64,000 bases of DNA from Polyangiaceae bacterium (GTDB taxonomy: Bacteria > Myxococcota_A > Polyangia > Polyangiales > Polyangiaceae): assembly GCA_009781005.1 (NCBI GenBank), contig WQYX01000011.1, positions 1-64,000 of the forward strand, in the 5' to 3' direction. Numbering within the stretch: the first letter of the stretch is position 1; the number at the start of each line of letters is the position of its first letter. The position numbers were made by a program, and so were the translations under genes. Shown in pieces: positions 1-64,000 of this stretch. The notes below the pieces were generated by a model. That model was not told where the DNA came from, made no database searches, and worked only from the letters and a program-made list of their open reading frames with translations.

Positions 1-154
1 AGACGGGCCGATCCTCTTGCTGCGAAGGGCGTACGGCGCTTCTCGGACCTGCGGCGTACGTACAAGTACGCCTCGGTCCTGCGATGCGGCGTGCGCCCTT
101 CTCGCTGCGGTCTCGGCCGTCTGTAGAAATCGCGTCATGAATTATCCGGGCTAG
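1..154 (-). repeat. Family A MITE-like element, copy A1 (runs off the window)
   Basis: Read on the minus strand this begins CTAGCCCGGATAATTCATGA and then follows, base for base with few changes, the 184-base elements at 19027-19210 and 50034-50217. It includes the central GTAC-rich palindrome near 54-71. The far terminal repeat lies beyond base 1. Its CTAG (151-154) coincides with the CTAG inside the family B arm at 151-192, so A1 appears to have inserted into a B element. Confidence 0.75.
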
Positions 155-192
155 CCTCGATTCGCTCGCAACGGCTGGTAAACACGCTCTTA
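151..192 (-). repeat. Family B hairpin repeat, half copy B1
   Basis: The minus strand reads TAAGAGCGTGTTTACCAGCC and then the arm GTTGCGAGCGAATCGAGGCTAG, matching the left arm of the full copy at 27283-27430. The right arm is absent because family A sequence starts at the CTAG. The first bases, TAA, are the stop codon of the kinase gene that ends at 190. Confidence 0.7.
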
Positions 193-2079
193 GAAGCCGA
201 CTTCTTCGGGACGCACAGCCCCACCCGCGTTCTGTGTTGGCGGCTTAGCCGATGCGGAAGTTACTGGGGGCGTCACTCGACCGCCTCTCCGGGCGCCGCG
301 CACACCCACCGCGCGTGCTGGCGCGATTGGGAGGGAAGCATCCGCGACGGCGGCGATGGACGCATCTGGTGAATCTGCAGCAACCGAAGCTTCGGATTCT
401 TGCGTGGACGCTGCGGGCACCGCGGATGCGGGAGCTGCAGGCGCGCCCGGTTCAACAGCGGGCACGATCACGGACGACGCAGGAGCACCCGATGCAGTCG
501 CATTCGGAATGTCATTCGCAGCGTGCAGAAGTCGCCCCCTCAACGCGAACGCCGCACCACCGATGGCAGTCAAGACAACTGCTGCAAGGACGAACGGCAA
601 GACCACGTGCCGTTTGGGTGGCAACGCAAGCGAGTCGCTCGAGATCACCCCCGCTGTGGATGTGCGCGCGTTCGTCAGATCGTTTCCGACGTTCTCCGTA
701 CCAGCGCTCCGGAGCGTCTTGATTGGACTGCGGTTCTGCGCGTGCAACGGTTGCACATTCGAGGACCGCAACGTGCTCTGTTCGGGAGTGGACGCCGCGA
801 GCGCTGAATCCACGAGGGTTCCATGAGGCGCGAGCAGCGCCGTTCGACGCACGGGCGGCGTTGTGCGCGTGGAGACATTGCGATCGACGAGGTACGGGGC
901 CGGCTCGACTGGCTTGAGAAGTGCCGTTCCGCCTTTACGGCGAGCTTCAGGTGTTCCGCCAACCGTGGGTGCGTACGCATCACGCCGGGTGCTGGCCTCT
1001 GGATCGAACATCGTGTCACTCATGCCGGACGTGTTCGGCACTCCGTCCGCACTGGCCCCACCGGGCGGCGTCACGACATGATGAAGCTCCCCAGAAGCAA
1101 GAGCGTCGGTCGCAGTGCTGGCATCCAAAAGGCTGCCCGGTGAAGAGAGACGCGCGTTCTGCGCAAGTGGGAGGATGTCGACTGCGGTAGCCGAACGCGA
1201 ACGGGCGTCGTACCCGTGACTTGCGCGCCGAAGTTCGCTCACGATGCTGAAGCAGTCGCGCGGACGATCCGACGGCCTCTTTGCGAGCATGCTCATCACG
1301 AGCCGTTCGACGGAGGAAGGCACGTCGACGAAGCGAGAGAGAGGCGGCGGGGGGCACTGCGCGTGCGCAGCCCCGACGGCGTACGCATCGCCTGCGTCGT
1401 CGAACGGACCGTGCCCGCAGAGCATTTCGTAAAAAACAGCGCCGAAGGAATAGATATCCGTGACGGGGAGGATATCGCCGCCCATGATCTGTTCGGGCGA
1501 GGCATAACGCAACGTGCCAATGAATTTGCCCTGCGTGTAACAAGACTTCTGATCGAGCAGGCGCACGATCCCGAAGTCGAGCAGCTTCGTGATCATGGTG
1601 CCGTTGACGTTGCGGTGAAGAAAGATGTTCTCAGGCTTTACGTCGCGGTGGATGACGCCGTTTTCGTGCGCGCACTGGAGTGCATCGAGGACGCCTATCG
1701 CAACATGACAAGCGTCCGGAAATACGAACAAACCAATCTTCTGGAGAGTGACGCGGAGGTTCTGCCCATTGAGCCGCTCCATCACGAAATACGGCACGCT
1801 CACTTCCTCGCGCGTTACACCCGCGGTGATGATGTCGACGATGTTCGGGTGCTGAAGCTTGCCGAGCGTGCGTGCCTCGGCCTCCATTCGGCGCGTGAGA
1901 TCATGGCGCGAGATGAGTTGCGGATGCAGCGTCTTGACGACGTATCGCTTGCCGACGGAGACATCCTCGACCTCGTAAACGCTTCCCATCCCCCCGGTCG
2001 CCAGATGACGTACGATGCGATAAACAGTACCGGGAAGCTGTGCGCCAGGTGGATACTGGGCGACAAGCACGACGCACAC
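190..2079 (-). CDS. Transmembrane Ser/Thr protein kinase (Hanks type)
   Basis: A eukaryotic-like protein kinase of 629 residues. The catalytic domain fills about residues 20-290: glycine loop ATGGMGSVYEV at 27-37, Lys49 as the ATP lysine, HRDVKPEN at 144-151, DFG at 168-170 and the APE-equivalent SPEQ near 194. A long Ser/Thr/Pro-rich linker follows, then one hydrophobic segment near 490-515 and an Ala/Pro-rich tail that would lie outside the membrane. The start is GTG; a second GTG two codons on is equally possible. The stop codon lies in the edge of repeat B1. Substrates cannot be read from the sequence; the FHA proteins at 50-60 kb are the kind of partner such kinases phosphorylate, which is inference. 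Confidence 0.93.
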   Translation of the reverse strand: MCVVLVAQYPPGAQLPGTVYRIVRHLATGGMGSVYEVEDVSVGKRYVVKTLHPQLISRHDLTRRMEAEARTLGKLQHPNIVDIITAGVTREEVSVPYFVMERLNGQNLRVTLQKIGLFVFPDACHVAIGVLDALQCAHENGVIHRDVKPENIFLHRNVNGTMITKLLDFGIVRLLDQKSCYTQGKFIGTLRYASPEQIMGGDILPVTDIYSFGAVFYEMLCGHGPFDDAGDAYAVGAAHAQCPPPPLSRFVDVPSSVERLVMSMLAKRPSDRPRDCFSIVSELRRASHGYDARSRSATAVDILPLAQNARLSSPGSLLDASTATDALASGELHHVVTPPGGASADGVPNTSGMSDTMFDPEASTRRDAYAPTVGGTPEARRKGGTALLKPVEPAPYLVDRNVSTRTTPPVRRTALLAPHGTLVDSALAASTPEQSTLRSSNVQPLHAQNRSPIKTLRSAGTENVGNDLTNARTSTAGVISSDSLALPPKRHVVLPFVLAAVVLTAIGGAAFALRGRLLHAANDIPNATASGAPASSVIVPAVEPGAPAAPASAVPAASTQESEASVAADSPDASIAAVADASLPIAPARAVGVRGARRGGRVTPPVTSASAKPPTQNAGGAVRPEEVGF

Positions 2080-2084
2080 TGTGC

Positions 2085-2229
2085 AGCATTGCCACGCCGC
2101 CGTCCAGGCCTTCAGATCTGCGTCGCCCGCCTTCGTTGCTCGGCCTCCCCCCGTACTCCAGTACGCCTCCGGCCTCGCCGCCTCGGCGGGCTCGCATCTC
2201 TTCGGCCGGTCCCCGTCCTGCGGGCCCGC
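2085..2229. repeat. Intergenic hairpin-forming sequence with GTACT-CC-AGTAC apex
   Basis: The gap between kinase and epimerase is GC-rich and holds the short palindrome GTACTCCAGTAC at 2153-2164, flanked by loosely complementary GGCCTCC/CCTCCGGCC blocks. The apex resembles the apices of families A and B, but the arms do not match either family, so membership is uncertain. No promoter or RNA gene was recognised here. Confidence 0.35.
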
Positions 2230-3216
2230 TCAAGGCTTCGCAGTGCGGCGGTCCGCCTCGGTGCGGTACCAATCAATCGTGGCCGCGAGGCCATCTTGGA
2301 GCGAGGTTCTTGCAATGGGGCCAATGAGCGACTCGGCTTTCGCGACACTTGCGCAATGCCGGCGGACATCTGCCGGTCGGGTAGGCGTGTGTGTGACAGG
2401 GCCGCGGTATTCCATGATCTCGCAAATGCCATCGACGATCGAGCGAATGGTCGTTTCCCGACCCGATCCCAGATTGACGACATCGCCTTTCGGCAGATCG
2501 TGTTCGACGACCCTGAGCAGCGCGCCGACCGTATCGAACACGTAGATGAAGTCGCGTGTCTGCTCACCATCGCCCTCGAGGACAGGCGGCTCCCCCCGAA
2601 GAATGCGCCTCACCGTGAGCGGAATCACCGCCGCAAAGGCCTGATCATTTTGACGAGGACCGTAGTTATTGAACGGCCTCACGATGGTTGCGTCCGCACC
2701 GAACATGCGAACGAAAGACATGAGCGCGAGATCCGCGGCGGCTTTGCCGGCCGCATACGTGGTCTCGGCAAGAAGCGGATGAGACTCCGTCATGGGCACC
2801 GTCTGCGCCGTTCCGTACACCTCCGAACTCGAAAGATGTACGAGCTTGCCAAATGCACCTTTGCGTTGGAGCTCGAGACACGTCAGCGCAAGCTGTGGAT
2901 TGACATCGAATGCGCCAACAGGATTGAAGAACGAATACGCGAGCGCTTTCGTTGCAAGATTGAAGACGATATCCGGCTTTTCATCGTTGCATACCGCACC
3001 CATGACATGAAAATTGGACGCGTCATCGCGATAGATCTTGAGGCGCCCCTCATGGGAAGACCGCGCACCCTCGAGGTTCTTGTCTTTGCCGAGGAAGAAG
3101 TTGTCCACCACGGCAACACGCGCTGCCCCCTTGGCAAGCAACGCATCCACCAAATGACTTCCAATGAAGCCGGCTCCCCCCGTCACGAGGAAGCGTCCGT
3201 TCCGAATCCTTGTCAT
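2230..3216 (-). CDS. NAD-dependent epimerase/dehydratase (extended SDR)
   Basis: Likely acts on a nucleotide-sugar: 328 residues with the Rossmann motif TGGAGFIGSHL at 12-22, an SSSEVYG segment near 129-135 and the catalytic YAAGK (YxxxK) at 154-158, all typical of GDP/UDP-sugar epimerases and dehydratases. The start at 3216 is chosen because its ATG overlaps the TGA of the upstream oxidoreductase (ATGA, 3213-3216); an in-frame ATG at 3234 lies inside that gene. It is the last gene of a PilZ-like/Gfo-Idh/epimerase operon, which suggests synthesis of a surface or polysaccharide sugar. The exact substrate is not determinable. Confidence 0.88.
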   Translation of the reverse strand: MTRIRNGRFLVTGGAGFIGSHLVDALLAKGAARVAVVDNFFLGKDKNLEGARSSHEGRLKIYRDDASNFHVMGAVCNDEKPDIVFNLATKALAYSFFNPVGAFDVNPQLALTCLELQRKGAFGKLVHLSSSEVYGTAQTVPMTESHPLLAETTYAAGKAAADLALMSFVRMFGADATIVRPFNNYGPRQNDQAFAAVIPLTVRRILRGEPPVLEGDGEQTRDFIYVFDTVGALLRVVEHDLPKGDVVNLGSGRETTIRSIVDGICEIMEYRGPVTHTPTRPADVRRHCASVAKAESLIGPIARTSLQDGLAATIDWYRTEADRRTAKP

Positions 3217-4217
3217 GCTGTCTTCACCGCGCACACAGTCGTGTGATCTTCACCTGATTTGATGAGGTCGAGTGCAACGCGCACTGCGGCCAACGCGTCC
3301 TGTCCCGAGACAGGAGACGACGCGCCCGACGTGAGTGCGCCGACGAAGGCCTCGTGCTCGGCCCTCAAAGGTTCCTTCTTTGCGATGTACGTTCTCGTCA
3401 CGTCACCCTCCACGGCGCCAGAAAAATTCGTGGCTGGGGTCCATGTATCATTCACGCGACCATTCTTGAACCATGAGACTTCTTGGGTGAGGTAGTCCGC
3501 GACGAGCATCCCACCTTCGCCGACCACCCAGAGCTCGCGCAACTTCTTGGGACTGAGCCAATTCACGTCGAGAACGCCGACCACGCCATTGCCAAAACGC
3601 AAGAGGCCCGAGAGCATATCCTCACAAGACCGATGCGCCTTGCGTGCTGTCTCGGCATATGCACGCACGACGCGCGAACCCGTCACGAAGTGCATCACGT
3701 CGATATCGTGAGTTGCCAGATCGAGAATGACGCCGATGTCGCGTGCTTGGAAGGGACTCAAACGACGCGCGTGAATCTGGAAAACATCTCCGAGAGCACG
3801 GTCTCCTATCAAACGGCGGATCTCCTGCACTGCCGGATTGAAACGCTCGACCTGACCAACCATGAGAAGCACACGGGACTCGGCGGCTGCGCGAATCATT
3901 CGTTCGGCCTCGTCGACACGTTTTGCAATTGGCTTCTCCACGAGGACATGGATCTTGCGGCTCAGGACGTCGCAGGCAATTCTGCAATGTAGGTCCGTGG
4001 GCGCCGCCACAACCGCGTAATCCGGATGCAGGACGTCAAGCATTCCACGATAATCCTCGAAGATCCGGACACCTTCCGGGAGATGGAATGCCCTCCGACT
4101 CTGTTCACTCGGATCTGCAACACCAACGAGAGATACACCCGGCAGATCGGAGAGCACGCGGGCATGGTTGCGCCCCATGTTCCCGAGGCCGATCACACAA
4201 GCTCTGATATCCTCCAT
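3213..4217 (-). CDS. Gfo/Idh/MocA family NAD(P)-dependent oxidoreductase
   Basis: 334 residues. The N-terminal Rossmann fold starts at once with VIGLGNMGRNHARVL (residues 8-22), and the family signature VEKPIAK lies near residues 93-99. The C-terminal half has the expected alpha/beta domain, with the FATHDIDVMHFV-type segment appearing here as LATHDIDVMHFV. Members oxidise or reduce sugar or cyclitol rings, often nucleotide-sugars. It follows the PilZ-like gene by two bases and overlaps the epimerase by four, so the three are co-translated; a joint role in making an activated sugar is inferred from that pairing. Confidence 0.87.
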   Translation of the reverse strand: MEDIRACVIGLGNMGRNHARVLSDLPGVSLVGVADPSEQSRRAFHLPEGVRIFEDYRGMLDVLHPDYAVVAAPTDLHCRIACDVLSRKIHVLVEKPIAKRVDEAERMIRAAAESRVLLMVGQVERFNPAVQEIRRLIGDRALGDVFQIHARRLSPFQARDIGVILDLATHDIDVMHFVTGSRVVRAYAETARKAHRSCEDMLSGLLRFGNGVVGVLDVNWLSPKKLRELWVVGEGGMLVADYLTQEVSWFKNGRVNDTWTPATNFSGAVEGDVTRTYIAKKEPLRAEHEAFVGALTSGASSPVSGQDALAAVRVALDLIKSGEDHTTVCAVKTA

Positions 4218-4219
4218 TG

Positions 4220-4846
4220 TTATGTTCGCGCGCTGAGGATCGCGCGAATGCGGTCTGCATCGAGGCCGGAAGCACGCCTGCGAAGACGCTCGAGAAGCTC
4301 TTCACGGTCGGGCGGCGGAACGAGGGAGTGATCTTTCGCGGGGGGTTCCTCGCTCATTGGCGGCGGCACGCTCGACGCGACGCGCAGAGGGACCATCGAC
4401 GGGGGCGGTATGGTTTTGGGACGCGCAAGCATTGGCGGAGGACTCGAGATGGGTTTCGCGCCTCGAAGGACTTGCGCGCGATCTCGAATGGCCTGCATGC
4501 GATCGACGAGCGCCTTCGAACGCAAATCGAGTCGCGTGAAACGCAACGTGAGCCCGGGCTCTCTGCGAAATGCACTCTCGCCGTGAGACAGTACGCGGCC
4601 CTCTCCGCGAAGAAGCATGGCTCCATTCGCGAGCACCATCTCGAACCGGAGGATGGTGCCCACGGGACGCGCGCGCGCACCAAGGAGGATCACACTCGTC
4701 TTGCCCACGGTCTCGAGTTCGTTTTCGATGAATGCTTCTTCGGAGTCGTATGGTCTGACGATACGAACCGCGACGGGCATTCGTGCGTTCTCTACCACGA
4801 TCGAGTCGTACCATTGTTCGATCGCTTTCGCCCGCTCTTGCCGCAT
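4220..4846 (-). CDS. PilZ-like domain protein with Pro-rich tail
   Basis: 208 residues. Residues 15-120 look like a PilZ-type beta barrel (segments TSVILLGARARPVGTILRF and GLTLRFTRLDLRSKALVDRM), similar to PilZ-like proteins of myxobacteria. The cyclic-di-GMP signatures RxxxR and (D/N)xSxxG are not clearly present, so ligand binding is doubtful. The tail is rich in Pro and Ser-Pro (SSPPP, SVPPP, SLVPPP) and ends in a basic helix. The ATG at 4846 sits 15 bases from the divergent purD start, so their promoters must overlap or lie in each other's coding region. It leads the operon with the oxidoreductase and epimerase. Confidence 0.55.
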   Translation of the reverse strand: MRQERAKAIEQWYDSIVVENARMPVAVRIVRPYDSEEAFIENELETVGKTSVILLGARARPVGTILRFEMVLANGAMLLRGEGRVLSHGESAFRREPGLTLRFTRLDLRSKALVDRMQAIRDRAQVLRGAKPISSPPPMLARPKTIPPPSMVPLRVASSVPPPMSEEPPAKDHSLVPPPDREELLERLRRRASGLDADRIRAILSART

Positions 4847-4861
4847 GGTATCGGCGCGCGC

Positions 4862-6139
4862 ATGCAGCGCATTCTCATCGTCGGCGGCGGAGCGCGCGAG
4901 CACGCTCTTGCGCTTGCCCTCTCCGCGCACGAACTCATCGTCGCGCCCGGAAATGCAGGGACGGCCGCGCTCGGACACAACGTCGAGGTGTCGGCCACGG
5001 ACGTCGGCGCGCTCGTCGACCTCGCCGTGCACGAGAAGATCGATCTCGTCGTCATCGGCCCCGAGGCACCCCTGACTCTCGGCCTCGTCGACGCCCTGCA
5101 GGAGCGAGGCATCCGCGCTTTCGGTCCGTCGAAGGCGGCTTCTCGCCTCGAGGGCTCGAAGGCGTTCATGAAAAATTTCCTCGCGCGCCACCAGATCCCG
5201 ACCGCGCCGTTCGCCGTGTTCGACGACGCTGCCAAAGCAAAGGCCCATGCTCGCGCATCATGGGATTCTGGCAAGCCCGTGGTCGTCAAGGCCGACGGAC
5301 TTTGCGCAGGAAAGGGCGTCGTCGTCGCATCGAGCTGCGAAGAAGCCTGCCTCGCCATCGATCAGATGATCACCGAAGGTAAACTCGGCGACGCGGGACG
5401 CACCATCGTGCTCGAAGAACTCTTGCCGGGGGAAGAGGCAAGCTTTCATGTCGTATGCGACGGCTCGCGAGCCGTGGCTCTCGTCGCTGCGCAAGATCAC
5501 AAGCGGGTGAACGACGGCGATCGCGGTCCGAACACGGGCGGCATGGGCGCGTATGCGCCGGCGCCAGTGGTCACCGCGGAGGTGCACGCTACGGTCATGC
5601 GCGCGGTGGTCGAGCCCACCTTGCGCGGGATGCAACGAGAAGGTTGCCCATTCCGCGGCGTGCTCTTCGTCGGCTTGATGATCGAAAACGGCCGCCCCAA
5701 GGTTCTCGAATTCAACGTGCGCTTCGGCGATCCTGAAACGACCGTGCTCGTGCCCATGCTCGACGGCGATTGGTTCTCGTTGCTCGACGGATCGGCACGA
5801 GGCAACCTCGGGGTTGCGTCCTTCGGGACCAAGTCCGGTGCGGCGCTCGCCGTCGTGATGGCGGCGGAAGGATACCCCGGCAAGCCCGCATCGGGGGATC
5901 GCATCGACGGGCTCGATGCGCCGGCGCCCGCAGGCGTCACCGTGTTTCACGCGGGCACGAAGAGGGTGGGCACGGACGTCGTCACTGCCGGTGGACGCGT
6001 GCTCACCGTCTCAGCGTACGCAGACTCATTTCACGCGGCTCGCGATCTCGCGTATGCCGAAGTCGGACGCATTCGCTTCCGTGGCGAGCATCACCGATCC
6101 GACATCGGCTACCACGCTATGCAGCACCGCCGCGAATGA
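4862..6139 (+). CDS. purD: Phosphoribosylamine-glycine ligase
   Basis: GAR synthetase, second step of purine biosynthesis: joins glycine to 5-phosphoribosylamine with ATP. 425 residues, the usual PurD length. It begins MQRILIVGGGAREHAL (the N-domain phosphate-binding loop), then VVIGPEAPLTLGLVD, the ATP-grasp region with KADGLCAGKGVVV, the family signature RFGDPETTVLVPML, and a C-terminal domain ending before QHRRE. The start at ATG 4862 is set by the family N-terminus. A degenerate copy of the C motif (GACCCGCTTTCGATT) begins right at its stop codon. Confidence 0.97.
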   Translation: MQRILIVGGGAREHALALALSAHELIVAPGNAGTAALGHNVEVSATDVGALVDLAVHEKIDLVVIGPEAPLTLGLVDALQERGIRAFGPSKAASRLEGSKAFMKNFLARHQIPTAPFAVFDDAAKAKAHARASWDSGKPVVVKADGLCAGKGVVVASSCEEACLAIDQMITEGKLGDAGRTIVLEELLPGEEASFHVVCDGSRAVALVAAQDHKRVNDGDRGPNTGGMGAYAPAPVVTAEVHATVMRAVVEPTLRGMQREGCPFRGVLFVGLMIENGRPKVLEFNVRFGDPETTVLVPMLDGDWFSLLDGSARGNLGVASFGTKSGAALAVVMAAEGYPGKPASGDRIDGLDAPAPAGVTVFHAGTKRVGTDVVTAGGRVLTVSAYADSFHAARDLAYAEVGRIRFRGEHHRSDIGYHAMQHRRE

Positions 6140-6155
6140 CCCGCTTTCGATTCGC
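6138..6155 (+). repeat. Degenerate motif C at the purD 3' end
   Basis: GACCCGCTTTCGATTCGC overlaps the purD stop codon and matches most of the 21-base motif found exactly at 20509-20529, 29369-29389 and 46713-46733. It lies next to a family B hairpin (6170-6308). Confidence 0.4.
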
Positions 6156-6169
6156 AATGAATGGCTGGG

Positions 6170-6308
6170 GCGTGTCTTCCAACCGTTGCGAGCGACACGA
6201 GGTCGAGGCTTTTTCCGAGGAGCGCGCGGAGCGTACTTGAAGTACGTGAGCACGCACCGCAGGAAAAAACGAAGAGATCGTGGCGCGCAGCAGGTTGGCA
6301 GACACGCC
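6170..6308 (+). repeat. Family B hairpin repeat, copy B2
   Basis: Outer arms GCGTGTCTTCCAACCGTTGC and GCAGCAGGTTGGCAGACACGC are complementary (GCGTGTCT/AGACACGC, CCAACC/GGTTGG). The centre is GTACTT-G-AAGTAC. It fills most of the purD to DUF1015 gap and could act as an RNA hairpin at the end of the purD transcript. Confidence 0.75.
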
Positions 6309-6334
6309 CTGCGATGGCATGGTGCGCCATCCCC

Positions 6335-7687
6335 ATGGCCGAAATCGCCCCGCTCACCCCGCTCCGTTACAACCTCTCACGCCTCGGAGCTGCCGGACTC
6401 GGCAACGTCGTTGCGCCTCCCTACGACGTCATCGATGGCGCGCAACGCCGCGAGCTTGCCTCGCGCGATCCGCACAACATCGTGAAACTCATCCTCCCCG
6501 AAGGCGAAGGCGACGCGAAGTACGCAAACGCCAAGGAGCTCTTTTTGTCATGGCGCAAGGAAGGCATGCTCGTGCGCGACGACGAACCCGCATTTTATCG
6601 CTACGACCAAACCTTCACGCCGCCGGGCGGCGGCTCGCCCATCACACGACGAGGCTTCCTCGGTCTCGTCAAACTCGTCCCCCTCGACCGAGGCATCGTG
6701 CTTCCTCATGAGCGCACGCTCTCCGGACCGAAGGAAGATCGCCTCAAGCTTTTCCGCGCAACACGCACGAATCTGTCGCCCGGCTTCATGCTCTACCGCG
6801 ATCCACAAAAGTCGCTCGACTCCGCGCTCGGCCGTGCAACCGAGCTCGCCTCGTTCGAAACATCGGATGGCATTCGCCATGCGGTCGCGAAAATCAAAGG
6901 TCCCGACGCCATCGCCGCCATCGTCGCGTGCGTGAAAAAATCGTCGTTGCTCATTGCCGACGGCCACCATCGTTATGAAACCGCGCTCCGCTATTGCCAA
7001 GAAGCAGAAACCGCGGCGGGCGATCCGTCGCCTGCGAATGCCGAATATGGATACTTTATGGTGTTTCTCACGAATGGCGACGATCCGAATCTCGTCGTCT
7101 TTCCGACGCATCGCCACATCCATTCGCTAAAAAAATTCGATTTCAACGAGCTCTGTTCGGGCGCGGAAGCTCTGTTCGACGCGACGCCCCTGCCACGCGG
7201 CGCGGCCGCCAGCACGCTTCTCGCCGCGCTCGCTCTGTCAGGCAAAAAGCAACCGAGTCTCGTGGTGTGCACGGGCGATGGTCGAGCGGCATTGTTCGCG
7301 CTGAAGGCCGACGTCGATCTCGCGCGTCACCCGATCCTCGGGAAGAAACCCGAAGTGCTTCGGCGCACCGACGTTGCGCTTCTTCACATGGGGATCCTCG
7401 AGCCGGTGCTCGGCATCACCCCGGAGGCGCAGGCCGCGAAAACGAACATTTGGTACCCGCAGGATGCAACCAAAGCGTTGCATGAACTGCGCAGCGGTTC
7501 TGGAGCCGACAAGGCCGGCCAGGCCCTTTTCCTTATGAATGCAACGCCGGTGGCCCAAGTTCGAAGCGTTGCAGAGACGGGCGAAGTGATGCCTCAGAAG
7601 AGCACGTTCTTTTACCCGAAAGTCATGACTGGGCTCGCCATCCACACACTCGAGCCCCAACGCGTCGTTGCCACCGCACTTCGGTAA
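6335..7687 (+). CDS. DUF1015 family protein
   Basis: 450 residues, matching the conserved but uncharacterised DUF1015 family. The N-terminus carries the family hallmark VVAPPYDVID (residues 22-31), then DPHNIVKLILPEG, YRYDQTF, and the central LLIADGHHRYETAL motif near 205-218. I know of no established reaction; members are often near serine or purine genes, and purD is the upstream neighbour here. The start MAEIAPLTPL at 6335 is chosen because the in-frame sequence before it is repeat B2 and does not look like protein. It ends 202 bases before lon. Confidence 0.85.
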   Translation: MAEIAPLTPLRYNLSRLGAAGLGNVVAPPYDVIDGAQRRELASRDPHNIVKLILPEGEGDAKYANAKELFLSWRKEGMLVRDDEPAFYRYDQTFTPPGGGSPITRRGFLGLVKLVPLDRGIVLPHERTLSGPKEDRLKLFRATRTNLSPGFMLYRDPQKSLDSALGRATELASFETSDGIRHAVAKIKGPDAIAAIVACVKKSSLLIADGHHRYETALRYCQEAETAAGDPSPANAEYGYFMVFLTNGDDPNLVVFPTHRHIHSLKKFDFNELCSGAEALFDATPLPRGAAASTLLAALALSGKKQPSLVVCTGDGRAALFALKADVDLARHPILGKKPEVLRRTDVALLHMGILEPVLGITPEAQAAKTNIWYPQDATKALHELRSGSGADKAGQALFLMNATPVAQVRSVAETGEVMPQKSTFFYPKVMTGLAIHTLEPQRVVATALR

Positions 7688-7889
7688 GGCACCCGAGGAC
7701 GAGCTCGACGGAACTTCGTTGACGCAGTTGGCGTGCGGGCTTCCCCGTCCGTGACTAGCATTGAGATACACCACGTCTCGTTGCTCGAGAAAACCCTAGT
7801 AAGTGCCCTCGAGTTCGAGATACACGAGCCATTGCAAATGTGATTTGTGGCTTCGATTCAGCGAGGCCGCCTTACGAGGTAAACGAGCC

Positions 7890-10298
7890 ATGACGGAAAA
7901 GAAGGGCCCCTCACGCGAAAAGGAAGAGGATACCGTGCAGTTCGGCGACGAGCTCCCGGTACTTCCCATCCGCAACGCGGTGCTGTTCCCCGGCGCGGTA
8001 GCACCGTTCGACGTGGGCCGCGAAAAGTCGGTCGCGCTCGTCGAGGACGTGGACAATTTTCCATCTCCGGTCATTGCGATCTTCGCACAGAGAGATCCCG
8101 CGACGGACGATCCCGGGGCAGAAGACCTTCACCGTGTCGGCTGCGCCGCGCGCGTGCTCAAGGCCCTCAAACACAGCTCGGGGAACTACTCGCTCATACT
8201 CCAGGGGCTCACGCGCATTCGGCTGGAAGAAGTGTCGCGGACTGCGCCGTATCTCAAGGCGAAGGTGCAAAAGCTTGCAGAGTCGAGCGCCGAGGACGAC
8301 GAAGCCGAAGCCCTCAGCATGAGCCTGCGCGACATCGCGAAACAGGTCATTCAGTTGATGCCGGAGCTGCCGCGGGAAGCTGGCTCGCTCATCGATTCGA
8401 TTCAAGCGCCAGGCGCGCTTGCAGACCTCGTTGCGGCAAACCTCGACGCGCCCGTGGAAGAGAAGGCGCAGCTCCTGGAGACGGTGGACGCGAAAGACCG
8501 CATTCGCAAAGTGCTTCGGCTGCTCACGCGCCAGCTCGAGATATTGAAAATGCGCGAGCGCATCAACTCCCAGATTAAGGAGGAGATGGGCAAAAACCAA
8601 CGCGAGTACGTGCTCCGCCAGCAACTCAAGGCCATCAAAGAGGAGCTCGGCGAGGACGAAGGAGATCAGGGTGATCTCGACGGCCTCGAGGAACGTATCG
8701 CGAAGGCGCAGTTGCCGAACGAAGCCGAATCGGTTGCAAAAAAGCAGCTCAAACGCCTTCGCAACATGCAGGTCGGATCGGCCGAGTACACCGTCGTCCG
8801 CACGTACCTCGACTGGATTCTCGATCTGCCCTGGCACAACTCCACAGTCGACAATCTCGATATCGCGCAAGTTCGTAAGGTCTTGGATGAGGACCACTAC
8901 GGTCTCGAGAAAGTCAAAAAACGCATTCTCGAATACCTCGCTGTCCGTAAGTTGAAAAAGGACAAGAAGGGACCCATTCTTTGCCTCATCGGACCTCCCG
9001 GTGTCGGTAAAACGTCGCTCGGCCGGAGCGTTGCGCGCGCCCTCGGTCGCAAGTTCCATCGCATCTCGCTCGGTGGCGTCCACGACGAAGCCGCCATTCG
9101 CGGCCACCGCCGCACGTACGTTGGCGCGCTGCCCGGGCAGATCATTCAAGGCATGAAGAAGGTCGGCACCACGAACCCGATCTTCATGCTCGATGAGATC
9201 GACAAGATTGGCCACGACTTCCGCGGCGATCCCGCGGCCGCCTTACTCGAAGTCTTGGATCCCGAACAGAACAACACGTTTGCCGACCACTACCTCGAAA
9301 TCCCGTTCGACCTGTCGGCCGTCATGTTCATCGCGAACGCGAACATTGCGGATCCCATTCCGCCTCCGCTCCGCGACCGCATGGAGATCCTCGAGCTGCC
9401 CGGATACACGCGCAACGAAAAGCTCGCCATCGCACGCCGGCACCTCATCCCCAAACAGATCGACGAACACGGCATCTCGAAAACGCAGCTCGTCTTCGAC
9501 GACAAGGCGGTCGACGTCATCATCGACCACTACACGCGCGAAGCCGGTGTTCGTACGCTCGAGCGCCAGATTGCCAGCGTCATCCGCGGCGTAGCGGTGA
9601 AGATCGCCGAGGGCAATACCGAAGACCGCCGCATCGAGACCGAAGACGACGTACGCGAGTTTCTTGGCGCGCCACGCTACACGAGCGAGGTGGCTGAGCG
9701 CACCGAAGAGGCGGGCGTTGCAACGGGTCTTGCCTGGACGAGCGTGGGCGGCGAGATCCTTTTCATCGAAGCCACACGCATGTATGGTACAGGCAAATTG
9801 CAGCTCACCGGCCAGCTTGGTGATGTCATGAAGGAGTCCGCGCAAGCCGCTCTTTCGTATGTCCGCACGAATTCGGAGAGATTCGGTATCTCGAGAGATT
9901 TTCTCGAAAAGAGCGATATTCACATTCACATTCCGGCCGGCGCCATGCCGAAGGATGGCCCGAGCGCCGGCGTCACGATGTTCACGGCCCTCGTTTCCAT
10001 GCTGACGGGGATTCGCGTCCGCCACGACGTGGCCATGACGGGCGAGATCACGCTCCGAGGACGCGTTTTACCCATTGGCGGGCTCAAGGAAAAAGTGCTC
10101 GCAGCGCACCGCGCAGGCATCAAGCGCGTGCTCATCCCCGAGAGGAACAAAGCGGATCTCGACGAGATACCAACCGAGATCAAAAACGATCTCGAGTTCG
10201 TCGTCGTCAGCAAGATGGACCAAGTGCTGGAGGCAGCGCTCGAGGCACCTTTGGCCCCGAAACCGGCCGAGGGCACAACCGCCGCAGCAACAAATTAG
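7890..10298 (+). CDS. lon: ATP-dependent Lon protease
   Basis: 802 residues, full-length LonA. The N-terminal substrate-recognition domain starts at [14 protein letters not shown], followed by a coiled region ([16 protein letters not shown]). The AAA+ module has Walker [10 protein letters not shown] near residue 368 and Walker [11 protein letters not shown] near 430. The protease domain has the catalytic serine in [10 protein letters not shown] near 690 and the catalytic lysine in [13 protein letters not shown] near 733. It degrades misfolded and regulatory proteins in the cytoplasm. The ATG at 7890 has GAGG nine bases upstream. Myxobacteria often carry two lon genes; which one this is cannot be told here. 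Confidence 0.97.
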
Positions 10299-10300
10299 TA

Positions 10301-10316
10301 GTTTCCATTCGGAAAC
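10301..10316 (+). terminator. Small hairpin after lon
   Basis: GTTTCC-ATTC-GGAAAC starts two bases after the lon stop codon. The six-base stem has a four-base loop but no T-run follows, so it may stabilise the 3' end or be a weak terminator rather than a classical one. Confidence 0.35.
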
Positions 10317-10385
10317 GAACCGCCGTCGATGCGAGGACCAACGCTAGCGTCAGGACGCGCTGCGGGTTATGACACGCGTTCCCAC

Positions 10386-11672
10386 ATGATTCGCATAGGG
10401 CTTCTTGGTTGCGGCACGGTTGGAGGCGGCGTCGTTCAACTTCTTCACACGAACGCGGCCTACCTTGAGGCACGCATGGGCGCGCCCTTCGAGATTGCAC
10501 GGGTGCTCGTGCTCGATCCCTCGGTGGTGACCCTGAAGGAGCTCGATCGAAGCTGCCTCACGACCGACGCCGAACGCGTCATCGGCGATCCGTCGATCGA
10601 CGTGGTTGTCGAGGTCATGGGCGGCGTCAATCCGACACGAGACTATGTGGGTCGCGCGATCGCCGCGGGCAAGCAGGTCGTCACGGCCAACAAGGCGCTG
10701 CTTGCGCGTCATGGCGCCGAGTTGCTCGACCGCGCGCATGAGCACGGCGTGGACATGGCGTTCGAGGCCGCGGTCGGCGGCGGGATCCCGATCATCCGCG
10801 TGGTGCGCGATGCGCTCGCGGGCGACACGATCTCGAGTCTGTCAGGGATCGTCAACGGGACGTCAAACTACATTCTCACGCGCATGCAGGCAGACGGTCT
10901 GCCCTTCGAAGCAGCGTTGAAAGAAGCGCAACAAAAAGGTTACGCCGAAGCCGATCCGACGCTCGATGTTGGGGGAGGCGATGCCGCGCACAAGCTCGTC
11001 GTGCTCGCCATGCTTGCGTTCGGTGCGCGGCTCGATGGCGTTTCCATCCTGACCGAAGGGATCGACACGGTCGAACCCGTGGATCACTCCTTTGCCGATC
11101 GCTTTGGATTCGTCGTGAAGCTTTTGGCGATCGCAAAGGAGCATGGCAACAAACTCGAATTGCGCGTCCACCCGACGCTCGTCGAGCATGATGCACCGCT
11201 CGCAAGCATTCACGGCGTCTTGAACGCGATCGCCGTCGAAGGGCGCGCGCTCGGTCCGTGCATACTATCGGGGCGCGGGGCCGGGGCACTACCTACGGCG
11301 GTCTCTGTCGTGGGAGATCTCGTCGATGTCGCAATTGCCAAACGAAACGGCACGGCCGGCCAGCGCACGCGCGCGATTCGCCTCGCAAAGCGGGAGCTTT
11401 TGCCAACTGCAGATATCGAATCACGTTACTATTTCAGATTTAGCGTATTCGATCGACCCGGCGTTCTTTCGAAGATCACGGGCACACTTGGCGAGCGGGG
11501 AGTGTCGATTGAGCAAATGGTGCAAAACGGACGCGGCAATTCCGATGTGCCCGTCGACGTCGTCATCCTGACACACGAATCGAAAGAAGCCGCGGTGCAA
11601 GGCGCACTCGAGGTGATTGGCAAAAGCGACTACGTCGCAAAGCCCCCACGGATGATTCGCGTGCACGGCTGA
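10386..11672 (+). CDS. hom: Homoserine dehydrogenase
   Basis: Reduces aspartate semialdehyde to homoserine with NAD(P)H, the branch point to Met, Thr and Ile. 428 residues: Rossmann motif IGLLGCGTVGGGVV at 3-16, VVTANKALLA near residue 98, the family signature with GIVNGTSNYILTRM and GYAEADPTLDVGG, then a C-terminal ACT domain from about residue 345 (YYFRFSVFDRPGVLSKITGT), which usually gives feedback control by an amino acid. ATG 10386 starts exactly at the family N-terminus. The gene ends seven bases from the converging murI; the sequence at its stop (GACCGCTTTC) resembles the start of motif C. Confidence 0.96.
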   Translation: MIRIGLLGCGTVGGGVVQLLHTNAAYLEARMGAPFEIARVLVLDPSVVTLKELDRSCLTTDAERVIGDPSIDVVVEVMGGVNPTRDYVGRAIAAGKQVVTANKALLARHGAELLDRAHEHGVDMAFEAAVGGGIPIIRVVRDALAGDTISSLSGIVNGTSNYILTRMQADGLPFEAALKEAQQKGYAEADPTLDVGGGDAAHKLVVLAMLAFGARLDGVSILTEGIDTVEPVDHSFADRFGFVVKLLAIAKEHGNKLELRVHPTLVEHDAPLASIHGVLNAIAVEGRALGPCILSGRGAGALPTAVSVVGDLVDVAIAKRNGTAGQRTRAIRLAKRELLPTADIESRYYFRFSVFDRPGVLSKITGTLGERGVSIEQMVQNGRGNSDVPVDVVILTHESKEAAVQGALEVIGKSDYVAKPPRMIRVHG

Positions 11673-11679
11673 CCGCTTT

Positions 11680-12498
11680 CTATAAGTCGATTTGTTCGGC
11701 CGAATCGACAGGACTTCCAAGGAACCGCGATGCGGTTTGTTCGAAGCTCTTTGGTAAATCCGTCACGAGAAGACGCGTTGTGCCGAGAGCGCTGTCTTCG
11801 CGGAGCAGATCTCTCGACTCGAGAAAACCAGCGACCTCGCTCGCCACGGCGTGCGCGCTGTCGATGATCTCGACATGATTCCCGATCATGGCCCGCGCTT
11901 CTTCTTGAATGACATCGAAGAGCAAGGGGTAGTGCGTGCAACCGAGGATGATGACGTCGACTCCTGCGCACGCGAGTGGTTCGAGGTAGCGGCGCGCGGC
12001 AAGGCGAGGAACCTCTCCGGTTGTCCAGCCTTCTTCGGCTAGCGGCACGAGCAGCGGCGCGGCCTGACCGATCGTCTCGACGCGCGTGGAGCAGGCGGCG
12101 ATGGCGCGCACGTAGGCGCCGGACGACGTGGTGCCGGCCGTGGCAAGGACGCCGACCTTGAAGACGCGCGTGGCGGACGCGGCGGCGCGCGCTCCGGGTT
12201 CGATGACGCCGAGGACCGGCAGATCGAGATCCACGCGCAAGCGCTCGAGCGCCACTGCGCTCACGGTGTTGCACGCGACGATGATGGCTTTGACACCGTG
12301 CGCCACGAGATGGTTCGCGCAGCCCATGGCATAGCGCACGACCGTGGACGCGCTGCGCGTGCCGTACGGAACGCGTGCGGTGTCACCAAGGTAGACGATG
12401 TCTTCGTGCCCGAGGACTTTGCGCAGCTCGCGCACCACCGTAAGGCCGCCAAGCCCCGAGTCGAAGACGCCGAGCGGCGCTTGGTGATCGTGTTTCAT
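11680..12498 (-). CDS. murI: Glutamate racemase
   Basis: Makes D-glutamate for peptidoglycan. 272 residues with the expected motifs: [16 protein letters not shown] at the N-terminus (Asp/Ser pair), the first catalytic cysteine in ACNTVSA, and the second in LGCTHYPLL. Its ATG overlaps the pyrB stop by four bases (12495-12498), so translation is coupled to an unrelated pyrimidine gene. Confidence 0.95.
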
Positions 12499-13454
12499 GG
12501 GCGCGACGAAAGCGCGTCGCTCGGCGTGTGGTTTCCGCCGGTAAGCAGCAGATCGAGCACCGCCATGCGCACGGCGACACCCGCCTCGACCTGATCGAGA
12601 ATGACGCTCTTGTTGCCGTCGGCAACGTGCGGATCGAGTTCGACGCCGCGGTTGATCGGGCCCGGATGCATGACGATGGCATCGGGCTTCGCTTTCGCGA
12701 GCGCGACGGGGCCGAGGCCGTACGTGCGCGAGTACTCGCGCGTGGTGGACATCATGGCGCCGGCGAGGCGCTCGTTCTGGATGCGAAGCATCATCACGAC
12801 GTCGGCATCACGTACGGCGTCCTCGAAGCGAGGCATCACGCGGACCGTGGGACCGAGCGTCTCGGCGTGCGCGGGGAGCATGGTGCGAGGCGCGGTGAGA
12901 CGAACCATGGCGCCCTTTCTGCCGAGAAGAATGGCGTTCGAGCGCGCAACGCGAGAGTGTGCAATATCCCCGCAAATAGCGACGACGAGTCCTTCGAGGC
13001 GCCCCTTGCTGCGGCGGATCGTAAATGCGTCGAGCAGCGCCTGCGTGGGATGCTCGTGCGCGCCGTCACCCGCGTTGATGATGGAGGCCCGTATGCGTGA
13101 AGCGAGGAAGTCGATCGCCCCGGAACTCGCGTGGCGGACAACGAGCGCGTCGGCGCGCATCGCTTCGAGGTTCTTCGCCGTGTCGAGGAGGGTCTCGCCT
13201 TTGGTGACGCTCGAGCCCGACGAGCTGACGTTCACGACGTCGGCACCGAGGCGCTTACCAGCAGCTTCGAACGAAGTGCGCGTGCGGGTCGACGCTTCGA
13301 AGAAAACGTTGATGATGGTGCGTCCTTTGAGAACGGTCGACTTCTTCTCTGTCCTGCGACAGAGGGCGTGCCACGTCTCCGCGCGGTCCAAAACCGCGTC
13401 GATGTCCGCCGCTGACAGCGACTCGACGCCGAGCAAATGACGGTGCGTCCACAT
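12495..13454 (-). CDS. pyrB: Aspartate carbamoyltransferase catalytic subunit
   Basis: Condenses carbamoyl phosphate with aspartate, the committed pyrimidine step. 319 residues: carbamoyl-phosphate loop STRTRTSFE, lysine in [20 protein letters not shown], and the aspartate loop in the C-terminal half with [10 protein letters not shown]. No pyrI or pyrC lies beside it in the window. It is the first gene of a two-gene unit with murI. The start is ATG 13454. Confidence 0.95.
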
Positions 13455-13490
13455 TGCGGGGCACCGCCTACCACGCGGCGCTCCGGACAG

Positions 13491-14930
13491 CTACGGAGTC
13501 ACCTGCAACACCGCGCCCGCAACGCCACTGGGGCCGTTGTTCACACCGGGTTTTCCGCCCGCTCCCTTCACTCCCGCGGAACCCGACGTGATGCGTGTGG
13601 CGGCGTTGTGCGCTGGCTCCACGTCGCCAATCCACAGAACGCCCGCCGAGACGCCTCCCGCTCCACCAGCACTCGCGCCACCATTGCCGCCTTCGCCGCC
13701 ACCCCCTCCTTGACAACCGCCATTGGCTCCCCCCGCTCCCCCATCGCTTCCCCATTGGTACGATTGACCTATAGCACCTACACCTCCGTTGCCCGCATTG
13801 CCCGCGCTGAGTGAAGAATCATCCAAGGTGACGGTGCTCCGGAAGGAAAGGAGCGCAATGCTTGCCCCTCCAGCTTGTGCTGCTCCTCCCCCAGCGCCTC
13901 CGCAGCCTCCGCAGCCTCCGCCGCCACCACCGCCGGTGGCGCCCGTAGAAGCGTTGTAGCTGCCGCCCCCACCGCCACCACCTTGCCCGGTACGCCCATC
14001 CTCGCCCGCTGCGCTTAGCGCTGGATGCCAACCCATGTTGTCAAGGCTTCCAAACGCCGCCGTCACCGTCCCAGCGGGCGGCGCCGCTGCCCCGACTCCA
14101 TCCAGACCATCGTCGCCATGGGCCCCCCATTGTCCGCCGCCCGTGCCGGGAACGGCGCCCGTGCCACACGTTTGATTCGCGACGCCAGCCAGGCCACAGC
14201 AGTCCTCGAACGGAGTGCCGACGTCTCCGTTCGTCGCTGGCGATCCTCCATTGCCGCCATGGCCTCCCGTTGTAATGCTGTTGTTCGTGCATGCGCATGT
14301 TCGCGCGGTTCCGCCTGTCGAGCCTGATGCTGGGTTGCCGGACGGCGCGTTCGAGCCCGAGTAATTCGATCTCGTCTGCCCGTCTGCCCCGTCGTTCCCT
14401 TTGCCCGCGACGATCGCGCTTCGCTCAAATTTCACATTCGCGTTCGACACGAAGACCGCGATGCTCGACGCACCCGAAGTCGTGGCGTCTCGTGCATCGA
14501 ACTCCATGTCTGAAATCGTGATGAGACTCGTGAAGTCTGCAATCTTCAGCGCGTAATCAGAATTTGGCGACTTCACAACGGTTTGGTTGCCTGCGTTGTA
14601 CTGCCAGGACGTGCAGTCGAAGCCTCCGTAAATATCGCTAACAGAGATGGATCCATCGAGAACCACCTGCTCGGCATAGTTCCCGGCGCACACGTAGACA
14701 TTCGGTTTGCCGCCAAGGAGGGTGAGTGCTTTGCCAATCGTTCGGACGGGTGCCTCCATGGTGCCGTCGTTGGCGTCACTGCCCATGTTGCTAACGAAAA
14801 CCCCTTTGTCGTCCGTTGGAGGTTCATCATCGCCCGCATCGGAGATCGGTGGCGGCTGATACGGAATGTCGTATCCAGTGCAGGCTGCGGCAATCAACGC
14901 AAAGAAAACGAACCCGCGGATGCGACACAT
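13491..14930 (-). CDS. Glycine-rich lipoprotein with DUF1565-like (beta-helix) region
   Basis: 479 residues. The signal peptide ends in a lipobox, IAAAC, with Cys17 as the probable lipidated residue. Residues 45-165 (VFVSNMGSDANDGTMEAPVRTIGKAL and the following short beta-rich strands) resemble the DUF1565 right-handed beta-helix start seen in many myxobacterial surface proteins. From about 190 on the chain is Gly/Ala/Ser-rich with runs such as GGGGGGSYN and GGGGGGGCGGCGGAGGG, without transmembrane segments. Likely a cell-surface protein; function unknown. Upstream lies a pair of AT-rich direct repeats (15012-15044) that could be its operator. Confidence 0.75.
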   Translation of the reverse strand: MCRIRGFVFFALIAAACTGYDIPYQPPPISDAGDDEPPTDDKGVFVSNMGSDANDGTMEAPVRTIGKALTLLGGKPNVYVCAGNYAEQVVLDGSISVSDIYGGFDCTSWQYNAGNQTVVKSPNSDYALKIADFTSLITISDMEFDARDATTSGASSIAVFVSNANVKFERSAIVAGKGNDGADGQTRSNYSGSNAPSGNPASGSTGGTARTCACTNNSITTGGHGGNGGSPATNGDVGTPFEDCCGLAGVANQTCGTGAVPGTGGGQWGAHGDDGLDGVGAAAPPAGTVTAAFGSLDNMGWHPALSAAGEDGRTGQGGGGGGGSYNASTGATGGGGGGGCGGCGGAGGGAAQAGGASIALLSFRSTVTLDDSSLSAGNAGNGGVGAIGQSYQWGSDGGAGGANGGCQGGGGGEGGNGGASAGGAGGVSAGVLWIGDVEPAHNAATRITSGSAGVKGAGGKPGVNNGPSGVAGAVLQVTP

Positions 14931-15011
14931 GGAAAACCTCCGTGGTCCCCCATGTCACCTGATTTCGGCTTGTTTCGCAAGGGGATCATAGGCATGCCGC
15001 GGTGTCGTGCA

Positions 15012-15044
15012 GTGTGCGCGCAGCTAATTTTATGTGCGCAGCTA
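15012..15044. promoter_or_regulatory. Direct repeats of a GCGCAGCTAATTT unit
   Basis: Two copies of GTGCGC(GC)AGCTAATTT lie side by side about 85 bases upstream of the minus-strand lipoprotein start at 14930. They also contain the stop codon of the rhomboid-like gene. They are unusually AT-rich for the region, so a binding site or promoter element is plausible but unproven. Confidence 0.35.
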
Positions 15045-15887
15045 ATTTAAATATCGCTTGTCGGTCGGTGGCCGGTGATCATCGTCCGCGCCGCCTTTGA
15101 CCACGCGAAGTGACGGTCCACCTCGCGATCGCGCTTTCGTCGTCCGCGTTCGCTCTGGGTGGAGGACGGATTCGATATCGAATCCACCCCCACTTCGCCG
15201 CCGGAGGAAGGCTAGCTTGATGCGAAGCCATGCGGCGCGGAAAGGAGATGGGGTACCGCCAAGCAGAACGCCCGCTGCAATGCCACCAAGCGGGGCAACC
15301 GCACCCTCTGGTGCACCCTGAAGAAACACAAGCGACAGGATGGCAAGGCCAATCGTCAACCAGTAAAGGGTGCGGCCGCTGATGGGCAGGAAGAAGAAGA
15401 GCCGGATCTGCCGGTGCCCGTTCTCCTTCCCCCATGCAATGGCCGTGGCCGCGATCGCCGCAAAGGGGCCAAACACGATGGGCGGATGAAAGATGGGATG
15501 CCCTCCCGGAAGGAGGAGCGTCACGAGCAGGACCGCAAGGTTGCCGAAGACGACGGCTGCGGCGAGAAAACGAAGAACGCGCGCGCCACCCCAGCGTCTT
15601 TCGAGATCCGTTGTGAGAAAGTACAAACCGACGAGCGACCAGAGCGCGTGACTGATACCCGTGGGCGAGGTGAGCAAACCAGACGTGAGCAGCGTCCACA
15701 GGCGGAGCAAATGCGACGGCTGGAACGCCAGCCACGCGAAGAGCGCCTCGCCGAGCGGCGGGCCAGGCACGTAATTGACAATCACCGCCCCGAGCACGCC
15801 GAGCACGGCAACCGCGATGAGCACGCCCTTCAAGGTGCGACCCGGCCGAGGAAACGACGCCGTCACGAACTCGCCCGGCTCTCTCAT
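15042..15887 (-). CDS. Rhomboid-like membrane protein lacking catalytic residues
   Basis: 281 residues with about six hydrophobic segments between 20 and 205 and a soluble basic tail. The layout follows rhomboid proteases: an early WLAFQPSHLLRLWTLLTSGLLTSP segment, the TM region VFGPFAAIAATAIAWG where GxSG should sit, and APLGGIAAGVLLGG where the catalytic His segment (GHLGG) should sit. Both the serine and the histidine are absent, so this should be a pseudoprotease, possibly a binding or quality-control factor. It ends 111 bases before the glycine-rich lipoprotein start. Confidence 0.65.
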   Translation of the reverse strand: MREPGEFVTASFPRPGRTLKGVLIAVAVLGVLGAVIVNYVPGPPLGEALFAWLAFQPSHLLRLWTLLTSGLLTSPTGISHALWSLVGLYFLTTDLERRWGGARVLRFLAAAVVFGNLAVLLVTLLLPGGHPIFHPPIVFGPFAAIAATAIAWGKENGHRQIRLFFFLPISGRTLYWLTIGLAILSLVFLQGAPEGAVAPLGGIAAGVLLGGTPSPFRAAWLRIKLAFLRRRSGGGFDIESVLHPERTRTTKARSRGGPSLRVVKGGADDDHRPPTDKRYLN

Positions 15888-15938
15888 TCTTTTTCGACTC
15901 TAATTTCGCAGCCGCGCGCCGGCAAGGTGGCCCAAGGT

Positions 15939-16796
15939 CTAGGGAATGGGGACGCACGTAGCCGAGCTCACGAGCCCCGGGGTTGCCGGCGCCGAACACG
16001 TTGTTTGCGCAACTGGCGCACCCGCCAACATGAGCCCAACATCGAACGTGAAATTGCCGGGCGTGGGCGTCGAGAGCACGTACGGTGTTCCGCACGCGAT
16101 ATCGACGATTGAAATGACGTCGCTATCGATGCGCGCGCGAACGCGCACCGTATCGAAGTCTGAACCGCACGTCGCGAGCGTTCCATCCGCCATTGCAAAT
16201 TGGTCGGTCGAAAGCTGAATGGTGGCCGGGGCCACCGCGGCATCCGCTTGCGAGTCGATCCCTGTCGTGCCGAGCGCGATCGGATTGCAGGATGCAAGCA
16301 CTTGGACTTGGTCCGACTGTGTCGCGGTGCACGTTGCCGTCCACGTGGGATTGCCCGCAAGCCAGGTGCTATTCGCGGCCTCTGCGGCTGTTGGGTCTGA
16401 CGTGCTCAACTGCGATCCGCCATTTGCCGCGTTCCAGGCGTCCGCGTTGAAGAGATAGAGGTAGAGTCCGAAGTTCGCATTGCCGTTCGGTCCGAGCGGC
16501 AGATTGAGGAATGTGATGTCTGAAAAGCAGTCGTAAACGTTCGCTGCGACGAACGTGCGCGCGGGCTCTGCGCCGCCCGCGTCGTTGTCCTGGAAGACAA
16601 CGGCTCCGACCTTGAACACCTGCGAAACAGCGGTGCCGCAACCGCGCCCCGACGTCAGCGTCTCCGCGCGAATGACGATTCCGGTGATGACGATCGTTGC
16701 TGTGGAACTATTCGAGGTGCCGCATGCAACGGCCCCCATGACCGCGGTCACGACGAGAGCGGCAAGCATCGGAGCGAGCTTTCGAAGACGGCGCAC
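15939..16796 (-). CDS. Hypothetical lipoprotein
   Basis: 285 residues. A basic n-region (MRRLRK), a hydrophobic core and the lipobox AVAC (Cys25) predict a lipoprotein. The mature part is rich in Thr, Ala and Asn with about seven cysteines, suggesting disulfides. I recognise no family. It is divergent from tolQ with 72 bases between them and 51 bases from the rhomboid-like gene. Confidence 0.7.
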   Translation of the reverse strand: MRRLRKLAPMLAALVVTAVMGAVACGTSNSSTATIVITGIVIRAETLTSGRGCGTAVSQVFKVGAVVFQDNDAGGAEPARTFVAANVYDCFSDITFLNLPLGPNGNANFGLYLYLFNADAWNAANGGSQLSTSDPTAAEAANSTWLAGNPTWTATCTATQSDQVQVLASCNPIALGTTGIDSQADAAVAPATIQLSTDQFAMADGTLATCGSDFDTVRVRARIDSDVISIVDIACGTPYVLSTPTPGNFTFDVGLMLAGAPVAQTTCSAPATPGLVSSATCVPIP

Positions 16797-16868
16797 GGCT
16801 GCTTCTTACACGACACCGGTCCGAAAAGCGCGTTTGACACCGCTTCACCCGCCGAATGATAACGGGGC

Positions 16869-17609
16869 ATGGCTTTCGTTTCGTCCATCCGCATCGAGCT
16901 TCAAAACTCCGTGGTGCAGACGCCGCCGGCTGCGGCCCCTGCCCGGCTCGATCCCATGCAGCTCGTTCTTCAGGCGTCGATTCCGGTGAAGCTCGTGCTC
17001 GTCTTGCTCGTCGCATTTTCGATTCTCTGTTGGATCGTCATCGCGGCCAAGGCGCTGCACATCATGCGCGCGCGCACGGACTCCGAGAAGTTCATGAAGG
17101 CCTTCGATGCCGCCGGATCGCTCGACGCACTCGCGAAGCAAGGGCTCGCAGCATTTCGAGGATCACCCTTCGCACGCATCTTCGCGACGGGCTACGACGA
17201 GATGGTGCGCCTCACCCGCGGCGAGCGCGGCAAGCGACTCGACGATGCGCAGGGCACGCACGTCGAGAGCATCACGCGGCGCGCCGCTGCCGCCGAGATC
17301 ACCCACCTCGAATCTTGGATGAGTCTTCTCGGCACCATTGGATCCACCGCGCCGTTCATCGGCCTCTTCGGCACCGTCTACGGCATCATGGATGCATTCC
17401 TCAGCATTGGAAACCAGCAGAGCGCGAACCTCCCGGTCGTCGCGCCAAAAATCGCCGAGGCGCTCATCGCCACCGCGATCGGTCTCGTCGCCGCCATCCC
17501 TGCGGTCATGGCGTTCAACTATTTCTCGCGTCGCGTGGGTGAGCTCGCCGACATCATGGACGCATTCGCCGCAGACGTTGCATCGCGCGCGAAACTCGGA
17601 GGCGTGTAG
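16869..17609 (+). CDS. tolQ: TolQ/ExbB-type proton channel protein
   Basis: 246 residues. The inner-membrane component of the Tol system uses proton flow to energise outer-membrane constriction. TM1 lies near 36-58 (PVKLVLVLLVAFSILCWIVI), and a cytoplasmic loop follows. TM2 and TM3 (LLGTIGSTAPFIGLFGTVYGIM near 155-176 and EALIATAIGLVAAIPAVMAFNYF near 197-219) carry the conserved channel threonines and GLFGTVxGI signature. Two bases separate it from tolR. The tolB downstream argues for Tol rather than ExbB. Confidence 0.92.
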   Translation: MAFVSSIRIELQNSVVQTPPAAAPARLDPMQLVLQASIPVKLVLVLLVAFSILCWIVIAAKALHIMRARTDSEKFMKAFDAAGSLDALAKQGLAAFRGSPFARIFATGYDEMVRLTRGERGKRLDDAQGTHVESITRRAAAAEITHLESWMSLLGTIGSTAPFIGLFGTVYGIMDAFLSIGNQQSANLPVVAPKIAEALIATAIGLVAAIPAVMAFNYFSRRVGELADIMDAFAADVASRAKLGGV

Positions 17610-17611
17610 CC

Positions 17612-18040
17612 ATGAGCATGGGTACGAGCGGCGGCGCAAGGAGTCGTCGCCGCACGGGCGGCATGAACGACATCAACGTGACGCCGCTCATCGACGTCAT
17701 GCTCGTCTTGCTCGTCATCTTCATGGTGACTGCGCCACTTCTCACGACGGGCGTGCAAGTCGATCTGCCAAAGGTGCGAAGCTCGCCGATGCAGGCCGAC
17801 GATTCGAAGATGCTCGTCATCATCACCGTCGACGAGCACGTCTATCTCGGCAAAGACGAAATCACGGGAGCGGTCGAAGAGAAGCTCAAAACGAACGCGC
17901 GACTTCAAGAGGAGCGCGAGCTCTTCGTGCAAGCCGACGAGAACGTGAAGTACGGCGCCGTTCTTCGCGTCATGGCAGCAGCGCGTAGCGCGGGCGTTGA
18001 AAAACTTGGGATGATCACGGACCCCCTGGTGGTGAAATAA
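17612..18040 (+). CDS. tolR: TolR/ExbD-type proton channel protein
   Basis: 142 residues: short basic N-terminus, NDINVTPLIDVMLVLLVIFMV with the essential aspartate in the single TM helix (around residue 29), then a periplasmic domain ending in MAAARSAGVEKLGMITDP. It pairs with TolQ in the proton channel. It is followed by the 144-base family B repeat that separates it from the TonB/TolA-like gene. Confidence 0.93.
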   Translation: MSMGTSGGARSRRRTGGMNDINVTPLIDVMLVLLVIFMVTAPLLTTGVQVDLPKVRSSPMQADDSKMLVIITVDEHVYLGKDEITGAVEEKLKTNARLQEERELFVQADENVKYGAVLRVMAAARSAGVEKLGMITDPLVVK

Positions 18041-18058
18041 GGACGTTAACGAACTGCC

Positions 18059-18202
18059 TAAACGCGTTTGATAACCGTCGCGAGCGACGCGAGGCCAAGG
18101 CGGGCCCGAGGAGCCCGTGTAAGTGTACTTCTCGCACATGCGCAGGCACCGCAGGGCCCAACGCTGGCATCGCGGCGCGCAGCAGGTTAGGAAACGCGTT
18201 TA
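18059..18202 (+). repeat. Family B hairpin repeat, copy B3, inside the tol operon
   Basis: Starts TAAACGCGTTTGATAACCGT and ends GCAGGTTAGGAAACGCGTTTA, so the outer arms (AAACGCGTTT) and the CCGT/AGGT blocks pair. The centre is AAGT-GT-ACTT. It fills the tolR to tolA-like gap and ends on the base before the GTG start at 18203. Its own TAGGAAA (from 18188) is the only Shine-Dalgarno-like sequence near that start. Confidence 0.78.
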
Positions 18203-19018
18203 GTGAAGTTGCCTGGTGTCCCTTACGAACCACGTTACACGTCCGACGAGCTCACGGTCGGCATCGTGGTGGGAATTGCGCTGCATTTGCTTGCCATTGG
18301 TCCCTTCCTCGTGAAAGCAGCGTTCCCTTCGGCCAATGAGGTAGAGGAAAAGCCTCTCGTTGCGAGGCCCATCGTTCAGGCGTCACTGCTCAAACTTGGC
18401 AAACCGATCGATCCGCGGAAGCTTCCCGACCGGCTCGTTCCTCGCGCACGTACCGCGCCGAAGCACGAGATCGTCGCGTCGAGCGAAGAGCCAAAAGAGC
18501 CAGCGCTGAAGAAAGACGCGGGCGCGCCTCCTCCTCCGAACACGCAAGAGTCCGACATCGAACACCTCATTGCCAAGAGCGATCCGTTCGCCGAGGACGC
18601 GGGCAGAGCACGCGCCGAAGAAGGCAATCCGGGCGGCGTGGACGGCGGGACCGAGACGGATCCAAACAAAGTCCGAGCCGGCGATATGTACGCCACGCAA
18701 CTGAGTCAGTTCTTCGGGCAGCGCCTCACGGTGCCTACCATCATCCCCGTCAACGAAGCTCGAAAGCTGTGCGTTTTATTGCAGGTTACACTCAATCGCA
18801 ACATGATCATCTGGTACATCCGCCAGAACCCCGTGATCTCGAGCGGCAACGATCTCTTCGACGACGCCGCTCGTTCCATGCTCCAAAAGCTCTTGGACGA
18901 CCGCACGCCGCTGCCTGAACCTCCGAAGGAGCTTGCAGAACTTTATCGCGGGCGCGTCGTGCAACTTGTCATTCAGGGCGATCCTCATGGAGACTCTTCG
19001 CGATGCATGCCCAAGTAA
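18203..19018 (+). CDS. TonB/TolA-like periplasm-spanning protein
   Basis: 271 residues: short cytoplasmic N-terminus, one TM helix near 18-40 (VGIVVGIALHLLAIGPFLVKAA), a Pro/Glu/Lys-rich linker, and a C-terminal domain (about 165-265) with the TonB/TolA-like pattern VPTIIPVNEARKLCVLLQVTLNRNMIIW ... SGNDLFDDAARSMLQKL. Its place between tolR and tolB makes it the TolA-equivalent linking TolQR to the outer membrane. The GTG start directly abuts repeat B3, so the element may supply or disturb its ribosome-binding site. It overlaps tolB by 16 bases. Confidence 0.8.
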   Translation: MKLPGVPYEPRYTSDELTVGIVVGIALHLLAIGPFLVKAAFPSANEVEEKPLVARPIVQASLLKLGKPIDPRKLPDRLVPRARTAPKHEIVASSEEPKEPALKKDAGAPPPPNTQESDIEHLIAKSDPFAEDAGRARAEEGNPGGVDGGTETDPNKVRAGDMYATQLSQFFGQRLTVPTIIPVNEARKLCVLLQVTLNRNMIIWYIRQNPVISSGNDLFDDAARSMLQKLLDDRTPLPEPPKELAELYRGRVVQLVIQGDPHGDSSRCMPK

Positions 19019-20451
19019 CTCGTCCCCTCGCCCGGAGAATTCATGACGCGATTGCGGTAGAAGGCCGAGACCGCAGCGAAAAGGGCGCACGCCGTATCGC
19101 AGGACCGAGGCGTACTGTACGTACACCGCAGGTCCGACAAAAGCCGTACGACCTTTGCAGCAAAGGGATCGGCTCTTCTAAGCGGAGTCGTCATGAATTC
19201 TCCGGGCTAGTCGTTCTCGCTGGCATTGCGGCTCTCGTGCTCACGCTGGCACTGCCAGCAGGTGCGCAGGCACCTGCTGGCAGTGACGGAGCGACAACGA
19301 TCGTCGTGTCCGGAGGAACGCGATCGCTCTTCAAGATTGCCGTTGCGCCGCCCGTTGGAGATCCGGCTGTCGCGAGCACCGTGGTCGACACGATGACTCG
19401 TGACTTCACGCTCTCGAGTCTCTTTCAGGTGTTGGATCCTCGAAGCTTTACCGCGAACCTCGTGCAAGAAGGCATGTCGATCGATCCGTCTTCATGGCGC
19501 AACGTGGGCGCCGAAGGCGTCATCAAGGGCGGTGCGGCCATGCGCGGATCGAACGTGCATATCGAACTTCGCCTCTTCGTCGTATCGCGCGGCCCCGACG
19601 CTGTGCTGAAGAGAGAATACGACGTTTCACCCAATGACGTTCGCAGCGCGATTCATCAATTCGCCAACGAAGTCGTCAAGTACTTCACCGGCACATCCGC
19701 AAGTTTCGGCTCGCGCCTCGTTTTCAGCGCCACAACGGGTCCCGGGCAGAAGGGCATCTTCACGATTGACAGCGACGGGCACGGGCTTGCTCGTCTGCCA
19801 ACGACGTCGAATGTCGCGCTCGCACCTGCGGTCGGCCCTGGCGGCATCTACTATGCCGGCGGGCTTCCCAACGGCGGATACGATCTCTTCAAAGTTGGAA
19901 ATCCGGTGGCGGTCCTAAACCACGCGGGGCTCATTTTTGGCGCTGCATTCGGTGGCGGAAAAATGGCCGTCGTCATCGCGCAAGCCGGGCAAAGCGACAT
20001 CTGGGTGGGCTCGCCGGATGGCACGAATCTCTCGAAGATCACGCACGGCGGCCTCAACACGCACCCGGCATTCGGCCCCGGCGGACAGCTCGCGTACGTC
20101 TCCAATCAGGGCGGCAATCCGCAGATTTACGTGGACGGAAAGCGCACGAGCTTCCGGGGCACGTACAACATGGCGCCTGCATGGTGCAATGATCCGGAAG
20201 GGGTGAAGATCCTCTTCATGGGGCGCGAGGGCGGCACGTGGGATATCTTCAGCACGGATCCGTCCGGCTCGAACATCAGGCGTCTAACGCAAGATCAGGG
20301 GTCGAATACGTATCCTGCATGCTCGCCGGACGGGCGAAGTGTCGCTTTCTTTTCCACACGTGGCGGCCTGTATATATCCAATATGCAAGGCCAAAATCAG
20401 CAAAAGATTGCCAATGTGACGGGCGAGAGCCTCCGCTGGGAAGGCAATTGA
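19003..20451 (+). CDS. tolB: Tol-Pal system beta-propeller TolB, signal peptide split by an in-frame MITE
   Basis: 482 residues as read. The mature part has the TolB N-domain (TTIVVSGGTRSLFKIAVAPP...) and then propeller repeats with NPQIYV, GGTWDIFSTDPSGSNIRRLT and ACSPDGRSVAFFSTRGG. The only in-frame start is ATG 19003. Residues 9-68 are encoded by family A element A2 (19027-19210). Removing 180 bases between its CTAG-like ends rejoins MHAQVTRPL directly to VVLAGIAALVL, giving a normal Sec signal peptide that would be cleaved after GAQA. So the present protein carries a 60-residue insertion in its signal peptide. Whether it is still exported is unknown. No pal gene follows in the window. Confidence 0.9.
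   Translation: MHAQVTRPLARRIHDAIAVEGRDRSEKGARRIAGPRRTVRTPQVRQKPYDLCSKGIGSSKRSRHEFSGLVVLAGIAALVLTLALPAGAQAPAGSDGATTIVVSGGTRSLFKIAVAPPVGDPAVASTVVDTMTRDFTLSSLFQVLDPRSFTANLVQEGMSIDPSSWRNVGAEGVIKGGAAMRGSNVHIELRLFVVSRGPDAVLKREYDVSPNDVRSAIHQFANEVVKYFTGTSASFGSRLVFSATTGPGQKGIFTIDSDGHGLARLPTTSNVALAPAVGPGGIYYAGGLPNGGYDLFKVGNPVAVLNHAGLIFGAAFGGGKMAVVIAQAGQSDIWVGSPDGTNLSKITHGGLNTHPAFGPGGQLAYVSNQGGNPQIYVDGKRTSFRGTYNMAPAWCNDPEGVKILFMGREGGTWDIFSTDPSGSNIRRLTQDQGSNTYPACSPDGRSVAFFSTRGGLYISNMQGQNQQKIANVTGESLRWEGN
19027..19210 (+). mobile_element. Family A MITE-like element, copy A2, inserted in tolB
   Basis: 184 bases from CTCG (19027) to CTAG (19207-19210), the same length as copy A3. The terminal inverted repeats are GCCCGGAGAATTCATGACG and its complement at the right end. 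There is no open frame of its own; the tolB frame simply reads through it. CTCG/CTAG ends fit a 4-base YTAR-type target duplication, as known for IS5-type transposases, with one later change. That assignment is inference. Confidence 0.85.
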
Positions 20452-20462
20452 CGCTCGTAGCG

Positions 20463-20503
20463 TAGCCTTCTACCGCAATCGCGTCATGAAGGATTCGGGC
20501 TAG
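20463..20503 (-). repeat. Family A relic, copy A4
   Basis: The minus strand reads CTAGCCCGAATCCTTCATGA, then CGCGATTGCGGTAGAAGGC: the left end of family A, truncated after about 41 bases. It lies 12 bases after tolB and joins motif C at 20509. Confidence 0.65.
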
Positions 20504-20508
20504 CCCGT

Positions 20509-20529
20509 CGCGTCAAATCGAAAGCGGTC
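20509..20529 (-). repeat. Motif C, exact copy, encodes the end of the helicase
   Basis: A 21-base sequence, identical at 29369-29389 and 46713-46733. On the minus strand GACCGCTTTCGATTTGA supplies the last codons of the helicase, PLSI plus stop. No known function. Confidence 0.7.
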
Positions 20530-22711
20530 CGGCATTTGCGAGCTCTGTGGCCACCTCGACGGCACCTGAGATATCGAGTTGCTCGCGAACGAAGTTTCTT
20601 CGCCACTGATTGGCGGGGATGTAGCTCTCGAATTTCTCGCGGCCGAGCTCGCGCAAGAGCAATTGCTCGTCCGCATAAGCAGCCAGTGCCGCTTCGTTGG
20701 GAGTTCGTGCGAACGAATCCAAAGCAGCAAGGAGCTCCGATCGGCCCGCAAAGACGTCGAAGCCGACATCGTAATCGCGATAACGTAGGGTCGCAACCGA
20801 TAGAGCTATCGCGAGTGTCTGCTGAATTCGACTACCTTTCCAAACGAAGAGCCTGAAGCCGCCAAGAAAGTCCTGCACAGACGGCTGGAAACCCGCCCAC
20901 TGACGGGCCGCCGCACGTGCGTCCGTGAGCATCTCCACGGCCGTTGCATCGAGATACGCAGGAATCGTGCTGCCCACGAGCAGCTCGCGCATCTTCTCGT
21001 GCACCGCACCATGCACGACACCGGGAAGGGATAGAAACCAAGGGGGCTTCCTTCCTTTCGCGGGGCTGACGAGAACCTCGCGTCGTGCAGCGTCGACCTG
21101 GTCGACACGCCAACGCCGGCCCGCAAGAATGAGGTGTTCGCCAGGTGGGGGTGGCATTGGGATCGTGCCAATGAGGTTGCCCCCTGAAATGACACGAAGC
21201 TCCGATGGGGCAACAAAAGCCGGATAGAAGCTGTAGTGCTCCACAAGGCGCTCGCCCGCCTCACCGAGAACGAGCGTACCGTCCTCGGCCTGTTCGATCA
21301 CCTTTCGACGGCCCAACTCTCGCAGTAGCTCCGCAAAATCCTGCCGCTCAACGGCGCCAAATGCACGCCCGGCCGTGACGCGTTCGTAGAGTGCGTACGC
21401 AGCCTGTCCGCCTGTCTCCGCGATCATCGATATCGTTTGATGAATGAGTGTCGAGAGGTGCGCGCGCTCCGTATTGGGAGGCTCCAAGAATCTCTCGAGC
21501 ATCAACTCGATGATTGCAACCCCTTGCAAAAAACCGAGATGAAGCCTCTCCCATAAATCGAGATTCTCATGGTTTGCTCGTTCCATGAAATAGGCGCGCA
21601 GCGTGCGCCTCTTGCCGGAGTGACGACCGCTGCGTCCGAGACGCTGCACGAGGGAAGCCACGGACCATGGCGCGGCAACCTGGACGATCTCATCGACCTC
21701 ACCAATATTGATGCCCATCTCGAGAGTATTCGAGCAGACCGCCGTGCAAGGCCGTTGATCTTGGAGTCGAGCCTCCGCGTACTCGCGCTGTTCTTTGGAC
21801 AACGAACCGTGATGCACGACGATTTCGTCCGGCAGATGCATCGCTGCCCCCTGGGTTGCAAGCTCGTCGGCGAGCTGCTCGATCGTGGCTTTGGAGTTCG
21901 CGAATACGAGATTCGTCTTGCCATGACACGCGAGAAGAATTCCGCGCGACAATTCGACCATGGATGGGTCCGACACCCTATCGTCGTCATCCTCACCTCG
22001 TTCTTCGGCGCGCGCCGGTTTCCAGATCCCGCGAACGCGGATGGCAAGCGCAGATTCTCCGCCGCTGTCGGCGATCAAGGTTGCGGGCTCGCCGTCCGGA
22101 CGCAACCAGGCAAGTGCCCGCTCGGGTTCGGCAATCGTGGCCGAAAGGCCAATGCGGATAGGGTTGCAGCCGGCACGAATTCGAAGTCGATGGAGCTGGC
22201 TTCGAATTTGAGCCCCGCGTTCGCTCTCGAGAAATGCATGCAACTCATCGATCACAACGTATTCGAGTCGCGAAAAGATGCTCGGCATACGCGTCGCGCG
22301 CAAAACGAACATGGCTTCGAGTGATTCCGGCGTGATGAGCAACACGCCACTCGGAGTCGTGGTCAGACGCCGCCGCGCGGCAGCGTCGACATCTCCATGC
22401 CACTTGTGAACAGGCATGTTGAGCCGTTCACAAAGATCCTCGAGACGGCGAAATTGGTCGTTGATGAGGGCTTTGAGCGGTCCGATGTACATGGCACGGA
22501 CCGAACCTGTTGGCTCGTCGGCAATTGCCGAAAGGACCGGAAGAAACGCGGCCTCCGTCTTTCCGCTCGCGGTCGGCGAACTGATTACGCAATCGCGTCC
22601 ACCTGCGCGCAGGTGCTCGATGGCGCGTACTTGAACGGGATGAAGCTCGGTCCACTTCATGTCCCAGAGCGTCTGTTGGATGCGCGGATGCAGAAGCTCG
22701 AAAGCGCCCAT
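20513..22711 (-). CDS. Lhr/BrxHI-like superfamily 2 DEAD/DEAH helicase
   Basis: 732 residues. SF2 motifs: Q-like WTELHPVQ at 20-27, Walker A SPTASGKT at 45-52, PLKAL at 78-82, DELH at 155-158, SAT at 190-192, TLEMGINIG at 329-337, and motif VI QRLGRSGR at 356-363. The C-terminal half has the winged-helix/Lhr-core-like region. Closest in layout to the Lhr-type helicase BrxHI of type 2 BREX systems. Its ATG follows the TAG stop of the ATPase frame with no gap. It is the last gene of a TerB/ATPase/helicase operon, probably acting on invading or damaged nucleic acid (inference). The final PLSI comes from motif C. Confidence 0.88.
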   Translation of the reverse strand: MGAFELLHPRIQQTLWDMKWTELHPVQVRAIEHLRAGGRDCVISSPTASGKTEAAFLPVLSAIADEPTGSVRAMYIGPLKALINDQFRRLEDLCERLNMPVHKWHGDVDAAARRRLTTTPSGVLLITPESLEAMFVLRATRMPSIFSRLEYVVIDELHAFLESERGAQIRSQLHRLRIRAGCNPIRIGLSATIAEPERALAWLRPDGEPATLIADSGGESALAIRVRGIWKPARAEERGEDDDDRVSDPSMVELSRGILLACHGKTNLVFANSKATIEQLADELATQGAAMHLPDEIVVHHGSLSKEQREYAEARLQDQRPCTAVCSNTLEMGINIGEVDEIVQVAAPWSVASLVQRLGRSGRHSGKRRTLRAYFMERANHENLDLWERLHLGFLQGVAIIELMLERFLEPPNTERAHLSTLIHQTISMIAETGGQAAYALYERVTAGRAFGAVERQDFAELLRELGRRKVIEQAEDGTLVLGEAGERLVEHYSFYPAFVAPSELRVISGGNLIGTIPMPPPPGEHLILAGRRWRVDQVDAARREVLVSPAKGRKPPWFLSLPGVVHGAVHEKMRELLVGSTIPAYLDATAVEMLTDARAAARQWAGFQPSVQDFLGGFRLFVWKGSRIQQTLAIALSVATLRYRDYDVGFDVFAGRSELLAALDSFARTPNEAALAAYADEQLLLRELGREKFESYIPANQWRRNFVREQLDISGAVEVATELANAGPLSI

Positions 22712-24042
22712 CTATAGTTTGAACTCGACGAGATCTTGCTCTCCGACCAAAGCTTCGGGGCTCGCCTCCGCCGACATGCTCGGAGCCAGATCAGCAGTTG
22801 TCGCTTTTCCAAGCAACTCACGCCAATCACGTGTTGGCTCGGTTTCGAGGATCTCAAGAGACCGACGAAACGCATGACACTGTCACGTGGCGTCCGGAAA
22901 TAGTCCTCGCCGAGCGTGCGGCGAGAATGTTCGATGAACGCGCGCAACCCTTCGTCAGGCAACAGGTACTTCGTTGGATCGCCATACGCGAACAGATCAC
23001 GAATCCGCATGAGCAGCACATAGAGATCTTCCACCGTGAGGTTCTTCAGGCGAATCACGGGACCCGAAAGATCGACGATCTCTCCTGTCGCAAACTCATT
23101 TGCAGCAAGCCGCGTTGCGAGCGCTTCATAGCTATAGAGTCCGCGCCGCTTGTCAACGAGGCACTCCTCGGTTCCCGCGAAAACAACGAAGAGCCCCTCT
23201 GCTTCTCGTTGCAAGCAGTCGTTGACAATCCGAAGAATGGCTTCGTAATTTGCAGTGCGCGCCCGCGTGCTTGCAAGCCGATGGGAGAGAACGACGAGCT
23301 CGTCGATGCAGACAACGAGCCCCTTGTATCCCATGATGCGAGCAAATTTCGCCTGGAGCTTCAAGGAATCATAAAAATTCTCATCCTCCATGATGGCTCG
23401 CACGCCGAGATCGCGGCGTGCTTCCGTTTTCGTATTGTATTCCGCACGCAACCACCGGATGGCGGCCTGTTGAGTCGCATCCTCGGCGTCTCGAAACGCC
23501 TTGAAATAGCGACGGAGCACCGTGTGGAGATCGAACCCGCCGGCGAGCTCCTGCAAAGGTCGCAGGCGATCCATGATGGCTTCGACCCTCGTGAGATCAC
23601 CTCCAGAAGCCGGCCCAATATCGGAAATCCAGCGCTCAATGACGAGACTGAGCGCCCCTCCCTCCGGTCGCGCCTTCGAGGCAAGATTCTTCATCAATTC
23701 TGTCAATAGGGCGCGAGCTTGTCCCGAGGTTCCATGAAGGCGCCGATCCGTCGTGATGTCGGCGTGGGTGACGAGAAAGCCTTTCTCGAGTGCAACCGTG
23801 CTGACAAGATTCAAAAAGAAGCTCTTTCCAGCACCGAAGCGCCCAATCACGAATCGGATGGCGGAGCCTCCTTCGCCAACGTGCTCGAGGTCCTTTAGGA
23901 TTGCCGAGATCTCCGCTTTACGGCCCACCTGAATGTGCTGAAGACCCACGCGAGGGACGACGCCCGCACGCAATGCCTTGAGGACGGTTTGGCGATCACG
24001 CTCTTTGATTCGCGGCGGACTCGACGGGATATTGATATTCAT
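22712..24042 (-). CDS. BrxD-like P-loop ATPase (DUF2791), C-terminal frameshift
   Basis: Resembles BREX ATP-binding protein BrxD. From ATG 24042 (overlapping the TerB gene stop as ATGA): RVGLQHIQVGR at 31-41, Walker A GRFGAGKS at 67-74, Walker B VVCIDE at 243-248, VVFAGTEE near 286-293. As read, frame 0 runs past the helicase start and ends at 22657 with an unconvincing Ser/Arg-rich tail. A -1 shift at about 22855, after Leu396, gives 47 residues starting EILETEPTRDWRELLGKATT and ending DLVEFKL with TAG at 22714-22712, directly abutting the helicase ATG. That frame is almost surely the original. One lost base, a sequencing error or programmed slippage are all possible. An in-frame ATG at 24081 lies inside the upstream gene. 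Confidence 0.82.
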
Positions 24043-27000
24043 GCACTTTGCTTCTTTAGGAGATCGGCTCGGATATGCCACTCTTCTTCAGCATCGTCGA
24101 TTAAGAAATCTCCGAACGTCTCGTCCGACCATGCATTGATGGTCTCGAGAATTGCGCCGGGCATGAGATTGCGGCGCGTTGCAAGGGCACGGATCTCATC
24201 CTTGCTCCAAGTTGCCTTCCCGAGCAGGTCTTCGAGAACGGCGTGATACCTGACGTCGAGACGTGCAGCCATCGTGACGATCCGCGCAGATGCCGCCGGC
24301 GCAGCAGTGGGTGCAGGCACCGAGATCACTGCAGACATGGGTTCATCATCCTCGTCGCCGTCGAGTACCCCAGCCAGGATGGCCGCTACATCGCGCGTAT
24401 CCGCAAGGATCGCCTCCACCGCAGCATGATCAATCGCAACAGAATCTCCGTTCGTGGCAAGAGGAGGGATCTTCTCGCCGGCCGTCGAAGGTGCCGCCGG
24501 GCGGATCTCAACGACGTCATCGCTCGCGAGCCGAGCTCCCGAGCATGCAATGGCAGCGTCGAGATCGGATACGGAGAGGCCGAGTGCTTTGTAGAGACCA
24601 CGAAGGGCTTTCCGCTCCTCTTCCGCAATGACACCATCGGCAGCAGCAACGGCGACGAGCACGCGTCCCACCTTCGCGAGATCGTCGCGCGATCGCGTTG
24701 TCCTGAGTTTCTTGGTCAGTGCCGCGGCCCGCGCAGGCTGACGCGCGAGGAGCTGCACGAGTGCTGCCAGACGGCGTTGCATCCCTTCATCAAGAGCGAA
24801 CATGGTCCCCAACATCGAGCTCACAACCCGAACCTCCTCATCCTGCAGAACGCCGTCGGCCATTGCCACTACCATGGCCAGCGTCGTCATGGTGTAAACG
24901 GACGCGTAGAGCATCGGATCGGGACATGTGGTGTCTTGGGTCCGCCACACGAGCACCTCGTCGCCCGTGCGCGCACCACTGCGAAGAACACGAGCGTCGG
25001 GCTCGACGGCATAGCCAAGATCGGCGGCAGTCTCCGCTACCTTCCGGAGTTCTGCGGCCGTCACCTTCTCGTTCGCAACAACGCCAACCAGCTTTGCGAG
25101 GCTTGCCACCTTGACGAGATGGGAGTTGGCAAGCCGGGGGGAGGTGGCGACGGCCGTATCCCAACGATCGCGATCTGGGTGGTCGTACTGCGCCCGGAGT
25201 TCCGGTGGAAGCGCTGCCCAAGCTTGCGCGGTGAGGATGCCAGCATTCTTTCCTTTCAGCGCACTCGCTCGCCGAAGTTCGTCAATGCATTGATTCCATA
25301 TCCCAACCAGCGGCTTGAATTGCGCACGCCGTCCGAGAACATTCGGAATCGACACCGATAGCTTGTGTCCCGCTCTCCACCATGTCGCGCTTGCAGCACG
25401 GTAGTCGACGACGAGCGGGCGCTTCGCCGTCTCTAGAACGATCCCATCGGCGAACTTCTCTCTGTATCTCGTCGAAAAGAGATCCTCGAGCTCCTTCCGA
25501 GAGCGCTGCACGACGACGCCGCCCTTCGCGTCGTCCATGGCTGCAACCGCAGCGCATGCATAGCGCGCCGGCAATGGTCGCCGCCGCTCTGCGTACCACG
25601 CAAGAACAAACGCCATCGCAGACTGCGAATCGTTTGCAAGTTTGCCGAGCATGCGCTCGAGGGAGGACTCGTCGATTGCGTTGAATGCACGAACAGCTGC
25701 AAACGTGATGAATGCACTGGCATAGCCACGGAATGAAACGCTTTGACGGCCGTGGAACTCGAGGAGTTGCTCGACTTGCTCAACGGCCACGTCGACATCG
25801 ACGCCTTCGCGGAGAGCACGCCACTCGAGGCCGTAAAAGAAAATAAAAACGTAGCCAATCTCGATTTCTCGATCGACTCGTCCACGCGCCATCCAGTCGA
25901 GATAACGAGCACGCTGATCGGGATCCGCTTCTGCATAGCTGGGCCAGTAAGGAAGCGGCGCGGCACGAGACGCATCGCCGACCGGAAGCGAGGTGATGAT
26001 CGTGCTCGCATCCGCGCCGGCCGTGGAAGACGACACGTACGTGAGCGGGCGCGCGATCGTGCGCCCCGCAACGAACAACGTTTCGTTCACACCAACAAAT
26101 CGTCTCGGCTCTGTCAAAGCCGTGGATGGGGGTGGCGTCGGTGCACGCAGCTCCATCCGCTGCACGGCCGACACCGGCGGCATCGCCGGCGAAACCACCG
26201 GCCAAGCACCGCGAGCAATCCGCGCGAGCTCTACAAGCGCGGCGGCTGCTTGCTGCGCCGCAGCGGAATTGCTCGACTGCAGTACGACTTCGAATCCCGT
26301 CGGCGAGCGAAGAGTCAGCTCACCGTACATGACGACGGGCAGCTGGCGATTATTGTTGAAGCGCAGATCTGGACCACCAGACTTGTTCACGAACTGCCAT
26401 GACGAATCGATGACCTGGGCGTCTGGCGGTACGTGTCCGTCTTCGATGAATCTCGTCAACCCATGTTTGACAACCAAGGATTCATAAGAGGCACATGCGT
26501 ATTTCTTGCCTTGTCGCACGAGGAGGCAATCCGGAAGAAACAGAATCTGCAGCGGGCCAACGCCCATCGACCACGTGTCGACGTTGAGCTCGATCCCATC
26601 GAGTGCATCGTGCACACAACGCGTTGGGAGTCGCTGCACGACCGTGCTGGCCCCAGCGTGATACTTCTTATCCCAAACTGTGGTTGGCGAAAAAAGATGC
26701 CAGAGTCTTGCCGATCGCGCGAGCGCCTCGCCCGCGGCATTGCAGAGCGCAAGCCGCTCGACGATCTCGTCACGGTCGACATCATAAAAGATGCGCGTTG
26801 TTCGACGCTCGATATCCCACTTGCGAACGAAGAAACCAAAGACCAGAGCGACAACGAGAAGAGCGACAAACGCTGCGGCAGAAGAAGCGAGCGCGATGAG
26901 AACAAGAATGATCGCGAACCAGCGATAAACTTTGAACAGGTTCGCACGTCGTGCGCGCACTTCTGCGTCGTGGACAAACGCACCCGGCGCAACTTGGGCG

Positions 27001-27200
27001 ACGTGACACGCTGGTGAGTCGTCGACCTTGTGTAGATAGGAAAACCCACCCACGCCAAACGTCACGTACGTCCCGCGCGGTCCAATGGAAACGCGGACGC
27101 CTCGTATGCCTGCAGAAAATCCCATCGCGCTGCGCGAAGAATTCACGCGCAACGGGCCGAATTGTAGCGATCTACGAAACGATGAAACCGCGCGCCCCAT
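24039..27200 (-). CDS. DUF4236-TerB-N-TerB-TerB-C protein
   Basis: 1053 residues. Residues 8-60 match DUF4236 (FRRSLQFGPLRVN ... GIRGVRVSIGPRGTYVTFG). Two hydrophobic helices at about 87-127 predict membrane anchoring. TerB-N begins near 420 (PYWPSYAEADPDQRARYLDWMARGR, IGYVFIFFYGLEWRAL). A TerB helical domain at about 780-905 has repeated acidic motifs (VVAMADGVLQDEEV, VAAADGVIAEEER). TerB-C closes the chain (WSKDEIRALATRRNLMPGAILETINAWSD). TerB domains bind metal and occur in phage-defence and stress loci. It leads the operon with the BrxD-like ATPase (ATGA overlap), so it is the likely sensor or scaffold; this role is inference. Confidence 0.85.
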   Translation of the reverse strand: MGRAVSSFRRSLQFGPLRVNSSRSAMGFSAGIRGVRVSIGPRGTYVTFGVGGFSYLHKVDDSPACHVAQVAPGAFVHDAEVRARRANLFKVYRWFAIILVLIALASSAAAFVALLVVALVFGFFVRKWDIERRTTRIFYDVDRDEIVERLALCNAAGEALARSARLWHLFSPTTVWDKKYHAGASTVVQRLPTRCVHDALDGIELNVDTWSMGVGPLQILFLPDCLLVRQGKKYACASYESLVVKHGLTRFIEDGHVPPDAQVIDSSWQFVNKSGGPDLRFNNNRQLPVVMYGELTLRSPTGFEVVLQSSNSAAAQQAAAALVELARIARGAWPVVSPAMPPVSAVQRMELRAPTPPPSTALTEPRRFVGVNETLFVAGRTIARPLTYVSSSTAGADASTIITSLPVGDASRAAPLPYWPSYAEADPDQRARYLDWMARGRVDREIEIGYVFIFFYGLEWRALREGVDVDVAVEQVEQLLEFHGRQSVSFRGYASAFITFAAVRAFNAIDESSLERMLGKLANDSQSAMAFVLAWYAERRRPLPARYACAAVAAMDDAKGGVVVQRSRKELEDLFSTRYREKFADGIVLETAKRPLVVDYRAASATWWRAGHKLSVSIPNVLGRRAQFKPLVGIWNQCIDELRRASALKGKNAGILTAQAWAALPPELRAQYDHPDRDRWDTAVATSPRLANSHLVKVASLAKLVGVVANEKVTAAELRKVAETAADLGYAVEPDARVLRSGARTGDEVLVWRTQDTTCPDPMLYASVYTMTTLAMVVAMADGVLQDEEVRVVSSMLGTMFALDEGMQRRLAALVQLLARQPARAAALTKKLRTTRSRDDLAKVGRVLVAVAAADGVIAEEERKALRGLYKALGLSVSDLDAAIACSGARLASDDVVEIRPAAPSTAGEKIPPLATNGDSVAIDHAAVEAILADTRDVAAILAGVLDGDEDDEPMSAVISVPAPTAAPAASARIVTMAARLDVRYHAVLEDLLGKATWSKDEIRALATRRNLMPGAILETINAWSDETFGDFLIDDAEEEWHIRADLLKKQSA

Positions 27201-27265
27201 CGCAGATCTCGTTCTCCAATATCATTTAAGAACGAATCCAATCAGCATTGGTGCGGCTTGTCGAG

Positions 27266-27290
27266 TTTAAGCCGACACGCTCTAAGAGCG
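27266..27290. repeat. Abutting family B ends forming a palindrome
   Basis: CACGCTC-TAA-GAGCGTG (27274-27290) is a perfect 7-base inverted repeat made by a second family B right end (GCCGACACGCTC) touching the left end of copy B4. Confidence 0.55.
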
Positions 27291-27430
27291 TGTTCTACAG
27301 CCGTCGCGAGCGAATCGAGGCTAGGGCGGAGCGCGAGCACCGGGCGGAACAGGCTTAAGGCCTTTGAGCACGGAGCGCAGCGCCCAACCGACGAATCGAT
27401 TCGCGCAGCAGGCTGCCGACACGCTTTAAG
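27283..27430 (+). repeat. Family B hairpin repeat, copy B4
   Basis: TAAGAGCGTGTTCTACAGCC pairs with GGCTGCCGACACGCTTTAAG at the right end, and CGCGAGCGAATCGAG pairs with CGATTCGCGCAGC. It lies in the 253-base gap between the TerB gene start and the accC end; nothing else was recognised there. Confidence 0.78.
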
Positions 27431-27453
27431 AATTGGCCCCAGCGAATCCGCAC

Positions 27454-28806
27454 TTATTTCGCGAGAATTCGTTCGATCGTGCGCGTGCTCATCGCGCCTT
27501 TTCGGACCTCGTCGTCGTCGAGAAGGATCTTGTGGAGCGGAATGTTCGTACGGATGCCGCCAACGATGAACTCGCCCAAGGCGCGCTGCATGCGCACGAT
27601 GGCCTCTTGCCGCGTTGATGCGTGCGCGATGACCTTCGCGATGAGCGAGTCGTAGTGCTGTGGAACCGTCCAGCCGCCGTACACACCCGAGTCGACACGA
27701 ATGCCCGTGCCGCCGGGCGGGAAATACTCGGTGATGAGACCCGGCCAAGGAGCGAACGTGCGCGGATCTTCGGCATTGATTCGGCACTCGATGGCGTGCC
27801 CGCGCGGGATCCACGGCCGCGCGTCGGGCAAATCGAGTTTGTCGCCAGCAGCAACACGAATCTGAAGTGCCACGAGATCCAGACCCGTGACCATCTCCGT
27901 CACGGGATGCTCGACTTGCACACGCGTATTCATCTCGAGAAAATAGAGGCGCCTGTCCTCGTCCATGATGAATTCGAGCGTGCCGAGCGATGTGTAGCCC
28001 GTCTCTTTGACCGCGCGGCGAATCACGTCCGTGAGCTCGAGGCGAAGCTCGGGAGTCATCGCGGGGCTTGGTGATTCCTCCATGACCTTTTGATGACGGC
28101 GCTGCAGCGAGCACTCGCGTTCGCCGAGCGTCCAGACGCCGCCGTGCTTGTCAGCGAGCACCTGGAATTCGATGTGCTTCGGACGCTCGATGAACTTCTC
28201 CATGTAGACGTCGGGATTCTTGAAGCCAACTTCCGCTTCGCGCGTTGCCTGCGCAAAGTTCGAAGCGACTTCGTCCTCGGCGCGCACGATGCGCATGCCG
28301 CGCCCGCCGCCACCGCCCGAAGCCTTCATGATCACGGGGAACCCAATGCGCTTGGCTTCCAACGCGGCGTGCTCGGCGTCGACGAGGACGTCGCTGCCAG
28401 GCAAAAGCGGAAGACCGAAGCGCTTGGCATTCGCGCGCGCCGTGACCTTGTCGCCCCAGGCCTGCATGGCTTCCGGCGTTGGACCAATGAAGGTAACGCC
28501 ACATTTCCCGCACACGCGAGCGAACTCGGCGTTCTCGGAGAGGAAACCGTAGCCGGGATGGATGGCATCGGCGCCCGTGATCTCGGCCGCGCTGATGATT
28601 GCTGGAACATGCAGGTAACTGCGAGGCGCGGGGGATTGCCCGATGCACACGGCCTCGTCAGCGAGGCGTACGTGCAGCGCGCGCGCGTCTGCCTCCGAGT
28701 GCACGGCGACGGTAGCGATGCCGAGCTCGCGGCACGCGCGGATCACGCGAAGCGCGATCTCGCCGCGATTCGCAATGAGGACCTTCTTGAAAGGAGGGCG
28801 GCTCAT
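27454..28806 (-). CDS. accC: Acetyl-CoA carboxylase biotin carboxylase subunit
   Basis: 450 residues, the standard AccC length. [21 protein letters not shown] at the N-terminus, glycine loop [10 protein letters not shown] near residues 161-170, [20 protein letters not shown]-type motif as [16 protein letters not shown], and [16 protein letters not shown]. It carboxylates biotin on AccB with ATP and bicarbonate for fatty-acid synthesis. It overlaps accB by four bases (28803-28806). Confidence 0.97.
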
Positions 28807-29246
28807 GCCTTTTTTACGCGAAAGAGCGTTTGCCCGAACTCGACGGGCTTGCCGTTCTGGGCGAAGATCTCGACGATGGTGCCGGACACCTCCGCCTCGA
28901 TCTCGTTCATCAGCTTCATGGCTTCGATGATGCAGAGCGATTGCCCGGGACGAACCACAGAGCCCACCTCGACGAACGGCGGCGCATCGGGGGCTGGCGC
29001 ACGATAAAACGTTCCGACGAACGGACTCGTCACGTCGACGACGTCGCTCGGTGTTTCGGTCGCCGCGACTGCTAGTGCAGCGCCCACGGGGCTGGCCGAC
29101 GAGATGAAGGCATCCGACGTGAGAGCGCGCGCCGAGCCGCGCACGATGCGCACGCGCGTGCCTTCGGATTCGTGCTCGAATTCCGCTACGTTCTCTTCTT
29201 TTAGAACCTTGAGCAGCTCCAGTAACTTGTCGATGTCGACAGTCAT
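28803..29246 (-). CDS. accB: Biotin carboxyl carrier protein of acetyl-CoA carboxylase
   Basis: 147 residues. N-terminal helix [24 protein letters not shown], an Ala/Pro-rich hinge, then the biotinyl domain with the biotin lysine in [17 protein letters not shown] 29246 starts at the family N-terminus. It lies 126 bases after aroQ in the same direction. Confidence 0.96.
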
Positions 29247-29368
29247 AGTTGAAGCGACGCTAGCCGCGTCTGCGTGAGCGACCAAGGGGGAAAGAACGCG
29301 AAAAAGGCTTCGCATGAACGGTGTAAGCGCGCGGCGCGAACATCACTCAGCGCGTCATGATGATGAAT

Positions 29369-29389
29369 CGCGTCAAATCGAAAGCGGTC
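29369..29389 (-). repeat. Motif C, exact copy, encodes the end of AroQ
   Basis: Identical 21-base sequence to 20509-20529 and 46713-46733. It supplies the last AroQ codons, PLSI plus stop. Confidence 0.7.
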
Positions 29390-29855
29390 GACGCAAAAGC
29401 CAGCGCGTGAGCCCCTCGAGAGCGAGCACGTAACTGTCGGCGCCGAACCCGCTCACCTTTGCGATGCACGCGCCCGCAATCATGGACGAGTGGCGATACG
29501 CTTCGCGTGCTTCGGGGTTCGAGATGTGGACCTCCACGCACGGCAGATCGACGGCTTTGAGCGCATCGAAGAGCGCAAGCGAGGTGTGCGTGTACGCACC
29601 TGCGTTGAGCAGCAGGCCGTCAAAGCTTTCGCGCGCAGCGGCAATGCGGTCGAGCAAAGCGCCTTCATGGTTCGATTGGAACGTATCGACTTCGACCCCA
29701 AGTTCCTTGCCCCGCACCACGAGCCGCGCGTGAATGTCAAAGAGAGTGTCTCTGCCATAGATTTCGGGTTCGCGCGTGCCAAGAAGCTGAAGGTTCGGCC
29801 CCGAGAGCACGAGGATCCGCAGCGTGCCCGAGTTGGAACGTTCTCCCGCGGGCAC
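29373..29855 (-). CDS. aroQ: Type II 3-dehydroquinate dehydratase
   Basis: Removes water from 3-dehydroquinate in the shikimate pathway. 160 residues, slightly longer than usual because of an N-terminal leader (MPAGERSNSGT) and the motif C tail. Signatures: LSGPNLQLLGTREPEIYG with the catalytic tyrosine, FQSNHEGALLD, LLNAGAYTHTSLAL, and VHISNPEAREAYRHSS with the catalytic histidine. Commonly linked to accBC in delta-type proteobacteria, as here. It starts five bases after the Roadblock gene ends. Confidence 0.96.
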   Translation of the reverse strand: MPAGERSNSGTLRILVLSGPNLQLLGTREPEIYGRDTLFDIHARLVVRGKELGVEVDTFQSNHEGALLDRIAAARESFDGLLLNAGAYTHTSLALFDALKAVDLPCVEVHISNPEAREAYRHSSMIAGACIAKVSGFGADSYVLALEGLTRWLLRRPLSI

Positions 29856-29860
29856 CTTTG

Positions 29861-30217
29861 TCAGAGCTCCGTCATGAGCTTGGGAGCGACCGTTCGCATG
29901 AGATAGCGAGCCTTGCCGTAGTTTCCATCCGGCGTCAGCGCGACGGCGATGAAATACGTGTCGCCGAGCGTCCGGATGAGGGTAATGAACTTGTCCGTGT
30001 TGATCACGATCTCGTGCGTGGGCCCGGCTTCGAGCATCTCGGCGGCGCGCTTGATTGCACCAATGACGACGCTGAACTCGACACCAATGGTGTTGATGTC
30101 GAACGCCGCCGAATCTTTGGCGTAGGACTCGAGCGCGATTCCGCTCGAATCCATGAGAAGGCCAGCAACACCACCTTCGGTGCCGTCCACGACGTCGCGA
30201 AGCGCCTCTTTGAACAT
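29861..30217 (-). CDS. Roadblock/LC7 domain protein
   Basis: 118 residues, a single Roadblock/LC7 fold: GTEGGVAGLLMDSSGIALESYA and GDTYFIAVALTPDGNYGKARYLMR. Such proteins dimerise and regulate small GTPases (MglB-type GAPs) or sit in membrane signalling. No GTPase gene is beside it. It is the first gene of the unit leading into aroQ-accB-accC, so it may merely share the promoter. Confidence 0.85.
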   Translation of the reverse strand: MFKEALRDVVDGTEGGVAGLLMDSSGIALESYAKDSAAFDINTIGVEFSVVIGAIKRAAEMLEAGPTHEIVINTDKFITLIRTLGDTYFIAVALTPDGNYGKARYLMRTVAPKLMTEL

Positions 30218-30324
30218 GGAAGAAACGTTACGTTCTCCGACTTTGAGACGTCAATATCTCGGCAAGTTCTAGCGGACCGAAACAGCCTTCTCCATCCTGC
30301 GCGGGGAAGGCGGGCCGCACAGCC

Positions 30325-30352
30325 GTAGGGGCGCAGCATGCTGCGCCCCTAC
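30325..30352. repeat. Perfect 28-base palindrome
   Basis: Arms GTAGGGGCGCAGCA and TGCTGCGCCCCTAC pair perfectly with no loop. It lies between the divergent Roadblock and aconitase-like genes. Similar GTAGGGGC...GCCCCTAC palindromes are, as I recall, dispersed repeats in other bacterial genomes. Confidence 0.7.
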
Positions 30353-30354
30353 TT

Positions 30355-30390
30355 GACCCTTAAGGGTCGCAACGTTTAAGGTCGCGCGAC
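30355..30390. promoter_or_regulatory. Two further palindromes before the aconitase-like gene
   Basis: GACCCTTAAGGGTC (30355-30368, 7-base arms) and GTCGCGCGAC (30381-30390) follow one another just upstream of the aconitase-like start. They could be operator sites for that gene. Confidence 0.35.
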
Positions 30391-30424
30391 AATGCGTGCA
30401 CGAGCAGGGGATCCCCCCCGCACG

Positions 30425-32227
30425 ATGGCTCAAAAGATCCTTGCCGGACGCTGTCCTGATCCAACACTGTCAGGGGATGTGGTGCAGGTGAAGGTCGATC
30501 AGATCGTCCTTACGCGCGCTCCCCTCCGGGCCGTTGCCGAAGCTCGCGAGGTTGGCCTCAAGAAAACGAGCGCCGAGGTGGCCATCGCCTACGACATCCA
30601 CTGCGTGACCGGAGCGGCAACCACGCGCACCGAGCAGATGCAGGCCGCTTCTGCGGATATGCTCGCTCACGGCATCGTGCTCGCACGCCCCGGGATAGGT
30701 TTTCCGGCGCCCGTCCATCTCGAACGTTTTGCGAGCCCCGCGCGGCTCTGCGTGACCGACGATCCGCGCCTCGCCGGCGTTGGCGGCATCGGCATGCTCA
30801 CGTTCGTTGTCGCACCCGGATTGGTCGGACAGGCGCTCGCACAAGGCAGCATCGTCGTCAGGCCGCCGCGTAGCGTGCAGGTACTCTTGTCTGGGCGGAT
30901 GCGTCCGTTCGTGTGCGCACGTGACGTGGCTCTCGAGTTCATTCGCCGCGGCCTCGGCGACGCCGTCGCACGGATCGAGGAAGCGCATCAGGCTCCCGTC
31001 GTCATCGAGTTCGCAGGCCCGAGCGCGCGCCTGCTCTCGGTGCCAGAGCGCACGGTGCTCGCGTCCGTCGCGCCCCAGCTCGGCGCGGCGGGTGCGCTCT
31101 TCATTTCCGATGAGCGCACGGAGGTCTTCCTTCGCGATCAGCGCCGGAGCAAGGCGCATCGCGCGCTCGTTCCCGATCCCGGCGCACCGTGCGATGAAGT
31201 TCTCAACGTAGATCTCGGCGCGGTCGATCCTCTCTGCATGGACGAGACCGGCGCGGTGCGCTCGGTGCGCGATCTGTCCGGCAAACCCGTCTCACAAGTC
31301 TTGTTGGGTGGCGACAGCGGCATCACGTTGCGCGATCTGTTCGCAACCGCAACGTTGCTCAAGTCGAAGCGCGTGCCCGCACGCGTCGAGTTCCTCGTCG
31401 CCATTCCATCACGACAGATGCTCGAGGTCCTCGCGTCGAGCGGCGCGCTCGGCGATCTCATCGCCACGGGCGCGCGTCTCGTCGAGCCCGATGCACGTAT
31501 GATGAACGGCGAGCTTTACCCGCCTGCGTCAAGCGGCTTGAGCGCGCGCACGCACGATCTCGAGCCGGGCATGGCGTCGCCGAAACCGATCGTCGTCGCC
31601 TCCGCCGAAACGCTCGCGCACGCCGTGGCAAACGGAGAGATGGGCGATCCGCGAAGCTTCAAGCGCCCCGTGCGCGTGACCATCCCGCGTGCGCTGCCAA
31701 CGGACGACGTGCTCGTCGTGCGCGACAAAAAGGGCAGCGGGGACGGCGCCAAGAAAACATCGCTCGTGCCCGTCGTTCCGACACCATGGAAGGGGCCTCA
31801 GACCCTCGATCTCATCGAGGGCACGGCAAGCCTCTCGACGACGCCAAGCAAGCCGGCGGCACCGCTGTCGACGGGATTCGCTGTCGTGTGCTCGACGCTC
31901 GACGAAGTCCGCGAGCTCGCGGGCCGCGCCATCGAACTCGCGCCGTTGCTCCGTGCCGTGATCGCGCCGTTCATTCCCAGCGCTTCGGTGTCATTCTTCA
32001 GCGGCCTCGGCATCGCGGCGTTGCGCATCGACGCAGCTTCGATAAAGAGCGCAAAGGGGCAGCGCACGATCACGTTGCCTGCGCCCGCCCAGTGGCCGGA
32101 CAATTCACCCACCATGATTTCGATCGGCACGCAGAAGGTGCCGTTCGTGTGGCTCGCGCGCGGTCAAGAGCGCGCGTGGGCAACTGCTGGCACCGCCCGC
32201 CCTGCCCCGCGCGCCACGCGAGGGTGA
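30425..32227 (+). CDS. Aconitase/LeuC-LeuD-family protein without Fe-S or catalytic residues
   Basis: 600 residues with aconitase family layout: KILAGRCPD and VQVKVDQIVL at the start, GVGGIGMLTFV, RPPRSVQVLLSGRM, VALEFIRRGLGDA, EFAGPSARLLSVPER, ISDERTEVFLRD, and a C-terminal swivel-like domain. The residues that make the enzyme work are gone: GDSHT aligns with TDDPR, GSCTNSR with GGDSGIT, and the GCSxC loop with PDARMM, so all three Fe-S cysteines and the base are missing. It is probably a pseudo-enzyme with a structural, RNA-binding or regulatory role (inference). ATG 30425 fits the family N-terminus better than the upstream ATG at 30392. Confidence 0.8.
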   Translation: MAQKILAGRCPDPTLSGDVVQVKVDQIVLTRAPLRAVAEAREVGLKKTSAEVAIAYDIHCVTGAATTRTEQMQAASADMLAHGIVLARPGIGFPAPVHLERFASPARLCVTDDPRLAGVGGIGMLTFVVAPGLVGQALAQGSIVVRPPRSVQVLLSGRMRPFVCARDVALEFIRRGLGDAVARIEEAHQAPVVIEFAGPSARLLSVPERTVLASVAPQLGAAGALFISDERTEVFLRDQRRSKAHRALVPDPGAPCDEVLNVDLGAVDPLCMDETGAVRSVRDLSGKPVSQVLLGGDSGITLRDLFATATLLKSKRVPARVEFLVAIPSRQMLEVLASSGALGDLIATGARLVEPDARMMNGELYPPASSGLSARTHDLEPGMASPKPIVVASAETLAHAVANGEMGDPRSFKRPVRVTIPRALPTDDVLVVRDKKGSGDGAKKTSLVPVVPTPWKGPQTLDLIEGTASLSTTPSKPAAPLSTGFAVVCSTLDEVRELAGRAIELAPLLRAVIAPFIPSASVSFFSGLGIAALRIDAASIKSAKGQRTITLPAPAQWPDNSPTMISIGTQKVPFVWLARGQERAWATAGTARPAPRATRG

Positions 32228-32234
32228 GGGGCGC

Positions 32235-32567
32235 TCAAGTTGAAGTCTCGAGATGCCCAAGTTTGATAAGCGCCGACTTGAGCGAAGCAATGAAGGATTG
32301 GAAAGACAGTACGCCGGTGAGAGGCGCGAAGTCCGAGATGAGCTCCGCGGTGCGCGCACGCATCGTGGGGAAGTCCTTCTTCCGCTTTTGACGGCGAGTC
32401 CCCGCAAGCTCCGAGGCATCGAGCAACGCGGTGAGCAGTGTCTTCTTCGGGTCGGGCTCGCGCTCGACGTCCGCGGACTCGGGCAGCATGAGACGTGTTG
32501 TCCCGTTGGGATTGCCGCTCGCACGCCGAATCGCCGCGTGGTCGTGGAGAAACCACGCCTCCGTCAT
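32235..32567 (-). CDS. DUF4276-like C-terminal fragment, probably a gene remnant
   Basis: 110 residues from ATG 32567. MTEAWFLHDHAAIRRASGNPNG, DPKKTLLTALLDASEL and DFAPLTGVLSFQSF recall the C-terminal half of DUF4276-type (Toprim-like) proteins, which often pair with AAA ATPases in defence loci. The usual N-terminal half is missing, since the upstream DNA is occupied by the divergent glycosyltransferase start. Alternatively it is a short intact gene. No partner ATPase is adjacent. Confidence 0.4.
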   Translation of the reverse strand: MTEAWFLHDHAAIRRASGNPNGTTRLMLPESADVEREPDPKKTLLTALLDASELAGTRRQKRKKDFPTMRARTAELISDFAPLTGVLSFQSFIASLKSALIKLGHLETST

Positions 32568-32710
32568 GCGAGTGCGATACGGGCCTGATCCGTCAACGGT
32601 GTTTTTGTTTTCGGACGCGGGGTCGTGCATCGCAGGTCGGCCCACTGTCCCTGCTCGACGCCAACGCCAAGCGACTTCAGCGCCCATCGAATGGGATAGA
32701 GGAGCAGGCG

Positions 32711-33466
32711 GTGTATGATCCTCCCGTGCGAATCGCGGTCCTCATGCCGGCGTACAACGAAGCCGGTCGCCTGCTCGATACCCTGACAGAACTCTGTCGG
32801 GATCGCGGTGACGCAGAGATTTGCGTCTTCCTCGTGGACGATGGGAGCACGCCGCCGCTCGCACGTGACGAGCTCCGAGCCGCCGCGGGTGCGATGCCCA
32901 TCGTTCTCGCGCGCCACGCGGTGAATCTCGGGCAAGGCGCGGCGATCGAGACCGCACGTCAGCTTGCACTCCGTCCGCGCTTTTCGTTGCACAATGCACC
33001 ATTCGATGCGTTCGTGACCATGGACTCGGACGGTCAGCATCGACCGTGTGACGTGCTCGCTCTCGCAAGAGCAATCGCGGATGGCGCGGACGTGGCACTC
33101 GGCAACAGGTTCGCAGGCGGCTCGAACGTGCCGCTGTCGCGCAGGCTTTTGCTCGCGTTCGCGCGAAGCTTCGAGCGCGTGACCACCGGTCTTGCGCTGT
33201 CGGACGCGCACAACGGACTTCGTGCCTTCAGCGCTCGGGCGATCACACGCATGCACCTTACACATAACCGCATGGCGCACGCGACCGAGTTCACGCAGCA
33301 GATCTCGCGCGCGAGCCGCAACGGCGAGAGGCTCGGCGTCATCGAGGTGCCCGTCTCCGTCCGCTACACGGATGCATCGCGCGCCAAGGGGCAGAAGGCC
33401 TCCGGCGCCGTCGCCATCGTCGTCGATCTCTTCCACGGCTTCTTGTTTGGAAAGGGTTCGCCATGA
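32711..33466 (+). CDS. Family 2 glycosyltransferase
   Basis: 251 residues. VRIAVLMPAYNEAGRLLDTL starts the GT-A fold, then FLVDDGS, NLGQGAAIETA, the metal-binding FVTMDSDGQH (DxD-type), and LSDAHNGLRAFSARAI, typical of dolichyl-phosphate or undecaprenyl-phosphate sugar transferases. It lacks C-terminal TM helices; the DUF2304 membrane protein directly after it (4-base overlap) probably supplies the membrane part. Start GTG 32711 has AGAGGAG about seven bases upstream; GTG 32726 is an alternative. Confidence 0.9.
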   Translation: MYDPPVRIAVLMPAYNEAGRLLDTLTELCRDRGDAEICVFLVDDGSTPPLARDELRAAAGAMPIVLARHAVNLGQGAAIETARQLALRPRFSLHNAPFDAFVTMDSDGQHRPCDVLALARAIADGADVALGNRFAGGSNVPLSRRLLLAFARSFERVTTGLALSDAHNGLRAFSARAITRMHLTHNRMAHATEFTQQISRASRNGERLGVIEVPVSVRYTDASRAKGQKASGAVAIVVDLFHGFLFGKGSP

Positions 33467-33855
33467 GCCTCGAGATCACGCCGGCCGCCATCGCACTCAT
33501 CGGGCTGCTCGCGGCGTTGCTCCTTCACGACGTCACGACCATCAAGAACCGTCGCTTGCTCGCTTTGCAGATCATCGTGTTCACCGCGGGCGCGGTGCTC
33601 ATCGTTTGCCCGGAGATCGCGCGAAGGCTGGCGCGCGCCGTGGGGATCGGACGCGGCGTCGACTTCGTGCTCTACCCGCTCGTGATCTGGCTCGTGCGCG
33701 AGTCGCTGCTCACCCGGCGGCGGCGCCACGAAGACGAAGCGAAGATGACTGAGATCGTCCGCGCGATGGCGATCGACAAAGCTCACTTCGTCTCCGGCAA
33801 CGGGGTGTCGAGGAGCTCTGCACCTTTGCAATCGGACGCGTCCGCTTCCTCCTGA
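33463..33855 (+). CDS. DUF2304 family membrane protein
   Basis: 130 residues with three hydrophobic segments (about 8-24, 33-50, 62-82), then a charged tail. DUF2304 proteins are small membrane partners of family 2 glycosyltransferases, matching the ATGA overlap with the upstream gene. Its last 73 bases overlap the converging GT-C-like gene. Confidence 0.85.
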   Translation: MSLEITPAAIALIGLLAALLLHDVTTIKNRRLLALQIIVFTAGAVLIVCPEIARRLARAVGIGRGVDFVLYPLVIWLVRESLLTRRRRHEDEAKMTEIVRAMAIDKAHFVSGNGVSRSSAPLQSDASASS

Positions 33856-35216
33856 ACCACGTAGTCGCGCCGTCCATGAAACTGCGGCGCCCAGAGGAAT
33901 GTCCATGGCTCGCGCGCGATGCAGATGCGCGCACCGGGCGCGAACGAGCGCACGCGCGCTTCGTCGACGTGAGCCGCGAGAAACCTCGCGAAGGGATCGC
34001 CGTTCGGATAGATGTACAATGCACTAGTTGACCACACGACGACCGCGAGCGCACAGGCGGCAAGCATGCCCGTTGTCAGAGGGCGAGCGCGTGACCAGAG
34101 CACGAGATTCAAGCTCACGAGCAAGAGCATCCACACGAGGTAGTAACGGAGCTCGTGGGATTGCGGCACGAAGCTGATGAACACCGTGACACCCGCGAAG
34201 AGGCCCGCCGCAGCACGGCTCTCGCGCGCACGCATGCGCGCGGCAGCGAGCACGAGGGCGCCAAGATTCAGAACGACGTACGCGCCGAAGAAGCCGCCCA
34301 TGCGGTAGCCGGGATCGTCGGGCGGCGTAAATTGATCGATGGACCAACGCCTCGTGATCGGGCGGGTACCGATCTCGAGCACCGAGCAGGCGAAGCGAAA
34401 GGGACGAGGTGCGTGCTCGAGCCAACGCGGACTTGCTGCGTACGCACCTTCCGCGAACGGGATCCCGGGAATGCGGATCTCGATGGGCCAGACCGGATTG
34501 CCATGAAGGACCACGTTCTTCAGCGGCGTGGCGAAGACGAGGGGCAGTGCGAGCGCGATTACGAGCAAGCGCGCGCGGCGATTTCGGTCCGCAGAGAGAG
34601 AGCGAAAGACGAGCACGCTCGCGGCAGCAACGACGAGCGGCACGAGCTGAAACTTCATGTTCGCCGTTGCGGCAGCGAGAGCGGCAGCAACGACGAGCGA
34701 GCGCACGCTCGGCGGAGAGCGTTGGACGAGCGTGCGGTACGTCACGAGAAGAAGCATCGTGGCGAGCGCATTCGCGGGCAGATCAACGTACGCGGCCGTT
34801 GCGTGGATCTGCACGAGCGGGATCGCGAGCAGCGCGATGAGCGACAGATGCATCGGAACGTCGAAGGTTCGACGGAGCACGATGACGAGCGCGAAGAGTG
34901 AGAACAGGGCAACGAAGTTTGCGCTCTCAGGGCGACCCGTGACGCGCCAGAACATGCCCTGCAAAGCTTCCGCGAGTAGCGGGAACCCCTCAAACCGGTG
35001 CTGATTCTCGGCGCTGAACGCGTACGTTGCGCCATCCACGATGCCAGTGATCTTTGCGGCGAACGGCAGGTGATACGCCCACACGTCCCATGCTTTGGAC
35101 ACGTCGTGCCACGCCGTGCACGCGAGCGCGATGGCGAGCGCGATGGCAACGAGGCGGAGGAGCGCACGGGCTCCGCGGTGAATGATCAAGGTGTGATGGG
35201 CTACTCTAGCCCGCAA
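33783..35216 (-). CDS. Polytopic membrane protein, GT-C glycosyltransferase-like
   Basis: 477 residues with about ten hydrophobic helices. The first periplasmic loop has DVWAYHLPFAAKI (residues about 44-56), reminiscent of the acidic catalytic motif of GT-C enzymes that use lipid-linked sugars. The C-terminal 100 residues are periplasmic. Convergent with, and overlapping, DUF2304, so the three genes probably serve one envelope glycan. Substrate unknown. Confidence 0.65.
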   Translation of the reverse strand: MRARVAHHTLIIHRGARALLRLVAIALAIALACTAWHDVSKAWDVWAYHLPFAAKITGIVDGATYAFSAENQHRFEGFPLLAEALQGMFWRVTGRPESANFVALFSLFALVIVLRRTFDVPMHLSLIALLAIPLVQIHATAAYVDLPANALATMLLLVTYRTLVQRSPPSVRSLVVAAALAAATANMKFQLVPLVVAAASVLVFRSLSADRNRRARLLVIALALPLVFATPLKNVVLHGNPVWPIEIRIPGIPFAEGAYAASPRWLEHAPRPFRFACSVLEIGTRPITRRWSIDQFTPPDDPGYRMGGFFGAYVVLNLGALVLAAARMRARESRAAAGLFAGVTVFISFVPQSHELRYYLVWMLLLVSLNLVLWSRARPLTTGMLAACALAVVVWSTSALYIYPNGDPFARFLAAHVDEARVRSFAPGARICIAREPWTFLWAPQFHGRRDYVVQEEADASDCKGAELLDTPLPETK

Positions 35217-35221
35217 CCACT

Positions 35222-35369
35222 CAGAGCGTGTTCTACAGCCTGCTGCGCGAATCGATTCGTCGGTTGGGCGCTGCGGTGCCTGCGCACGTACGATAAGTAC
35301 GCTTTCGCGGGCTCCTCGCGCTCCGCCCTAGCCTCGATTCGCTCGCGACGGCTGCCCTACACGCTCTCA
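35222..35369 (-). repeat. Family B hairpin repeat, copy B5
   Basis: Opposite orientation to B4. Arms GAGCGTGTTCTACAGCCTGC and GCTGCCCTACACGCTC pair, as do GCGCGAATCGATTCG and CGATTCGCTCGCG. The centre is GTACGATAAGTAC. It fills the gap between the methyltransferase end and the GT-C-like start. Confidence 0.78.
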
Positions 35370-35370
35370 A

Positions 35371-36474
35371 CTACTGTGCGGGCTTGGCTGTTGGCGCGGT
35401 GTTCTTTGCTTCACCCGGTTTTAGATTGGTCTTCTTCACCTTCACGAATCGGAGAGTCATGCGGTCGCTCTCGCCGATAGCCGCGTACTTCTCGTGCTCC
35501 TTGTCCTTGAGAGCGAACGAGGGCGGAAGCGTCCAGACGCCGGCGGCATAGTCTTTCGTGTCTTTGGGATTTGCATTGACTTCGGACATGCCATCAAGGT
35601 GAAAGCCAGCCTCCTCAGCCCTTTCAATCACGTATTTCTCAGGCATGTAGCCTTTCTTGGCGGCTGCAGCCGGATCGGCGTCGGGTTTTGCGCGATGCTC
35701 CACGATGCCGAGCACGCCACCCGGCTTGAGCGCCTTGTTGAATTCGGCGAGCCACGCGTCGAGGGTGCCGGCGTTCTGCATGCCGTGCAACTCACGAATG
35801 GCGAGGACGAGATCCGCTTTGTTCTCCATGCCCAGACTCGGCACTTTGTTATCGACGATCACCGTCTGGACTTTGCCAAATAGCTCGGGCGATCTATCCA
35901 AAAGAAGTTTGACCTGCTGGCCGTAGAAAGTGCTGCGCTGATCCGCAGGACCATTCGGATCGGTATTCGTAATCATGAGTTGGCCCTTCTTTGCGAGCGC
36001 AGGTGCGAGAAGCTCGGTATACCAACCGGCGCCTGGAGCGAATTCAACGACCGTCATATTCGGTTTGAATCCGAAGAATTCGAGTGTCTGGAGCGGGTGG
36101 CGGTACTTGTCGCGATCCGCATTGCCCGGTTTGCGCGTCTTGCTCGCGAGTGCCGCGGTGATAGCCGCTTTCCCAGTTGGATAAGCCTTATCCGCGAGGG
36201 ACTTGGCCTCGGCACGGAGTTCGGGTGTCCATCGCGCGAGTTCGGTTTTGTGCTCCGCCTCGAGGCGCGCGCGATCCTCTTGCAGCGCGCGTTGCGCCTC
36301 CGCCTTCTTCTTCTCTTCTGGCGTGGGTTCGGGCGCAGGCGGCGGCGCGGGAGCCTCGGTCACGACCGGTGCCGGGGGCGGAGGAGCTGCGGGCGTTGCC
36401 GGCTCTGACGGCTGCGAACCACCGCAGGCGGCTGCGACGAGGAACAAGGAACCAAATGCAATGGTGCGCTTCAT
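35371..36474 (-). CDS. Lipoprotein with SAM-methyltransferase-like domain (COG4798-like)
   Basis: 367 residues. The signal peptide ends in a lipobox VAAAC (Cys17), followed by a Pro/Ala/Glu-rich linker to about residue 100. The catalytic-like domain has MTVVEFAPGAGWYTELLAPAL (motif I), ITNTDPNGP, DLVLAIRELHGM and LKPGGVLGIVEHR, as in the COG4798 predicted methyltransferases. The signal peptide places it outside the cytoplasm, where SAM is not expected, so the domain may bind another ligand. Ends in an Ala/Thr/Lys-rich tail. Confidence 0.78.
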   Translation of the reverse strand: MKRTIAFGSLFLVAAACGGSQPSEPATPAAPPPPAPVVTEAPAPPPAPEPTPEEKKKAEAQRALQEDRARLEAEHKTELARWTPELRAEAKSLADKAYPTGKAAITAALASKTRKPGNADRDKYRHPLQTLEFFGFKPNMTVVEFAPGAGWYTELLAPALAKKGQLMITNTDPNGPADQRSTFYGQQVKLLLDRSPELFGKVQTVIVDNKVPSLGMENKADLVLAIRELHGMQNAGTLDAWLAEFNKALKPGGVLGIVEHRAKPDADPAAAAKKGYMPEKYVIERAEEAGFHLDGMSEVNANPKDTKDYAAGVWTLPPSFALKDKEHEKYAAIGESDRMTLRFVKVKKTNLKPGEAKNTAPTAKPAQ

Positions 36475-36507
36475 AGCGCTGACCTCTATAGCGCAAGCAG
36501 GACCACG

Positions 36508-37536
36508 TCAACGGAACACGGAGGCAGCGCCGTGAGCATGAGCCACGGCCACGAGGCGCGCCTCGCCGTGGGCCTCGATGCGGTCGTTCTGAAGCACGCC
36601 ATCGATGCCGCCGCGAAGGACGTCGTAGGCGTCTTGCGCACCGAACGCCGCGAACGCGATCCCCGGACCATCCGCGTTGCCAACGAGCGCGATGGGCGCT
36701 GCCGCAGGCCGTACTTCACCGGGGCGCTGCCGCGTGACGCCACGAAGCACGGGCTCGGCGACGAGCGGCACGCGGAGACCGAGCTCGTCGACAGGCTCGC
36801 CAAAGCTACCCTCATCCCATACGGCCACGGCGAACGTACCATGGCGATCGACGGCGACGAGCGCACGCGCGGACGCAACATCGACGTCTCCGGCCGGAGC
36901 CACGGGAGCACCGCCGGCAACGTGCGTCCACGGGAGCGTGACGACGACGTTCGATGCATGATGCACACTTATGACCGTGCGCGTTGCCATGACGACTTCG
37001 GGCCGAGGCGACGCGAGATCGTCGGCGGTGAGAAGACCACAGTTCACGCGCCCCCCGCACGCGAGCAACTCCGACGAGATCGGCCGCTCTTCGAGGGCGC
37101 GCGGCCCGCGACTCGCGATCTTCGACAGGACGATCTCGCGCGGCGACCCCTTGGCGATCGCGAGGGCAGGCGCGAGCACCTGCGCGATCGTGGCGGTGCC
37201 CCACGTTGCGAGCGCCGCGGAGAGCGTTGCAGGTAGCCACGGAACGCCGACGCGCGCGGCGCTCGGAATTTCTTCTCCGCGTTGAAAGCCGCGCGGGCGC
37301 GGCGCGCCGATACCGGGCTGGCGCACGCGCCCGTCGAGCGCGCGAAGGCCAGCGCCGACGCCGCCAATGAGGATCTGCACGGGCCCGAGCAAGACACCCG
37401 GCGAGAGCGCGCACGCAGCAAACACGCCGGCGACCACGGCATCGACCGCGTTGCCCTTGCCGAGGATCTCCGCCGCCACGTTCTCCACCCCGGACGAAGA
37501 TGCGACGGCCGCGCGTGGCTTGCGGAGCGACGCCAT
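36508..37536 (-). CDS. Gamma-glutamyltransferase-like protein lacking the nucleophile
   Basis: 342 residues, shorter than typical GGT (about 550). The start AVASSSGVENVAAEILGKGNAVDAVVAG matches the GGT large-subunit N-terminus, and the C-terminal part follows the small-subunit layout (VAVDRHGTFAVAVWDEG, RPAAAPIALVGNADGPGIAFAAFG). The autocleavage site D(T)THxSVVD aligns with DVASARALVAVD, so the catalytic threonine is absent and no signal peptide is seen. Probably not a working transferase. Its ATG directly follows the DUF72 stop codon. Confidence 0.65.
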   Translation of the reverse strand: MASLRKPRAAVASSSGVENVAAEILGKGNAVDAVVAGVFAACALSPGVLLGPVQILIGGVGAGLRALDGRVRQPGIGAPRPRGFQRGEEIPSAARVGVPWLPATLSAALATWGTATIAQVLAPALAIAKGSPREIVLSKIASRGPRALEERPISSELLACGGRVNCGLLTADDLASPRPEVVMATRTVISVHHASNVVVTLPWTHVAGGAPVAPAGDVDVASARALVAVDRHGTFAVAVWDEGSFGEPVDELGLRVPLVAEPVLRGVTRQRPGEVRPAAAPIALVGNADGPGIAFAAFGAQDAYDVLRGGIDGVLQNDRIEAHGEARLVAVAHAHGAASVFR

Positions 37537-38280
37537 CTACTCTTCCTGTTCGTCGTCGCCGACGCGAAGCGAGCCTCCGCGCGGCCGAATGAGGCGGCCG
37601 AGTCCGCCGCGCTTGCCTGCGTTCGCGTTACGAACGAGACCGCGGAGCGTCTTGGCTTCTTTGAGTGCGCCGGCCGTCTCCATGATCACGTAAGCATCGC
37701 GGCGATCACCGATCTTGTTGGCGACGCGTTCAAGCGCCGTCGTGCTGAAAGCTCGCGCGACGCCGAAGGCGCGAAGACGACCGTACGCGATGGGCCCCGG
37801 CGGGATCTCGCTCCGCGCCGGATCCACCGCAACGGTGACACCGAGTTTGTTGCCGAACGCGGCGGCGTCGTCTTGCTCCCACAGACCACTCGGCTCCCAG
37901 ACGACCGTGACCACATCGCTCCTCAAGCGATCCACGACGGCAGCGAGGCGATCACGCCAAAGCTTGGACGGCGTGACGTCGGGCGGCGTGGAGACGACGA
38001 GCATGCGCGACTCGAGGACGGTTGCGGCGGCGCGCATGGCTTCGAGCTCGGCATCGAGCGCATCGCCGGGACGGAGCTTCGCGAGGTTCGGCCCCGCCAC
38101 AACGGCGAACTCGAAGTGCGGCGGCACCGTGCGCCGCCATCTCCGGAGCGTTGCGGCGGTGGGGCCCATCTGGAGGTCGTGGACGTCGAGCCCGCGTACT
38201 TCGAGCAAATCGAAGCGCTTTGCGTAGGCGGCGAGCTCTCCGCGGAGTTCCTTTGCGCCAATATGAAGTCGGGTGGCCAT
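37537..38280 (-). CDS. DUF72 family protein
   Basis: 247 residues with a TIM-barrel pattern: LLEVRGLDVHDLQMGPTAATLRRWRRTVPPHFEFAV near the start, then LRSDVVTVVWEPSGLW. DUF72 is uncharacterised, with structural similarity to sugar isomerases. ATG 38280 starts at the family N-terminus; the upstream in-frame sequence is intergenic. It is the first gene of a pair with the GGT-like protein. Confidence 0.75.
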   Translation of the reverse strand: MATRLHIGAKELRGELAAYAKRFDLLEVRGLDVHDLQMGPTAATLRRWRRTVPPHFEFAVVAGPNLAKLRPGDALDAELEAMRAAATVLESRMLVVSTPPDVTPSKLWRDRLAAVVDRLRSDVVTVVWEPSGLWEQDDAAAFGNKLGVTVAVDPARSEIPPGPIAYGRLRAFGVARAFSTTALERVANKIGDRRDAYVIMETAGALKEAKTLRGLVRNANAGKRGGLGRLIRPRGGSLRVGDDEQEE

Positions 38281-38336
38281 GGGGATGGAGGGGCGCCGTG
38301 ATTTGCACGAGTCCCCTGCGCGCGCAAGACCTGTCA

Positions 38337-38464
38337 TAAGAACGCATTTTCTAACCGTCGCGAGCGACGCAAAGCTAGGAAGGCCGACCGAACAATACTC
38401 GGAGTATTGTGAGGGAGATCGACCGACGATTTGCGGCGCGCAGCAGGTTAGGAAACGCGTTCTA
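38337..38464 (+). repeat. Family B hairpin repeat, copy B6
   Basis: TAAGAACGCATTTTCTAACCGT pairs with AGGTTAGGAAACGCGTTCTA. The centre is ACAATACT-CGG-AGTATTGT, a perfect hairpin with a sequence unlike the other copies. The right edge holds the TAG stop of the acyltransferase gene. Confidence 0.78.
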
Positions 38465-39319
38465 GTGGAAGTGGAACCACTGGGTGGGGTGCGATCGAAG
38501 AAAGGTCGTCATGGCCGCTGCAAGCGCCGTGGCTGCGCGGTCCAATTCGGCGTCATTGGCTTGCCGCGCAAGCGAAACCGGTTCGAACACTTCGATCGTG
38601 TAGCGACGAAAGCCTGTACGCGCACAGAACACCGGCAAGATCGGCGCACCCGACACCTGCGCAAGGCGTAGCGGCCCCTCCGGCACTTCACCCTGCTCGC
38701 CGAGCAATGGAACTTTGCGCATGCGCATTCCCCTCGCCGCCCGATCGAGTTGGAGGGCAACGATGCCACCATTTTTCAGGTGGCGCAGCAAGGAGAGCGA
38801 CGCGAGCGGATCGCCAACATGCACAATCCCAACGTCGCTGCGTTTGCGTTTGCTGTCCTGCAGCTCCCGCGCACCCTCGTCTCGCTCCTTCGCCATGACA
38901 ATGAGCATCGGCATGGCGTAGTCGCGCGCGATGAGAGGCCCGAGGACGTCCCACCCAGCGGTGTGGGCCGTGACGAGCACGAGCCCGCGCTTTTTCCCGA
39001 TCGCCGCACGCGCATACTCGCGACGGACAATCGTAGCCTCTGGTTCGTGCGGCACCGCCTCGGCGTCGTTCGACAACGCCTCGGCGAGACACGAAGCGTA
39101 GTTCGCGAACGTCGCAAGGATATCGGCGGTGTCGCGCGCGGACGACACAGGCCCGCGGATTCTCAGCAGATTACGGTGCACGGCGTGCCGCGCGGAAGGC
39201 ACGAGTGCCGCCGCGGCCCACCCGATGACGGGCGGACTATATCGAACAAACCACCCAGGACCCTTCGACGCACCCCAATGCGCGAGCCTTCGCCAGAAGA
39301 GTGCTTCATGAGACAACAT
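38462..39319 (-). CDS. LpxL-like lysophospholipid/lipid A acyltransferase
   Basis: 285 residues. The catalytic HxxxxD motif is HTAGWD near residue 118. KNGGIVALQLDRAARG and EGPLRLAQVSGAPILPVFCARTG follow the LpxL/HtrB pattern. It transfers a secondary acyl chain to lipid A or a related lipid at the inner membrane. The N-terminus has a short hydrophobic helix near 25-40. Its ATG directly abuts the stop of the Nfn-like gene. Confidence 0.85.
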   Translation of the reverse strand: MLSHEALFWRRLAHWGASKGPGWFVRYSPPVIGWAAAALVPSARHAVHRNLLRIRGPVSSARDTADILATFANYASCLAEALSNDAEAVPHEPEATIVRREYARAAIGKKRGLVLVTAHTAGWDVLGPLIARDYAMPMLIVMAKERDEGARELQDSKRKRSDVGIVHVGDPLASLSLLRHLKNGGIVALQLDRAARGMRMRKVPLLGEQGEVPEGPLRLAQVSGAPILPVFCARTGFRRYTIEVFEPVSLARQANDAELDRAATALAAAMTTFLRSHPTQWFHFH

Positions 39320-42300
39320 TTAGATACGAACGAGGTCGGGGCGTTTGGAAAGCAGATGTTCGAGCCACGCATTGGTGACTTTCTCTTGCATGGAGTTTGC
39401 GCGCAGCCGCTCGTGCAGGTGTTGGAAGTCGACGACGTCGAGCTCCTGATCCTGGTTGAAACAAGAGAAGACGATCGTCTCTTCGCCCGTCTTCGGATCT
39501 TTATGTTTTTGCAAGCACTGCGCGCACACTTCTTTCATCATGCACTGCATGGGCGAGTTGATGCTGCCAATGGCAAGATGCCGGGGATTGAGCATGGGCT
39601 GCAAGACGCCGTGCCGCGCATCTCGGACGGCCGCCATCATGCGGTCCGAACCAATGGCGAGGATGCGATGGACCTTTGAGAGCGCGATCTCACGATTGCC
39701 AATTTCGCCTTTTCCGTAAGCCACCATGGCTTCGACGATATTGCCGCGGAACTTGGCATCTTGCGGACGGCGCGGCTCGATTTCCGCGCCCATATCGGTG
39801 CACCAGATGACCTGGTCGGTATATCTTTCGATATCGTCCTGTTTGAAGAGATCTTCGCCTTTCTTGTATCCGGCAAAGTAGAGCACGGTCGCGCCAAGGA
39901 CTTTGAATGCGCGGGCAATCGAAAAGAGAACTGCATTGCCAAGACCGCCACCCACGAGCATCACCGTCTCCGCGGGTTTGATTTCCGTGGGCGCGCCCGT
40001 GGGTCCCATGAGCGCCACCGGCTCGCCCGGCCGAAGCGACGCGCAAAGACGTGAGGAGCCGCCCAGTTCGAGCACAATCATGCCGAGCGTGCCCTTTTCT
40101 TCGTCGATCCACGCGCCGGTGAGCGCGAGTCCTTCCATTGCGAGACGCGTACCGTCGACGACGGGCGCGTACGATTCGAAGTTCTGCAAACGATAGAACT
40201 GACCTGGCCGGAATTGACGCGCGGCGAGCGGTGCCTGGACAACGACCTCCACGATGGTCTCGGTGAGGCGGCTCACTTCAACGACCTTGGGGGAGAGAAG
40301 ATGCGTGAGCTTTGCAAAGAACGCGGCGAGCGCAGCGTCACGCGCGGGCTGATCCGCAGGCGTTAGACTCGCAATCTCCGGGAATAGATCGACGACGTGG
40401 AGGAAACCCCGCCTCGCGCTTGCCATGGCTCGAACGACACTGCCCGCGTAACGCGGATGGTTGTCTCCGTAGAACGAGACCGTGTGCCCGTCTTTGACGT
40501 AGCTCGTAAAGAAAGCCTCATCGGCCGCGCGGGGACTCGGCGCGGGCGTCAGCACCGCGGTGCCGTTTTCGAAGGAGACCGTGTGCGGCAAGAAGTATTG
40601 CTTCTTCGCGTCGAGCGCAAAGCTGCCTTCGTACTCTTTTTCGTACATCGTATTGGGGCTCGTGCCCGCGGCAACACAGAGCGTGCGTGCCGGAATCGTG
40701 ATTTGGTCGCGCGCGCCGCTGAGGCGCACGAATTTGACCGCATCGATGTGGCCGCGCGCGTCGAGCAGAGCTTCGGTGGGCGCGAATCCCTCGACGTAGC
40801 GCACGCCCTCCTCGAGACTCTTCTCTATCTCCTCGTGATTCAGGCGGTAGGCCGGCGATTCGAGCACGCTGCGCCGATAGACGAGCGTGACGCCTCCCCA
40901 CTTGTCGAGCAGCTCTGAAAAACGCGGCGCTCGCCCTTCCCTTGCAGCAAGATTGCGCTCTTCTTCGAGCTCGCGCGCGCGCGATAGCTCGATCTCGAGC
41001 TCCTCCCACTCTTCCTCGTTGAACATCTGGCGCACGGCTTCGGCGCCGCGCTCTTCGGTGAGCGCTCGGATGCGTGATGCAACCTTTTCGAGCTGCACGG
41101 GATAGTACGCGCGAAGCTCCGTTGCGGTGTCGATCGCCGTCAGGCCACCGCCAACGACGACGGCAGGCAGCGCAATCTGAAGATTCGCGATCGAGCTTTT
41201 TTTGTAGGCTCCCGTAAGCTGCAAGGCCATGAGAAAGTCGCTGGCCTCACGGACGCCGCGGGCAAGGTTGTTCTTCATGTCGAGGATCGTCGGTTTGCCC
41301 GCACCGGCCGCGAGCGCAACGTGGTGGAAGCCGAGATCCCACGCGTCGTCGAGCGTCATCGTGCCGCCGAATCGCACACCACCAAAGATGCGCATCAGGG
41401 GATTGCGCGCGAGCGTGATGTAGAGGAGCGAGAGGAAGTTCTTGTCCCAGCGAACGGTGATCCCGTACTCGCTGACACCACCGAAGCCGAAGAGCGTACG
41501 TTCATCGAGCTCTTCGTAGAGCGCGCTGAAGTCTTTTACCGGACGCGGCGGCGTGCTCGCGTCACCCACGATCTCGATCGGAAGCGGCTCGATCTTCAGA
41601 CCGTCGATCGCAACGACGCCGAAACCTTCGCGCGTGAGATGGTGCGCAAGCGTGTAGCCCGCCGGTCCAAGTCCGACGACGAGCACGTTCTTGCCCGTGT
41701 ACGGCAAGGGATAAGGGCGGCGAACGTTGAGCGGATTCCAACGTGCGAGCAGCCCGTAAATCTCGAGGCCAAAGGGAAACGCGAGAACTTCGGTGAGAAT
41801 GCGCGTTTCGATCTGCGGGATGTTGACGGGCTCCTGCTTCTGGAAGACACATGCCTTCATGCAGTCGTTGCAGATGCGGTGACCGGTGCCGGGGCAGAGC
41901 GGGTTATCGAGCGTCACGAGGACGAGAGCGCCTAGCGCGTCGCCGTCGCGACGCAGGACATGCATCTCGCTGATCTTCTCTTCGAGAGGGCAACCGGGAA
42001 GCGCAACACCGAGCGGGTTCTTCCTCACCTCGTTCGTCTTGTTGTCGCGCAGTCCCTTGCTGCACGAGTCCTTGTCGCGCTCGTGGCAATAAAGGCAGTA
42101 ATCGATCTCCTGCTCGATTTCGCGCACCGTGCCGCGACGATCGGTCAGCGTGAAACCATCGCGTTCGCGGCGTTCGTCCTCGGGACCAACGAACAGTTCC
42201 GGGAGCTCCGGCTCGGGACGACGGATTTCGACGAGCTTCTGGTAGTCGAGCGTCTTCGGCGCACGAAGGGACGGCCAGAGGTGCGCCGGATCGCGAGGAT

Positions 42301-43003
42301 CCTTCTTGCGCCGTGAAAGCCAAGCTTCGATGGCGTCGAGCGCAAAGGATGCAACCTTTTGGTTGTCAACATCGCTCACATCGTACGCACGCGGGCTGGA
42401 TGAGAGGGTCGCGCGCACGGCCGCAGCTCGTGCCGAAAGCTCGCTCGTCCACGCAGCACCGCCGGCCTTTGCAGCCTTGCGAGCAACCTCGTCGACCTCG
42501 ACGAGCAACACGACGGCTCTTGCAACGGAGAGCTCTTCGTCCGTTTCGGGCTTCGGGAGCACGGCCGCGATGGCAACCGTCGCGATAGCGGCAGCTTCGT
42601 CCGCGGTGCCTTTCCAGTTTTTTCCCGCGTCGAGCTTGAGAACACGTTTCTTCGCGAAATCTTGTTTGAAACGCCAAAGCGGAGATCGATCTTTGACCCG
42701 ACCAGCGAGCTCTTCGACCTCGCGCTCGATGCCAAAAAGGCGGCCAACAAATGCGCTTACATGAGGCGCAACGGAAAGCAGCGAGGCGCTCACCTGCGCG
42801 GGCGTCATGCCCTTGCCCTGACAAGCACGGTAATTCTCGTACGATGCAGCCGTCTCGGGAGAACGCTCCTTCAAGAACGTGCAGAACGCATCGAACAAAT
42901 CTCGAAGTCGCTCGGGAGCATGCAAATCGCAGTAGCGAAACCCGGCAAGGCCAAGCTGCATATCCGCTTTCGGGAGATCTTTGAAAAAGGAAGCGTCGTT
43001 CAT
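39320..43003 (-). CDS. Fused NfnB-NfnA-like Fe-S flavoprotein oxidoreductase
   Basis: 1227 residues. Residues 1-300 are a helical domain I do not recognise. From about 325 come Cys clusters (YCLYCHERDKDSC and later ICNDCMKAC) like the GltD/NfnB Fe-S domain, then FAD motif VVGLGPAGYTLAHHL near 430 and a second dinucleotide fold (VVGGGLTAIDTATEL). From about 920 there is an FNR/PyrK-like domain (FRPGQFYRLQNF, VGGGLGNAVLFSIARA) ending in CMMKEVCAQC...C for a [2Fe-2S] cluster. This is NfnB plus NfnA (NAD(P)/ferredoxin transhydrogenase type) in one chain. ATG 43003 is four bases after yggX; ATG 43069 lies inside it. Confidence 0.82.
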   Translation of the reverse strand: MNDASFFKDLPKADMQLGLAGFRYCDLHAPERLRDLFDAFCTFLKERSPETAASYENYRACQGKGMTPAQVSASLLSVAPHVSAFVGRLFGIEREVEELAGRVKDRSPLWRFKQDFAKKRVLKLDAGKNWKGTADEAAAIATVAIAAVLPKPETDEELSVARAVVLLVEVDEVARKAAKAGGAAWTSELSARAAAVRATLSSSPRAYDVSDVDNQKVASFALDAIEAWLSRRKKDPRDPAHLWPSLRAPKTLDYQKLVEIRRPEPELPELFVGPEDERRERDGFTLTDRRGTVREIEQEIDYCLYCHERDKDSCSKGLRDNKTNEVRKNPLGVALPGCPLEEKISEMHVLRRDGDALGALVLVTLDNPLCPGTGHRICNDCMKACVFQKQEPVNIPQIETRILTEVLAFPFGLEIYGLLARWNPLNVRRPYPLPYTGKNVLVVGLGPAGYTLAHHLTREGFGVVAIDGLKIEPLPIEIVGDASTPPRPVKDFSALYEELDERTLFGFGGVSEYGITVRWDKNFLSLLYITLARNPLMRIFGGVRFGGTMTLDDAWDLGFHHVALAAGAGKPTILDMKNNLARGVREASDFLMALQLTGAYKKSSIANLQIALPAVVVGGGLTAIDTATELRAYYPVQLEKVASRIRALTEERGAEAVRQMFNEEEWEELEIELSRARELEEERNLAAREGRAPRFSELLDKWGGVTLVYRRSVLESPAYRLNHEEIEKSLEEGVRYVEGFAPTEALLDARGHIDAVKFVRLSGARDQITIPARTLCVAAGTSPNTMYEKEYEGSFALDAKKQYFLPHTVSFENGTAVLTPAPSPRAADEAFFTSYVKDGHTVSFYGDNHPRYAGSVVRAMASARRGFLHVVDLFPEIASLTPADQPARDAALAAFFAKLTHLLSPKVVEVSRLTETIVEVVVQAPLAARQFRPGQFYRLQNFESYAPVVDGTRLAMEGLALTGAWIDEEKGTLGMIVLELGGSSRLCASLRPGEPVALMGPTGAPTEIKPAETVMLVGGGLGNAVLFSIARAFKVLGATVLYFAGYKKGEDLFKQDDIERYTDQVIWCTDMGAEIEPRRPQDAKFRGNIVEAMVAYGKGEIGNREIALSKVHRILAIGSDRMMAAVRDARHGVLQPMLNPRHLAIGSINSPMQCMMKEVCAQCLQKHKDPKTGEETIVFSCFNQDQELDVVDFQHLHERLRANSMQEKVTNAWLEHLLSKRPDLVRI

Positions 43004-43007
43004 GCGA

Positions 43008-43310
43008 TTACTCGTGCTCTTCTTTCGTTTCGTCATTGCGCGGGACAAATGCCGTACGGGCAAGCTCACCCTCTTGAAGGCCGAAGTAGACCGCGCACTG
43101 GTCGAACATGAACTTCTGCCCTTCAGGTGAAGTTAGATCGACACGGTATGTATTGATGTACTTCACCGAATCTCGAATCCACATATCCCAAGCCTCTTTC
43201 GAGACCTGTTCGTAGATGCGCTTGCCGAGCTCGTTTTTGTAGGGCGGACGAGAAAGCCCGGGGAGCTCTTTGCCGAGTTTACGACACATGACGAGGCGGG
43301 GTTCGGACAT
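43008..43310 (-). CDS. yggX: YggX-family Fe(II)-trafficking/oxidative damage protection protein
   Basis: 100 residues. MCRKLGKELPGLSRPPYKNELGKRIYEQVSKEAWDMWI matches YggX, including the conserved cysteine (MCRKLG) near the N-terminus. YggX guards Fe-S clusters from oxidation. It is cotranscribed with the large Fe-S flavoprotein four bases downstream, a sensible pairing. ATG 43310 is set by the family N-terminus. Confidence 0.93.
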   Translation of the reverse strand: MSEPRLVMCRKLGKELPGLSRPPYKNELGKRIYEQVSKEAWDMWIRDSVKYINTYRVDLTSPEGQKFMFDQCAVYFGLQEGELARTAFVPRNDETKEEHE

Positions 43311-43366
43311 GATTCGGAGGCTTTTACCTGGTGAATCTGCGAAGAGGAAGGGGAACCGAAAGGACA

Positions 43367-45406
43367 ATGACAGCTTGGGATCCGCGCGGTCCCGTCGTAT
43401 CGTCGACGCCGCGTCTCGTGAGCCCCCGCTACTGCCCTCATTGTGGAAATCCGATTCCCGTACACGCACGTTTTTGCGGCCGGTGCGGTCACGCCATCAC
43501 CGCCGCGTCACAAGCCCCACCAGACCCGAAACCTTCTGACCCAAGCCAAGTGTCGGACGCGCCTGCGCCCGCGTTCATCGCACCGCAACCCGCACTCGCC
43601 TTACCGGCGAGCCAAGAGGCTGCAACAGCCACGATATTCAGCGCGCCCGCAAAAGATCTGCCGCTGACCGAGTCTGCCGAAGTTCCCGAACCAATCACGC
43701 TCGTTAAGAATGCCGCGCCGGTCACGCCCGTCGAGAACTTCGAGCCGGTCGCACCCGTGAAGGCCATTAGGGACGTCGCGCCAGCCGCCGAGATCCTTGC
43801 ACCGGCACCCACCGTGCAAATCGATTCGAGCGTCAAAACCATGGTCGGCGTCGCCATCCCCGGCATTGTTCCGCGACCCGCAAAGGCTGAAAAAGCTCCC
43901 GCGCGCATCGAACTTCCGAGCAAAGAGCGCACGATGATTGGCATTTCGTTCGCGGAGCTCGAGAACGCGCGAGCGCGACGCTCTTCTTACGGCGCCTACG
44001 GCGCCAACACCGACGTGACACCCCTGCCTCCTCCGCCAACACCGCCGATGCCGCCGATGCAGATCGTGCCGGCGATGCAGATCGTGCCGGCGATGCAGAT
44101 CGTGCCGGCGCCTCCGCCCGTCATGCCGGTGCCGTTGCCCGAGGCTCCGCGCTTGCCGGACAAGCGCGGCATGTCGGCCGTCGGCGTCGTGATCCTCGTG
44201 ATCGCCGTGGTCGCTGCTGGTGCGCTCGGTGCGTATGCATATTACACGCATCGGGGCGTGGCCCACCCGATCACGGTGCAGCCTCAGGTCGACGACGTGG
44301 GCCGTGAGTCGCTGATGCTTCAGTGCCCGAGCTGCCCCGACGGAACGAAGGTGTCGTTCAACACGGCCTCAGCGACGGTGCAAGCGGGAGAGGCGGTCCT
44401 GCCGCTGCCCATGCAACTGTCGGTGGGCGACAACGATCTCGTCCTGAAAATCGACCGGCCCGGTGTTGGCCGCGACGAAGACGTCAAGATCCACGTGCCC
44501 ATCGCCTACCGCGTTCGTACCGATCTCACGACGCTCACGTCGAGGCCGCCCGTCATCACTGTCCGGGTCGACACGACGCCGAATAGCCATGCCGTCGTCG
44601 ACAACCAGCCGCTCGCGCTCGACGCGCAGGGCCACGGTGCCTACGTGATCGATCTGACCCACGAGACCTCCGGTCCGAGCGACGACGTCAGGTCCTTCGA
44701 GCGCACGATCCCATTTTCGATCACACCGCAGAACAGCAAGACCAAGACTGGACAGCTCACGGCGCGCGCATCGTTGATGCCCCTCCATCTCGACGCGCCA
44801 GGGCTCCTGCTCGTGACCAACAAGACCGCCGTGACCGTGTCGGGGCAGACGCGCCCGAACGCAACGCTCACGGTAAGAGATCAGATCGTGCCGGTCGATG
44901 CGCAAGGTCGATTCACCGTCCGCGCCGAACTCCCTGCGCTGGGAGAAACTCCCATCGAGATCGTTGCGTCGTCGCCACCGTTCGCGCCGCGCACAGTAAA
45001 CGCGAAGGTGATTCGTACCGCGTCGCTCGAGGCGAGCGCCAAGGAATTCAGTGCGCAAAATCCGCTCGACTTCGCCGCATTCGCCGCGGATCCCGTATCG
45101 AAGATCGGACAGAAAGCGGTCGTGGAAGGCACCGTCGTCGAGTCGCGTTCCGCAGATGGACAGACCGTGCTGCTCGTCAACGCCGCAGAGCGCGCGTGCA
45201 CCGCTGCGATGAAGACGCTTGCACCCGATCTCGTCGAGACCTCGCCATGCCTCGTGCGCGTCGTCCACGGTGACGAAGACAACGTGGCGCGCGGAGACGA
45301 CGTTCGCGTTTACGGAGAGATCAGCGGGCAGAGCACCACGGGCAATCGAAGCGTGCCCGTAATCGACGCGGCACTCGTCTTTCCTCTGAAGAACGGCAAA
45401 CGGTGA
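43367..45406 (+). CDS. Zinc-ribbon membrane protein with Pro-rich linker
   Basis: 679 residues. N-terminal zinc ribbon YCPHCGNPIPVHARFCGRCG at about residues 23-42, a Pro/Ala/Val-rich linker of 200 residues, a triple MQIVPA repeat near 231-248, one TM helix near 268-290 (SAVGVVILVIAVVAAGALGAY), and an extracytoplasmic region of beta-rich segments including a Big/Ig-like stretch (LLLVTNKTAVTVSGQTRPNATLTV) and a C-terminal OB-like domain. It begins 56 bases from the divergent yggX start and is coupled to the next gene (TGATG). Function unknown. Confidence 0.75.
   Translation: MTAWDPRGPVVSSTPRLVSPRYCPHCGNPIPVHARFCGRCGHAITAASQAPPDPKPSDPSQVSDAPAPAFIAPQPALALPASQEAATATIFSAPAKDLPLTESAEVPEPITLVKNAAPVTPVENFEPVAPVKAIRDVAPAAEILAPAPTVQIDSSVKTMVGVAIPGIVPRPAKAEKAPARIELPSKERTMIGISFAELENARARRSSYGAYGANTDVTPLPPPPTPPMPPMQIVPAMQIVPAMQIVPAPPPVMPVPLPEAPRLPDKRGMSAVGVVILVIAVVAAGALGAYAYYTHRGVAHPITVQPQVDDVGRESLMLQCPSCPDGTKVSFNTASATVQAGEAVLPLPMQLSVGDNDLVLKIDRPGVGRDEDVKIHVPIAYRVRTDLTTLTSRPPVITVRVDTTPNSHAVVDNQPLALDAQGHGAYVIDLTHETSGPSDDVRSFERTIPFSITPQNSKTKTGQLTARASLMPLHLDAPGLLLVTNKTAVTVSGQTRPNATLTVRDQIVPVDAQGRFTVRAELPALGETPIEIVASSPPFAPRTVNAKVIRTASLEASAKEFSAQNPLDFAAFAADPVSKIGQKAVVEGTVVESRSADGQTVLLVNAAERACTAAMKTLAPDLVETSPCLVRVVHGDEDNVARGDDVRVYGEISGQSTTGNRSVPVIDAALVFPLKNGKR
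44057..44110 (+). repeat. Three tandem copies of an 18-base in-frame repeat
   Basis: ATGCAGATCGTGCCGGCG occurs three times without change at 44057-44110, encoding MQIVPA three times in the linker just before the TM helix of the zinc-ribbon protein. Identical codons imply recent slippage. Confidence 0.9.
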
Positions 45407-46668
45407 TGCGCGGGCGCACGATGGCCGTTGCAGTCATGGCCGCCTCGATGGCGATGGGTGCATCCTTCACATTTCGCGATGCCGAGGCCCAATACTTCGA
45501 TCCGCGCCGTCCAAGCACGTTCATCGTTGGTGCGCCTGGAGGTCCTTCGCCCATGCAACGCGTGGATGCGCGGCGCAGTGGCGTGGCGAAAGATGATTTG
45601 CCGTCGGGACCATTGCGCGTCGCATGGCGCAAAAACATAGGACAGAGCATCGAGCAATCGGCACTCGTCGGCGAGGGCAACAAGGTCGCGATCGTCACGG
45701 GGCGCGGCGAAGTCACGTTCCTGAGCAGCGACGGCGAGGAAGTGGCGCGCGCGAACGGGACGGGTTCGTCTGCGGGTCCGGCGGTGATGACCGCCAATGG
45801 CACCGTGGTCTTCATGACGAACGCGGGCGAAGCCATTGGCGTGAGCGCCGCAAGCGCAAAGCCGAAATTCGTCACGCGCATCGGCGGCGAGCTCAATGTT
45901 CGCGCAGCCCCCCTCGCCCTCGACGACGGCGGCGCCGTGGTCGCAACCATGACGGACCTCGTCGTGCTCGATGCGAGCGGCGCAATTCGCTCGCGCGTCA
46001 CTCTCCCCGAAGCACCGAGCGCTCCGCTCGTTGCGAGTCCCGCGAAGATCCTCGCGATCACGGGTACCGGCACCGTCTACGGTTTTTTTCCGGGAAGCGA
46101 ACCTGTGCGGCTCGGCACGTTCGGCGCGGCGGTCAATGGTGGCGCCGCGCTTTCCGGCGCGAACACCCTGATCGCGATCATTGAAGACAACCATCTCGTC
46201 GAACTCAATTTGACGACGGGCATGCGCACGACGCGATCGATGGCATCTTCGAGCGTCTACCTCGGTCCGCCGTGCGTGCAGAAAGACGGGCAGACCACGA
46301 TCCTCGCGGTGACGCAGACACACGTCCGTGCCTCGACGTTCGACACATCCGGCAGAGAAATCGCGCACCCGGTCATTGGCGCGCAGTCCGCAACGACGTT
46401 GCCCGACGGCGGCATAACTCCCCTCACCGTCCCCCCACACGTTGGTCCGCTGGTCGACGAACGCGGCGTCGTCGCCTTTGCGGCACCCGATGGACGTGTT
46501 GGCATCGCATCCGACGGAAGCGTTCGTACCGTCGATGAGGTCCTCTGCTCTCGCGGCGGCCGATCTGCGGGCATTGCCGGTCTTACTCCATTCGGCAAGA
46601 GCTCCTTCCTCGTGACATGTGAAGACGGCGTCGTCGCGCGCATCACCGGCAACGACGTTCGGCGGTGA
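45406..46668 (+). CDS. Exported beta-propeller (PQQ-like) protein
   Basis: 420 residues. Signal peptide (MRGRTMAVAVMAASMAMGASFTF, cleavage likely after AEA). Blade-like repeats run from about 60: VAWRKNIGQSIEQSALVGEGNKVAIVTGRGEVTFLSSDG, PAVMTANGTVVFMTNAGEAIGV, PLALDDGGAVVATMTDLVVLDASG, PLVDERGVVAFAAPDGRVGI. PQQ-like propellers in this setting bind proteins rather than PQQ. Its ATG overlaps the previous stop by one base, so the two are an envelope pair. Confidence 0.78.
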   Translation: MRGRTMAVAVMAASMAMGASFTFRDAEAQYFDPRRPSTFIVGAPGGPSPMQRVDARRSGVAKDDLPSGPLRVAWRKNIGQSIEQSALVGEGNKVAIVTGRGEVTFLSSDGEEVARANGTGSSAGPAVMTANGTVVFMTNAGEAIGVSAASAKPKFVTRIGGELNVRAAPLALDDGGAVVATMTDLVVLDASGAIRSRVTLPEAPSAPLVASPAKILAITGTGTVYGFFPGSEPVRLGTFGAAVNGGAALSGANTLIAIIEDNHLVELNLTTGMRTTRSMASSSVYLGPPCVQKDGQTTILAVTQTHVRASTFDTSGREIAHPVIGAQSATTLPDGGITPLTVPPHVGPLVDERGVVAFAAPDGRVGIASDGSVRTVDEVLCSRGGRSAGIAGLTPFGKSSFLVTCEDGVVARITGNDVRR

Positions 46669-46712
46669 ACGGCAACGACGACGCCTGTTCGAAACCGTTT
46701 TTAAGATGAGAT

Positions 46713-46733
46713 CGCGTCAAATCGAAAGCGGTC
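46713..46733 (-). repeat. Motif C, exact copy, encodes the end of the MutS-like protein
   Basis: Third exact copy of the 21-base motif. It supplies PLSI plus stop of the MutS-like gene and lies in the 48-base convergent gap with the propeller gene. Confidence 0.7.
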
Positions 46734-48618
46734 CGAGCCCGACGATTTTCATGAGGCGCAGCGCGTTCGAGCTGTGCACGATGCCGGGCCGCAAGCGATA
46801 GTCGAACGTCATCACGTCGCCTTCGACCTGCTCTTCGAAGTGCACGTTGCGCACGCATTCCGGCATCTCGTCTTCGAGATCGCCGAGGGCAAGATCGTGC
46901 GTGGAGACAGCACCCATGGCGCCTTCGGCGATGAGCTCGCGCAAGATCGCGCGCGCTCCGATGAGGCGTTCGCGCGTGTTCGTGCCGTGAAGAATTTCGT
47001 CGAGGAGAAACAAGAGCGTTGCTGCACCTTTCGCGCGGTCTTTCTTGTACGAGGATTGCTCGCGCGCCATCTCGAGTACGAGCTTTAGCTTTTTCAACTC
47101 TGCGTAAAAGTGACTCGTTCCTTCTTCGAGCGAGTCGGACACGCGCATGCTCGTAGCGACGCGCACGCGCCCGATACGCATGGACGCCGCGCACACCGGC
47201 GCGCCCGCCTTCGCCAACACCACGTTGATCCCAATCGCGCGAAGGAGCGTGCTCTTGCCGGACATGTTCGAGCCGGTCACGACGAGCGCATGACCCGAAC
47301 CCTCGATCGAAACGTCGTTTGGCACGCGCTTGTCGCCATCGATGAGTGGGTGACCGAGCGATGTCGCTTCGAAGACATCTTCCTCCACGAGTTCCGGAAA
47401 GACGTAATTGGGTCTCTCGAACGAGAAGCCTGCAAACGACGAAAGCATCTCGAGGTCGGCGAGCGCGGAAAACCAACCGAACGCGACTTCGCACACCCGT
47501 GTACGCCAGCCGTCGAGCGCGAGTGCACACCACAGATCCCACATGAGGATGGGGCCAATAAAGAAGCGGAAGACTTCGTTGTTGCGCGCGTCGAGAAAAC
47601 CAACGATTCGCGACAGGGACGCCATCTCGCGCGTCGCGCTCACGCCGCCCTCCCGGAGAGATTGTTGCAGCTCGATGAGCGCGTCTGCTTCGAACGATTC
47701 GTTCTCGAGCAACGCGAGCATCCCCGCATAACGCGATAATGCATTCTCTTTCGACGAGGCCGCGTTCAAGATGGGCGAGATGCGCGACGAGAGCGCCATC
47801 AAGACCATGACCGACAGCGCGAACGACACCAAGAACGCCACGCGGGGTACGATCCCCATGGATGCGCCAATCGCCGCTGCCACGCTGAGCACCGGCAGAA
47901 TCACGGCGACGATGCGGAGCGCACCGGGCAAGTGTGACGCGTCCGTCTGCACGACCCAGTTCACGAACGGGCGAGGATCGGGTTTTTCGTCCTCGACCAA
48001 ACTGCCAATCACCGAAAGTTCCTCGCGAAGCCGCAAGCGGGGAGCAAGATCTGCGACCGCCTTCTGGCGCGCGCGCACGGCAGTGAAAAGTGTATCGCGA
48101 TCGACCCAGGGTGGTTCACTACTAGAGATTAAGCTAGCAAGCATCTCTTCGCCGAAGCGCGTAGACGTTGCATCGAGAAGCTGGAAGAGCGACGCGCGCC
48201 CGAAGATGTCGAGATCGCCCGCGAACGGATGCCCAGGGTAGTGGCCCCAGGTCTCGCCTGTCGAAGGAAATGAGCGCCATTTTCCATCCATGCGGGCGAT
48301 CGCATTCTCGTGGAAGCGCTGTGCAGCGAGCATGCGTTCGAGCTCGGTGTGGACGCGCGCGTGGACGATGACGATCGCGCCAAATGCGATCACCAAACCG
48401 AGCACCCCAAGCCACGCGTATCTTGGTAAGTGCGCCCATGCAAACGCAATGATCAGCGCGATGATCGCGAGGATGAGGATGAGGCGCACGTTTGCAATGG
48501 CGTTTGCGCGGGCTCGAAGCCTGCCTGCGGCTTGCCTGCGCTCGGAGAGAGCGTTTTCGTGGATCTCGCGCGGCTCTTGACGCGCTCCGTTGTCACTTTC
48601 GAAGGATGTATTGTTCAC
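46717..48618 (-). CDS. Membrane-anchored MutS-family ATPase
   Basis: 633 residues. Two TM helices near 44-85 (VRLILILAIIALIIAFAW, AWLGVLGLVIAFGAIVIV) and two near 230-285. The MutS lever region follows, then the ATPase: VTGSNMSGKSTLLRAIG (Walker A, about 448-464), TSMRVSDSLEEGTSHFYAEL, LLFLLDEILHGTN (Walker B) and AVSTHDLAL (the His switch). No mismatch-recognition domain I. It belongs to the TM-containing MutS paralogues whose role is unknown and is unlikely to be a classical repair factor. The last residues come from motif C. Confidence 0.85.
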   Translation of the reverse strand: MNNTSFESDNGARQEPREIHENALSERRQAAGRLRARANAIANVRLILILAIIALIIAFAWAHLPRYAWLGVLGLVIAFGAIVIVHARVHTELERMLAAQRFHENAIARMDGKWRSFPSTGETWGHYPGHPFAGDLDIFGRASLFQLLDATSTRFGEEMLASLISSSEPPWVDRDTLFTAVRARQKAVADLAPRLRLREELSVIGSLVEDEKPDPRPFVNWVVQTDASHLPGALRIVAVILPVLSVAAAIGASMGIVPRVAFLVSFALSVMVLMALSSRISPILNAASSKENALSRYAGMLALLENESFEADALIELQQSLREGGVSATREMASLSRIVGFLDARNNEVFRFFIGPILMWDLWCALALDGWRTRVCEVAFGWFSALADLEMLSSFAGFSFERPNYVFPELVEEDVFEATSLGHPLIDGDKRVPNDVSIEGSGHALVVTGSNMSGKSTLLRAIGINVVLAKAGAPVCAASMRIGRVRVATSMRVSDSLEEGTSHFYAELKKLKLVLEMAREQSSYKKDRAKGAATLLFLLDEILHGTNTRERLIGARAILRELIAEGAMGAVSTHDLALGDLEDEMPECVRNVHFEEQVEGDVMTFDYRLRPGIVHSSNALRLMKIVGLGPLSI

Positions 48619-48691
48619 GCACCGCCAGCATCTACCACGATCGCTCGGATGCGTAACTCACGCGGTCGCATGGAGCGCAGGGATCACGCTC

Positions 48692-48997
48692 TCAAGCCGC
48701 AGAGCGACGGTGGACGACCGGCAAGATGCGGGTGCATCGATCAGGCACGGCCGGCAAAGTGATCGCCTTTGCCTTCTGCGTGTCGGGCACGTCGCACGCC
48801 ACGGCGACCGCGAAGCCTGCGAGCGAAAGCCGCGGGCCCGCGGGCGTGCGGAGGACGAGATCGGTGCGGACAAGAGCGGCAAGGGCCCGCACGATGTCCT
48901 CTCTCGGGCCGCACACACAGAGATCCTCGATTGTGATCGGGGTGCGACAGCGAGCGGAATGGAGGAGAGCGCGGAGAATCGAGATTTCGCGGTTCAT
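48692..48997 (-). CDS. Small winged-helix-like putative regulator
   Basis: 101 residues. NREISILRALLHSARCRTPITIEDLCVCGPREDIVRALAALVRTDLVLRTPAGPRLSLAG has the helix-turn-helix-wing rhythm of a small MarR/PadR-like DNA-binding domain, with four cysteines, two of them in ARCRTP and LCVC. No family recognised. ATG 48997; a GTG two codons upstream (49003) is possible. A 14-base palindrome 12 bases upstream (49009-49022) is a candidate operator. Confidence 0.55.
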   Translation of the reverse strand: MNREISILRALLHSARCRTPITIEDLCVCGPREDIVRALAALVRTDLVLRTPAGPRLSLAGFAVAVACDVPDTQKAKAITLPAVPDRCTRILPVVHRRSAA

Positions 48998-49008
48998 GGG
49001 CACATTAT

Positions 49009-49022
49009 GTTCAGCACTGAAC
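49009..49022. promoter_or_regulatory. GTTCAG-CA-CTGAAC inverted repeat
   Basis: A 6-base inverted repeat with a 2-base spacer just upstream of the small winged-helix gene. Two more GTTCAG hexamers lie at 49080-49085 and 49102-49107 before surE. GTTCAG is also the core of the myxobacterial LexA box, but the rest of that consensus does not fit here. Confidence 0.4.
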
Positions 49023-49142
49023 GAACGACCAAGTTAATGGCGGCTTATTTTCCCAACTGCTCAAAATTCTTGTTCTTGCGTTCAGTATCTCACTGCGACT
49101 TGTTCAGCGCACACTGCCGGGAGCGTACCGCGTGGTAAGACC

Positions 49143-49973
49143 ATGAAATTCATGCGACCTCTCGTGCTCTTGTCGAACGACGACGGCTACTCGAGCCGCG
49201 GCTTGCACGTGCTTCGTGAGGCCCTCGTCACCTGGGCCGACGTCGTCATCTGCGCGCCGGAGAACGAGCAGAGCGCGACGAGCCACTCGCTCAGCCTGCA
49301 CAGACCGCTGCGCGCGCGCAAGCCCGACAAGGATGTATTCACCGTCGATGGGACGCCCGCCGATTGCGTGTATGTTGCACTCTACGCGAACCGCCGTTTC
49401 CTTCCGCGCTGGCCGGACATGGTCTGTTCCGGCATCAACCACGGGTTGAACCTCGGCCAAGACGCCTTCTACTCGGGCACCGTGGCTGCGGCTCGTGAAG
49501 GTGCTTTGCGAGGCATCCCATCGATTGCGTCGAGTGCGCATCACGAAGCCGATCTCACCAAGGTAGCCGACCTTACTTCACGGCTCGCGCGCTCTCTCTG
49601 GGAAGAGACGCATGGGAGCGTCGGCGACGTGATGCGCCCGTTGCTTGGGCGGCGTACACCGCTCCTGAATCTCAACGTCCCTGTCCATTGGACCGGCGAG
49701 ATTCGTCGTACGCGTCTCGGCACTCGACTCTACGAAGAGATCATCGACGTCCGGATCGATCCGCGCGGGCGCGAGTACATGTGGCTCGGAGGCCCGGGCG
49801 TCCGCCACGAAACCGACCCGGGCAGCGACACCGAAGCGTACGACGCGGGGGCCGCATCGATCACACCGCTCATCCTGGATTTGACCCACCACGAGGGCTC
49901 GGCGCTCACCGACAAGCTTATCGAGGGCGTCGGCGCACGGCTCGCAGGGGACATTCTGCGGTCTGGCGACTGA
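49143..49973 (+). CDS. surE: 5'/3'-nucleotidase SurE
   Basis: Removes phosphate from nucleoside monophosphates. 276 residues: LLSNDDGYSSRGL at the N-terminus with the paired metal-binding aspartates, APENEQSATSHSLS, VDGTPADCVYVAL and CSGINHGLNLGQDAFYSGTVAAAREG. SurE is often near pcm and rpoS-type stress genes, not seen here. It is 240 bases from the convergent ABC transporter, a gap filled by repeat debris and MITE A3. Confidence 0.95.
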   Translation: MKFMRPLVLLSNDDGYSSRGLHVLREALVTWADVVICAPENEQSATSHSLSLHRPLRARKPDKDVFTVDGTPADCVYVALYANRRFLPRWPDMVCSGINHGLNLGQDAFYSGTVAAAREGALRGIPSIASSAHHEADLTKVADLTSRLARSLWEETHGSVGDVMRPLLGRRTPLLNLNVPVHWTGEIRRTRLGTRLYEEIIDVRIDPRGREYMWLGGPGVRHETDPGSDTEAYDAGAASITPLILDLTHHEGSALTDKLIEGVGARLAGDILRSGD

Positions 49974-50013
49974 TCCGACGGTCGCCGCCGCACCGCAGGC
50001 CCCAACGACGAGA

Positions 50014-50034
50014 TCGCGACAAATCGAAAGTGGC
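50014..50034 (-). repeat. Motif C, variant copy
   Basis: CGCGACAAATCGAAAGTGGC differs by two bases from the exact motif C copies and abuts the CTAG of MITE A3. Just before it, CACCGCAGGCCCCAACGACGA resembles the family B right arm. Confidence 0.5.
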
Positions 50035-50217
50035 TAGCCCGGATCATTCATGACGCGATTGCGGTAGAAGGCCGAGACCGCAGCGAGAAGGGCGCACGCC
50101 GCATCGCAGGACCGAGGCGTACTGTACGTACGCCGCAGGTCCGACAAAAGCCGTACGACCTTCGCAGCAAAGGAATCGGCTCTTCTAAGCGGAGTCGTCA
50201 TGAATGATCCGGGCTAG
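50034..50217 (+). mobile_element. Family A MITE-like element, copy A3
   Basis: 184 bases bounded by CTAG on both sides. The terminal inverted repeats are CTAGCCCGGATCATTCATGA plus CG at the left and the exact complement at the right. The interior is nearly the same as copy A2. The right CTAG also holds the TAG stop of the FHA-ABC gene (50214-50216 on the minus strand); before insertion the single CTAG would have given the same stop. Confidence 0.85.
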
Positions 50218-53200
50218 ACGGGATCACGCTTCTTCAGGATAACGATCAAGCCGACGAGCATCACCACGGTCATACCGGCCAGCACGGCAATCGGGAGCCA
50301 GCGCTGGTCGTACCTGACGAAGCCCCATGCACCTTGGAGCGAGTCCGATGCCATCTGGGCGATGGCGCATTGGAAGCTGCCGTTGAAAACATAATCCGGT
50401 GGACTGTTGAGCGTGGATTGCTGAAGGTTGATGTACCAGGCCGGATTGTTCTGAATCGCGAGGCGCTCCCAAGCAATGGAACCTTGAAAACCCCAGCGTG
50501 CCGGCATGATGTACATCGGCCACTCGAGCACGGGATTCGTCGTCATCGGCACCATAAGCCCGCCCAGAACGACTTGCGGAATAAGCGCGATGGGCGTGAG
50601 CGACATGGCAGCTTCGGCCGAGGCCACCACCGTCGAAAGGAGAAGGCCGAGCGCCGTTGCATTCATTGCGACTGCGATGATGACCGCGAGCTCACCGAGG
50701 AAGGCCTGCATCCCCCCGTTGAATTCGAGAAAGAAGAAGACGACTCCGAGCAGCACGAAACACTGGAAGATGCAGATGAGTGTGAGGATGATGTATTTTG
50801 AAAGGATGTAATTGACAATCGAGAGATTCACCATCCGCTCGCGCAGATAGATGGCGCGCTCGGTCACGATCTCGCGCGCAGCGTTCGAGGTGCCGAACCA
50901 CACGGCGCTGACGATGACGAAGAACATCGCGGCCGAGTGATCTTGTGTTGGCAGCATATGCGAAAGGAGATCATTCGAATTTTGGGAACTCTGAACCTTC
51001 TTCCCGAGCTCTTGCAGCGCGCCGATGCACCAAAAGGGAACGCTCTCCTTCTGCCCGCGGAAAACGGCCGCCAGCATGATTCCAATAATGGGCGCCTGAA
51101 GAACCATAATCCAAAAGCCGGCGCGATCGCGCCACTTCACCGTCAAATACCGGCTCATGAGAAGCTTGAGTTGCGTCAGGAGGGCAACATCCGGGCGACT
51201 CGGAACACCGCGCGCCACGGGCACGGTGCCAACCGCGCGCCGCCCCGAATACATCTGTTGAAAGACGGGATTTTGGTCGTTCATGAACTCCGAACGCCAA
51301 CCGCGCGCCGCCTCGAGGCGCGCGTAGTTGCGTGGGATGTTCGGGTTCGTGGCCCTCATTTGATCGAACACGACGCGCTCGCGGATGTTGAGCATGTCGA
51401 ACATGTCGCGAGGATTGTCGATGGTACGATTCTGAGCCTGCGGCAGCGCGCGGTAGGGACCCTCACGCTCGATGATGGAGGAGAAGAAGCGGTAACTGGA
51501 TGCCCCCGTCGGACCGAAATACGTCGGAATGCCCCCGTAGCCCATGATGAATGCGAGATTGAATTTCTCGTATTCGTCTTTCGCGGGCTGGTGAATCGTC
51601 ATGACAATCGTCTTGCCGGTCCTCTTCGTGAGATCGTGCAAGAGATTGATGAGCGCCGTCGTGTCGTCGGCGGCGAGACCCGACGTCGGCTCGTCGAGAA
51701 AAAGAATCACCGGATCGGTCACGAGCTCGAGCGCGATGTTGACGCGCTTTCGCTGGCCGCCGGACAATACCTTCTTTTCGGGCTTGCCGATCTCCAGATG
51801 CATGACCGCTTCGAGGCCGAGATCGCGCAGCGTCTGCTCCACGCGCTGATTGATCTCCTCGTCGGAGTAATCGTTCGGAAGACGGAACCGTGCGGAGTAT
51901 TTGACGGCCTCGAAGACCGTGAGCTCCGGATGGACGATGTCGTCCTGCGGGACATAACCAATGACACCGCGAAGTGCGTCGTAAATCGTATAAAGGTCTT
52001 CGCCGTTGATACGGACTTGTCCCGCCGTGGGAGGCAAATAGCCATTCAGCGTCATCAGCAAAGTCGTTTTGCCAGCGCCGGACGGGCCCATGAGCGCGAT
52101 CATGTCGCCGGGCAAAGCCTTGAACGATATGTGATCGAGCAAGGTTTTCATCTGGCTCTTGTCGTCGCGATCGGGAACTTCGAGGAAAAGGTCCCATGCT
52201 TCAATCTCGTAAAGCGGCTTTCCCGCCCAAGAATGCTGATCTTCAACGACGACGTTGACTTGTTGGCCGGCAATGTGGATGAGCACCGGCATCGGGCCGA
52301 TGTTGACCTTCTCGCCGTGCGAGATTGGCACGCGCTGGCCGCGCGCGATGCGCTGACCGCGCACGATGGTGCCGTTGGCGCTGCCGAGATCCTCGAGAAA
52401 GAGCTGACCGCCCTGGGTGACGATCTGTGCGTGGTGCGCGGAGACCTGCGGGTGCGACACGACAATCTTGTTGTCCGGCGTTCGGCCGATGCTGATGACG
52501 CTTCCCCGGAGCTCATCGAGCTTCAGTTCGCCGATGACCGTGCGGTGCTTATGAGGGGCATCGCTCGCAGGGCCACCAGCACCCGCAGGGCTACCAGCAG
52601 GGCCACCAGGAGGCCCTCCATATGCGCTCGGCGCGAAACCACCGGTCGGCGCTCCGGCGCCACCACCCGCAAAGGCCTGCGCAAGCTGGCCGAGAAGCGG
52701 CACGGGCACGGGCACCGGACCGAAGGCAACGACGCCGTTTGGATCGAGTGGAACAGGCACATTGGGAGGAATGCGACCGCCGCCAATGTAGGTGCCGCTC
52801 GTCGATCCCGAGTCTTGCACCATCATGCGGTCCATCATCACGATCGCGTGCGTGGCGCTGACCGCGGAGCTCGCGACAACGAGCGACGATGTTGCGGCCT
52901 CGCGACCGATGACGAGTTGGCCCGGAGGCGCCTTCTGCTGACCACGCGACATGGCCATCAGAACAATGGCCGGATGCGAGAATGGGACGAGAACCTGACC
53001 TACTGCGAATTGTCTTTGGAAGTCGAAAGGCGTCTCTGTGCGCGGTGCAACGGGCGCACCATTGGCCGTTGACGGTCCCGCACCATCGTCGATGAAGACG
53101 AGATGAGAACCGCGCTTGACGATGCGCGCGTGACGCGGAGCAACGCCGCCGCCTTGAAGGACAACGTCGTTGTCGGGGGCACTGCCAATCGAGATTTGCT

Positions 53201-53222
53201 CCTTGCCGAAGCCTGGAATCAT
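50214..53222 (-). CDS. ABC-2 type exporter with three N-terminal FHA domains
   Basis: 1002 residues. FHA1 about 7-90 ([19 protein letters not shown]), FHA2 about 97-180 ([31 protein letters not shown]), FHA3 about 231-310 ([28 protein letters not shown]). ABC ATPase: Walker A GPSGAGKT near 377, signature [10 protein letters not shown] near 486, Walker [14 protein letters not shown]-like membrane half about 700-1000 with six helices. Like Rv1747 of Mycobacterium, which is controlled by Ser/Thr kinase phosphorylation through its FHA domains. Its ATG overlaps the copA stop (ATGA, 53219-53222), so it is translationally coupled to copper export. Cargo unknown. Confidence 0.93.
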
Positions 53223-55507
53223 AAGGCAGGCATACTAACCCGGAAGCGGCGGAGGCGGAGGGAGTTCATGAGCACCGACACACTCGAGAGTGACATCGCG
53301 GCACTCGCAAACACGGGAGAGAGCAGCCACCCCGTCCACGGGTAGAGAAGACCCGCGGCGACCGGAATCCCAATCAAGTTGTAGATGAATGCCCAGAACA
53401 GATTTTGGTGAATGGTGCGAAGCGTGGCGCGCCCGAGACGAAGCGCCGTGGGAACGCCCGAAGCGCTGGAACGAAGGAGCGCGACGTCGGAAGCGGCCAT
53501 CGCGACGTCCGTGCCCGAGCCGATCGCGATGCCAACATCGGCGGCGGCGAGTGCGGGCGCGTCGTTGATGCCGTCGCCCACCATCGCGACCACGCGACCT
53601 TCAGCGCGACGCTCCGACACGATCCGCGATTTGTCCTCGGGCGCGACGCCGGCAAAGATCTCGCTCACACCGAGCTCGTCACCGATGGTGCGCGCCGTGC
53701 GCTCGCGATCGCCGGTGAGCATGCCGACGCCGATGCCCATCGCGCGAAGATCCAGGATGGCTTGCTTCGCACCCGGCGCAACAGGGTCCGCGACGGCGAT
53801 GAGCCCGGCGAGCTCCTTGCCGACAGCGCAAAAGAACACTCCGCGCCCTCGGCCCGCGAGCTCTTCGGCCTTGGCCTCGAGCGGGCTCGGATCGACGGAA
53901 ACCTCGCGCAACCATTCGGTTGTCCCGACGCGAATCACGTTCGAGTCGACGCGCGCCTCGATTCCTTTGCCGGGCACATTTCGGAAGCCATCGGCGCGGC
54001 TGAGCGCGAGCCCCTTGTCTTCCGCGCCGCGAACGAGCGCACGCGCAAGAGGATGCTCGCTCGGCTTTTCTGCGCTCGCCGCCAGGGCGAGCAGCGCGTC
54101 CTCTCCGCGACCGGTCGCGTCGACGACGTCCGTGACCGACGGCGTGCCTTGCGTGAGCGTGCCGGTCTTGTCGAAGAGTACGAGGTTCACGCGGCTCACG
54201 GTCTCGAGCACGGGCCCGCCCTTGAAGAGGACACCGAGCTCCGCGCCGCGGCCCGTGCCAACGGCAACTGCGGCGGGCGTCGCGAGACCGAGCGCGCACG
54301 GACACGCGATGACGAGCACGGCGACGAAGCGCGTGACCGCGATGGCGAAACCTTCGGCGGTGGGGTTCACGGCGAACCAAACGAGCAAGGACACGGTGGC
54401 GATCGCGAGAACGATCGGAACGAAGATCGCGCTCACCTTGTCCGCAAGGCGGGCGATCGGCGCCTTTCCGCTTTGTGCGCGCTCAACGGCCTCGACGATG
54501 CGCGCGAGCGCGCTGCCTTTGCCGGCGGTTGACACGACGACGGTGAGCGCGCCGCTCTGGTTGAGCGTGCCGCCATAAACTTCGTCGCCCGCGTTCTTGT
54601 CGACCGGAAGGCTCTCGCCGGTGAGCATGGATTCATCGACGGCCGACGGTCCGCGCAAGACTTCACCATCCGCGGCGATGCGTTCACCGGGTCGGACGAC
54701 GATACGATCGCCGCGCACGAGCGCGGATGTTGCGACCTCTTCTTCGACGTCGTCGTCTTTGCGAAGACGCCGCGCCGTCTTCGGCTGGAGGGACACGAGA
54801 TGATGCACGGCCTCGGCGAGATGCTTTCGCGCGCGCGACTCGAGCAGCTTTCCGAGTAAAATGAACGACAGAATGGCTGCCGACGCCTCGAAGTACAGAT
54901 GCGGCGCATGCACGTGCTCGGCGGTCGCGAAGAGCCCCGGCGCGATGAGCGCGACGGTCGACTGAAGCCACGCTGCACCCACGCCGATCGCGACGAGCGT
55001 GTTCATGTCGGCCGTGCGATGACGAAGCGCGACGAGCGCGAGGCGGAAAAAGCGACGGCCCGGTCCGAAGACAACGGGCGTGGCAAGCACGAACTGGAGC
55101 CAGCGCCCAAAGGTCGACTCCGTCCATGGCAAGAGGCCGTGAGACATTGCAACGACGAGGAGCGGCACCGTGAGGACGACCGCGATCACCAACGACCGAC
55201 GGAGCTCCTGCACCTCGTGCGCGTCGGCGGCGGCTTCGGCGTCGAGTGTTTCGCTTGCCTCGACGATTTCGACGACCGGTGCAGGCTCGGGGCGAACCGT
55301 TTCGTACCCCGCCTGCTCGATCGCCGACGCAATCGCGTCGGGCGTGGTCTCGCTCGGCGAGTACGTGATCGTTGCCCGGCGCAGCGCGAGGTTGACTTCG
55401 GCACTTCGTACACCACGCGCCTCAGACAACGCCGTTTCCACGCGCCGCACGCAGCTCGCGCACGACATGCCCATCACCGGGAGCTCGATTCGGGACGAAG
55501 AGCTCAC
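53219..55507 (-). CDS. copA: Copper-translocating P1B-type ATPase
   Basis: Exports Cu(I) from the cytoplasm. About 762 residues: one HMA domain with GMSCASC near residue 12, eight TM helices, [10 protein letters not shown], the transport-site motif [11 protein letters not shown], the phosphorylation site [17 protein letters not shown], and [12 protein letters not shown]. The start is uncertain: GTG 55507 or TTG 55513 fit just after the copZ stop; an ATG at 55564 lies inside copZ. The HMA domain is very like the upstream CopZ, suggesting tandem duplication. The following FHA-ABC gene overlaps by four bases. Confidence 0.93.
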
Positions 55508-55514
55508 GCGCAAC

Positions 55515-55739
55515 TCACTTACGGGTCTTGTACCCCGCCTGCTCGATGACCGACGCGATCGCATCAGGCGTGGTCTCGCTCGGCGAGAACGTCACGGTCG
55601 CATGTCGCTGCGCGAGGCTGACTTCGGCACTTCGAACACCGCGCGCCGCAGCCAGCGCCGTTTGCACACGCTCTACGCAGCCCTCGCACGACATGCCAAA
55701 AACCGGTACCTCGATTCGCTTCACATCGTCGGTCGTCAT
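55515..55739 (-). CDS. copZ: CopZ-like heavy-metal-associated chaperone
   Basis: 74 residues, one HMA domain with the metal motif GMSCEGC. Delivers Cu(I) to CopA. The stretch [21 protein letters not shown] onward, through [17 protein letters not shown], is nearly the same in CopA's own HMA. It lies 18 bases after the PP2C gene and directly before copA, so all are one transcription unit. Confidence 0.92.
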
Positions 55740-55757
55740 GATGTACCTCGCTTCTTC

Positions 55758-57062
55758 TTAGAGCGTGCCGCCCGCAGCACGGCATTGATTTTCAAATGCG
55801 GCAACGTCGGCAGGTGGCTTGCCCGCTTTCTTCGCCCATCGCGCCAGCGTACACGCGCGCGGCTCGCCGTTCGGCGCGGTCGCGTCGGAGTTCTCTGGCG
55901 CAGCGTCATGCGCGGTGTGCCGCGAAGGCGTTTGAGCGTCGACAATGGGAACGGTGACGTGCGACGGAGGGCGATGCATGACCCAGAGGAACGCTCCTCC
56001 GATTGCAAACGCAGCGATGCCGAGCGCGATCCCAAGGACGACGGGGGCACGAGAAGGCACACGAGCGCTTTGTGCCCAACGCGGAGAAGCTTGCGCAACG
56101 CCCCGAGGTCTTGCAGGCATGGCGCGCACGGTGGGAATGCGACGCGCGTCGGATGGTGACGACGGGGGGAGGCCGGCCGTTGGCGCCGACGCCGGCATCG
56201 CGTGATCTGCGAGCAACGTCCCGCCTGCATTCGAATCGGCCGGAGAATCCAGCGCCGTCAACGGCACCGTCTTCAAGAGCGTGGGCGCCGCGTGCGCCGC
56301 GACGGATGCCTTCGTGCGCACGACCATGGCCGTGATGTTGTCGTGGCCACCGCGAGCGTTCGCAAGATCCACGAGCTGACCGGCTGCCTGCTGCGCTGGC
56401 TTCGATCCCGCGATGTCGAGGATCTCTCCGGGACCGACGAGATCGCTCAAGCCATCCGAGCAAAGAACGAAGACGTCGCCAGCAACAAAGGCAACGGGGT
56501 CGGATCGGAATTCGACGTCCACGTCCTTCGCGATACCGAGTGCACGCAGGATCTTGTTCGCATCCGGGTGATTCGCTGCATCTTCGGGTCGAAGCACGTT
56601 GTGATCGACCATGGCCTGGACCATGGAGTGATCCTTGGTGATCTGCAGCGCCACCCCGGCGTGAACGAAGTAGATGCGGCTGTCGCCGACGTGCGCAATC
56701 TCGGCGCCACCCGCGTGGATGAGCACCACCACGACGGTGGAACCCGGGCGTTGACCGCTCTCTGTCGGAGGCATGGACCAAACGCGCCGGTTGGCTTCCT
56801 CGATGGCGACGCGCAACGCATCTCGAGGTGCGGCGGTCTCGGGTGCGGCTTGCACGAGCTCGACGATCGTTTTGACTGCGAGCTCGGAGGCTTCTTTTCC
56901 ACTGGCGTGACCGCCCATGCCGTCGCACACGACCGCGAGCAGTCCGAGCGGCGTCTCGACGTGCGCCGCCGAGTCTTCATTCACTTGCTTGGTTGGGTCG
57001 CGGCCCGGATCGGTCCGGAACGCAATCTCGACCGCCGGGATCTGGAGAGCCTCTTCACTCAC
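55758..57062 (-). CDS. PP2C-family Ser/Thr phosphatase with TM tail
   Basis: 434 residues. PP2C motifs: QVNEDSAAHV, VVCDGMGGHASG, AHVGDSRIYF, CSDGLSDLV and GGHDNITAMVV, with the metal-binding aspartates in place. After about 240 catalytic residues and a Pro-rich linker comes one TM helix near 337-360 (APVVLGIALGIAAFAIGGAFLW) and a short outside tail with two cysteines. It reverses Ser/Thr kinase action. The GTG start 57062 overlaps the VWA-FHA stop (GTGA). Confidence 0.92.
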   Translation of the reverse strand: MSEEALQIPAVEIAFRTDPGRDPTKQVNEDSAAHVETPLGLLAVVCDGMGGHASGKEASELAVKTIVELVQAAPETAAPRDALRVAIEEANRRVWSMPPTESGQRPGSTVVVVLIHAGGAEIAHVGDSRIYFVHAGVALQITKDHSMVQAMVDHNVLRPEDAANHPDANKILRALGIAKDVDVEFRSDPVAFVAGDVFVLCSDGLSDLVGPGEILDIAGSKPAQQAAGQLVDLANARGGHDNITAMVVRTKASVAAHAAPTLLKTVPLTALDSPADSNAGGTLLADHAMPASAPTAGLPPSSPSDARRIPTVRAMPARPRGVAQASPRWAQSARVPSRAPVVLGIALGIAAFAIGGAFLWVMHRPPSHVTVPIVDAQTPSRHTAHDAAPENSDATAPNGEPRACTLARWAKKAGKPPADVAAFENQCRAAGGTL

Positions 57063-59476
57063 GAGTCGACCTGAACGCTGAATTCCACGGGCCCGAAACG
57101 AAGCGTGCCCCCTGGCGGCACGGTCGTCCAGACGCCCGCCGCAATTCGCGCTCCTCCGACGTACGTTCCGTTGTTCGACTGTTCGTCGCGCACGTAAAGC
57201 TGTCCTGCTTCGAACTTGAGCGTCGCATGAAAGCCGCTCACCCGCGGCTCCGTGAGCGTCACCGCGCACCGAGCCGAATCACGACCAACGCACACCTCGA
57301 CGCCCGCGCGAATCGCAAACTGACCGGCAGCACCGAGAATGGTTGCACCGGTTGGCGGATTGGACCCATACGGATTGGGCGGAGGTGTGAGTGCCGGTGA
57401 CTCCATGGCTCCGGTGAGCGGAAACGTCGGAGCCTCGGACGCGGACGCCGACAGATCGCGAGGCAAAGGCTGACCGCACGAAAAACACACCGACGACTGA
57501 CCGGGTACAGCCATGGTGAGCGTGTTGCACGCGGGGCAGCGCACCTGATGAACAGGCGCGCCCCCCGCATCAGCTAAAGGGTAGCCACCTCCTCCTGCGT
57601 CAGGCGGAGGGAACGGCCCTGCCGCCTGCACTGGAGGCGAAGGCGGACCAAAGGGGGAACCAACATCCGATGAAGCGCCATAACCACCGCCGCCGTAGTT
57701 GCCGGGAGGCGGTTGATAACCACCGCCGCCACCATAACCGCCAGCCACGACGGGAGACGGAGGCGGCTGGTGCCCGCGCCTTCCCCGACCACCACCGCCA
57801 CCACCGCGCAAAAGCACGATGAGGAGAAGGAGAATGACGACGGCGAGACCGGCGCCGCCAAGGATGAGCGGCAAGTTGAAAGGCTTCTTCCCAGCCTTCA
57901 GCGTGAGGACGGTGTCGGCCGTGACGCCGCTCGCGCGCTTGGCTTTGTTGTCGTAAATCACGAGCCGCGTCACCGCGGCGTCGCCCGTGCCGTCGAGGAT
58001 TTTTTCGTCGTCGGGCACGTTGATCGTCACGGAGGTCTCGCTGGCATCCACCGCGACGCCACGCATGTTCTGGGCAGTGAGATTTTGCATTGCCTTCTTG
58101 GCAATGTCGAGATCGTTGCGGTTGACGTTTTGATCGGGCTTGGTGCCCGCGGGAACGAAGTACGCCTCGGCGCGCGTCTTGTCTCCGCCCCAACAGAAGT
58201 CGCCGTAGATGCGAACGGTGCCCCCAGGATACACGGGATTTTTGTCTGCTTCGGCCTTCGTCTGCGCCACGTTGATGTCGAGCGGCCACGACGTTGGGTC
58301 AACACCGATGGGAACGTTTTGAAAGCTGCCGTCCGGCATGATGGGCGGCTGGGTGTTGAAGACGAGATTGAACGACTGCTCGGACATGGTGGCGAGACAG
58401 GCTATGCGCCACTTGACGACCCACATCTGATCGAAACGCTGCTTGACGAGAGAGAAGATGGTCTTGGCTTTGTCGATTCCTTGGCCGGTGCGAACGATGT
58501 CGAAGAAGCCGCCGATCTCCGGATTCGACAGGTCCTGCATGAACTGCATGTCGTTCGCGGCGTAGATCTCGTTGGTGAGTCCGCCCGCGTTCGGGAAGAA
58601 GATCGAGATGACCGGTAACGGCGTCTTCGGCGCGAGAGGATTGTCTTCTGGGAAGCGGCCTTTGTTGAAGTACTGCTTCATCATCTCGGCACTGGGCGAG
58701 GCACTCGCCGCGTCTTCACGGCCCGCACCGTTCGACAAGACCACCATCGCCTGATGCATGGGCACGTTTTGGATCGAGCCCGTGTTGCCGATGTCGCCAA
58801 ATGACGAAGCAATGGCTTTGATCTGGTTGAACATCGGACGACCGCGCTGGTGCGACGGCGACGGCGACGTGACCTTGTTTAGAACGGTCACGAGCGTCCC
58901 GATTTGCGACGCCGGCACCCACGACGAGGCCTGGACGTACGTGCTGATGCGGTCGTCGAAGATAATCAGCTTTGCGATGTCGTTCGGCCCCAGCGCCCGA
59001 ATGAACTGATCGGCGACCTTGCGCGCGTCTTCGAACCTTGCACCCATCATGCTCGACGCGTCGAGCGCAATGAGCCACGCCGTTCCAACGAGTGGATCTT
59101 TGGTCGAGGCCGCCCAGCTCGCTTTGCCCTCGAACCTGGCCGGAACGTCGGCGCCGTCGACGCGCACCATGAGGTGAGCGTCGTTGTCCGGAAATGCAAA
59201 CGGCGTCCAAAGCGCATTCTTCGTCTCGACCGCCTTCGAGATGCAGTCGAGCAGATCGTTGCCTTTTTTCTGCCCGCAGCCGGCGTTCGTGACCACCTCG
59301 CTCATCGGTGTAAATTGCACGATTTCGACGACGGTCGTGATCACCGGCTGGCCACCCGTGATGCCGGCGCGCGGGTCGATCCGGAGGATGCGGGCTGTTG
59401 GTGCGGCACCTGAGGCGCGCGCGAAAAGCAGCACCGCGACGAGTGCGAGCCACGCGGTGATTGTTCGCTTGGTCAT
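57059..59476 (-). CDS. Exported VWA-like domain joined by a TM helix to a zinc ribbon and FHA domain
   Basis: 805 residues. Signal peptide MTKRTITAWLALVAVLLFARASGAA, then a VWA-like domain at about 130-330 (LIALDASSMMGARFEDARKVADQFI), beta-rich region, TM helix near 537-560 (LPLILGGAGLAVVILLLLIVLL), Gly/Pro-rich cytoplasmic linker, zinc ribbon VRCPACNTLTMAVPGQSSVCFSCGQ, and C-terminal FHA (VCVGRDSARCAVTL, VSGFHATLKF, DEQSNNGTYVGG). A receptor-like layout: outside ligand domain, inside phosphothreonine reader. ATG 59476 is preferred for the signal peptide; ATG 59488 is also in frame. Confidence 0.85.
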   Translation of the reverse strand: MTKRTITAWLALVAVLLFARASGAAPTARILRIDPRAGITGGQPVITTVVEIVQFTPMSEVVTNAGCGQKKGNDLLDCISKAVETKNALWTPFAFPDNDAHLMVRVDGADVPARFEGKASWAASTKDPLVGTAWLIALDASSMMGARFEDARKVADQFIRALGPNDIAKLIIFDDRISTYVQASSWVPASQIGTLVTVLNKVTSPSPSHQRGRPMFNQIKAIASSFGDIGNTGSIQNVPMHQAMVVLSNGAGREDAASASPSAEMMKQYFNKGRFPEDNPLAPKTPLPVISIFFPNAGGLTNEIYAANDMQFMQDLSNPEIGGFFDIVRTGQGIDKAKTIFSLVKQRFDQMWVVKWRIACLATMSEQSFNLVFNTQPPIMPDGSFQNVPIGVDPTSWPLDINVAQTKAEADKNPVYPGGTVRIYGDFCWGGDKTRAEAYFVPAGTKPDQNVNRNDLDIAKKAMQNLTAQNMRGVAVDASETSVTINVPDDEKILDGTGDAAVTRLVIYDNKAKRASGVTADTVLTLKAGKKPFNLPLILGGAGLAVVILLLLIVLLRGGGGGGRGRRGHQPPPSPVVAGGYGGGGGYQPPPGNYGGGGYGASSDVGSPFGPPSPPVQAAGPFPPPDAGGGGYPLADAGGAPVHQVRCPACNTLTMAVPGQSSVCFSCGQPLPRDLSASASEAPTFPLTGAMESPALTPPPNPYGSNPPTGATILGAAGQFAIRAGVEVCVGRDSARCAVTLTEPRVSGFHATLKFEAGQLYVRDEQSNNGTYVGGARIAAGVWTTVPPGGTLRFGPVEFSVQVDS

Positions 59477-59579
59477 AGTGAAAGGCACTGCCCTTTCCCA
59501 CGCGACCGGGAACCGGTCACGCTGCCGAAAAACGAGCAGCAGGTTACTACGGGACGCTACGGCGCTGCGGATAAAATCA

Positions 59580-59600
59580 GACCGCTTTCAAGTTGACGCG
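59580..59600 (+). repeat. Degenerate motif C
   Basis: GACCGCTTTCAAGTTGACGC plus G matches the exact motif C except for two bases, in the 138-base gap between the FHA gene and the VWA-FHA gene. Nearby GCAGCAGGTTAC resembles a family B right arm. No promoter was recognised in the gap. Confidence 0.45.
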
Positions 59601-59614
59601 AGGTCGAGGCAGGG

Positions 59615-60508
59615 TCAGCGGAGGATTTTCACGATCGTGGAGAAGCCACCGAAACGAATCTTGTCGCCGTCATGCAAATCGCGCTTGCCGGTGAAAACGA
59701 GGGGCTCTTCGTTGACGTACGTTCCGTTCGTCGAACCGGTGTCCTCAATCACGATGGTACCCGCAGCGCCGTCAATGCTGAATGCGGCGTGTCGCGAAGA
59801 AATCGTCTGGTCGGCCAGAGGGATATCCACTTTCTCACCCGAGTTCGCGCGCCCAACCGTCTTGCGACCGCCCATGAGGGGCCAAAACTCGCCCAGCGAA
59901 TTCGATTGATAAGAAACGAGAAAACCGCGAAGCGCGTTTGGCTGAAGGTTCGCCGGAATCGCTTGGTTACTCGCCGCTACCTTCGGTGGGTCGCCGTAAG
60001 TGCTGCTCCTTACGGGAGGGACAACGGGCGGTGGCTGTTGGAAGCCCGGATCTTGCGGAGGGTAACCTTGCGGTGGCGCATTGAATCCTCCATACGGCGG
60101 TTGCGGCTGGGGATCGCCGTAACCGCCGGGAGGAGAACCAAAGCCGCCTGGCTGACCGGGGCCACCGAAACCCTGTTGGCCGTAACCACCGCTGTATTGA
60201 TCGTTCCCGAACGACATGCCATCAATCGCGATGGGATGACCGAATGGGCAGAAACTTGCGCCACGCGGGATCTCGTGGCCATCGCTGCAGCGCGCGGTGT
60301 CGCTTTGAGCTTGCGGAGAGCCGAAGCCCGCAGGCGGCGGTTCGCCAAAGCCACCACCACCGCCGCCCGCAGGCGGGGGCGCGGGCGGAGGGAAGCCACC
60401 AGGCGATGAACCAAAACCTTGCGCACTTGCACCGGCCAACGGCGCTCCGCAGCCATTGCAAAACTTGTCCGTCGTTTGGGGGATCACACCGCACTGACAC
60501 GGATTCAT
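59615..60508 (-). CDS. Zinc-ribbon and FHA-domain protein
   Basis: 297 residues. Short zinc ribbon CQCGVIPQTTDKFCNGCG at 4-21, Gly/Pro-rich low-complexity region to about 200, and a C-terminal FHA domain (VGRANSGEKVDIPLADQTISSRHAAFSI, DTGSTNGTYVNEEPLV). No signal peptide or TM helix, so cytoplasmic. Reads phosphothreonine marks. It heads the six-gene minus-strand run and has a strong GGTGAGGAG ribosome site and a plausible promoter (60552-60581). Confidence 0.88.
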   Translation of the reverse strand: MNPCQCGVIPQTTDKFCNGCGAPLAGASAQGFGSSPGGFPPPAPPPAGGGGGGFGEPPPAGFGSPQAQSDTARCSDGHEIPRGASFCPFGHPIAIDGMSFGNDQYSGGYGQQGFGGPGQPGGFGSPPGGYGDPQPQPPYGGFNAPPQGYPPQDPGFQQPPPVVPPVRSSTYGDPPKVAASNQAIPANLQPNALRGFLVSYQSNSLGEFWPLMGGRKTVGRANSGEKVDIPLADQTISSRHAAFSIDGAAGTIVIEDTGSTNGTYVNEEPLVFTGKRDLHDGDKIRFGGFSTIVKILR

Positions 60509-60551
60509 CGTTTCTCCTCACCTCACGCCAGTTCGTCCGACGCTCGTGCAC

Positions 60552-60581
60552 AGCATATCGGAACTGAATAAAAAAGAACAA
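60552..60581 (-). promoter_or_regulatory. Candidate sigma-70-like promoter for the FHA/PP2C/copper run
   Basis: On the minus strand TTGTTC (-35, 60581-60576) and TATGCT (-10, 60557-60552) are separated by 18 bases, in an AT-rich island unlike its surroundings, about 45 bases upstream of the FHA gene start. Unverified. Confidence 0.45.
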
Positions 60582-60645
60582 AGGTCCGTGTCCAGCGCTG
60601 CTTGATATGTCGTCGAACGACGAAACGACCCCGGCCCGGCGTTGC

Positions 60646-61923
60646 CTAGCGTACCCTAGAATCAGCGAGCGCTGCTTCGGCGGCAGCGGCCTCGATCACG
60701 ACACGCAAGGGAACCCGGTGGTTGCGCGCTGCCGCGAGGCACGCGTCGAACTCCGGTTTGCGCAAAGGGGGACCGAACGCGTCCTCGGCGATCTTGACGG
60801 GGATGACGCCGAACGGCGTTGAGACATGCTCGACGCGCCGCGGACGTTCGATGCGCGCGACCTCGTAATGCCGGACGCCGATCGTCGTGCTCTCACGCAG
60901 CATGATCGCGGCGATGGCGTCGCGAAGAGCGAGCGGGGCGAGCGCACCGAGTTGAAACGCCGGCCGCCCCTTCTTCATGACGAGGGGAACGGCCCACGCA
61001 TCGAGTGCACCACCTGCGAAGAGCGCGTCGATGCAATGACCGAGCAACTCGCCGGTTGCATCGTCGATGTTCGCCTCGACGACGACGTGCGAAGCGGAGG
61101 GACCCGAGGCGTGCGCGACCGGCGTTCCGAGCACCGCGCGGAGAAGGTTCGGCCGATCGGCGAGTGTTGCGGTGCCCGCACCCCAACCCGTGCGCTCGGG
61201 AGAAAACGTTGGCCAGCGCGTCGTACTCTCGGCATGCGCACCAACGATGGCCGCACCGGTGGGTGTGACGAGCTCGAAGGCAACGCCCGCATCGTACGTT
61301 GGAAAGCCCTGCAGGCACTCGACGACGGCAGGCGGCGGTAACGGCAAAATACCATGCCGAGCCTTCACCCATCCGTGGCCCATGGGCAGCGGCGAGACAA
61401 CGAGGCGCGCACCAAGGTAGTCGAGCGCCGCGGCGCTTCCTACGACGTCGACGATGGCGTCGACGGCGCCGACTTCGTGCAAATGCACGTCGTCGGGCGG
61501 CATGCCGTGCACCCTCGCCTCGGACTCCGCGAGTCTTCGGAACGTCGCTTGCGCCCTCGCTTTGATGCCGGGCGATAGCTCCGACTCGTCCAGCATCGTG
61601 CGAATCGCGCCGTAGGTTCGCTCGGGCTGAGCAGCGTCGACGTGAACGTCAAACGCCGTTGCGACGATCCCGCTTCGTTCACGCGTGCCGAAGTGGAGGT
61701 GGAAGCCATGGAGCGACAGCACGGAGGCCGCCTCGACGATGACGTGCTCGGGGACGCCGAGATCGACGAGCGCTGCGATGATCATGTCGCCCGCGAGTCC
61801 GCTCGGCGCATCCAAGAAGAGAATCTTGCCGCTGCCGGCATCGCGCTCGAGAACGTCGCGCTTCACGCGAGCATCGCCGTGCACGTGATCGTGATGATCG
61901 TGCGCGTGGTGATGATCGCTCAT
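60646..61923 (-). CDS. larC: Nickel-pincer cofactor cyclometallase LarC
   Basis: Inserts nickel into the pincer nucleotide cofactor used by lactate racemase-type enzymes. 425 residues in one uninterrupted frame. The His-rich N-terminus HHHAHDHHDHVHG is a likely nickel store. LFLDAPSGLAGDMIIAALVDLG and HLHEVGAVDAIVDVVGSA are family signatures, and EANIDDATGELLG marks the C-terminal part, split in some lactobacilli. Overlaps larB by four bases. Confidence 0.92.
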   Translation of the reverse strand: MSDHHHAHDHHDHVHGDARVKRDVLERDAGSGKILFLDAPSGLAGDMIIAALVDLGVPEHVIVEAASVLSLHGFHLHFGTRERSGIVATAFDVHVDAAQPERTYGAIRTMLDESELSPGIKARAQATFRRLAESEARVHGMPPDDVHLHEVGAVDAIVDVVGSAAALDYLGARLVVSPLPMGHGWVKARHGILPLPPPAVVECLQGFPTYDAGVAFELVTPTGAAIVGAHAESTTRWPTFSPERTGWGAGTATLADRPNLLRAVLGTPVAHASGPSASHVVVEANIDDATGELLGHCIDALFAGGALDAWAVPLVMKKGRPAFQLGALAPLALRDAIAAIMLRESTTIGVRHYEVARIERPRRVEHVSTPFGVIPVKIAEDAFGPPLRKPEFDACLAAARNHRVPLRVVIEAAAAEAALADSRVR

Positions 61924-62711
61924 GGCGTGGCCTTCGACTTTATCGCGCAGAGCGCGCGCGCACCCGCGCGCAAGATCCTGGCAGCAGCGAACGCGGCTCC
62001 GAAACCGTTATCGATATTCACCACCGTGATCCCTGACGCGCAGCTCGTCATCATTCCGCACATTGCCGTGATGCCCCCGAAGGCTGCGCCATAACCCACC
62101 GACGTTGGCACCGCGATGACGGGCACATCCACGAGGCCGCCTACCACGCTCGCGAGTGCTCCTTCCATGCCTGCGATGACGATGATGACATGGGCTTGCT
62201 CGAGCACCGGTTGCTTGTGGAGGAGACGATGGATGCCGGCAACGCCCACGTCGAACACGCGCTCGAAGCACACCCCGAGCATGCGCATGGTCTCGGCGCA
62301 CTCCTCGGCAACGGGCAGATCGCTCGTACCCGCGCTGACGAGCGCCACCTTCACGTCGGACAGCGCCGCGATCGGCGACTGCTCGAGCGCGCACGTCCGC
62401 GCCAGCGCCGAGTAGCGCATCCCACCGATCTCGCGCGCGACGAACGCCGCATTCGCCTCGTCGATACGTGTAATGAGCACGTTTTGCCCCATGCGCGCGA
62501 GCTCGCGCGCGATGGCCACGATCTGCTCCTTGGTCTTTCCCTCACCGAGGATCACTTCGGGGGCGCCTTGCCGAAGAGCGCGATGATGATCGACGGTCGC
62601 GAAGCCGAGATCGACGAACGGCAAGTGGCGCAAATCGGCGACGGCGTCGTCGATGGTTTTCGCGCCTGCCTTCACGCCTACGAGCAGATCTTTGAGACGT
62701 GCTTCATCCAC
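61920..62711 (-). CDS. larB: Nickel-pincer cofactor biosynthesis protein LarB
   Basis: Carboxylates and hydrolyses nicotinic acid adenine dinucleotide, the first pincer-cofactor step. 263 residues. The C-terminal half is PurE-like: VALVSAGTSDLPVAEECAETMRMLG, VIIVIAGMEGALASVVGGLVDVPVIAVPTSVGYG and GITVVNIDNGFGAAFAA. No larA, larE or other nickel racemase gene lies in the window. Confidence 0.93.
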   Translation of the reverse strand: MDEARLKDLLVGVKAGAKTIDDAVADLRHLPFVDLGFATVDHHRALRQGAPEVILGEGKTKEQIVAIARELARMGQNVLITRIDEANAAFVAREIGGMRYSALARTCALEQSPIAALSDVKVALVSAGTSDLPVAEECAETMRMLGVCFERVFDVGVAGIHRLLHKQPVLEQAHVIIVIAGMEGALASVVGGLVDVPVIAVPTSVGYGAAFGGITAMCGMMTSCASGITVVNIDNGFGAAFAAARILRAGARALCAIKSKATP

Positions 62712-62797
62712 GCGCGCTCCTTAGCATGGGACGGCGTGCACGCGTCACGCTGTCCCGACGCACCAACGTCGCAATCCGTCCGTGCTAGCTTCGCGCC

Positions 62798-63835
62798 ATG
62801 CAAACGGAAGCCATGGTCATGCGCGCAACGGGGGGGCCCGAGGTCCTCACACGAGAGACGATCGAACTATCGGATCCGGGGCCGCGCGAGGTTCGAATCC
62901 GTGTGCGCGCGGTTGCACTGAACCACCTCGATCTCTGGGTGCGCGGGGGGCTTCCACGCATGCGCTACGAGTTTCCCCATCGCCTCGGCGCGGACGTCGC
63001 CGGCGAAGTCGACGCCGTCGGTCCCGGCGCCATCAACGCAAAGGTGGGCGACCGCGTGGTCGTCAATCCGGGGCTGTCTTGCGGCGTATGCGAGCGCTGC
63101 TTGAGCGGGCAAGACACCCTTTGCCACAGCTACCGCATCATGGGTGAAAGTACGCAGGGCGGTTACGCGCGGCACATCGTGGTGCCGGACGCGAACCTCT
63201 TGCCCATGCCTGCAAACTTGCCCTTCACCGACGTCGCCGCCGTCCCCCTCTGCTTTCTGACGGCATGGCAGATGGTCGTTCGCAGAGGCGACGTCCGCCC
63301 CGGTCAGACCGTGCTCATTCAGGCCGCCGGTAGCGGCGTTTCGAGCGCGGCGATCCAGATCGCGAAGATGCTCGGTGCGCGCGTCCTCACGACGACGAGC
63401 ACCGACGAGAAGGCCGCACGCGCGAGGGCGCTCGGCGCCGACGAGATCATCAACTACACCACGCACGACTTCGTTGCAGAATGCAAGCGATTGACGAACA
63501 AGAGAGGCGTCGACGTCGTCATCGAGCACGTGGGCGGCGAAGTTTTCTCGAAAAGCATCCTCGCCACCACGAACGGCGGCCGCGTCGTCACGTGCGGAGC
63601 AACGACAGGCTCTACGCCGACCGTCGATCTGCGCCACATCTTCTTCCGTCAAATCCAGGTGCTCGGTTCGACGATGGGCTCGAAGGGAGATCTGTTCGGG
63701 ATCCTCCGCCTCGTCGAGCAAGGCAAGCTTCGACCGGTGGTCGATCGCGTCATGCCTCTGTGGAGCGCGGCCGAGGCGCATCGGCTGCTTGAGGCACGCA
63801 AGGTATTCGGCAAACTCGTTCTCGAGGTGGATTGA
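62798..63835 (+). CDS. Zinc-type MDR alcohol dehydrogenase/quinone reductase family protein
   Basis: 345 residues. GroES-like domain with LNHLDLWVRGG, FPHRLGADVAGEVDAVG and a four-cysteine structural-zinc loop CGVCERCLSGQDTLC near 96-110; Rossmann domain LIQAAGSGVSSAAIQIAKMLGARVL near 174-195. The second halves VVIEHVGGEVFSKSI and GRVVTCGATTG are typical. NADP(H)-dependent oxidation or reduction of an unknown substrate. Divergent from larB with 86 bases between. Confidence 0.9.
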   Translation: MQTEAMVMRATGGPEVLTRETIELSDPGPREVRIRVRAVALNHLDLWVRGGLPRMRYEFPHRLGADVAGEVDAVGPGAINAKVGDRVVVNPGLSCGVCERCLSGQDTLCHSYRIMGESTQGGYARHIVVPDANLLPMPANLPFTDVAAVPLCFLTAWQMVVRRGDVRPGQTVLIQAAGSGVSSAAIQIAKMLGARVLTTTSTDEKAARARALGADEIINYTTHDFVAECKRLTNKRGVDVVIEHVGGEVFSKSILATTNGGRVVTCGATTGSTPTVDLRHIFFRQIQVLGSTMGSKGDLFGILRLVEQGKLRPVVDRVMPLWSAAEAHRLLEARKVFGKLVLEVD

Positions 63836-63837
63836 TC

Positions 63838-64000
63838 GTGGCATCGAAGGCCCTGCCCCTCGTCGCGGCTTGTCTTGTCGCCGCATGCAGAAGCTCCGCA
63901 CCGCCTTCAACCCCCGCACCTTCGTCGCCCTCCCCAGCGAGTGCCGCGCCGCTAGCACCCGTTGCCCGCGCCGATCCGACCGACGACGACCTGCTCTATC
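63838..64000 (+). CDS. Lipoprotein, N-terminal part only
   Basis: Starts GTG 63838, two bases after the dehydrogenase stop, and runs off the window. Reads VASKALPLVAACLVAACRSS at the start, so a signal peptide with lipobox VAAC, followed by a Pro/Ala/Ser-rich linker and an acidic DPTDDDLLY. Function not determinable. Confidence 0.7.
   Translation, partial: MASKALPLVAACLVAACRSSAPPSTPAPSSPSPASAAPLAPVARADPTDDDLLY

Follow-up and report, generated by a model that had tools for sequence, protein, structure and literature searches.

Does the tolB gene of a bacterium of the family Polyangiaceae carry a mobile repeat in frame within its signal peptide, and is such an insertion kept because it is useful or because it does no harm? 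The window analysed here, a stretch of 64,000 nucleotides, is contig C11 of a genome (G000) of 4.77 Mb in 199 contigs. Positions 16869-20451 hold tol-type genes, namely a MotA/TolQ/ExbB gene, an ExbD/TolR gene, an unnamed ORF at the TolA position, and tolB (19003..20451, plus strand), whose product of 482 aa, including the insert, matches TolB_N and PD40. The ORF at the TolA/TonB position (18203..19018, plus strand), for which a Pfam search gave no match, overlaps the tolB start by 16 bp, and this junction is the same in G009, a termite-gut member of the Polyangiaceae and the closest relative of G000 among the genomes compared. G009 matches a public Polyangiaceae genome (contig WQZB01000074, isolate Emb289P4bin44) whose host is the humus-feeding termite Embiratermes neotenicus; the sample code of this G009-type isolate appears in PMC7024585. 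Both genomes are small (4.2-4.8 Mb) compared with those of most congeners (6.6-11.9 Mb). In the reading that we favour, with a probability of about 80 %, in-frame insertions of the element are tolerated as extensions of the n-region of export signals, tolB being one of at least four survivors.

The 184-bp element and its copies

The element within tolB (19027..19210, plus strand) is a MITE-like palindrome of 184 bp. A sequence-only reading of the window had placed its CTCG and CTAG ends exactly 180 bases apart, and this spacing was confirmed, CTCG being located at 19027-19030 and CTAG at 19207-19210. The termini are formed by an inverted repeat of 22 nt, 95% complementary, with the left copy CTCGCCCGGAGAATTCATGACG (family consensus CTAGCCCGGATNATTCATGACG) at 19027..19048 on the plus strand and the right copy, whose last bases are CTAG, at 19189..19210 on the minus strand. 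Folding of the whole element is much stronger than that of shuffled sequence (z = -7.8). Searches of G000 returned 100 matches to the core and 186 to the ends, as against 0 for a reversed control pattern, and the tolB repeat is therefore not a product of chance. Copies or fragments were collected stretch by stretch, and 93 of them were read and aligned; many of these stand at the end of a contig, where the repeat interrupted the assembly. Within the window, a second full copy (A3; 50034..50217, plus strand) is essentially intergenic and has a TGA in the tolB frame, and a third (1..154, minus strand) is truncated by the contig start. In addition, a solo end fragment (20465..20503, minus strand) lies a few bases 3' of the tolB stop codon, so that element sequence is present at both ends of tolB.

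Evidence for mobility is provided by a second, unrelated repeat of G000 that served as a test site. Where this repeat is empty, it reads GCGAATCGAGG-CTAG-GGCGGAGCG, with a single CTAG; where it is filled, it reads GCGAATCGAGG-CTAGCCCGG...CCGGGCTAG-GGCGGAGCG, with CTAG at each end. The element thus enters at CTAG, leaves CTAG on both sides and adds 180 bp. The outer four bases vary in some copies (CGAG, CAAG, CTTA and others), and since they are not identical, a 4-bp duplication and a TA duplication give the same picture. With a terminal inverted repeat of 22 bp, a length of 184 bp, about 100 copies, no transposase gene, and a target site showing one CTAG when empty and two when filled, the repeat is a mobile, non-autonomous, MITE-like element; the sequence-only reading had called it a MITE. 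A second repeat family (GTCGCGAGCGAATCGAGG-CTAG-GGCGGAGCGCGAGGAGCCCGCG...; loci L003, L008, L020, L021, L090 and others) often hosts the element, and an empty copy of this family is found at 18060-18200 of the window, upstream of the gene at the TolA position.

Candidates for an autonomous partner were sought in G000 and G009. Transposases of the IS1380 type and of the IS630 type were rejected, as neither genome has a match to DDE_Tnp_1_4 or to DDE_3, respectively. Lone ends were considered as margins of an autonomous element, and the adjoining ORFs proved to be ordinary genes or to have no Pfam matches, none giving a match to a transposase family. An Rfam search returned matches at chance level only, and viral contigs contained one lone end, which was uninformative.

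tolB before and after the insertion

Excision of 19027-19206 from tolB yields MHAQVTRPL-VVLAGIAALVLTLALPAGAQA, a textbook signal peptide, just as the sequence-only reading had predicted for the removal of one unit. The original start and n-region, MHAQVTRP (19003..19026, plus strand), align with MHAK... of G009, and the original hydrophobic and cleavage regions (LVVLAGIAALVLTLALPAGAQA) follow at 19207..19272 (plus strand). That the gene as it was before the insertion can be reconstructed is borne out by the relatives, from which the empty state can be read directly. TolB of G009 starts MHAKMICFVLHASAILAAGTAGLAF, and at the DNA level the end of the upstream gene and the start of tolB are nearly identical in the two genomes, after which G009 continues with MHAKMICFVLHASAILAAGTAGLAFTL.... 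In all 11 congeners searched (11/11), the signal peptide of TolB is of the ordinary kind and the insert is absent, and the same holds for the family members with a readable tolB start. The comparison of TolB N-termini in relatives had been proposed together with the sequence-only reading, which named the presence of the same 60 residues in all of them as contrary evidence; none carries them. Judged by these alignments, the insertion is recent and restricted to this species among the genomes compared.

The ORF 19003-20451 continues across the element, the insertion adding, as had been claimed, 60 codons (LARRIHDAIAVEGRDRSEKGARRIAGPRRTVRTPQVRQKPYDLCSKGIGSSKRSRHEFSG) without a stop between the start of tolB and its hydrophobic export segment. 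The insert contains 16 K+R versus 6 D+E and ends with the residues KRSRHEFSGL, directly after which comes the hydrophobic peak. More generally, the open frame of the element encodes LARxIHDAI...GRDRSEKGARR...RTVRTPQ...SRHEFSGL, with charged residues close to the right end. The mature part of TolB is conserved. Between G000 and G009, dN is 0.096 and dS 1.04, and TolB of G000 evolves no faster than that of G009 when measured against nine other genomes; under such ordinary purifying selection, tolB is not a pseudogene.

Other in-frame insertions

In-frame cases were sought by translating every complete copy with its flanks, as well as copies cut by contig ends. Besides tolB, three in-frame copies can be compared with homologs in the empty state, and strand and frame are the same in all. 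The first is a lipoprotein gene (contigs C6 and C81) whose signal peptide reads MIVASR-[element]-LGAWISALFVSSLSFSIAAC. This case spans a contig break, at which a 108-bp identical overlap allows two possible partners, and the decision comes from a tandem paralog on C81 that lacks the element and aligns without gaps over the insertion junction. The tandem paralogs on C81 (L210, L221) are 76% identical, and only one of them contains the element. In the second case, a type IV prepilin gene on C72, the element is located immediately before G|FTLVELAVVVTIVGVLAVIAVV, and the leaders of homologs in other congeners are short and end in G|FTLVE; the copy on C72 has a net length change of 9 bp that keeps the frame. 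The third, on C66, reads MGLRRHGVAHLRRSLRSLFRR-[element]-FGIALIVSAPLVFGPAG, the insertion lying at an N-terminal membrane segment, and with 180 bp omitted, the alignment to the ortholog in G009 is gapless over 285 bp. The insertion in tolB is real, as the sequence-only reading had it, and belongs to a set of at least four in-frame copies, all in export signals, which that reading had missed.

A fifth in-frame copy, on C1 at about 96 kb, is part of an ORF for which no homolog was found and is not located at an export signal. On C69 (L030), the element lies inside a PIN-like toxin-type gene, the rest of whose domain is in another frame; this gene has therefore probably been broken and would exemplify the harmful kind of insertion. 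Open copies at a HAD hydrolase gene on C55 and on C53, C57, C30 and C7 were rejected, because the start of the gene lies beyond the element or because the flanking sequence does not look coding. A copy in G009 is in frame within an ORF of 431 aa (L072, G009:C54, 903-2195), which by eye resembles a degenerate Ser/Thr kinase and has no Pfam match. Like the copy on C1, it shares strand and frame with the tolB insertion. A transporter-like ORF on C116 (L269, 1-1100), apparently of the MFS type, continues in frame through sequence of the second repeat family and from there into the element; its other half, beyond the contig end, was not found.

Reading frame and position of surviving copies

The element can be crossed in two phases of CTAG only, because the third creates a stop, and in one of these two the element almost always contains a stop, on either strand. 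The remaining frame, CTA|G, is free of stops in 18 of the 37 complete copies on the tolB-type strand and in 7/37 on the other strand. The sequence-only reading had pointed to copy A3, whose right end GAA TGA carries a stop in the tolB frame, and had supposed that read-through may have been selected in tolB. The stop in A3 is present, in the same frame; TGA occurs, however, in 25 of the 65 copies having that codon, and as a common variant of the right end its absence from tolB needs no special history. Moreover, a gain of 180 bp at CTAG keeps the frame in every case, and with about half of the copies free of stops in one phase, an open frame is what any surviving insertion requires. Selected read-through, as supposed, was not supported.

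In 464 kb of G000, 42 CTA|G sites are located within ORFs, a rough background count because genes were taken as ORFs and not from a trained gene finder. Five of the 42 fall within 40 codons of the start, and not one of the five precedes a hydrophobic segment. Among the in-frame insertions, 4/5 lie just before a hydrophobic segment, with p about 0.001 for the early position, a criterion chosen after the cases were known. Since early sites before hydrophobic segments are almost absent, the supply of targets fails to explain the pattern, and survival of harmless insertions explains it.

Tolerance or benefit

The following sequence of events would account for these observations. The palindrome inserts at CTAG, leaving CTAG at both ends and adding 180 bp each time, and a gene reading CTA|G with the element in one orientation thereby gains about 60 mostly stop-free, arginine-rich codons. 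Where the element comes to lie after the start codon of an export signal and ahead of its hydrophobic segment, it would do no more than lengthen the n-region and add positive charges beside that segment. Sec, lipoprotein and prepilin signals would probably still function, and the insert would be removed with the signal peptide. The same insertion in a mature domain would break the protein and be lost, and the copy in tolB would be one of at least four surviving insertions. Mobility, the empty sites, the frame and position of the copies and the conservation of mature TolB are shown by the data; that TolB is exported despite so extended an n-region, and that the cell puts up with the insert without profiting from it, we infer.

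Improbable, though the best of the alternatives, is a domesticated insert, in which the basic peptide or the long mRNA hairpin would be useful to tolB (as an extended n-region, in translation pausing or in regulation) and would be selectively kept. The hairpin is indeed very stable, neither of the two substitutions private to the tolB copy (A3C in the CTA codon, G99A) alters a residue in the tolB frame, and the net length change of 9 bp in the prepilin copy preserves the frame. However, 7 of the 15 private changes in in-frame copies, one of which comes from the solo end beside tolB, are silent, as against an expected fraction of 0.29 and 8/32 elsewhere, which is not significant; with so few changes, selection on the encoded peptide is not supported, and domestication as stated in the sequence-only reading was not upheld. 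The insert is, in addition, restricted to one species, and in-frame survivors would look alike without any benefit. Very unlikely is translation of TolB from a downstream start, which would make the element 5' untranslated sequence only. A GTG is present at codon 79, but a start there would leave only a few residues of the hydrophobic segment, no other in-frame ATG, GTG or TTG lies between 19003 and this codon, and the start at 19003 is conserved in G009 together with the upstream GGAGA. An assembly artefact, by which unrelated contigs would have been joined across a repeat that does break many contigs of this metagenome-type assembly, is hardly credible, since both flanks of the insertion belong to one gene in the same order as in G009 and the gapless empty site of the C66 locus agrees.

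Beyond tolerated extension of the n-region lies a further idea, namely that in this lineage a phylum-wide element has shed its stop codons in one frame, at the ends as well as inside, and become a portable n-region that can enter Sec, lipoprotein and prepilin signals without disabling them, its spread through coding DNA being thereby favoured; we regard this idea as doubtful.

Related elements and comparison with known systems

Among 379 Myxococcota genomes, 12 from distant families contain the ends CTAGCCCGGATNATTCATGA, which often lie 184 bp apart and enclose diverged interiors. Such CTAG-ended elements (in G138, G311, G407, G150 and others) have near-identical ends and often the same length of 184 bp; in a Myxococcota-wide family of about 184 bp (L144, L147, L148, L149, L158), the ends and the centre GCGTACT..AGTACG are conserved, and genome G067 has about 400 element ends. 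In the other 184-bp Myxococcota copies that were read, translation across CTA|G runs into stops, usually a TAA in the right end, whereas the codon at this position is often open in copies of G000 and G009. The coding-compatible form may thus be peculiar to the G000/G009 lineage, a comparison based on few copies.

The genomes of Rickettsia are reduced relative to those of their relatives, and a host genome reduced in this way is one feature that G000 shares with the setting of the Rickettsia palindromic elements (RPE). Like the element described here, RPEs, its closest precedent (Ogata et al. 2000, 2002, as reviewed in PMC10969869), are small palindromes of about 150-180 bp that are present in many copies and in frame in unrelated genes, with a conserved encoded peptide. 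In-frame insertion with a conserved peptide was found for tolB, the lipoprotein, the prepilin and the C66 gene, all in the CTA|G frame of the plus strand. Phylum and sequence differ, the G000 element inserts at CTAG and has CTAG at both ends, and its supported cases sit in export signals, whereas RPEs have been reported in unrelated metabolic genes (PMC10969869). By the features tested, the element is a MITE working like an RPE; as no homology is claimed, it is not filed as one. The QMITEs of Coxiella (PMC5896051) are sometimes fused in frame to ORFs as well, but at gene ends (e.g. enhC) or in hypothetical ORFs, and by this description they are set apart by location. In a literature search that covered few subscription papers, no report was found of MITEs that lie in frame mainly within signal peptides. 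Rickettsia is the best-known source of mobile palindromes inserted in frame, and the Myxococcota now provide an independent case with clean empty sites and a pattern that the papers found do not mention, the supported survivors lying immediately ahead of the hydrophobic core in N-terminal export signals. This gives a testable rule for the entry of mobile DNA into coding sequence and a natural test of the maximum length of the n-region of a signal peptide.
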